Part shown: piece by piece, positions 1 through 28,233 of the stretch | How positions within the stretch are numbered: position 1 is the stretch's first letter | Layout: each line of letters starts with the position of its first letter | From: a virus | IMG/VR virus record: IMGVR_UViG_3300023284_000073 | Span: 1 to 28,233 of that record | Length of the DNA stretch: 28,233 nucleotides | Strand: one strand, 5' to 3' | Program-made: the position numbers and the translations under genes | The notes under the pieces: model-generated | The model's input: only the letters and a program-made list of their open reading frames with translations | What the model was told of the DNA's origin: nothing | Databases searched by the model: none

Positions 1-3000
1 CCTCAGACTATGCCTTTGGTAAGCAGGTATGTATTAGGTAGAGCTACAAAAGCCACATTAGATGACTTAAAAGGTGGACGTCTGGCTACAAATGCAGAGA
101 GTATTCTTATGAAGGGAGTGGTTGAAGCCCTTAATAATATTAATCCTCGTACTTTTCCTGGTGGTCCCGGTTTAAGCCCTAAAGCAAAGAGAATTTATGA
201 TGACTTGATGTTGGAAATACAACAGAAAGATAAATGGATGACAGGTGGGCAGGTAGTTGAGTGGTATCAACGACATTATCAACGTAAGCCCACTATAAGA
301 GAGCTTAAAGCGTATGCTGCTACTAGACAAATATATGCATTTGATTATCTAGGCCTTAATGCAGCATTAAGAAATGAATTAGTAGCCGCAGACTACCATG
401 AAGGTATAGTAAAAGGATTATTTAAAGGTCCAAATGTATTAAAAGAAGTACAAGGAACTAGTCTCCCCCCGAATATGGTTAAAATTTATGATGCCATAGA
501 AGGTAAGCTAGTCCATGTTAAAGATAATGCGGCATTACAAAAGCGTTTAGTACGTGATGGTCGTAATGATCTTATTCTTCTTAAGCTTCTTGAAAGCCGT
601 AAGAAATTTGGTCAGTATATTATTGTACCAAGAGGAGATGTTAATTTACGTCCTCTTAGGGCTAAAGTATTAAGTGAAAGTAAGGGACCGCATCGGATAT
701 ATGATGTAGGTAATTTTATTAAGCAACAGAGAACTAGATTTATTAATGGAAGAGAAGTATTAGTTAATCCTAAAACCCACTTTGCTGTTAAAAGCCCATC
801 TGAAGCTAGAAAATTTGTTGAAGATTATAATGAAGCTCTTGAAGCATTTAAATCTGCAAGAAGTAGAGATGATGTTTTGTCTAAAGCTCAAGCTACTCTC
901 ATTATTAATAAAAATACCCGATGGAGTAGTTTTGAGGAAATGGAAAAAGCAGTAAAAAACAACGGATTAGAGCTTACTCCGTTTGAAGCCCTTAAAGATG
1001 GAGAGTTGCCCACGTTTAGAAGGGATGAGTTTGGCACACAGCCTTTCGATCCCGATTTCGCTAGTTTTTCTGATAAGACAAATATGTTAATCCAATCAGG
1101 TAGGTTGTTTTATAGTAGAAGGGGACCAATTCTTAAACATCCGAGAGAAGGTAATGCTCTTATCTTACATCCTGATGTAATCATACAACGAGCTATTACT
1201 AATGTTGTTCGTCTTCAAGCGTATAATAATTATAGAATTAGGCAAGTGACAAGATGGGTTAAAACATATGATAAATATTTAGAGAAGGTGGAAGGGCGTA
1301 GTATCTCTGAAAAGTTTCTATATGGTCAGTTTGACAAGTCTCGTAATGCTGCTGTTCCTATTTCTGGAACTACTTTAAGAAATGCAGAGCTTCAACGTCA
1401 GGGTATCTTGATGATGTTGAAGCGTAGAGGGGTATTGGAAGAGCAAGTACATAGATATAGAGATCAAATTATTGATCTTATAGATGAGCGTGCTAATGCT
1501 GATTTAGCTGATAAAGCTGCTAATATTATGTCTGGTGATCCTATTATATCTCTTAGAGGAGCAGCGTTCAAAGCCTTTCTTGGCTTTTGGGACTCATCTC
1601 AATCTATTGTTCAGGCTAGTACTACTCCGGGGGTATTGGCAGTAAGTCCTGTTGCTGGTGCTAAAGCAATTGCTTCTTATCTTACTATTAGAACTGCACT
1701 TGCAGCGCCTCAACATGTTAAAACAATTTCAAAAGGTTTAGCAAAGACTACAGGACTGTCTGTAGAGATGGCTGAAAGGTTAATAGCAGATATTGAAAGA
1801 TCAGGAATTAAGATTGTTGATAGAAACCTTGGTGATCTTGATGCTATAACTGGTGAAGGTAGTGTTTTAACTGTGGGGGGTGCATTTTTAAGAAGGGTAA
1901 CAGATTCGTCTATGTTATTCTTTAAAGAAACTGAAATGTATATTAGAGTATTAGGCTTCACTATTGCATGGCTTGAGAACTTTGAAAAGACAGGAAAGGG
2001 GTTGTCTACTGCTGATGATTTTGCTAGGGTAGGTGTTAGAGGTATAGCTTTAGCTGGTAATATGACAAGAAACGAGAAGGCTTTTTGGCAAGAAGGGGTT
2101 TTAAGTCTTGGTACGCAGTTTATTGCTCAACCCTTCCGTCTAGCAGAGCTTTTATTCTTCCCTACTCGCGGTGGATTTACTCCACAGAGTAAACTTAGAT
2201 GGTATATGGGATTGGCCCTTGCATATGGCCCCCTCTTAGGGTTTACAGGGGACCAATCGACAGGTAGCTTACCTGAATATATTAAACAAAGGTATTTTGA
2301 AGCAACCGGAAAAGAGATTCCGAAAGAAGTAATGAGAGCGTTTACATCTGGTCTTATAGGTTCTTTGCTTCCAGAAACCGACATCCAAAGGCTTCAACCT
2401 TTTGGACAGGGGTTCCTTTTGTCTGATTTCTTTGATAAAGAGAAGGGAGTTAGCCTTTGGGATATGCTTGGGGCGTCTGGTAGTATGGTAAGTCAGTTTT
2501 TAAATGCTACAATAGGCAGTGCTAAGGTATGGGCATTCCTATCTGCTGATATTGATGCTGATCTAGTTCCTTTGACTTTGCAAGATATAGCTCATGATGT
2601 GATGAAAACATTAGTTAGTTATAATAGAGCACAAAAGGCTATTCATGCATACCAAACAAGGCAATATGTAAATACAAGAGGAGATGTACTTCAGGAAGAT
2701 ATAGATACGTTTGATGCTGCTATGATTGGGTTAGGTTTTAATCCATTAGAGAGTGTGGAAGCATACACAGGCAGTGGTTATCTTACTGAGTATCAGAAAA
2801 AAATATTTATAGATGCTAAACAAGCTGCTAAGTTCTTCATAGCAGCAGTCGCAGCAGAAGAGGGGAGTAAAGAAGAGAGATTAAACCTTTCTTACTTTAA
2901 TTACTTAAAACAGTTACATCATATTACTGACCTTGATGGTGATGGTGGTGCTTTGTTTGCTGAGACTGTTGATAAAATATTAAAAGAGAAAAAAGTATAT

Positions 3001-3078
3001 AATCAGAAAGTTTTTGAAAGATTTAATAGAGTATTAAGACGTTCTCCTAAGAACTTACTTAGAGAAGGAGTTAAATAA
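1..3078 (+). CDS. Large internal virion / DNA-ejection-type protein, 5' end outside window
   Basis: This reading frame is open to the left edge. The first ATG is at position 10, but the nine bases before it hold no ribosome binding site, so the gene probably begins upstream and at least 1022 residues are visible. I see no enzymatic motif. The protein is rich in charged helical segments, with hydrophobic glycine/alanine-rich stretches around residues 530-570 and 730-750, as in large proteins that are carried inside the capsid and ejected with the DNA. It is followed, with a TAATG overlap, by a virion protein carrying a peptidase domain, which resembles the internal-core gene order of T7-like phages. 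The role is inferred from size, composition and position. It could also be another structural protein. Confidence 0.6.
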   Translation, partial: PQTMPLVSRYVLGRATKATLDDLKGGRLATNAESILMKGVVEALNNINPRTFPGGPGLSPKAKRIYDDLMLEIQQKDKWMTGGQVVEWYQRHYQRKPTIRELKAYAATRQIYAFDYLGLNAALRNELVAADYHEGIVKGLFKGPNVLKEVQGTSLPPNMVKIYDAIEGKLVHVKDNAALQKRLVRDGRNDLILLKLLESRKKFGQYIIVPRGDVNLRPLRAKVLSESKGPHRIYDVGNFIKQQRTRFINGREVLVNPKTHFAVKSPSEARKFVEDYNEALEAFKSARSRDDVLSKAQATLIINKNTRWSSFEEMEKAVKNNGLELTPFEALKDGELPTFRRDEFGTQPFDPDFASFSDKTNMLIQSGRLFYSRRGPILKHPREGNALILHPDVIIQRAITNVVRLQAYNNYRIRQVTRWVKTYDKYLEKVEGRSISEKFLYGQFDKSRNAAVPISGTTLRNAELQRQGILMMLKRRGVLEEQVHRYRDQIIDLIDERANADLADKAANIMSGDPIISLRGAAFKAFLGFWDSSQSIVQASTTPGVLAVSPVAGAKAIASYLTIRTALAAPQHVKTISKGLAKTTGLSVEMAERLIADIERSGIKIVDRNLGDLDAITGEGSVLTVGGAFLRRVTDSSMLFFKETEMYIRVLGFTIAWLENFEKTGKGLSTADDFARVGVRGIALAGNMTRNEKAFWQEGVLSLGTQFIAQPFRLAELLFFPTRGGFTPQSKLRWYMGLALAYGPLLGFTGDQSTGSLPEYIKQRYFEATGKEIPKEVMRAFTSGLIGSLLPETDIQRLQPFGQGFLLSDFFDKEKGVSLWDMLGASGSMVSQFLNATIGSAKVWAFLSADIDADLVPLTLQDIAHDVMKTLVSYNRAQKAIHAYQTRQYVNTRGDVLQEDIDTFDAAMIGLGFNPLESVEAYTGSGYLTEYQKKIFIDAKQAAKFFIAAVAAEEGSKEERLNLSYFNYLKQLHHITDLDGDGGALFAETVDKILKEKKVYNQKVFERFNRVLRRSPKNLLREGVK

Positions 3079-5690
3079 TGCCGAGACATGGCGCATTTGA
3101 TAATACACTACCTTTGTCCCGTGAACCTCAAGGGCCAAGAAGTTTTGGTAGGGTAAGAGAGCCTGGAAGACCTTCTACATTAGGTCTTGCTACTAATCTA
3201 TTTGGTACTCTTCTTGGTGGTGCTGCTGATATTATTGACTCAGCAGGAAATAGAGAAATAAGTTCTGGTATTGATGAAGCGATTGAAGGTGGTTTTGAAG
3301 AGGCGTTTGGTGAAACAATAGGTGAAGAGATAACTGAGGGTATTAACCGAATATCAAAAACAAAAGAGTCTAGTAAACAGGGAAGAGATGCAACAGATCG
3401 TTTTAATCTGTTTCTTATGTCAGAGATTAAAAAATTAAAAGTCCAACATCCTGGAAAAGAAGAGCTTATTAATAAACTCTTACGAGATAGGGGATTAATT
3501 GACCCCCAACTTCAGCTTCTAAAAGAACAAGGTGCTATAGAGGATAGGGCTGAAGCTGCTGATTTTGCTAGAAATGAAACTATGATTAATGAAGCAGTTA
3601 AACTAGGGGTTGCTACTTTTAATGAGCCCGGTAATCCTGCTAGTGGGGTAGATGAAGAAACTACACTTAAACAAATTACTGAAGTGTTTGTAGCAAGAGG
3701 AGAGTTGGATAGATCATTAAAATCTAGAGGATTTTTTAAAACTCCTTCAGGAGAAATCAAGTCTACTCTTAGACCAGTATATATTCAGAACATACCTGTT
3801 ATTAGACGGAGTTTATTTATTCAAGCTATGGCTGGTATTCGTGCTCCTTTAAATCAATTAAGTGCTCTTATGAGAGCTGGTGATATTAAAGGTGTTAATG
3901 AAGGTATGCAGGGGCTTACTGTATTAGCTGATCAATTTAGATTAGATCAAATAAAAAATACACTCAATCTTAATCCTTCTGAAAAAGAAGATTATATGAA
4001 ATACGTTGATGATCTGTTAGTTTCCATTACAAGTGGTGTATTAGGTACAGAAAAGATTACCGATTTAAACCAATTGAAAGCATTGGAAAATGTTTTTGGG
4101 TATGCTACTAAAAATGCAGAGATTATGAATGCTACAGACCTTCCTACTTTATTTAGGCTTAGTCTACTCTCTAAAAATTTAGGAGATGTCCTATTAAGTA
4201 CGAATTTGTCTGGTAATATAGGGTTAAAAACTAAGTTAGCAAGGAAGATAGGATTAGAAATAAAAACTCTTGGTGATATAGTTCCTTCAAAATCTGATCC
4301 TGAAGATGGTGATATTCCTCCACTTGGTAGTGGTGAGGTAGATCACAGTAAAGTCGATAAACAAGATAGAGTACAGGCTGCTAGTGATATTCAAAAAGGT
4401 CTACAAGATATAGGGTTTATTATTAATTCAAAAGCGGACTCTTATACTTGGATACAATCTAATGGGCCTGGGTTTAATGCTTTTATTAATACTTCAGGAG
4501 GCGTAGTTTTAACTGAGGAAGATAGGGATGTTATAGCTAATCAAATGCTTCATCCAAACTTTCTTACCAATCTTAATAAATCTTTATCCTTCCACCCAAA
4601 GAAGGCTGCTGCTGTAGGTGCTTATGCTTTCGATATGGTACAACAAACTCTACAAGATACAATGAGACAGTTTAGAAACTTCCCTATCTTTGGTGGACTA
4701 AATAGAGATTTCAAGATTGAGTTTGATAATCAAACAAAACAGTTTATTACTAAAGATGAGAACCCATTAGGTGCTGCTAGGCGTCCAGGTGCAGGGCCAA
4801 TTGCAGGGGGTAAGTCCTTTGCCGATATAGCTGGTGTTAAGGATCGTATGAATAAGATTAATAAGATGGTTCCTTTCCTTGTCGAAACAAGGCAGTTTAA
4901 AGATAGTGTTAAAGGAACGAGTGAGGTTGAGTTTATGGAGAGTGTAAAAGATTTGGTTACAAAAGACCTTTTTACTTTAAATGTAACACCAGCCTTCATA
5001 CCGAAAAATGCTCCTAATGTACAAACTAAACAAGGGGTATCTCTTGAAGGACTAGGCACTGAGATTTTGTCAGCAGTAGATAAGGCTGCACCTATTCTTG
5101 AAGCATTAAATGTTCCCTTAGTAGTAACCTCTGCTACTGAAGGCAAACATAAGAAGGGGTCTAAACATTTTTCCGGTAATGCTATTGATATAAGAACAAG
5201 ACAATTAGCACCGGAGAACCAACAGAAGGTTACTGCTGAGTTAAAAGATGCATTAGGAACAGACTTTGATGTGATACTTGAGAAAGATCATATACATATA
5301 GAATATGATCCGAAAAAAAAAATAATTGAGGGTGGTGGTGGGGAGACGGAGCTTATAGGGCAAGTTGCGCCAGATAGACAAGAGGAAGATAAAATTAGAC
5401 TGTTTAATCTTCTCACTCCCGATCTAAAAGAAAAATTAGAAAGGTTAAGTATTAGAGATATACCAGAAAAGGCTGCTAAGGGTCTTGAGGAAGAATTAGA
5501 ATTAAGTCTTAAGTCTATGAGTAGGGTCGATCTTCAAAGAATGGCTATGGCTCTTATAACTGGTAACATTACAGGTTCTTTTATTCCAACTGATGAAAAT
5601 ATAGATTTTATTTTAAAAGCTGATGAAGATGATCTTGTTAATTTGTTGTTTAAGAACTTAGTATTTACTGCTAGAGGTAAGGAGGTATAA
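3078..5690 (+). CDS. Virion protein with C-terminal M15-type zinc peptidase domain
   Basis: 870 residues. The start ATG overlaps the previous stop (TAATG) and is preceded by AAGGAG eight bases upstream. Most of the protein is helical and unrecognised, but residues about 665-745 carry the signature of M15 (D-Ala-D-Ala carboxypeptidase / L-Ala-D-Glu endopeptidase) metallopeptidases: a SKHFSGNAID segment giving zinc ligands H697 and D704 with the family spacing, and an E735-x-x-H738 motif inside EKDHIHIEY giving the catalytic acid and third ligand. The family cuts peptidoglycan stem peptides. In a structural gene this suggests a virion-associated enzyme that opens the cell wall during DNA entry. 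About 120 residues follow the domain. The peptidase call is strong; its role at entry rather than lysis is inferred. Confidence 0.8.
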   Translation: MPRHGAFDNTLPLSREPQGPRSFGRVREPGRPSTLGLATNLFGTLLGGAADIIDSAGNREISSGIDEAIEGGFEEAFGETIGEEITEGINRISKTKESSKQGRDATDRFNLFLMSEIKKLKVQHPGKEELINKLLRDRGLIDPQLQLLKEQGAIEDRAEAADFARNETMINEAVKLGVATFNEPGNPASGVDEETTLKQITEVFVARGELDRSLKSRGFFKTPSGEIKSTLRPVYIQNIPVIRRSLFIQAMAGIRAPLNQLSALMRAGDIKGVNEGMQGLTVLADQFRLDQIKNTLNLNPSEKEDYMKYVDDLLVSITSGVLGTEKITDLNQLKALENVFGYATKNAEIMNATDLPTLFRLSLLSKNLGDVLLSTNLSGNIGLKTKLARKIGLEIKTLGDIVPSKSDPEDGDIPPLGSGEVDHSKVDKQDRVQAASDIQKGLQDIGFIINSKADSYTWIQSNGPGFNAFINTSGGVVLTEEDRDVIANQMLHPNFLTNLNKSLSFHPKKAAAVGAYAFDMVQQTLQDTMRQFRNFPIFGGLNRDFKIEFDNQTKQFITKDENPLGAARRPGAGPIAGGKSFADIAGVKDRMNKINKMVPFLVETRQFKDSVKGTSEVEFMESVKDLVTKDLFTLNVTPAFIPKNAPNVQTKQGVSLEGLGTEILSAVDKAAPILEALNVPLVVTSATEGKHKKGSKHFSGNAIDIRTRQLAPENQQKVTAELKDALGTDFDVILEKDHIHIEYDPKKKIIEGGGGETELIGQVAPDRQEEDKIRLFNLLTPDLKEKLERLSIRDIPEKAAKGLEEELELSLKSMSRVDLQRMAMALITGNITGSFIPTDENIDFILKADEDDLVNLLFKNLVFTARGKEV

Positions 5691-5691
5691 T

Positions 5692-5913
5692 ATGTTTCAT
5701 GCAACAATTATTGTATGTTGGCTCGCTATGGGGTGTATGCTTGGGGAGTCTTCTAAGAATCCTTTCCCTGATAAGCAAGTTTGTGAAGTAGAGGCAGCTA
5801 GAATGTATAACGACCTGACTACGCCCCCTTGGATGGATGGTCTTGGACCACCGGAGCAAGCTGAAGCTAAATGTTTAACACAAGAAGAACTAGACCTAAC
5901 ATTAGGAGGTTAA
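5692..5913 (+). CDS. Small exported protein with conserved-type cysteine pair
   Basis: 73 residues, start ATG preceded by a strong AAGGAGG site. The first 17 residues are hydrophobic (ATIIVCWLAMGC), like a signal sequence or membrane anchor. The rest is hydrophilic with cysteines at 31 and 61 that could form a disulfide in the periplasm. It resembles small phage proteins with an N-terminal hydrophobic stretch and two spaced cysteines, of unknown function. It lies between the peptidase-bearing virion protein and a small membrane protein, so a part in lysis or in the cell envelope is possible, but nothing in the sequence proves that. Confidence 0.65.
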   Translation: MFHATIIVCWLAMGCMLGESSKNPFPDKQVCEVEAARMYNDLTTPPWMDGLGPPEQAEAKCLTQEELDLTLGG

Positions 5914-5914
5914 T

Positions 5915-6124
5915 ATGGGATTTTTAAATTTTATGGGGCCACTGCTACGTATGTTTCAAGGAGGTCTTGGTACACTGGCGGATTCATCTGATAAGAATCC
6001 GAAGACATCAGCTAGTTTGGCGATTGGTGGTGGATTAATGACGTTGTTTGGTTTTAATCCTGACATGGTACATTCAGTTGGTAATGCTATGTGTTCTTTC
6101 GGCAGCTTACTCACTAAGTTTTAA
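5915..6124 (+). CDS. Small membrane protein, holin-like candidate
   Basis: 69 residues with a strong AGGAGG site before the ATG. A polar segment (residues 23-31) separates an N-terminal amphipathic stretch from a hydrophobic glycine-rich segment (about 33-47) and a second moderately hydrophobic segment (51-68). The pattern, a lysine/proline-rich lead-in followed by a short hydrophobic hairpin, resembles small phage holin-like proteins, and the position at the end of the virion arm fits a lysis role. No separate endolysin gene is seen next to it, so this is only a candidate. Its stop overlaps the next start (TAATG). Confidence 0.6.
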   Translation: MGFLNFMGPLLRMFQGGLGTLADSSDKNPKTSASLAIGGGLMTLFGFNPDMVHSVGNAMCSFGSLLTKF

Positions 6125-6501
6125 TGGCAAGAGGAATAGTATATAGTAAGAAGAACCCACTCCTTCGTTGGTTAGTGGATGAAGGGGTATGGTTAGTAGA
6201 ACAAGAGCTGTCTGCATTTTGGAATGACATTGCATTCAAAGTAGAGATACATTTTAAAACAGACCTTTCTTCTATTCCTCAAGTTTTTCGTTCTCTTATC
6301 CCACAGGTAGGTAGGCACATTCAAGCTGCTATATTTCATGACCTGATATATCGCACCGTAGGCCATTGGGGATTAACTCGGGCTCAATCTGATGAGATGT
6401 TCCTCGCTGGTATGAAATATAGTGGTGTTAGGTACACAAGAAGGTATGCTATCTACTGGGGAGTCAGAGCAGGGGGGGGGTGGGCCTCTTGGAACGACTA
6501 A
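6124..6501 (+). CDS. DUF1353 family phage protein
   Basis: 125 residues. It shows the recognisable DUF1353 pattern: a TDLSSIP segment at residues 46-52, an AAIFHDLIYR segment (H72, D73) at 68-77, and a later acidic residue (D90) followed by a MFLAGM segment. DUF1353 proteins are common in phages, and their biochemical function is not established. The histidine and aspartates look like a possible metal site, which is my inference. The start overlaps the previous stop. A run of nine Gs at 6472-6480 lies near the 3' end, so the last dozen residues depend on that homopolymer being read correctly. This is the last + strand gene before the terminator. Confidence 0.8.
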   Translation: MARGIVYSKKNPLLRWLVDEGVWLVEQELSAFWNDIAFKVEIHFKTDLSSIPQVFRSLIPQVGRHIQAAIFHDLIYRTVGHWGLTRAQSDEMFLAGMKYSGVRYTRRYAIYWGVRAGGGWASWND

Positions 6502-6510
6502 AAAGAGGCC
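6483..6510 (+). other. Hairpin spanning the DUF1353 stop codon
   Basis: GGCCTCTT (6483-6490) and AAGAGGCC (6503-6510) form a perfect 8 bp stem with a 12-base loop holding the stop codon. There is no U-run after it, so it is not an intrinsic terminator by itself. It may protect the mRNA end or limit read-through. Confidence 0.5.
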
Positions 6511-6539
6511 GGAGGTTGCCGCTGTATGCGTAAAGATAG

Positions 6540-6557
6540 GGGTGGGTGCTACCACCC
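6540..6557 (+). other. Small GC-rich hairpin between arms
   Basis: GGGTGG (6540-6545) pairs with CCACCC (6552-6557) around a 6-base loop. It lies between the last + strand gene and the main terminator. No U-run follows. Its function is unknown. Confidence 0.35.
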
Positions 6558-6572
6558 TAGCCTAGACATAGA

Positions 6573-6623
6573 AAATGCCCTGTAGCGTGATTAAAACCAT
6601 GCTACAGGGCATTTCTTTTTTTT
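6573..6623 (+). terminator. Strong Rho-independent terminator of the virion arm
   Basis: AAATGCCCTGTAGC (6573-6586) pairs perfectly with 6601-6614. Allowing one G-U pair, the stem extends to 17 bp with an 8-base loop. It is followed by C and eight Ts (6616-6623), the classical layout for + strand termination. On the minus strand the stem is followed by only four Ts, part of which are in the stem, so it may also stop the converging minus-strand transcripts, less efficiently. It sits exactly between the two convergent arms. Confidence 0.92.
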
Positions 6624-6632
6624 AAAGGGGTA

Positions 6633-6830
6633 TTATCTCCTTATTCTTTTATATTTATCTATATACCCCCGTGGTCCCTCCCCTATCTCCCATCTTATCC
6701 ACTCTTCTAGTATTATAAGCCGTTCTTTTAACTTTTCACAGGAGGTACAGATGTATCCTTTTGGTTCTGTCTCTCCCTTGCCCCATTTTCCTTCTCTCCA
6801 TAGTTTTTCTTTGGTTGCTCTTCCGTACAT
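6633..6830 (-). CDS. Small CxxC protein, unknown
   Basis: 65 residues, basic, with one CxxC pair (ICTSCEKL) followed by a helical stretch rich in Leu, Glu and Arg. It is the last minus-strand reading frame before the terminator. A modest TAGGA site precedes the ATG. It overlaps the neighbouring 68-residue frame by about 100 bases in another frame, which is more than usual in this genome, so at least one of the two may be shorter than drawn or not expressed. Function is not recognised. Confidence 0.45.
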   Translation of the reverse strand: MYGRATKEKLWREGKWGKGETEPKGYICTSCEKLKERLIILEEWIRWEIGEGPRGYIDKYKRIRR

Positions 6831-6934
6831 TTAAATATCCTATCCCATCCTTCCCTATATGCATCAGTGGTTATCTTCTGACTCTCCATGTTAGGTTTGA
6901 TACCAATAGAACCTGCCATGTCAAGATCACTCAT
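6728..6934 (-). CDS. Small hypothetical protein with DAYREGWDRIF motif
   Basis: 68 residues. The start overlaps the dCMP deaminase stop (ATGA), the coupling typical of this arm. Residues 24-34 (DAYREGWDRIF) resemble a motif that recurs in small phage proteins of unknown function, usually near their C-terminus. The remaining 34 residues are polar and low in complexity and overlap the next frame. The N-terminal half is the convincing part. Confidence 0.6.
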   Translation of the reverse strand: MSDLDMAGSIGIKPNMESQKITTDAYREGWDRIFKCTEEQPKKNYGEKENGARERQNQKDTSVPPVKS

Positions 6935-7398
6935 GATGTAACCTCTATTAGTTTTAACATTGCTGTTGTCATAATTTTTCTACCCATTAAAGATTCATTT
7001 TCCCACCTACTCCAATAGTCCATTGTAGGGGTAAACCAATATACTCTAGCAATACCAGCTTGAACAATATGAGCACTGCATCTATCACATGGAGGGCCTG
7101 TTACAAACATAGTGTGATTGGTAAGATCACGCCTAGCAAAAAGGATAGCGTTCATTTCAGAATGAATAACAGCACTATATTTAAAACCTTTGTTGTGTAA
7201 TATCTCTTTAGTGTCTGGTATCCTTTGAGGTAAGCCATTATATCCTTCTGATATTCTCCTCTTACCTGATGGGTCAACTATCACTGCTCCACACTTAGTA
7301 CCGGGATCAAGACTCATGTTTGCATTTTCAGCAGCAGCCCACATCCACCTTCTTTCCCATTTAGTAAGATCATTAAGGCTTATCTGTTCCATATTCAA
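6931..7398 (-). CDS. Deoxycytidylate (dCMP) deaminase
   Basis: 155 residues of the zinc-dependent cytidine/deoxycytidylate deaminase superfamily. The HSE motif (H79, E81, in place of the usual HAE) and PPCDRC (C104, C107) supply the zinc ligands and the catalytic glutamate. The length and an N-terminal WERRWMWAAAENA helix fit dCMP deaminases such as those of T4-like phages, which convert dCMP to dUMP, the precursor of dTMP. It lies in the nucleotide-metabolism cluster with ribonucleotide reductase and MazG-like genes. No thymidylate synthase is seen in this window, so the dUMP must be used by host or other phage enzymes. Confidence 0.88.
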   Translation of the reverse strand: MNMEQISLNDLTKWERRWMWAAAENANMSLDPGTKCGAVIVDPSGKRRISEGYNGLPQRIPDTKEILHNKGFKYSAVIHSEMNAILFARRDLTNHTMFVTGPPCDRCSAHIVQAGIARVYWFTPTMDYWSRWENESLMGRKIMTTAMLKLIEVTS

Positions 7399-7615
7399 GC
7401 TCCAATATCATTTTAGCATAATGAATAAGTTTTATAATATCTTTCTTACCACCTTTTACTTTGTGCCTAGTAGCATATTTTATAATATTACTTTCAAATA
7501 CACCTAGTTTATTTTTATAAGAGTACATAGAAGGTTGTATTGGAAACTGTTGGTAATGAGTACCTGTCCCATCTTCTTCAAACACTGATTTTTTTTTGAA
7601 AAATTTAAACGTCAC
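7373..7615 (-). CDS. DUF3310 family protein
   Basis: 80 residues. The THYQQFPIQP segment followed by FESNIIKYATRHKVKGGKKDIIKLIHYAKMIL matches the DUF3310 pattern (HY..., N-IKY--R---K-G--D--K---Y). This domain is widespread in phages and forms the C-terminal part of the T7 gp1.7 nucleotide kinase, while the free-standing form has no proven activity. It overlaps the deaminase start by 26 bases and the reductase stop by 11, so it is probably co-translated with nucleotide-metabolism enzymes. Confidence 0.8.
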   Translation of the reverse strand: MTFKFFKKKSVFEEDGTGTHYQQFPIQPSMYSYKNKLGVFESNIIKYATRHKVKGGKKDIIKLIHYAKMILELEYGTDKP

Positions 7616-9284
7616 AGGTTTTGCCTCCTGTATCTAGATCAATAGAACAAGCTGCCTCCATCATACCTTTCTTCTTACCCTTCCTCCTGTGGGTGGTACA
7701 CCCCTTAGCTCCACCCTTCCATGCTGACAGGTACACATCTTTAAACTCATCAAAGGTTACATTATCCCCAATGTTAATTGTCTTGGATATAGCGGAGTCA
7801 ACATAGGGATAAGCAGCAAGGAGAATAGCTAGGTGTTGGTCAATGGTTAAGTCATTAGCTGTATCACTTAGTATCCCCCATTTAGCTAATGCATAGTCTC
7901 TCACTTGTACAATCTTAGTCCCATCCTCAGTAACCATAGTCCTATCTATTACATGTGCAAAGGTAGGCTCTATTCCTGAAGAGACATTATCAGCACAGAA
8001 AGATACGGTTCCGGTGGGTGCGATAGAAATAAGATGTGAATTGCGTAGACCACAGAAATCAATGTCACACTTAACAAACTCAGGTAGGGTCTTAAAAAAT
8101 TCACCATTAAAAAATAGCTCCTTATTATACAGTGGGAATGGGCCTTTCTCATGTGCTAGACTTGCAGATGTACTATATGCTGTGTCTCGAAGCACCCCCA
8201 TAATATCTCTAGTAAGGTTTACAGACCCCACATCTCCATATTTATGGCCCATAGCAGTAATAACATTACCTAGCCCTGTTATTCCAAGGCCCATCCGTCT
8301 CTTATTAAGAGCTTCTAGTTTCTGTTGAGGCAGAGGGAAGTCAGCAAGATCAATGACATTATCTATAGCCCTTACAATAGGTGGAATGTCATGTTTAAAC
8401 ATGTTGTAATCAAAGTATGCATCCCCTACTTCTTCTCCCATATTTACATATTTAACTAGATTGAAACTACCAAGGAGACATGCTCCATAGGGAGGAAGCG
8501 GCTGCTCTGCACAAGGGTTGGTCGCTTGTATGTGCTCACAGTAATAGAGGTTATTCATTCGGTTGATTGTGTTCAAGAATAGTACCCCTGGTTCTGCCCA
8601 CACCCACGTTGCTCTCATTATCTGGTCCCACAGACCAGCCGCTTCCACTTGCTTTATCACCTGTCCCCCAAACACAAGATTGAATGGTTCCTTATTTACT
8701 ACAGCCCTCATGAACTTATCGGTGATACCTACAGATATATTAAAGTTTTTTAAGCTCTCTTGATCTTGCTTCTTTCTTATGAATGCTTCAATATCAGGGT
8801 GGTCTACCCTCATCACTCCCATCATTGCTCCGCGCCGCCAACCAGCAGCCATAACAGTGCCACACATAGCGTTATAGGTATCCATAAACGATATTGGACC
8901 TGAAGCACTCGTATCAAGCTTAACAATAGGAGCCCCTTCATGACGAAGGCCGCTGAAATCATATCCTATACCTCCACCTTTTTGCATAGTGAGAGCAGCT
9001 TCTTTTAATTTGTCCATTATACTCACTAGGCTGTCATTAATTGTATCAGATACAAAACAATTAAAGGGAGTGCTGTTACGAGCACTACCAACTGTACTCT
9101 GTATCCTACCAGCAGGTAAAAACCTCATGTTTAACAGTATGTCTTTTAGTTTTAGTCTGTGTTCCTCATTGTCTGCTAACGCAGCGGCCACTCTTTCCTG
9201 GCTCTCTTCAAAACTCTCATTAGGTTGACGATATTTCTCTGCATGTACACTGTCGGAGACAGGGCAAGTAGGGCCGTATTTCAT
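7605..9284 (-). CDS. nrdJ: Class II (adenosylcobalamin-dependent) ribonucleotide reductase
   Basis: 559 residues. It reduces ribonucleotides to deoxyribonucleotides for phage DNA synthesis. The FLPAGRIQSTVGSARNSTPF segment near residue 55, the redox-active cysteines C76 and C269, and the radical-site motif N256-P-C258-A-E260 are those of class II enzymes. The C-terminus carries cysteines C546 and C557, as expected for the swinging redox tail. There is no ATP-cone at the N-terminus and no radical-generating small subunit nearby, which fits a B12-dependent single-chain enzyme. It implies that the host makes or imports cobalamin. The protein looks complete. Confidence 0.93.
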   Translation of the reverse strand: MKYGPTCPVSDSVHAEKYRQPNESFEESQERVAAALADNEEHRLKLKDILLNMRFLPAGRIQSTVGSARNSTPFNCFVSDTINDSLVSIMDKLKEAALTMQKGGGIGYDFSGLRHEGAPIVKLDTSASGPISFMDTYNAMCGTVMAAGWRRGAMMGVMRVDHPDIEAFIRKKQDQESLKNFNISVGITDKFMRAVVNKEPFNLVFGGQVIKQVEAAGLWDQIMRATWVWAEPGVLFLNTINRMNNLYYCEHIQATNPCAEQPLPPYGACLLGSFNLVKYVNMGEEVGDAYFDYNMFKHDIPPIVRAIDNVIDLADFPLPQQKLEALNKRRMGLGITGLGNVITAMGHKYGDVGSVNLTRDIMGVLRDTAYSTSASLAHEKGPFPLYNKELFFNGEFFKTLPEFVKCDIDFCGLRNSHLISIAPTGTVSFCADNVSSGIEPTFAHVIDRTMVTEDGTKIVQVRDYALAKWGILSDTANDLTIDQHLAILLAAYPYVDSAISKTINIGDNVTFDEFKDVYLSAWKGGAKGCTTHRRKGKKKGMMEAACSIDLDTGGKTCDV

Positions 9285-9290
9285 TTTTTT

Positions 9291-9677
9291 TTATAATCCT
9301 TTTGGTGTTTTATATGTTTTATATGTTTTAGTTTTAGGAACTTTCCAAACAAACACAGATAATAAACTTTTTAAAGCTATATCTATCATGTGTTTAGTCC
9401 CTCTACTTTCACCATCCCAAAGTGCTATTAGTGCTTGAGCATTAGCAGCCATAAGAACATTTCTTTTATATCCTGCTGACCTACCGTGTTTATCCCAATT
9501 AGCAGGATACCGTTCTAACGGTATATTATTATCTAGTGCCCATTTCTCACCAAGCTGGTCAGCACCTTGAGCAGTTCCACTAATGACTTTAGTAGGACTC
9601 CATGCGACAGCTTCTATAGCATCAAGAAGTTCATAATAACTAGTGCATATTCTTGAACCAGCAATAATAGTTATCAC
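9291..9677 (-). CDS. DUF2493 / SLOG-superfamily nucleotide-binding protein
   Basis: 128 residues. The IIAGSR start, the VISGTAQGADQLGEKWA loop and the YPANWDKHGRSAGYKRN stretch followed by WDGESRGT match DUF2493, a Rossmann-like SLOG family thought to bind nucleotides or nucleotide-derived ligands. The function in phages is not established. The C-terminal tail is a lysine/threonine/tyrosine repeat (KTKTYKTYKT) encoded by a tandem 9-base repeat. Its start overlaps the stop of the MazG-like gene. Confidence 0.82.
   Translation of the reverse strand: MITIIAGSRICTSYYELLDAIEAVAWSPTKVISGTAQGADQLGEKWALDNNIPLERYPANWDKHGRSAGYKRNVLMAANAQALIALWDGESRGTKHMIDIALKSLLSVFVWKVPKTKTYKTYKTPKGL
9305..9325. repeat. 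Tandem 9-base repeat in DUF2493 gene
   Basis: TTTTATATG is repeated twice and followed by TTTTAG TTTTAG. It encodes the KTYKT repeats at the protein's C-terminus. Such slippage-prone repeats can change length between isolates. Confidence 0.5.
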
Positions 9678-10030
9678 ACTAAATCCTCTAAGTAAGGCTT
9701 CTTCCAGCCAATTGGTTTCATTACTTTACCATTTTCATCTATGGTAATTTCCCCTTCCACCTTCATCATGTTGCTGTAATGAACACGATCAAAAGCTTCG
9801 TCAAATACATCTTCTAGACTAAGGGCTACAATAGTACCACTTAATACATATTGTAAATCACATAGTTCTTTTAATATATGCTCCCTATTACCAGATTGTA
9901 ACGCATCTATTGTTTCTTCTAGCTCTTCTTCCATTAGGTTAGTTCGTCTAACTACTAGTTCCCCATGATATTCATATTCATCAACACCTGATGCATTCAT
10001 AAATTGCATTACTTTATATTCTCTACTCAT
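9674..10030 (-). CDS. MazG-like NTP pyrophosphohydrolase
   Basis: 118 residues of the all-alpha NTP-pyrophosphohydrolase fold. The acidic metal-binding motifs are E35/E36-x-x-E38/E39 within LMEEELEET and E55-x-x-D58 within LKELCDLQYV. The LQYVLSGT helix is typical of phage MazG-like/phosphoribosyl-ATP pyrophosphatase-like proteins. The family hydrolyses NTPs or dNTPs to monophosphates. In phages, roles in cleaning the nucleotide pool or in altering host alarmone levels have been proposed. Start and stop both overlap neighbours, so it belongs to the nucleotide-metabolism operon. Confidence 0.8.
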   Translation of the reverse strand: MSREYKVMQFMNASGVDEYEYHGELVVRRTNLMEEELEETIDALQSGNREHILKELCDLQYVLSGTIVALSLEDVFDEAFDRVHYSNMMKVEGEITIDENGKVMKPIGWKKPYLEDLV

Positions 10031-10299
10031 GTCCTACCTCCTGGGTATTTAGTATAGTATAACAACTGGCTTAACCATATAGTATTCATACAGGTAGTGA
10101 ACCCACCCCCCATCACACTCCACCACTGGTCTAATGAAGAGAAGTAGTATAGGTGCCAGAAACCATACAGGGTGAAGAAAAGTACATGGAGCCAGCTAAC
10201 TCCACGTACTAGTTTCTCCTTGTATAATTTTTTTACAGAAAAAAATATGAATAGGCCAGCAGTTAAGATAAGGCTGCTGTTAATAATGTCAGGCGACAT
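10027..10299 (-). CDS. Small three-helix membrane protein
   Basis: 90 residues with hydrophobic segments at about 7-22, 33-53 and 62-83 and basic residues between the first two. The GVSWLHVLFFTLYGFWHLYY / LDQWWSVMGG pattern recurs in small membrane proteins of proteobacterial phages, but I know of no established function. It overlaps both neighbours (exonuclease upstream, MazG-like downstream) by a few bases. Confidence 0.7.
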   Translation of the reverse strand: MSPDIINSSLILTAGLFIFFSVKKLYKEKLVRGVSWLHVLFFTLYGFWHLYYFSSLDQWWSVMGGGFTTCMNTIWLSQLLYYTKYPGGRT

Positions 10300-11056
10300 T
10301 GACAGTCAACACCTTACGCTTTTCTTTATCGTATACGGTATACCTGTCACGCATCCATCCACCACAATCATTACACTCATACTGTTGGTACTTACCTACG
10401 GTTGTATGAGCAAACCCATCTTTATGTACGTTCTCACTACCACACTTAGGACATACCCTGTTATCACTTTCTATAAACACTCCCATGTTAGGATGCCTAG
10501 TCATATAAGGCAGCATCTTATAATATACCTCTTCGAGTATTGTTATGTCATGTATATTATATCTTTTCATCTCTGCCCAGGCTTCAGGGTTATCCTTAAG
10601 GCACTCTGTCCATAGTTCATGACCAGGAAACTTACTATGTTTATTCTTTTTAGACTTACATTCTAACACTTCAGCAAGATACTCTAATGAGTTACTATCA
10701 AATCCAAACTCTTTTTTAGCAACGACACATGTATCTATTTCCTTAATAGGAGCAACTGGGGTAAGACCATAAACTAATGAGCGGCCTCTTATTTTAGGCA
10801 TGTCAAATGCCTTACCATTATGTGTTATTGTAGCATCTGCTTCTCTTAAAAGCTTATTAAGGGACATAAGAATAAGTTGCTCATTACTCTTATAAACATC
10901 ATAATAATATACCTTATCTTTATCAAGCCACTTAGCAGCAAAACTAAGAATAGAACAGTGCTCTATGACCTGGTTTGCCCCTATGTTTTCTTTAAAGAAT
11001 CGCCATACATGTGCGACATTTGGCGCTGTTTCAATGTCCAAGATTAAGATTTTGAT
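10289..11056 (-). CDS. DEDD-family 3'-5' exonuclease with zinc ribbon; likely ATC start
   Basis: About 255 residues. The motifs DIE (D7, E9), HNGKAFD (N80, D85) and YNIHD (D170) are the Exo I, II and III motifs of DnaQ/RNase H-like 3'-5' exonucleases, and C202/C205 with C228/C231 form a C-terminal zinc ribbon. The first canonical start is a TTG at 11041, but this would remove the first beta strand (KILIL) and lies 21 bases from the GAGGAG site at 11064-11069. An ATC at 11054-11056 lies about 6 bases after that site and gives MKILILDIETAP, the usual beginning of such proteins, so I place the start there. It follows an HNH gene with no spacer. The target is probably DNA. Confidence 0.78.
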   Translation of the reverse strand: MKILILDIETAPNVAHVWRFFKENIGANQVIEHCSILSFAAKWLDKDKVYYYDVYKSNEQLILMSLNKLLREADATITHNGKAFDMPKIRGRSLVYGLTPVAPIKEIDTCVVAKKEFGFDSNSLEYLAEVLECKSKKNKHSKFPGHELWTECLKDNPEAWAEMKRYNIHDITILEEVYYKMLPYMTRHPNMGVFIESDNRVCPKCGSENVHKDGFAHTTVGKYQQYECNDCGGWMRDRYTVYDKEKRKVLTVNVA

Positions 11057-11057
11057 T

Positions 11058-11528
11058 TTAATTCTCCTCTAAATAGTCAGCAAGTTTTCTTAATAGAGTA
11101 GGATTATTATTCATTTTTCCTAATGATACATTACATGGCTGACACAAAAGACCTCTTATCTTTCCGGTTAAATGAGAGTGGTCTACATGTAAGTTTTTAA
11201 AGCCTACTCCGCTATCTTTTCTACCACAAACAGCACAACCATATTTTTGTTTTAATAATATTTCTTCATATTGTTTAATACCTATACCATATTTAGCTTT
11301 TAACGTGCTGTTTCTGACTCCTCTTTTAAACTCTTCAGGATGTTCTTTTCTATATTTATTAGAACGTTCTCTACACTTACGAACAAACTCAGGATCAGTT
11401 AATCTTTTCATCTTGTTTCTTTTAGAGTGACACTCAGCACAAACAGGATGTAGTTTATCTTCTTTAGATACATCTTTATGAAATTCAGAAATGGTTTTCT
11501 TAATACTACATTTTGTACACCTCTTCAT
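11058..11528 (-). CDS. Recombination endonuclease VII-like HNH endonuclease
   Basis: 156 residues. An N-terminal zinc site is formed by C4/C7 and C30/C33. The HNH core contains C98-A-V-C101, LHVDHSHLTGKIRGLLC (D116, H117, H119) and C129-x-x-C132, the endonuclease VII pattern. In T4 this fold resolves branched DNA; in many other phages free-standing copies act as homing-type nicking or cutting enzymes. Here it sits next to a second, unrelated HNH gene, between two exonuclease genes, which fits a mobile homing gene. Its last codons contain the ribosome binding site of the next gene. Confidence 0.82.
   Translation of the reverse strand: MKRCTKCSIKKTISEFHKDVSKEDKLHPVCAECHSKRNKMKRLTDPEFVRKCRERSNKYRKEHPEEFKRGVRNSTLKAKYGIGIKQYEEILLKQKYGCAVCGRKDSGVGFKNLHVDHSHLTGKIRGLLCQPCNVSLGKMNNNPTLLRKLADYLEEN
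11063..11070 (-). promoter_or_regulatory. Ribosome binding site that decides the exonuclease start
   Basis: AGAGGAGA on the minus strand, lying inside the last codons of the HNH gene. The spacing to ATC at 11056 is 6 bases, to ATC at 11050 12 bases, and to TTG at 11041 21 bases. No ATG is available in frame. Confidence 0.6.
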
Positions 11529-11908
11529 TTCTTCCTTTTGATCCTTTCATCTTTGGTTTTAGCTTTATGACATGATTGACAGAGCACTTGTAAACCTTTA
11601 GCTTCACAGAACATACGCTCTATCACCTTGTCCCAGGACTCAAACCCTTTCTTCGGATCAATGATGGGGACAATGTGATCAACTGTCACATTATTAATTC
11701 GTTTTCCTTTCTTCTTTATAGAGACGGGGACTTGGTGTGCTCTTCTTTTATATCCGGCACACTTATATATCCCTCTTCTTATCCATGCAGCCTTCCTTAC
11801 CCTGTGTTTGGGAGGCCACCGACCAGAGGCTACACGCAGGGCACCTTTAATAAAGGCATTATACCTAGCCTCTGTCCATTCCCCATTATTGCGGGGCCTG
11901 TCTATCAT
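11525..11908 (-). CDS. HNH endonuclease with incomplete first zinc knuckle
   Basis: 127 residues. The start MIDRPRNNGEWTEARYNAFIKGAL and the VDHIVPIIDPKKGFESWD / RMFCEAKGLQVLCQSCH core match the HNH proteins often found next to polymerase and exonuclease genes in T7-like phages. D77 and H78 begin the catalytic part, and C110-x-x-C113 is one zinc knuckle. The other knuckle, usually CxxC, reads C50-A-G-Y53, so one ligand seems lost unless another residue replaces it. Activity may therefore be reduced. The ATG overlaps the previous stop by 4 bases. Confidence 0.82.
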   Translation of the reverse strand: MIDRPRNNGEWTEARYNAFIKGALRVASGRWPPKHRVRKAAWIRRGIYKCAGYKRRAHQVPVSIKKKGKRINNVTVDHIVPIIDPKKGFESWDKVIERMFCEAKGLQVLCQSCHKAKTKDERIKRKK

Positions 11909-12093
11909 CCGGGGGGTGCCATCTCTTTTAAGAGAGTGGCCTTTCTCATTAGTAAACTTTGTTCTAATTCTTTTATACGGTCTTTAAGCCACTCTATATA
12001 ATCACTAACTTCTAAAGTTATTTCTTCTACCTCTGGATCATCATGATACCATAGTCTCATTAATGCTCCTTCTATAACTCTAGGTGACTTCAT
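11905..12093 (-). CDS. Small acidic hypothetical protein
   Basis: 62 residues. A GTG at 12114 would give 7 more residues, but the ATG at 12093 overlaps the exonuclease stop (ATGA) and has an AGGAG site eight bases upstream, so I choose it. The middle (EVEEITLEVSDYIEWLKDRIKELEQSL) is strongly helical and coiled-coil-like. No function is recognised. It is co-translated with the 5'-3' exonuclease upstream and the HNH gene downstream. Confidence 0.65.
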   Translation of the reverse strand: MKSPRVIEGALMRLWYHDDPEVEEITLEVSDYIEWLKDRIKELEQSLLMRKATLLKEMAPPG

Positions 12094-12905
12094 GATGTAT
12101 CTCCTATGTTCCACATAACAGGACTACCATCTTCATTAAGACTACGTACCATCCAAAGAAGCCTTCCTTGTTCGGTTAATCTACTAATCCAATGGTCCCC
12201 ATATTTTGCAGAATATTGTGCAATAACTTCGGCAATCATTTCTCTATGATCTTCACATTTAGACAAAAGATCATATGCCTTAACAGGCCCACATTTAGGT
12301 AGACCAGGTACATTATCAACTACATCACCAGTAAGAAGCTGAGAGTAGAAATAGGACAGACCTGCTCCTTTTATTTTGGGTGCGCTCCCTGTTCTGTCAA
12401 GCTCTATCCATCCTTGTAAGTCTACTAACTCAGGCCCAAACTGTGCTTGTCTCCCTAGTTCCCATCCGTAGTGCCAACCTGGGCATTGTCTTAAATCCTT
12501 ATCTCTGGTGCATATGATAGTAGTTGTTTCACCAATACGATAATTTGACATAGTTGTTTGATATACACACATGAGATCGTCTGCTTCTATACCATCACTT
12601 ACTACATGGTCAAACATACCTCTTATGTATGCATTAAGATTGTAATAATGATACGGTTTGTTATCAACCCTAGTACCCTTATACACCTTCGTAACAGCTA
12701 TATCGTTACGAAAATTTTTCTCTCCTGATAAGAAAAAGAGCGGGGGTTCTGTAGCCCCCACTATAGCGCAGATATTATCCACCCTTAAGTTAAAGAGCTT
12801 CGCTACATATTCCCAAGGTGGTAGTTCATCTTCCTTCTGCCACCCTGTCTCAGCAGCAAAACCTATCTCATATTTAAGGATGTCTCCGTCTATTAATGGT
12901 TTCAT
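12090..12905 (-). CDS. 5'-3' exonuclease / flap endonuclease (PIN-like)
   Basis: 271 residues. It belongs to the structure-specific 5' nuclease family (T7 gp6, T5 D15, Pol I N-domain), which removes RNA primers and resects DNA 5' ends. Visible metal-binding acids are D6 and D8 (LIDGDIL), E107/D109/D110 (IEADDLM), D135/D137 (TRDKDL) and D194/D197 (GDVVDNVPG). GLPKCGPVKA is the helix-hairpin DNA-binding loop. An ATG at 12920 would add five residues, but the ATG at 12905 overlaps the stop of the tiny upstream gene (AATGA), so I prefer it. Confidence 0.88.
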   Translation of the reverse strand: MKPLIDGDILKYEIGFAAETGWQKEDELPPWEYVAKLFNLRVDNICAIVGATEPPLFFLSGEKNFRNDIAVTKVYKGTRVDNKPYHYYNLNAYIRGMFDHVVSDGIEADDLMCVYQTTMSNYRIGETTTIICTRDKDLRQCPGWHYGWELGRQAQFGPELVDLQGWIELDRTGSAPKIKGAGLSYFYSQLLTGDVVDNVPGLPKCGPVKAYDLLSKCEDHREMIAEVIAQYSAKYGDHWISRLTEQGRLLWMVRSLNEDGSPVMWNIGDTS

Positions 12906-13000
12906 TTTGGAATTACCCATTTACCAGGAATAGTTCTATCACTCCAATAAGCAATTCTGATATGAACTTTTCCATTAATAGTATATATCACCTGTATCAT
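12902..13000 (-). CDS. 32-residue small protein
   Basis: A short frame beginning MIQVIYTINGKVHIR and ending in WVIPK. An AAGGA site lies about 10 bases upstream of the ATG. Its TGA overlaps the ATG of the 5'-3' exonuclease, so the two seem translationally coupled. It overlaps the end of the preceding 56-residue gene by 26 bases. It looks like one beta hairpin, and no function is recognised. It might serve mainly to bring ribosomes to the exonuclease start. Confidence 0.45.
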   Translation of the reverse strand: MIQVIYTINGKVHIRIAYWSDRTIPGKWVIPK

Positions 13001-13145
13001 TATATTCCCATCCTTTACTTTTTATATAGGACAGCAGTTTATACCTTGTCATCCCCATAGCCCATCGAAGGATAGGAGCAGCGCCTATAACTACTCCCTC
13101 CTCCAACACTATTGCTGCTACAAAATGAGGGGCTACTATCTGTAT
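12975..13145 (-). CDS. 56-residue APHF-type small phage protein, apparent ATA start
   Basis: The frame reads QIVAPHFVAAIVLEEG, then AAPILRWAMGM, then YIKSKGWEYND. This matches the layout of a small family common in tailed phages (APHF--GIV, then AAPILRWM-G, then a final helix with GW), function unknown. No ATG, GTG or TTG exists in frame downstream of the upstream stop. The only codon giving the expected N-terminus is ATA at 13145-13143, which overlaps the stop of the SSB-like gene (TAATA), so start by re-initiation at ATA is likely. The call rests on the protein pattern rather than on start signals. Confidence 0.62.
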   Translation of the reverse strand: MQIVAPHFVAAIVLEEGVVIGAAPILRWAMGMTRYKLLSYIKSKGWEYNDTGDIYY

Positions 13146-13801
13146 TAAAAAGGGATTTCATCATCATCAGCAGGGACATTAGCCTCTACTTGCTCCTTAG
13201 TAGGCTCTGTACCATCAAGCATACCGGCAAGAACACTACCATTGAACTCAAGGTTCCCCTTGATCTTAGTCCTAACCCACTCAGGAAGTGCGTTAAACAC
13301 ATCAAGGTCAGGATTACCAAGGTCAAATACCTTTGTTGGATTGACTAGATCAGGCATCTTCTCTACTTTCTTAGCACTCATAGCAGAGATACCTGCGACC
13401 TTCTCTCTATCCTTGCTCTTAAAGTTAAAGACAACAACAGTGATATTACATGGGGTGCCTAAAAGATTGAACCAGTCCCCATTGTGCATCTCAGTAGGAT
13501 CAAGAGCATAGTATCGTTGTGTACTCTTAGCCCTCTCTGCTGAAAGATTATAGAAGGGGATAGTCTCACTCAGCCAACGTGGCTTGTCAAGAATATCCTG
13601 CCCATCATCATCCTTCATAAACTCATCGGCGAACTCATACGTCAGCATAAGTTCGTACTGTGGGTCTTTAGCTTCCCCCTGAAATGGGCGTTGCTCTTGC
13701 ATACCAAGGTCAATTACTTGAACCAATCTACCAGGGTATACATCAGGATCAAGGACATCTGCCCTCATCCCACCCCCACCTACTTCTTTAGCATTCAACA
13801 T
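13145..13801 (-). CDS. Single-stranded DNA-binding protein (phage type)
   Basis: 218 residues. The C-terminus ends in DDDEIPF, almost identical to the acidic tip (DDDIPF) by which bacterial SSBs and phage equivalents bind partner proteins, and T7 gp2.5 has a similar size and acidic tail. The body is rich in beta-strand-like segments (YELMLTYEF, CNITVVVFNF). The gene lies between DNA polymerase and the 5'-3' exonuclease. No enzymatic motif is seen. The call combines tail, size and position. AAAGGA lies about 10 bases before the ATG, which itself overlaps the previous stop (TAATG). Confidence 0.72.
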   Translation of the reverse strand: MLNAKEVGGGGMRADVLDPDVYPGRLVQVIDLGMQEQRPFQGEAKDPQYELMLTYEFADEFMKDDDGQDILDKPRWLSETIPFYNLSAERAKSTQRYYALDPTEMHNGDWFNLLGTPCNITVVVFNFKSKDREKVAGISAMSAKKVEKMPDLVNPTKVFDLGNPDLDVFNALPEWVRTKIKGNLEFNGSVLAGMLDGTEPTKEQVEANVPADDDEIPF

Positions 13802-13977
13802 TAATGACTAATCCTTTCTACAGTCACAATAACCTTATCTACTTTGTGATCATCAACGTAATAAGAGGTAAACCTAGCCTTTTGTCTTGCATTAAAAATT
13901 TGAACCTTGCCTTGAACTGCATAGAAGTCTCCTGTCTTTTTGTTAACCAAGACCCAATGCTTTCTAATGGATTTCAT
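13801..13977 (-). CDS. 58-residue basic hypothetical protein
   Basis: A short frame starting MKSIRKHWVLVNKKTGDFYAV and ending in VTVERISH, with a strong AGGAGAG site seven bases before the ATG. It overlaps the end of the DNA polymerase gene by 14 bases, and its stop overlaps the SSB-like start (TAATG). It appears to be a small beta-rich protein with an excess of lysine and arginine, which may bind nucleic acid. It is not recognised as a named family. Confidence 0.7.
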   Translation of the reverse strand: MKSIRKHWVLVNKKTGDFYAVQGKVQIFNARQKARFTSYYVDDHKVDKVIVTVERISH

Positions 13978-15844
13978 ACCAATTCTCTCCTATTTTACTC
14001 TTGCCCTTATGCGGGCAATCAATGTTAAAGAAACGTCCAGCCCATTCAATTGCTTGTTCTCCTAATTGTCCTAGTTCTTCAGCAATCTCAGGTCTGCATT
14101 CGATAGTCCATTCATCATGATACCAACAGAGTGTACCATAATCAATTCCCCATTTGTATTTCTTTTCTACCATCTGATGAAACTTAAGATAGGCTGCTGC
14201 CATCATGATAGCTTCATCAGATTGTAACATATAAACTAATACAGTGTGTTCTTTATCTATGCTAATGGGCCGTCCGTCAAGTCCACGAACCAGTCCATTC
14301 TTATACTCCACTCTTCCCCATCTAGCATTGTACTGTTGAACTGCATTATCACGCCATTCAATTGTGAGACGTTGTATAAGTGTCGCCAAAGCAGGTAAGT
14401 CTCCGAAGAGCTTATCTTTAAGGTCTTTTGCTTTTCTTTGTGTACATCCCACAATTTTGCTAACCTTATTGTCTCCTGCGCCAAAGACGACTCCAAAGAA
14501 GAAAGATTTTGCGTCAACTCTATTGGTAATTCCAGTTGCTCGCATGGTGAGGGCGTGTTGGTCTGTCCCATCATCAGCGTTTCCATTAATTACTGCCTCT
14601 TTATACCTTTCATCTCCCATTCTAGCTGTGAGCATACGCACCTGACAACCTTGAGAGTCTGTTCCTACTAGTTTCCATCCAGGTTTTGCTATAAATATTT
14701 GTCTCATTTGTTTACCAAAGAAAGACTTATCACCTGGGACATTAACTATATTTTTATGCTTTACCCTACCTGTTGTAGCTACACCAGTAATGATAGAAGG
14801 TATCCTACCATCTCTCCTAATAACATTAAACCACCCACTAATAGTAGACTTGCGATGGCGGCACTGAACACGACGAGCAATGAGCATACCAAGCTTATTG
14901 TGAATGCCTTTAAACGGGTCATCTTTAGATAGTTTTGCAGAAGTTTTATTTCCTCTTTGGTCATAATTCCATTCTTTCGGCTCCCATCCTTGTTGAAGGA
15001 GAAATTCTTTTGTCTCTAAGTTACTATCCAAATCAGTATGACGAAAAGAAATGCGACTAAATGGACCAACCACGCTAAGGTCTGTGTTGTTAATGAAAGT
15101 GAGAACTTGTTTAGTATGGGTTCCATCTTTTTTAAAAGGTTTCCTAACGTAACCATACTCTCCACCCTTTTTTATCTCTTCGACTACTACTCTTAAAGGA
15201 AGTTGTGGTGTTACTGCCTTATCTATTTTCCCTATCCACCGTGTAAGGGTGCCTACGCACTTATGCATATGGTCTTGATCAACCAACCACCCATATTCTT
15301 CTGACATTTGTAGCCTCTCGAACAGCTTCAATGTCATACGGTGTGCTTGCTTCCACCTCTTACCTTTAGCCTCTTCGATTAGTGCCTTCAACAGTAGATG
15401 TTGTATCTCCACATCGGCAACACATCTACGTAACATCTCTTCTGAGTACCTAGCCCAATCGTCATGCGCTGGTTTATACCTACCCACACGGTACCCCCAT
15501 GCCTCCACGGAATGAGGAGCTCGTTTATTTGGGCAATTGGGAGGGGATAGACGATTTGGTTTTTGAAGCCTGGATATAAGAAGTGTGTCGATCTTAGTTC
15601 CTTTGTAATCGTAATTGTAGAGCTTCTTAAGTAGGGGCCAGTCGAACCCAACTCCGTTGTGCATGATGAGAGTATCAACACTATCAATAAACCTAAGCAT
15701 ATCCCGGATATAGAACTCCCCATCCATAGGGCTAAAAGTACGTATGTGTCCTTTCTTAACATCTTTAAACACTCCACACCAGACACGGGTAGCTGTGTCC
15801 AATAGGCCATCACTTTCTAAATCAGCAATACACACCCGTTCCAT
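13964..15844 (-). CDS. Family A (T7-type) DNA polymerase with 3'-5' exonuclease
   Basis: 626 residues. The N-terminal exonuclease has D8/E10 (DLESDG), N63/D68 (HNGVGFD) and D144 (CVADVE). The polymerase domain shows motif A at D396 (GTDSQGCQVR), motif B at R442...K446...F450 (DAKSFFFGVVFGAG) and motif C at H576-D577-E578. Two active-site residues differ from T7: Q401 where T7 and Pol I have Glu, and F450 where T7 has Tyr526 (Phe in Pol I). It replicates the phage genome with the primase-helicase and SSB encoded nearby. The start ATG overlaps the sigma-like gene by 23 bases, and the nearest Shine-Dalgarno-like sequence is about 14 bases away. The protein is complete. Confidence 0.93.
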   Translation of the reverse strand: MERVCIADLESDGLLDTATRVWCGVFKDVKKGHIRTFSPMDGEFYIRDMLRFIDSVDTLIMHNGVGFDWPLLKKLYNYDYKGTKIDTLLISRLQKPNRLSPPNCPNKRAPHSVEAWGYRVGRYKPAHDDWARYSEEMLRRCVADVEIQHLLLKALIEEAKGKRWKQAHRMTLKLFERLQMSEEYGWLVDQDHMHKCVGTLTRWIGKIDKAVTPQLPLRVVVEEIKKGGEYGYVRKPFKKDGTHTKQVLTFINNTDLSVVGPFSRISFRHTDLDSNLETKEFLLQQGWEPKEWNYDQRGNKTSAKLSKDDPFKGIHNKLGMLIARRVQCRHRKSTISGWFNVIRRDGRIPSIITGVATTGRVKHKNIVNVPGDKSFFGKQMRQIFIAKPGWKLVGTDSQGCQVRMLTARMGDERYKEAVINGNADDGTDQHALTMRATGITNRVDAKSFFFGVVFGAGDNKVSKIVGCTQRKAKDLKDKLFGDLPALATLIQRLTIEWRDNAVQQYNARWGRVEYKNGLVRGLDGRPISIDKEHTVLVYMLQSDEAIMMAAAYLKFHQMVEKKYKWGIDYGTLCWYHDEWTIECRPEIAEELGQLGEQAIEWAGRFFNIDCPHKGKSKIGENWYEIH

Positions 15845-16337
15845 ATTTCAATTTCAATTCCTCTCTAAACCTATGTATCAAGACACGTATCGTCCCTGGG
15901 TTTATATTCATAATCTTACTTACATCGTTAGGAGAATAGTCATAGAAGAAACTGAGGTTTAACACTTCCTTCTTTTTCTCTGACAACAGAGCTATATCAT
16001 CCTTAATCTCTGATATAAACCTCTTAACAAAGGCGCTCTCTGTATACACCCCCGTATGCTTGTCACTAGGACGGGCATCATACACCATGCCTTGGGCTCT
16101 TCGATCTTTAGTATGGGTACGTAGGGAATTTTCAAGGATACGTGAGAACCACATATCGAAAGGAGTGATGGCAGGGTTGTAGCTCTTGTGGTATTTAAGC
16201 GAGCGTGTGAATGCTTCTTGTACCACATCTTCAGCATTGTGGTAAGAGCCAGCTCTGCCTTTTACTTTATTCACTAACCTCTTGAAATTTTTTCTATAAA
16301 AATCTTCGATAAGCTTATATGCTTCATGTTGTTCCAA
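15822..16337 (-). CDS. RNA polymerase sigma-factor-like protein (ECF type)
   Basis: 171 residues from a TTG start. Residues 33-80 resemble sigma-70 region 2 (AEDVVQEAFTRSLKYHKSY). Residues 115-165 form a region 4-like helix-turn-helix (LLSEKKKEVLNLSFFYDYSPNDVSKIMNINPGTIRVLIHRFREEL). This two-domain layout is that of extracytoplasmic-function sigma factors. It probably binds host RNA polymerase and directs it to phage promoters, although small phage sigma-like proteins can also lack activity. The TTG lies 14 bases from an AAAGGA site; an ATA at 16343 would be better spaced and add two residues. It lies directly before DNA polymerase. Confidence 0.78.
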   Translation of the reverse strand: MEQHEAYKLIEDFYRKNFKRLVNKVKGRAGSYHNAEDVVQEAFTRSLKYHKSYNPAITPFDMWFSRILENSLRTHTKDRRAQGMVYDARPSDKHTGVYTESAFVKRFISEIKDDIALLSEKKKEVLNLSFFYDYSPNDVSKIMNINPGTIRVLIHRFREELKLKYGTGVYC

Positions 16338-16372
16338 TGCTATTATCTATATCCTTTCATTGTATCTTTCCT

Positions 16373-16588
16373 TCATGGAATTAAGTATGCAGAAATACAA
16401 AATGTTTCAATTTTAGCCCGTTCCTTTGCTTCTTCACACTCTGACAACGACCAAAACACTGATGTCTCATACGGAAAATGATAGGAAAGAAACGGACGTT
16501 CCACAAAGTCAGGAGAAAGTAAATTGTTTTGCCCCAAATTAAAAGTGAATAAGATGTATACTATCAGGGTAACAGTACTAGCTGTCAT
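16373..16588 (-). CDS. Small exported protein, unknown
   Basis: 71 residues. The ATG at 16588 has an AGGAG site seven bases upstream and lies within the last codons of the primase-helicase gene. Longer versions starting at 16633 lack such a site. The N-terminus (MTASTVTLIVYILFTFNLGQ) looks like a signal peptide or membrane anchor. The remainder is polar, with two cysteines near the C-terminus (SECEEAK and ETFCISA). No family is recognised. It is unusual to find an exported protein between replication genes. Confidence 0.6.
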   Translation of the reverse strand: MTASTVTLIVYILFTFNLGQNNLLSPDFVERPFLSYHFPYETSVFWSLSECEEAKERAKIETFCISAYLIP

Positions 16589-18248
16589 CTTCATTCTCCT
16601 GCATCTCATTAAATAGACCAGTATGCTTGTCATAAAATACTTTTAAATATCCTGAATGACCAAACTCTCTATCCTCTAGTATGATTATTTTCCTAATGTT
16701 TTTCTTTTCATCAGGAAAGTCAGGGTCTTTGTTGCCCTCTATACCTATCATATAGTTACAGCTACGCATCATAGCCCTACTACCAGAGAATTGATAGCTC
16801 TGTACATGCCCCCCTCTCTCATGAGAAGGGCCAGCATCAGGACTTTTCAAATGACAAAATATAAATATAGCTATATCTAAATCCCTAGCCATAGCTGCTA
16901 GGTCTTGTGCTACTGATTGAAGAACAGTGTTAGCTTCTGATGGAGGCACTCCATTTGTTAAGTTTGTTATAGGGTCAATGAACACCGCCTTACAACCCAT
17001 CTTTACAGCCGCGTAGATGTCCTGTCGTAGCCCTTCCCATCCCAAGTGCTGCCATATGTCAAGGAAATGTACATCCTCATGTACAAGGGCCGCTCCCCTG
17101 TCATATGCCTCATAGTCAAAGGCTACTTCTGGATCAGTAAATATCCGACCCACTACCTTACCCACTAAAAGCCTCATGGATTTATTATTAGCCTCTTCAG
17201 GACTGGCTATAAATACTTTAATCTTATGTTCAGTGAGAAGATGGGCTGCGATTGTATGTACCGCAGTACTTTTACCCATCTTAACACCTGCACCTATGTA
17301 GTACGTCTCGCCAAACCTAATACCTCTCGTCATCTTAGTCATGTGCTTCCAGGGCCAAGACAGGCCCATCTGAGCAGCAACTCTGGCGCTATCACGAAGC
17401 TCAGTTCCTAAGATGATGCGAGTGTTTTTGAGACTACCGGCCTTGAAGAGCACGGCATCTGTCAGGGCACGCTCGTAGCCATCTAAGAGACATTGGTTGG
17501 CATCTTTAGAAGGAAGCAGGGCTGTCTTTGCTCTTGGTAATATTAGAGTTACATCCTTTGCTGCTTTCTTACCCGGCTCATCCATGTCGAATACAAGGAT
17601 TACCTCTTCAAACCTTTGTTGTATTTCGTTGAGGTTTTTAGCTACTACTGTGGAAGCAGACGTACTTCCAGAGGGTAGAGACACTACTGAGGGTATGTAC
17701 TTCTCCCACTTCGTACCTCTAGCCCGTTCGACTAAGGCTTGCCATAGAGCAACGGCATCCAACTCACCTTCCGTAATGAACAGCTTCCTTCCACCCGCTG
17801 CCTTCGCTTGTTCCCACCCAAAAAACTGAGAACCTTTTAAGTCACCCACACCCCACATCTTTTTACTATCTAACAAACGACTCTTCCACCCACTAACTTT
17901 CTTACCTTCCTTACAGTATGGATAGTGGTGTGTGATAGGAGTAGAGCCATCTACTTCTGATAGCCCTGTTCTTACTCCAAAATGTCCTAATGCATCTTTA
18001 CCTAATTTTCTATCAGGTAAGGACACAGTAGGTAGGTTGGAAATTTCAAAAATTTCTAAATCAATTTCTTCTTGTGTCTTTGTTATGTTCTTTGGTATCA
18101 CATACCCTACCGGAGCATGGGCATATGGATTATCAACGTATGTATCACATGCAAAACAATAGGCAGTGTACTTCCCTCTCTCTTCAAACACCTGAAGGGC
18201 ATCATGAGAGCCGCAAGAGTGTGGTAATTTTTCAATACAATGACTCAC
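16578..18248 (-). CDS. Primase-helicase (T7 gp4-like)
   Basis: 556 residues. The N-terminal zinc ribbon uses H10-x-C12 and C31-x-x-C34. A TOPRIM primase domain follows with E160 (ITEGELDAVAL) and DMD at 221-223. The RecA-like helicase has Walker A at 319-328 (GAGVKMGKST), a later FIDPITN segment and an FIFCHLKSP segment typical of DnaB/gp4 helicases. It unwinds DNA and makes primers at the fork. The start is GTG at 18248, overlapping the TGA of the previous gene, with AGAAGG five bases upstream. The C-terminus is acidic (QENEDDS), as in T7 gp4, where the tail contacts the polymerase. Confidence 0.92.
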   Translation of the reverse strand: MSHCIEKLPHSCGSHDALQVFEERGKYTAYCFACDTYVDNPYAHAPVGYVIPKNITKTQEEIDLEIFEISNLPTVSLPDRKLGKDALGHFGVRTGLSEVDGSTPITHHYPYCKEGKKVSGWKSRLLDSKKMWGVGDLKGSQFFGWEQAKAAGGRKLFITEGELDAVALWQALVERARGTKWEKYIPSVVSLPSGSTSASTVVAKNLNEIQQRFEEVILVFDMDEPGKKAAKDVTLILPRAKTALLPSKDANQCLLDGYERALTDAVLFKAGSLKNTRIILGTELRDSARVAAQMGLSWPWKHMTKMTRGIRFGETYYIGAGVKMGKSTAVHTIAAHLLTEHKIKVFIASPEEANNKSMRLLVGKVVGRIFTDPEVAFDYEAYDRGAALVHEDVHFLDIWQHLGWEGLRQDIYAAVKMGCKAVFIDPITNLTNGVPPSEANTVLQSVAQDLAAMARDLDIAIFIFCHLKSPDAGPSHERGGHVQSYQFSGSRAMMRSCNYMIGIEGNKDPDFPDEKKNIRKIIILEDREFGHSGYLKVFYDKHTGLFNEMQENEDDS

Positions 18249-18550
18249 ATAAACCTTCTTTCATTCCATTCGCGTAGATATAAATTAGAAGCCGCTACTA
18301 TAACACCTGGGTAGTCCAACTCACTGGTAGAGAAAATGATACGTGCTGTTACATCCTCTTTAGATAAGAGTTTAATTTTCTTATCAGTAATCTCATCCCA
18401 ATGCCAAATCAACCGACACCTTATCACTTCGCATAGCCTTAAGGATAAAATCCTTTCTCCTTTAACATTGGAGAGATACTGACAGACTAAGTACCAAATG
18501 ACAAGAAGGTTCTTGTTTCTTCTGATAGCACGGATACATTTCCAATCCAT
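18245..18550 (-). CDS. Hypothetical basic protein
   Basis: 101 residues, preceded by an AGGGGGT site five bases before the ATG. The protein is rich in Arg, Leu, Ile and Trp (LVIWYLVCQYL, CRLIWHWDEI), with four cysteines/tryptophans in the first half, and ends in ERRFM, where its TGA overlaps the GTG start of the primase-helicase. I see no known domain. The tight coupling suggests it is made together with the primase-helicase. Confidence 0.6.
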   Translation of the reverse strand: MDWKCIRAIRRNKNLLVIWYLVCQYLSNVKGERILSLRLCEVIRCRLIWHWDEITDKKIKLLSKEDVTARIIFSTSELDYPGVIVAASNLYLREWNERRFM

Positions 18551-18586
18551 TACTACCCCCTATATACCATAGTTTGAAGACCAGTG

Positions 18587-19327
18587 TTACAAATATTCTG
18601 AAAAATTTTCTTTATACCTTTCAATAGTAACCCCCTCTAAGCCAGGAGCCGTATTGATTTCAAGAACAAAAGCATGTCCATTCTTTATTGTTACCACATC
18701 CACTGCCCCAAAGTCAAGACCAGTCACATCAAATGCTGCGAGTGCTTGAACTGTTACATCTTCTGGTATGTCTATGTCTTCCCTCATGTATACGAAGCCA
18801 CCAGCACGGTTCCTCACCCTCCAATTAGGGTCTTCAACCTCCCGCCTTCTCCCCTTTTTTTGCACATCAAACACCTTACCCTTGTGGATATGTACCCTCC
18901 ACTCTTCCTTCTTTTTAATATACCTAGTATATAAGGGAGCCTTAACAAGTTCTTCTTCTTTATCAGCTATAACTATACCCTTACCACTGCTGCCACGTAA
19001 GATAGTACGACAGACAACAGCGTATCCCGCACGTATCCATAAGGCTGCCTCTTTGGTATGAGTGGTAAATTTGGGAGTTTTAACACCCCCATCTTTACAC
19101 TTAGTAAGAAAAGTGAGCTTGTTTGTGGACTCAAACACCCTATCATTAGGGTTAATTACAGCACACTTTTGCACTTCATCAGGAAGCTTTGTTGATCCCC
19201 AATTTATAACCGTCTTGTCATAATGGCCTTTGAATTTAGACTCTTTGTGTTTGATTCTATTAATGCCCAATGCATCAGCGAGAGCCTTGGCTCCCTTGCT
19301 CTTGGAACTATGTGAATAAAGATTCAT
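18587..19327 (-). CDS. ATP-grasp ligase of the amidoligase island
   Basis: 246 residues. It shows the ATP-grasp pattern: an RGSSGKGI phosphate-binding loop at 111-118, an EEWRVHIHKGKV strand pair around 141-151, and the metal/ATP motif D205-FGAVD210 with LEINTAPG at 222-229 (E223, N225), close to RimK/glutathione-synthetase-like enzymes. Such enzymes join a carboxylate to an amine through an acyl phosphate. GAGGA lies seven bases before the ATG, and the gene starts three bases after the amidoligase-like gene. The substrate is unknown. With its neighbours it probably forms peptide or amide bonds in one pathway. Confidence 0.82.
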   Translation of the reverse strand: MNLYSHSSKSKGAKALADALGINRIKHKESKFKGHYDKTVINWGSTKLPDEVQKCAVINPNDRVFESTNKLTFLTKCKDGGVKTPKFTTHTKEAALWIRAGYAVVCRTILRGSSGKGIVIADKEEELVKAPLYTRYIKKKEEWRVHIHKGKVFDVQKKGRRREVEDPNWRVRNRAGGFVYMREDIDIPEDVTVQALAAFDVTGLDFGAVDVVTIKNGHAFVLEINTAPGLEGVTIERYKENFSEYL

Positions 19328-19330
19328 GTC

Positions 19331-20386
19331 TCAATCCTCTGGATTTTGGGGGGGTGCCATATCATCAGCAGCATCCCATTGTATATCTTCAGGTGCCCAT
19401 CTCGCCATCATATCTGGATTAATTGGAACTCGCCCACGCCTTGGTTGTTGTAATCTACCCTCCTCTGCCTCTGCATTCTCTCCTTCAAGCTCCTCTGGTA
19501 TTACAAGGGGACCGGCCTGAAGGTTAGCCATCATAGCCTCTAGTTCTGCTTTCTTAGGATTATACCTATTCATTGCCGGTTTCTTTTTATCAGGTATTGG
19601 GATGTATGCTAGTTCTTGTACTCTCCACACCCCATCTCTTATTATTTGATCTGTGTTAGGGTGCTTTATTAAAGATGCATACTCTTCTAATACATCTTTA
19701 ACAAACTGATTGCCCCCTCTAGCAGACAGTTGTTCTATTAAATCATTTGGCTGGTTAAACTGTAATGAGTAGTCTTTAACCTTTAGTAACATACTGACCC
19801 ATGTTTTAATGACATCAATATCTCTTGTCCCTCGCATAGCTCTGAATTCTAAGCTACCAAACTTAGGTATGGAAGCGAAGTTAACAGAACTATATTTAAA
19901 CTTCTGACTTCTAAACCCTCCCCAATTCTGTTGTGCTACAATATCACAAAGGAGTTGTATCACATGTGCTGCATCACTAGATGAGAGGCAGAAAAGATTA
20001 CCTTCCCTTTCTTTCCCACAAAATTTTATTAATAAATCTTCTAGTATATTGTAAACACAATAGAAAGTAATAACATTTTTAAACTCTAACTCTTGTACGT
20101 TGACATGAATATGAACACTTGTTCTTGGTGACGGAGGAATGATTGCTTTATGATCTATCCATGTCTTATGTAAGTGGTTTAATACCTTAGTTACTTCCTT
20201 TCTTTTTACTGGTGACTTCAACACATACTCTACAGGAGCATTGTTTTCATGTGCTCTTAATGAGCCATCCCCTACTACATGCCAGTATAAAGCAGGAGTG
20301 GCAAGGTGTTGCCCCTCACACTCAACCTCTATACCAATCTCTCCTGCTCTTTTTCTTACACCAAGATACTCTACCACTGTGGTCAT
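19331..20386 (-). CDS. Amidoligase-like enzyme (glutamine-synthetase fold family)
   Basis: 351 residues from the ATG at 20386, placed one base after the previous stop. The motifs GIEVE (18-22), EYVLKSPV (near 53-60), SVHIHVN (90-96) and SLEFRAMRG (178-186) match the putative amidoligase family related to the COOH-NH2 ligases of the glutamine synthetase fold, where the acidic, histidine and arginine residues bind metal and ATP. The last 60 or so residues are proline-, glutamate- and aspartate-rich and probably disordered. It lies between another amidoligase-type gene pair and an ATP-grasp gene. The precise reaction is unknown. Confidence 0.75.
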   Translation of the reverse strand: MTTVVEYLGVRKRAGEIGIEVECEGQHLATPALYWHVVGDGSLRAHENNAPVEYVLKSPVKRKEVTKVLNHLHKTWIDHKAIIPPSPRTSVHIHVNVQELEFKNVITFYCVYNILEDLLIKFCGKEREGNLFCLSSSDAAHVIQLLCDIVAQQNWGGFRSQKFKYSSVNFASIPKFGSLEFRAMRGTRDIDVIKTWVSMLLKVKDYSLQFNQPNDLIEQLSARGGNQFVKDVLEEYASLIKHPNTDQIIRDGVWRVQELAYIPIPDKKKPAMNRYNPKKAELEAMMANLQAGPLVIPEELEGENAEAEEGRLQQPRRGRVPINPDMMARWAPEDIQWDAADDMAPPQNPED

Positions 20387-20387
20387 G

Positions 20388-20954
20388 TTATATACTCGCT
20401 TGCAAGTGTTCTTTGAAGTAGAAGTGAGCCTCATCTAACTCAAAATCTTTTAAATTATTAGTAAACACACCTATCAATATCTTAGATTGGTATACAATAA
20501 CTCTTTTATCACCTATCGAAAAATTTCTAGAAAAAGCAGACGAGACAACTGTGCCTTCTTCAATTAATCTATGGCTTTGTTTAACAGATGGATAGTTGTT
20601 AGCTATTGTTTTTAATAAAGCCTTACAAGGCAACGGCAAGCCACAATATCCATGTTTTATACTGTAGGCTATGAAACTATCTCTATGTAGCCCTTGTTTC
20701 CATGCCCTTTGTGGTATTCTAGAAGTATAATATGTGTCACCTTCATGATTTAAATTACCTAATGGTACAGGAGACAGGTCAATTTCAGGGTCTTGAAGTT
20801 TTACTTTAGATATTTTATCTGTTCTTAAACCCTCCACCATTAAGAAATATGTAACGCTAGGTTGTGTAATGTCAATGATATAGACAGGCTCTTTCTTATA
20901 TCTGATTAAGGTATGTTCCAGTCTCATTTTAGCATCGTGAAGATTAATAAACAT
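20388..20954 (-). CDS. Conserved partner protein of the amidoligase cluster
   Basis: 188 residues. The start at 20954 has GGAG seven bases upstream and overlaps the previous stop by 11 bases. The N-terminus (LHDAKMRLEHTLIRYKKEPVYI) resembles proteins I associate with phage amidoligase clusters, a DAK--L-NT--RY---PVY pattern. The rest is a mixed alpha/beta protein without enzymatic motifs that I recognise. The position between two amidoligase-type genes suggests it is a partner, substrate or carrier. That is inference from context. Confidence 0.65.
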   Translation of the reverse strand: MFINLHDAKMRLEHTLIRYKKEPVYIIDITQPSVTYFLMVEGLRTDKISKVKLQDPEIDLSPVPLGNLNHEGDTYYTSRIPQRAWKQGLHRDSFIAYSIKHGYCGLPLPCKALLKTIANNYPSVKQSHRLIEEGTVVSSAFSRNFSIGDKRVIVYQSKILIGVFTNNLKDFELDEAHFYFKEHLQASI

Positions 20955-21747
20955 TCACTTGCTCCATATCTATACCAAGTTCGTTTACTATTTGTTCTGC
21001 CTTTGTTTTATTATTGTTATTAATACACTCCTCACCATCTGTATAGGTCAGATACCAAGGCTCACCATCTAACAGCTCTTCAATAGCCTTAATGGTGTGG
21101 TTATACACAAACATCATCAACACTGCATTCACGATCCACTTGTTAGACAGTACTCTATACTCCATACCATATGTCTTAGGTCTGAAAGTACCTGCCCTAC
21201 CATACATTTTCTTTCGTTCAATGCAATCGTTTAACAAAACAAACGGTACGCCAAGGAACAGGTCCATTTGTTTAGCTAAAGAAAAGCACCTACGCATGTG
21301 TTCACCACTCATAGGCTCGACTCCTTCTGTCCAGCCTACGTGTACATGTCCTGCTGCTGTTCGTATGTTACTATCAGGATTAGGAGACGGGTTAATTGTC
21401 TCTGTGTATGCATTAAAGTCAGGGTCACACCCTAGTTCTAAAGCTTCCCTTGGCTGTGTCTTTAAGCACTCCTCTTTAAACCTAACAGTTGCTTCCAATA
21501 CGAACTCATGCTCAGGCACCATTTGTTTTAATTGATCAAGGACAGAGAAAACATTATTAACAAACTCCACTGATGTAGATGCAGGATCAATGTTAAACTC
21601 AAGCGCCATGCCATCCACCTGAACAGCACCATGTTTCACTGGATGGGGGTGGGCCTTAGTTCCAGGTATCAACCCGTATCCACTAACCAGCTCCCCCTTA
21701 TGTTTAACAAACAACTCAGGGTCAGCACCCACTAGTATCTTGTTCAT
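20944..21747 (-). CDS. phiEco32-type COOH-NH2 ligase (type 2)
   Basis: 267 residues. It starts with GADPELF (7-13, acidic D9 and E11), then VDGMALEFNI (E50), GHVHVGW (H134, H136) and YGMEYRVLSN (E196, R198). These are the metal/ATP-binding positions of the COOH-NH2 ligase type 2 family first recognised in phage phiEco32, a branch of the glutamine-synthetase-like amidoligases. The family is predicted to join an amine to a carboxylate with ATP. The start overlaps the class II amidotransferase stop (ATGA). The substrate is not known. Confidence 0.85.
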   Translation of the reverse strand: MNKILVGADPELFVKHKGELVSGYGLIPGTKAHPHPVKHGAVQVDGMALEFNIDPASTSVEFVNNVFSVLDQLKQMVPEHEFVLEATVRFKEECLKTQPREALELGCDPDFNAYTETINPSPNPDSNIRTAAGHVHVGWTEGVEPMSGEHMRRCFSLAKQMDLFLGVPFVLLNDCIERKKMYGRAGTFRPKTYGMEYRVLSNKWIVNAVLMMFVYNHTIKAIEELLDGEPWYLTYTDGEECINNNNKTKAEQIVNELGIDMEQVNVY

Positions 21748-23123
21748 GTTTCACCTTTTGAATTATCAAAAGAATTGTCACACTTACCACATACGGCAAC
21801 GTCATAGTGGTTCTCATCAAAAATTATTCCATCATCCTCAAAGCACAAAGGATCACCACACCAAGCACAGTTCTTATACTGTGAATCAAACTGTCGCTTA
21901 TTTAATTTTAATCCTAATCTTGTTTGTCTCTTACAATCCAAAGGAACTATAATATCAACAGTTTCTACTCCTACTATGTATATCTTAGATGTCCCTGATT
22001 TACCTGAATGATAAGAGTGTGAGATTCTTCCTTTAAAGAACAGCTTATCGTATAAAGAATCGTTAGTGGGGTAGAGGTCTGCTAAATAAAAGTCTCTTTC
22101 GTTATGTAAATATATTCTAGCTTCATGTCTCCTGTCTAAATTTTGAAAGCCACATATTATAGTGTATCCAGTCAGCTTCTTCTTAGTGTAAGTCTTGACT
22201 ATGTTTCTTGGATAGAGAGAATAACACTGACCAACTATAGGAATAGCAACAATCTTACTAAGGCCAGGAAGATTGTTCTGTACAGGAACAGGCTCACCAC
22301 CTATATCAGTGTTAATACTAGTATCCCCCACGCCCTGCGTCATAGGATTACGCCCCCTCCATCCCCACCAAGCATCATAATCATTCTTCTCTGGTGCTTT
22401 ATATGGCGGAGGTACGAATGGCTTTAGTTTTTTCTTAGCTATTTTTATTTTCTCTTTACCAAAATTTGCATCATCGTATGAAATTTCATAATGTTTATGA
22501 ACACCAACATCAAATATCTTACCGTGTGTTACTCCACTTCTTAATGCAGCAACACGGATCATCCACCCCTCTGATGCATAGATCAAACCGTCTTGTTCTT
22601 TTGTCCATGCATAAGACAACGGACGTTCCCTATTCCTAATAAAGTTTAAAGTTTTAGTTCTCTTGTCCCACCAAACGAGAGCCATAGCTCCTCTTACTTT
22701 TTTATATATGTTTTTAATACCTTCTTTATTAATAAGGTATAAGATGTGCTCACTATCTACATCAAACTTATGAGCATCCCCCAACTCATATCTTCCAACA
22801 ATAGTACCGTTATGGCACCCCAGTATATGTGAAAAATCAAACGGATGGGCATTTTCTGAAGTGATTTTCCCTATAGTGGCCCATCTGTTGTGCCCCATGT
22901 ATAAATTATACCACCCCTTGTCTGTTATTTTTATGTATCGTTTATTAGTAAGAAGAATATCAGGCAGATTGACAGACTTAACGAAGGTACATGCTCCGTT
23001 AATACCTGCGAAGCCAACACCTGTAGAGTGTGGCCCTCTTATCGCACCTAAACGGAGCAAGTCTCTAAACATTTTCTCTCTTGGAAGCGTATGTTTACCA
23101 AAGTAACCAACCAAACCACACAT
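21744..23123 (-). CDS. Class II glutamine amidotransferase with zinc-knuckle tail
   Basis: 459 residues from the ATG at 23123, which is preceded by AGAGGG eight bases upstream. Upstream starts would bury the catalytic cysteine. The protein begins M-C2-GLVGYFG, so C2 becomes the N-terminal nucleophile after Met removal, as in PurF/GlmS-type enzymes. RGPHSTG, GHNRWATIG (77-85) and GCHNGTI (102-108) are the glutamine-binding motifs. The domain frees ammonia from glutamine. About 240 further residues are unrecognised, and the C-terminus has a C419xxC422...C445xxC448 zinc knuckle. It probably supplies ammonia to the amidoligases. The tail function is unknown. Confidence 0.88.
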   Translation of the reverse strand: MCGLVGYFGKHTLPREKMFRDLLRLGAIRGPHSTGVGFAGINGACTFVKSVNLPDILLTNKRYIKITDKGWYNLYMGHNRWATIGKITSENAHPFDFSHILGCHNGTIVGRYELGDAHKFDVDSEHILYLINKEGIKNIYKKVRGAMALVWWDKRTKTLNFIRNRERPLSYAWTKEQDGLIYASEGWMIRVAALRSGVTHGKIFDVGVHKHYEISYDDANFGKEKIKIAKKKLKPFVPPPYKAPEKNDYDAWWGWRGRNPMTQGVGDTSINTDIGGEPVPVQNNLPGLSKIVAIPIVGQCYSLYPRNIVKTYTKKKLTGYTIICGFQNLDRRHEARIYLHNERDFYLADLYPTNDSLYDKLFFKGRISHSYHSGKSGTSKIYIVGVETVDIIVPLDCKRQTRLGLKLNKRQFDSQYKNCAWCGDPLCFEDDGIIFDENHYDVAVCGKCDNSFDNSKGET

Positions 23124-23127
23124 AGGC

Positions 23128-23760
23128 TTACCCTCTGTTGAACAAGTATTCATTAAGGTATTGGAAGTATAAATCTCTACACTCCTGATAACCATCGAAC
23201 TCAGGATGCGGTTGAAAGCATAAACTATTAGTAATGGGATAGTGTATTACTTCAAGCTCATAAACAGGCAGTCCTTTATTCATGCTTTCTTTAGCGTAAG
23301 AACTACACACTCCTTCAGCAATAGCAATTATATCATTATAACAACCATCCTCAACATAACTATCTCTCATCATTTGATGGTGTGTACTACTCACTTCATA
23401 TATTTCATTAGTCCACACATCTCTAATTTTGTGAGCTATACAGTGTCCATCGACATGCTGATACATCTTACCCCCGTTCATGACATGTAAGAACTGTCCT
23501 CCCCTACATATACCAGCCATAGGAATATTTAATTTAATTATATCATCATAAAGACGATGTTCATTTGCATCTCTTTGGGGGCTGTTATACGTATGTGGGT
23601 GTGCCTTCTCACCATATAATGCAGGAGTTACATCACTCCCCCCTGTAAATTGAATAAGATCAGCCTCCTCCATGTTCTCAACCACCAAGTAATCATCATG
23701 GTTGTTGAACATACTGATGTACTGACCATTGGGATTGATTATGAATACTTTCCTAGTCAT
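23128..23760 (-). CDS. Class I glutamine amidotransferase / C26 peptidase-like
   Basis: 210 residues from the ATG at 23760, preceded by AGAAGG six bases upstream. The catalytic triad is visible: C85 in GICRGGQ, H185 and E187 in FQPHPEF, with a FTGGSDVTPALYGE loop earlier. The loop and HPE motif are typical of the gamma-glutamyl-GABA hydrolase (PuuD)/C26 group as well as of class I amidotransferases. It may release ammonia from glutamine, or it may cleave a gamma-glutamyl bond. It sits four bases before the class II amidotransferase, so the island holds both unrelated types. Confidence 0.85.
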   Translation of the reverse strand: MTRKVFIINPNGQYISMFNNHDDYLVVENMEEADLIQFTGGSDVTPALYGEKAHPHTYNSPQRDANEHRLYDDIIKLNIPMAGICRGGQFLHVMNGGKMYQHVDGHCIAHKIRDVWTNEIYEVSSTHHQMMRDSYVEDGCYNDIIAIAEGVCSSYAKESMNKGLPVYELEVIHYPITNSLCFQPHPEFDGYQECRDLYFQYLNEYLFNRG

Positions 23761-24613
23761 GACACACCTTCTCCATTTGAGATGTAAATTCTCTAACAAA
23801 TATCTTCTTACTTCTTATGGTAGTGTATGCTACATAGTTTGGCTTGACATTAGTATGCCAATCGTTTTCATTCGGTTCTTTCTTTACTTTCTTAGGCTTC
23901 GTAGAATATTTAAAATCTATAGCCTTTCCATCTCTCGGATTTCCCCATAAATTAAAGACACCAGAAAACTTTGTATTCTTTTTAAATATATTACGTGGTG
24001 GGGAGTGTTCCCCTACCCTTGCTATCTTACCAGCACAAAAGTTTTTTAAATATTTAGGAGTGAATGGTTGATTTAAAGACAGATGATTTGTATTATAATA
24101 TGGTTTGTTAAGTAAGAAGCCCCCTTCACATATCTCAAGGTAGTGTGTAGCAATGTAAGCATACTCGGGATTAAGCCCGGCATTCACTAGCTCCCCCCAT
24201 ATGATGACCTTATTGGGGCACTCATCAATCTCTCTTACTGCACTCAGTCCACTCATTAAGAGAGTGGAGAGTACATTTGTATGACAGATGATCCCCTTAT
24301 CTATAGCCTTGTTTGGAACTTTAGTATAGAACACACTAGACCAAGGGCTATTGTTTAATATCCAATCCAGATATAGTATTGAGACACGTCTCCCCACTTT
24401 TTCACAATTTCTTATTAAAGAAACAAAAGATACTGCCCCTTTCCACTTATGGCCTTCAAAATTTAAATTGTTATAACATACCCTATTCCACCAACATTTA
24501 TGATAGGTAGGATACACTGCTGCATAGTTATTAACACTGCTACCATGCTTGCCGCTTTCTTTCCCCTCTCTCAGTTCCTTCAATGCAGCGCGTGATTTTC
24601 TAAGATATTTCAT
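23753..24613 (-). CDS. Unrecognised 286-residue protein of the amidoligase island
   Basis: Start ATG has GAGG five bases upstream, and the stop overlaps the class I amidotransferase start. The protein is aromatic- and asparagine-rich, with cysteines C40, C47 and C70 and a basic C-terminal third (YSTKPKKVKKEPNEN). Segments such as VIIWGELVNAG and SILYLDWILNN look like Rossmann-type strands and turns, but I cannot match a family. The strict coupling with the amidotransferases suggests it belongs to the same pathway, perhaps as substrate-specific enzyme or DNA/protein-binding partner. Confidence 0.6.
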   Translation of the reverse strand: MKYLRKSRAALKELREGKESGKHGSSVNNYAAVYPTYHKCWWNRVCYNNLNFEGHKWKGAVSFVSLIRNCEKVGRRVSILYLDWILNNSPWSSVFYTKVPNKAIDKGIICHTNVLSTLLMSGLSAVREIDECPNKVIIWGELVNAGLNPEYAYIATHYLEICEGGFLLNKPYYNTNHLSLNQPFTPKYLKNFCAGKIARVGEHSPPRNIFKKNTKFSGVFNLWGNPRDGKAIDFKYSTKPKKVKKEPNENDWHTNVKPNYVAYTTIRSKKIFVREFTSQMEKVCHD

Positions 24614-24688
24614 AGCAACCTCAAAAAATATTGTAACAATTATGTGATAAACGTGGTATACCTATAGGGGGTTGGGATATAATCTATT
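24614..24688. other. Short gene-free spacer
   Basis: AT-rich spacer between a 48-residue gene and the 286-residue gene. It carries the GAGG site of the latter. I see no clear promoter or terminator. Confidence 0.4.
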
Positions 24689-24835
24689 CTATTCCCCTTC
24701 TTCTTTTACTTCTCTATGTGCTGCTCCTGTTCCATTAAGATAATATAAACATTCTCTTAAAAGGTATTCAAGATGTGTTCTTGAATTAATTTTAGTACTT
24801 GATAAAACCCTTTGAATTTCTTTAACTAATGTCAT
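24689..24835 (-). CDS. 48-residue hypothetical protein
   Basis: Reads MTLVKEIQRVLSSTK, a helical middle (THLEYLLRECLYYLNG) and an acidic tail (VKEEGE). AAGGAG lies seven bases before the ATG, and the start follows the previous stop by one base. Its features suit a small helical protein. Function is unknown. Confidence 0.65.
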   Translation of the reverse strand: MTLVKEIQRVLSSTKINSRTHLEYLLRECLYYLNGTGAAHREVKEEGE

Positions 24836-24836
24836 A

Positions 24837-25079
24837 TTATTTCTCCTTATACTTACTTAAATCTCCACCATCGTACCCATCAGTGACATGAACAGTACCA
24901 TTGAAAAGGATATGAACAAACATATCTTTATTCTTATATGTGTTGATGTAGAACATATGCCCCTCATGTGTAGGATATGAGGAATATACCTTCCTTACAT
25001 TCAGAGTAGGGTTAGCCTTCCATTGTGGTTTGTTTAACCTAATCTTATTGTCAATGCAATACAATCTAATTCTATACAT
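24837..25079 (-). CDS. 80-residue hypothetical protein
   Basis: Start preceded by AAAAGGA about 11 bases upstream. The protein has short beta-like segments (MYRIRLYCI, HMFYINTY, MFVHILFNGTVHV) and an acidic/lysine tail (GGDLSKYKEK). It is the first gene downstream of the promoter and repeat block at 25090-25386, so it is probably the first gene of a new transcript. Function is not recognised. Confidence 0.65.
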   Translation of the reverse strand: MYRIRLYCIDNKIRLNKPQWKANPTLNVRKVYSSYPTHEGHMFYINTYKNKDMFVHILFNGTVHVTDGYDGGDLSKYKEK

Positions 25080-25113
25080 AATATATAGTCCTTTTAATTT
25101 ATTAAGATGTGAT

Positions 25114-25148
25114 GTGTCAGATACTCAATAGCAATTATAGGCTGACAC
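25114..25148. repeat. Inverted repeat GTGTCAG/CTGACAC flanking the -10 box
   Basis: GTGTCAG (25114-25120) and CTGACAC (25142-25148) are perfect 7-base inverted copies, 21 bases apart, on either side of the TATAAT box. The arrangement resembles paired half-sites of an operator, or a hairpin in RNA reading through from upstream. Confidence 0.6.
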
Positions 25149-25163
25149 TTTCAGCCCAAACAA
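25134..25163 (-). promoter_or_regulatory. Sigma70-like promoter, minus strand
   Basis: A perfect TATAAT (25134-25139, minus strand) follows a TTGTTT hexamer by 18 bases (25158-25163). The -35 box is weak, with TTG conserved. Transcription would start near 25127 and read into the 80-residue gene and then the amidoligase island. The nearby inverted repeat may regulate it. Confidence 0.55.
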
Positions 25164-25180
25164 CACACACCCATCAAATA

Positions 25181-25195
25181 CTAACCAACGGTTAG
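25181..25195. repeat. Tight hairpin CTAACC-AAC-GGTTAG
   Basis: A perfect 6 bp stem with a 3-base loop. Its right arm also belongs to AACGGTTA, which can pair with TAACCGTT at 25243-25250, so the two structures exclude each other. Confidence 0.55.
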
Positions 25196-25250
25196 CTACT
25201 GGTGCTGTTGAGAAGGCGTTCAATGTCATTGTTAGCCACGGATAACCGTT
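25187..25250. repeat. Inverted repeat AACGGTTA/TAACCGTT
   Basis: A perfect 8-base inverted repeat (25187-25194 and 25243-25250) around a 48-base interior, which holds CAATG-T-CATTG (25221-25231), another perfect palindrome. Confidence 0.55.
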
Positions 25251-25254
25251 CAGA

Positions 25255-25272
25255 TAATGGATCATACCATTA
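25255..25272. repeat. Hairpin TAATGG-ATCATA-CCATTA
   Basis: A perfect 6 bp stem with a 6-base loop, adjacent to the other inverted repeats in this block. Confidence 0.5.
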
Positions 25273-25319
25273 CCATGTATGCTACCACTCTAGCCCACAA
25301 TCTGACACACCACGGTAGG

Positions 25320-25372
25320 CTGACAACATGGTCCACTAAGGGTTACGCCCTAGCTTCACCCCATGTTGTCAG
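25320..25372. repeat. 12 bp inverted repeat after the RNA ligase gene
   Basis: CTGACAACATGG (25320-25331) and CCATGTTGTCAG (25361-25372) pair perfectly. Inside is a second stem (CTAAGGG/CCCTAG with a bulged base) closing a 5-base loop. It begins 14 bases after the RNA ligase stop. No U-run follows, so it may be an RNA stability or processing element rather than an intrinsic terminator. Confidence 0.7.
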
Positions 25373-25386
25373 TAGTCTTTAATATC

Positions 25387-26001
25387 TTAACCTTTATGCC
25401 CATCGTCACCGATGGTAACTTTAAACATGGACCGTGCATGTTGGTGGTATATAACAACACCTTCTGGGCTCATGAACCCATCAGCAGCGAATGATCCTTG
25501 TTTTGCTAAAATACTTAAACAGTTTTCTACAGCTTTAATACTAAACGGTCCACGATGTATGGCTGGTACCACATGACAACAAGCTGGCCTGTCTCCTGCC
25601 CACTTGTCTACATTAAATAAAGAAAATCTCTTATGATCAAGGCCATACTTACGTTGTATACCCTGTCCCCACCACTCTCCGTAGTGTGTGCCTTCCCCCA
25701 GTCCTTCAATAAGCTCTTCGGCATGTTCTTGTACCCATGCAGCAAAGCCATAGTTATCTTTATCTCTTGTCAACCAACGGGTTCTGCTTCCAGCATAAAT
25801 AGCCGCTCCCCACATACCACCAAAACCAAGAGCATATGTATTTTGGAAGATAGCATGTGGGTCGTCTGGACTTAGCCCTCCCACTCCTATCTCATTGGCG
25901 GGAGCAATATGTATGCTTGCGTTGGTCCCGTCTATCTTCTCCGTCACCACCATGTCACGGAATAGGCGTGGTATCTTTGGAAATTTTACAAAGTCAGTCA
26001 T
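25387..26001 (-). CDS. RNA ligase (Rnl2-like nucleotidyltransferase)
   Basis: 204 residues. The catalytic lysine lies in VVTEK22-IDGTNASI, the KxDG motif of ATP-dependent RNA/DNA ligases and capping enzymes. GEWWG resembles motif IIIa, SPEGVVIY motif IV, and FKVTI near the C-terminus supplies the motif V lysine. The compact size and the early lysine fit the Rnl2-type RNA ligase domain. It may seal broken RNA, for example host-cleaved tRNAs, in keeping with the tRNA genes nearby. I chose the ATG at 26001 (AAGGG six bases upstream) over a frame starting at 26052, because the latter overlaps the previous gene. No polynucleotide kinase is seen here. Confidence 0.86.
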   Translation of the reverse strand: MTDFVKFPKIPRLFRDMVVTEKIDGTNASIHIAPANEIGVGGLSPDDPHAIFQNTYALGFGGMWGAAIYAGSRTRWLTRDKDNYGFAAWVQEHAEELIEGLGEGTHYGEWWGQGIQRKYGLDHKRFSLFNVDKWAGDRPACCHVVPAIHRGPFSIKAVENCLSILAKQGSFAADGFMSPEGVVIYHQHARSMFKVTIGDDGHKG

Positions 26002-26003
26002 GA

Positions 26004-26207
26004 TTACCCTTCCAATGAGGGTGGGTTGCCCTTGTACCCATCCATTGCCCATCCTAATAGACAGGACAGGTATATTCTTTTCTTGTGCTTGTCAGTCTTA
26101 GACAGGTCAATGAAGGTGTTCTTACCCCCACATGACACTGTAACTGAGTCCTCATAGGCATTGGTCCTTATTAGGACTGCATTACCTACCATAATCCGTT
26201 CGTTCAT
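26004..26207 (-). CDS. 67-residue hypothetical protein
   Basis: Start ATG with GAAGGA about 10 bases upstream. It begins MNERIMVGNAVLIRTNAYEDSV and continues with a basic stretch (KTDKHKKRIYL). It is small and beta-like, with two cysteines. It directly precedes the RNA ligase gene, suggesting co-expression. No family is recognised. Confidence 0.6.
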   Translation of the reverse strand: MNERIMVGNAVLIRTNAYEDSVTVSCGGKNTFIDLSKTDKHKKRIYLSCLLGWAMDGYKGNPPSLEG

Positions 26208-26209
26208 AG

Positions 26210-26389
26210 TTATATATCCTTCATACCACCTGTTAATGTTTTAAACTGTTGAGAAGGAAGAGGACCAAGGAGATTTCCGTCACCTGTATATACCCCTTCT
26301 TCCCCACATAATTCACAAATAGAATCAACAGAGTGTTCACTTTGCCAATCATGAAAACAATTCCAACATCTCCATGTATATGTTATCAT
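26210..26389 (-). CDS. 59-residue zinc-ribbon-like protein
   Basis: Reads MITYTWRCWNCFHDWQSEHSV, with C8-x-x-C11 and C25-x-x-C28 (CELC) that can bind one zinc ion. The start overlaps the previous TGA (ATGA). It resembles the small zinc ribbons common in phage genomes, which often bind nucleic acid or proteins. No specific role is visible. Confidence 0.7.
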   Translation of the reverse strand: MITYTWRCWNCFHDWQSEHSVDSICELCGEEGVYTGDGNLLGPLPSQQFKTLTGGMKDI

Positions 26390-26718
26390 ATCCCTCTTCC
26401 CTTCTTAGGAACATCTTCCCAACTATCACCTGCTGCCATGACACAGCTCACTCCATCGGGACGAGTTATTATGATGGTCCATGTGCCAGTTGGAGAGGCT
26501 AGAATTTCAAGCACACTTCCATTACTTGCCAATCCTATAGAGACAGGCTCTTCGGAGTATCTTTTTTCTAGTCCTGCCACTACTGTCTTACGGTCCGCAC
26601 ACATAACTTGAGAATGAGCAGGAGCAGACAGTACCATAAGCACAACGAATAGGAATAGCACCAACACTGCTACTATTGGTACCATTGGGCGCTCAAAGAA
26701 AGGAAGTTTCTTTCTCAT
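26386..26718 (-). CDS. Secreted or membrane-anchored two-cysteine protein
   Basis: 110 residues from the ATG at 26718, which overlaps the previous stop (ATGA) and has AGGAG eight bases upstream. A hydrophobic segment at about 13-34 ends in SAPAHSQ, a plausible signal-peptidase site. The mature part has a cysteine pair (C40 and C92) likely to form a disulfide, and a GTWTIIITRPDGVSCVMAAGDSWE stretch seen in small secreted proteins of proteobacteria. It is probably periplasmic. Function is unknown. It is coupled to the HExxH gene upstream. Confidence 0.65.
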   Translation of the reverse strand: MRKKLPFFERPMVPIVAVLVLFLFVVLMVLSAPAHSQVMCADRKTVVAGLEKRYSEEPVSIGLASNGSVLEILASPTGTWTIIITRPDGVSCVMAAGDSWEDVPKKGRGI

Positions 26719-26987
26719 GGCATTTCTCCTACACATTCAAGGATGTAATGATGAGCGGCGTTCATAGCCTGTACCTCATCATAAGGGAGGTTATTCATAT
26801 GTTGGAGATGGTGCGCTGCTTCATGTGCCTTAACAAGAATACTATCAACAAATAATACAGCAGTGTGTGTTTTATCGTTATAAAAACCAAGGGCCTCCAT
26901 TAAAAGGGGAGTTTCTGTTTTAATAAATGTTGGAGGGGAGTACACTTGTACCCCCATATATATAGCAAGACATAACATCATGGACAT
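26715..26987 (-). CDS. Mini HExxH putative metallopeptidase, exported
   Basis: About 90 residues. A hydrophobic N-terminus (MSMMLCLAIYMGVQV) suggests a signal peptide. KAHEAAHHLQHM contains the zinc-protease HExxH motif, and a later glutamate (DEVQAM) may be the third ligand, a pattern like HELVHHLQ...EaqA proteins. It is far smaller than normal metallopeptidases. A TTG at 26993 lies five bases after GGAGG and would add two residues; the ATG at 26987 is 11 bases from it, so the exact start is uncertain. It may be a degradative or regulatory enzyme in the periplasm. Confidence 0.62.
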   Translation of the reverse strand: MSMMLCLAIYMGVQVYSPPTFIKTETPLLMEALGFYNDKTHTAVLFVDSILVKAHEAAHHLQHMNNLPYDEVQAMNAAHHYILECVGEMP

Positions 26988-27202
26988 GCACAACCTATCC
27001 TCCCAAGCTCCTTATCTTGGAGCTTAATCAACTCTCTAACAACCAGCTCTTGATAGTCCCACCCCATCTCACGTATACTTGACATAACAAACAAGGCTTC
27101 TGATACCTTAACCTTAAGGTTATGAAGCCTTTTTGCATACTCAACAGGAGGTACACGGCCTATCCAACCTATTCTTGTTGTAATTTCTTTACTTACGTAC
27201 AT
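26978..27202 (-). CDS. 74-residue hypothetical protein
   Basis: GAGGAGG lies five bases before the ATG at 27202 and only two before a second ATG at 27205, so I choose 27202. The protein is helical (VPPVEYAKRLHNLKVKVSEAL, YQELVVRELIKLQDKEL) and ends in IGCACP. It overlaps the HExxH gene by about 10 bases. No family is recognised. Confidence 0.6.
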   Translation of the reverse strand: MYVSKEITTRIGWIGRVPPVEYAKRLHNLKVKVSEALFVMSSIREMGWDYQELVVRELIKLQDKELGRIGCACP

Positions 27203-27212
27203 CATGTCCTCC

Positions 27213-27404
27213 TCAAGTATAGATGAACCAACTTAAAGTAATGATTGTAAATAACATAAGTAATAGCACCTTCAGCCCAAGTATAGTGGCTGTTCTTGAT
27301 CGCCTCTCAAAAAGAGACATGCGCTGCCATCTGACCAATGCAGCCTTCTTCCTTCTCCAATGAGCATCATGTCGATGTGTTACCCACTGCCAGAACCAGT
27401 TCAT
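27213..27404 (-). CDS. Small membrane protein with C-terminal helix
   Basis: 63 residues from the ATG at 27404, which has AAAGGA eight bases upstream and overlaps the stop of the 39-residue gene (ATGA). The N-terminal half is very basic and tryptophan-rich (WFWQWVTHRHDAHWRRKK), and the last 22 residues form a membrane segment (ILGLKVLLLMLFTIITLSWF). This tail-anchored layout would keep the basic part in the cytoplasm. Function is unknown. Confidence 0.62.
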   Translation of the reverse strand: MNWFWQWVTHRHDAHWRRKKAALVRWQRMSLFERRSRTATILGLKVLLLMLFTIITLSWFIYT

Positions 27405-27520
27405 GGTGTGTTCCTTTTCCTCCACTTCCACCATAGATGATGCTCTGCTATCACATATGATGGGAACCTCCCCCATCCGAACAAGAACATAAGGAAAGGG
27501 GAAGTTATTCTTATTCTCAT
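27401..27520 (-). CDS. 39-residue basic small protein
   Basis: Reads MRIRITSPFLMFLFGWGRFP and ends WWKWRKRNTP. Its ATG overlaps the previous stop (TGATG), and its TGA overlaps the next start (ATGA), forming a chain of coupled genes. It has a hydrophobic centre and a tryptophan/arginine/lysine-rich tail and may associate with membranes. The evidence is the overlap pattern and sensible composition. It is short, so moderate confidence. Confidence 0.5.
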   Translation of the reverse strand: MRIRITSPFLMFLFGWGRFPSYVIAEHHLWWKWRKRNTP

Positions 27521-27642
27521 CACCTGTTCTTGGTGACACTGCTAACTACGTCAGAAACCATAACACACACCGCAATAGATACGATGAGTACAATAATAAC
27601 TGCCCTGAATACTATCGGGCCTATAGATACACATGGTTCCAT
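27520..27642 (-). CDS. 40-residue single-span membrane protein
   Basis: The ATG at 27642 has AGGAGAG six bases upstream and lies 13 bases downstream of the tRNA-Tyr end. Residues 9-30 (PIVFRAVIIVLIVSIAVCVMVS) form one membrane segment, followed by a short polar tail. A longer frame from 27717 would run through the tRNA and is rejected. Function is unknown. Confidence 0.58.
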   Translation of the reverse strand: MEPCVSIGPIVFRAVIIVLIVSIAVCVMVSDVVSSVTKNR

Positions 27643-27655
27643 GTCACTCTCCTGT

Positions 27656-27732
27656 TGGTGGGTAGGCCAGGAATCGAACCTGATTTGCGTGGATTTACAG
27701 TCCAGACGAGATGCCAACCTCTCCCCCTACCC
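27656..27732 (-). tRNA. tRNA-Tyr (GUA), CCA encoded
   Basis: The minus strand folds into a cloverleaf: acceptor GGGTAGG/CCTACCC, D-stem GAGA/TCTC, anticodon loop CTGTAAA, T-arm CAGG-TTCGATT-CCTG, discriminator A and encoded CCA. The anticodon is GTA. It has a short 5-base variable region, whereas bacterial tRNA-Tyr normally has a long variable arm. One extra base lies between the D-arm and the anticodon stem, and the first anticodon-stem pair is C-C. It could be active, or decayed. Confidence 0.82.
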
Positions 27733-27736
27733 GTGA

Positions 27737-27901
27737 TTACGATAGCACATATGTACCCAGTGCTATCATTATCGAAGACCCCATTATAGTGAGCACCATC
27801 TCATCAACATGGGTAATAGGCCAGCTTCGCCACCATCCCATGATACAGAATAGTAGACCTACTAACATCCCTGATATAAGACTTACAAATGCGTAATCCA
27901 T
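27737..27901 (-). CDS. 54-residue membrane protein between two tRNAs
   Basis: Starts MDYAFVSLISGMLVGLLFCIMGWW and ends in a second hydrophobic segment (ALGTYVLS). AAAGGAG lies seven bases before the ATG. It has two predicted membrane segments (about 5-22 and 35-52). The gene fits exactly into the space between tRNA-Ile and tRNA-Tyr, so its message may be released by tRNA processing. Function is unknown. Confidence 0.6.
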   Translation of the reverse strand: MDYAFVSLISGMLVGLLFCIMGWWRSWPITHVDEMVLTIMGSSIMIALGTYVLS

Positions 27902-27914
27902 GACAATCTCCTTT

Positions 27915-27988
27915 TGGTCGTCCCGCCGGGAGTTGAACCCAGATCGGACGCTTATAAGGCGTCTGCTCTACCGTTGAGCTACGGGACA
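27915..27988 (-). tRNA. tRNA-Ile (UAU), CCA encoded
   Basis: The minus strand forms a clean cloverleaf: acceptor pairs TGTCCCG/CGGGACG (first pair U-G), D-stem GCTC/GAGC, anticodon stem GACGC/GCGTC around CTTATAA, T-arm CTGGG-TTCAACT-CCCGG, discriminator A and encoded CCA. The anticodon TAT reads AUA (Ile). Most bacteria read AUA with a lysidine-modified CAU tRNA instead, so this phage supplies an alternative for its AT-rich codons. Confidence 0.88.
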
Positions 27989-27995
27989 TACCAGT

Positions 27996-28190
27996 TTAGA
28001 CCTTGGGGTTCTTCTTGAGGTCGTCGGCGGCGACGATACAGGCCTTGGCGAGTTCACGAAGGGCTTTCTCGTCCCACTTATGGGAACACGCTTCTCCCCA
28101 TCTATCCACCTGCCTCATTGAAAATGCACCAACGGATTTGGTACCACCATTGGTGAGACGCTGGTCTAAGGTTCGACGATTGAACCTCAT
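27996..28190 (-). CDS. 64-residue hypothetical protein with GC-rich codons
   Basis: Begins MRFNRRTLDQRLTNGGTKSV and is followed by a helical acidic/basic C-terminus (LRELAKACIVAADDLKK). Codons at the 3' end almost all finish in C or G (GCC, GAC, CTC, AAG), unlike the AT-ending codons elsewhere, and one 60-base stretch (28021-28080) is 58% G+C by count. The frame stays open to the right edge, so the start may lie outside; the ATG at 28190 has an AAGG directly in front of it with no spacer. No function is recognised. Confidence 0.6.
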   Translation of the reverse strand: MRFNRRTLDQRLTNGGTKSVGAFSMRQVDRWGEACSHKWDEKALRELAKACIVAADDLKKNPKV

Positions 28191-28233
28191 CCTTGCGCGG
28201 GAGTGGAACCCCGCTTCACCCCCGTCCGATATT

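Follow-up and report, generated by a model that had tools for sequence, protein, structure and literature searches.

A seven-gene set of amide-bond enzymes in a Zobellviridae-type phage fragment is a further copy of a conserved, published phage cassette

A viral DNA fragment of 28,233 bp, referred to here as the window, carries seven adjacent genes for two glutamine amidotransferases, three predicted ligases and two further proteins that we call A and B. The locus raises the question of whether these genes form one pathway, and on which molecule such a pathway would act. The gene content of the window is of the Zobellviridae type: it also encodes a DNA polymerase, a primase/helicase, a sigma factor, an exonuclease and virion proteins that resemble their counterparts in podophages of that family. 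All seven open reading frames were confirmed to be present on the minus strand, running from 24613 down to 18587: protein B (286 aa, 23753..24613); GAT-I (210 aa, 23128..23760), of the Peptidase_C26 or gamma-glutamyl hydrolase type; GAT-II (459 aa, 21744..23123), with an Ntn glutaminase domain, Cys2 and a long C-terminal region without assignment; a COOH-NH2 ligase type 2 (267 aa, 20944..21747), a GS-fold amidoligase of the phiEco32 type; protein A (188 aa, 20388..20954); Amidoligase_2 (351 aa, 19331..20386); and an ATP-grasp ligase (246 aa, 18587..19327) that resembles RimK and glutamate ligases. The program-made list of open reading frames had taken the longest starts, and three were trimmed by homology and motifs, all to ATG: GAT-I to Met14 of the listed frame (23760, previously 23799), GAT-II to Met25 (23123, previously 23195), which brings its nucleophile Cys to position 2, and Amidoligase_2 to Met17 (20386, previously 20434). 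Once the starts are corrected, adjacent cassette genes either share 4-11 bp or leave gaps of 1-4 bp between them. The initial annotation had described one overlapping series; the tight collinear unit is real, whereas the overlap throughout was partly an artefact of start codons. Promoter and terminator scans gave no signals above shuffled sequence, and none of the seven proteins contains a hydrophobic segment of transmembrane strength.

Glutamine amidotransferases are present in phage 7-deazaguanine DNA pathways, and the primase/helicase gene (16578-18248, same strand) adjoins the cassette; both facts would suit modification of virion DNA by amino-acid or amide groups, one of the uses that had been proposed for this locus. 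However, no thymidylate-type hydroxymethylase, DNA kinase, FolE/QueD/QueE/QueC or similar protein was recognised among the searched open reading frames of this partial genome fragment. The fragment, in which genes of known hypermodification or 7-deazaguanine pathways were not recognised, offers the proposal no support, and we consider DNA an extremely unlikely target.

The enzyme families named initially were recovered, with Pfam matches for five of the seven proteins and PHROGs matches for all seven, A and B included. GAT-I matched Peptidase_C26 (E 1e-20), GAT-II matched GATase_6 (E 2e-18), and the two GS-fold proteins matched COOH-NH2_lig (E 1e-9) and Amidoligase_2 (E 3e-6). The ATP-grasp protein matched RimK (E 7e-5, 22.9 bits against a cut-off of 21), while its score for R2K_2, 24.2 bits, stayed below the Pfam cut-off of 26.2. 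Among solved structures, the nearest relatives of GAT-I are PuuD (profile match 1e-8) and a Pseudomonas glutamine amidotransferase, those of GAT-II are the glutaminase domains of PurF and GlmS, and a profile search placed the ATP-grasp protein nearest to RimK and an alpha-L-glutamate ligase. PDB sequence searches returned no match for the COOH-NH2 ligase, Amidoligase_2 or A.

Conservation was assessed in sets of 85-98 non-redundant relatives and in separate alignments of 22-24 sequences, and catalytic and metal-ligand residues are kept at 85-100% across the relatives. In the COOH-NH2 ligase GxDPE, E50, GHxHxG, R178, R189 and YGxEYR are invariant, and Amidoligase_2 keeps the motifs GxExExE, HxHxN and EFR. 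The invariant residues of the ATP-grasp protein (K70, R107, E142, R144, K158, D210, E223 and N225) are those expected for ATP and Mg, and the GAT-I triad Cys85-His185-Glu187 (corrected numbering) is likewise invariant. GAT-II retains the Ntn core, with Cys at position 2, Arg, Asn-Gly and Asp, and its C-terminal region carries a zinc-ribbon-like motif (21780..21869, minus strand) whose four cysteines, C419, C422, C445 and C448, are invariant in 24/24 aligned sequences. Judged by these alignments, the ATP- and metal-binding residues are in place, and the cassette is intact. By family match and residue conservation, the five enzymes comprise three carboxylate ligases that depend on ATP, an ammonia source and a gamma-glutamyl hydrolase-like enzyme.

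Although it had been presented as a new island, the set has already been published as a phage cassette (PMC5498523; PMC11945000), and the seven genes of the window are a further copy of it, known from several short-tailed phage families. Duhaime et al. 2017, citing Iyer et al. and Hardies et al. 2013, used the name 'peptidoglycan modification cassette' for a set of seven genes in RIO1-like podoviruses and listed RIO-1, HP1, PA11, CW02, LUZ24, PaP3, tf and phiEco32 as carriers (PMC5498523). The role proposed there is an alteration of the cell surface against superinfection (PMC5498523), the action on peptidoglycan being a prediction in the cited papers, and the same account is repeated for a LUZ24-like phage (PMC11945000). 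In HP1, the one phage measured, the cassette genes are expressed immediately after infection (PMC7082346). In SU10, a lysate that had been concentrated with PEG but not gradient-purified contained the ATP-grasp, GAT and UPF0131 proteins (PMC4281155), which demonstrates that these proteins are made, not that they are virion proteins.

Comparison with the published carriers showed how closely the window follows them. As in the RIO1-like cassette (PMC5498523), the same kind of enzyme set, with COOH-NH2 ligase, Amidoligase_2, GAT-II and ATP-grasp together, lies on one strand beside replication genes, but no gamma-glutamyl cyclotransferase (GGCT) gene was found within the 28-kb fragment, itself a partial genome. 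A C26 GAT-I, present in the window, was not detected in HP1. The recognised order of the Pseudomonas phages TC6 and PA11 (Zobellviridae, Paundecimvirus) is identical to that of the window, B, GAT-I, GAT-II, COOH-NH2 ligase, A, Amidoligase_2, ATP-grasp and primase, and their COOH-NH2 ligase is 45% identical to that of the window; in TC6, small additional open reading frames lie within the cassette and GAT-II starts with UUG. LUZ24 and PaP3 (Bruynoghevirus) and the phiEco32-like and Grimontviridae phages share with the window the COOH-NH2 ligase, A, Amidoligase_2 or a protein in its slot, GAT-II and ATP-grasp. Unlike in the window, their GAT-II lies downstream of Amidoligase_2 and the cyclotransferase is usually present; they carry two upstream proteins, one or both B-like, and no GAT-I was detected in LUZ24 or Bas90.

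Co-occurrence in other phages had been set beforehand as a test of the amide-bond pathway idea. Scanning viral contigs with the sequence of A or of B alone gave no matches, both proteins being too divergent for peptide patterns, and loci were therefore gathered through the COOH-NH2 ligase, which has relatives in 317 phage records (tblastn), many from phages of E. coli and P. aeruginosa. The 107 loci picked in this way, the window included and mostly IMG/VR contigs, were searched with iterated profiles, and the count for each gene was limited to loci with enough flanking sequence. GAT-II was found in 99/99, Amidoligase_2 in 103/103 and ATP-grasp in 102/102 of these flanked loci, followed by A (104/106), GAT-I (83/89) and B (73/81). 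The detected cassette genes were on the same strand in all flanked loci and in a nearly invariant order, most commonly that of the window. The co-occurrence partly reflects shared descent, because most of the loci are interrelated and Zobellviridae-like, and in a few cases overlapping copies of one contig were counted. The same gene series is annotated in TC6, CW02, T5S1, CVT22 and KIT05, and variant or rearranged cassettes occur in LUZ24, HP1, Bas90, GAP52, LAh_9, Privateer, Bjorn, PaP3 and others. Six of these, LUZ24, Bas90, GAP52, LAh_9, Privateer and Bjorn, keep most cassette genes in a changed order, and such reordered distant lineages speak for genes that work together and are not just inherited together, more strongly than the locus counts do. 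The pathway idea thus finds support in family matches, conserved residues and co-occurrence. A scan of bacterial genomes yielded 10 loci, all metagenome-assembled and several of them phage-contig-like, none in a chromosomal context with a known pathway.

GGCT was detected in 31/102 flanked loci and not in TC6. It was present in 5/5 fully flanked loci without GAT-I, compared with 19/71 with GAT-I; this sample is small, and at least three of the five loci are distant lineages. The pattern suggests that either of these two enzymes, both of which cleave gamma-glutamyl bonds, can replace the other. A soluble product has to be weighed here: the cassette might make a gamma-glutamyl or amide-rich compound, or recycle gamma-glutamyl metabolites, and so redirect nitrogen or disturb host signalling or defence. 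Such a role would fit the gamma-glutamyl hydrolases nearest to GAT-I, the cyclotransferase nearby in many relatives, and two metagenome-assembled records in which C26 and GGCT are the only recognised partners of the COOH-NH2 ligase. The unit nevertheless contains no transporter or recognised acceptor gene, and its strict seven-gene conservation suggests a target more demanding than metabolite recycling; we regard a small-molecule target as doubtful. The PuuA/PuuD gamma-glutamyl-putrescine pathway also pairs a GS-fold ligase with a C26 gamma-glutamyl hydrolase, but it has oxidase/dehydrogenase steps that the window lacks, and the ligases of the window belong to other GS-fold families.

A (20388-20954) and B (23753-24613) had been singled out as the best candidates for a specific new role. 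Both turned out to be conserved cassette members that other phages carry as well, each matching a PHROGs family without assigned function: phrog_11055 for A (E 7e-28) and phrog_27195 for the core of B only (E 1e-13). The predicted model of A (mean pLDDT 96.7) opens with a Tudor/SH3-like barrel, and its only PDB similarities are small Tudor/SH3 barrels (Z about 5-6, mostly 47-65 residues), a common arrangement that, in the model, gives no family assignment. G66 is invariant in A, and R79, R83, G88 and G162 are nearly so. Because the N-terminal part of the predicted structure resembles Tudor/SH3 barrels, the model suggests that A is an adapter and not an enzyme. A is linked to the same-slot protein of LUZ24, phiEco32-like and Grimontviridae phages (hhalign probability 99%, E 2e-18).

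B was modelled with a pLDDT of 88. No convincing match to PDB structures was obtained by Foldseek or VIA-align, which does not in itself establish a new fold. Weak, short matches to PDB sequences, mostly designed helical repeats, were taken as chance. The predicted fold of B recurs in predicted proteins of CVT22, CW02, RIO-1, GAP52 and Proteus phage 3H10_20 (E 2e-13 to 5e-4), and its profile is similar to one upstream cassette protein of LUZ24/Kuravirus (probability 85%), against only 39% for the second upstream protein. Cys46 and Arg127 do not vary among the relatives, and Glu131 and His177 hardly do, a pattern with which a Cys-dependent activity would be possible. A and B are therefore core cassette families conserved beyond this phage; in Bruynoghevirus, Kuravirus-like and Grimontviridae phages, comparison of profiles recovers A, whereas B is recovered mainly through its predicted fold. 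The analysis defines the conserved set, places A and B in its core and names residues for mutation.

Taking these data together, we propose, with a probability of about 0.65, that the Zobellviridae-type cassette is a short early cytoplasmic pathway that makes amide or gamma-glutamyl bonds, its substrate probably being a host molecule rather than the virion or DNA. The cassette would be made early in infection, as in HP1 (PMC7082346), and act in the cytoplasm. We infer the following order of reactions. Using ATP, both GS-fold ligases and the ATP-grasp enzyme, which is RimK-like, would activate carboxylates and build amide or gamma-glutamyl bonds one after another, while the class II glutaminase would release ammonia from glutamine for at least one ligase, so that the group added to a host carboxylate would be ammonia or glutamate. 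The C26 enzyme, together with the gamma-glutamyl cyclotransferase of many relatives, could cleave gamma-glutamyl bonds for trimming or editing, A may serve as a non-catalytic adapter, and B may be a further, possibly Cys-dependent component. The initial annotation had named no product, and the literature searched likewise yielded no substrate, product or knock-out phenotype for the cassette, which is transcribed first in HP1.

As to the host molecule, a cell-wall precursor, leading to a changed envelope and the exclusion of other phages, is the published and most economical proposal, and we favour it tentatively, at less than even odds. The analogy with peptidoglycan amidation by MurT/GatD is weak, because GAT-I resembles gamma-glutamyl hydrolases, nearest the PuuD type, and GatD-type enzymes are absent from its matches; no Mur ligase was recognised in the unit. 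By its similarity, the ATP-grasp protein, whose best solved relatives are RimK and alpha-L-glutamate ligases, would indicate a protein target no less than a cell-wall one. A RimK-style pathway putting glutamate, amino acids or amide groups on a host protein, for example a ribosomal or transcription protein, with A as target adapter, is possible if somewhat less favoured. The Tudor/SH3-like barrel of A is a common interaction fold, the HP1 cassette is early (PMC7082346), and phage R2K-type ligases are predicted to modify host proteins (PMC4431377), although the R2K_2 match falls under its cut-off. Three ligases and two glutamine amidotransferases would also be much for one protein tag, and a PuuD-like hydrolase with a gamma-glutamyl cyclotransferase close by points to small substrates of the gamma-glutamyl type. 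On this evidence, a protein or a small molecule is almost as likely a target as the cell wall, and DNA is unlikely.

The codon preceding the nucleophile Cys of GAT-II varied among 100 loci (ATG 72, ATT 13, ATC 7, TTG 5, GTG 2 and one odd case), the window itself having ATG. About 20% of the relatives thus appear, from their sequences, to start GAT-II at AUU or AUC. No ATG, GTG or TTG lies between the upstream stop and the Cys in 15/97 GAT-II genes, compared with 0/309 for three other cassette genes (Fisher P 2e-10, relatedness ignored and one pair among the 15 being the same contig); this control is imperfect, since in the other genes the anchor residues are more distant from the start, so that a canonical codon has more room to occur. 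A Shine-Dalgarno sequence of at least 5 bases precedes 11/20 AUU/AUC cases but 18/72 of the others compared (P 0.015), and is stronger in the AUU/AUC genes. On the tree of the neighbouring ligase, in which support for many forks is weak, the start codon switched at least 17 times. In IMG/VR, an independent pattern scan gave 41 GAT-II genes of this kind, 35 without a canonical alternative, and the ligase gene was on the same fragment for 35/41. A frameshift or a propeptide was considered for the forced cases and rejected, well-placed Shine-Dalgarno sequences and close upstream stops making a non-AUG start the simpler explanation. Full-text literature searches found no report of such AUU/AUC starts in phages; a related precedent is the IF3-repressed GTC start of Streptomyces sigR (PMC5472188). 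A bolder and unlikely version of the pathway would combine a gamma-glutamyl or amide modification not seen before, on the host envelope or a host protein, a Cys-dependent B of undescribed fold, and an AUU/AUC start that, under initiation-factor control, holds down the glutaminase in many members. The AUU/AUC starts offer a testable regulatory idea, and they also bring to light annotation that lacks the catalytic cysteine: in the public annotation of phage O4, the GAT-II protein begins downstream of the catalytic Cys, which is thereby dropped.

In many relatives of the cassette, the GAT-II (class II glutamine amidotransferase) gene appears, judging by sequence, to start at an AUU or AUC codon immediately 5' of the catalytic cysteine. 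Putative starts of this kind were found at the related loci L005, L010, L044, L049, L053, L069, L071, L076, L079, L085, L089, L093, L104 and L107 and at 41 loci from IMG/VR. An AUU or AUC start was forced, with no ATG, GTG or TTG between the upstream stop and the catalytic cysteine, in 15/97 cases for GAT-II versus 0/309 for three other cassette genes, and there were many switches of the GAT-II start codon on the tree built on the neighbouring ligase. In Pseudomonas phage O4 (NC_031274; L130:420-528), the annotated aminotransferase start falls 3' of the catalytic cysteine, apparently because the start codon is AUC.

In LUZ24-like, phiEco32-like and Grimontviridae phages, two unnamed tandem proteins, each with an invariant cysteine, are encoded upstream of the ligase (L024:5443-7380, L026:6815-8996 and L119:5661-7489) and are possibly duplicates of B, the unnamed 286-aa cassette protein. 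At two metagenome-assembled loci (L113:5174-10066 and L117:953-4571), the COOH-NH2 ligase gene is accompanied by genes of the C26 and gamma-glutamyl cyclotransferase families; the rest of the cassette was not recognised at either locus.

Elsewhere in the window, an 870-aa ORF (3078-5690) lies downstream of an internal-virion-like gene; it had no match in PHROGs, and its sole family match was a weak one to Peptidase_M15_3. A tRNA-Ile with anticodon UAU is located at 27915-27988. This anticodon is unusual for bacteria, in which AUA is normally read by a modified CAU anticodon. AUA makes up 46% of the isoleucine codons in those genes that were included in the count.
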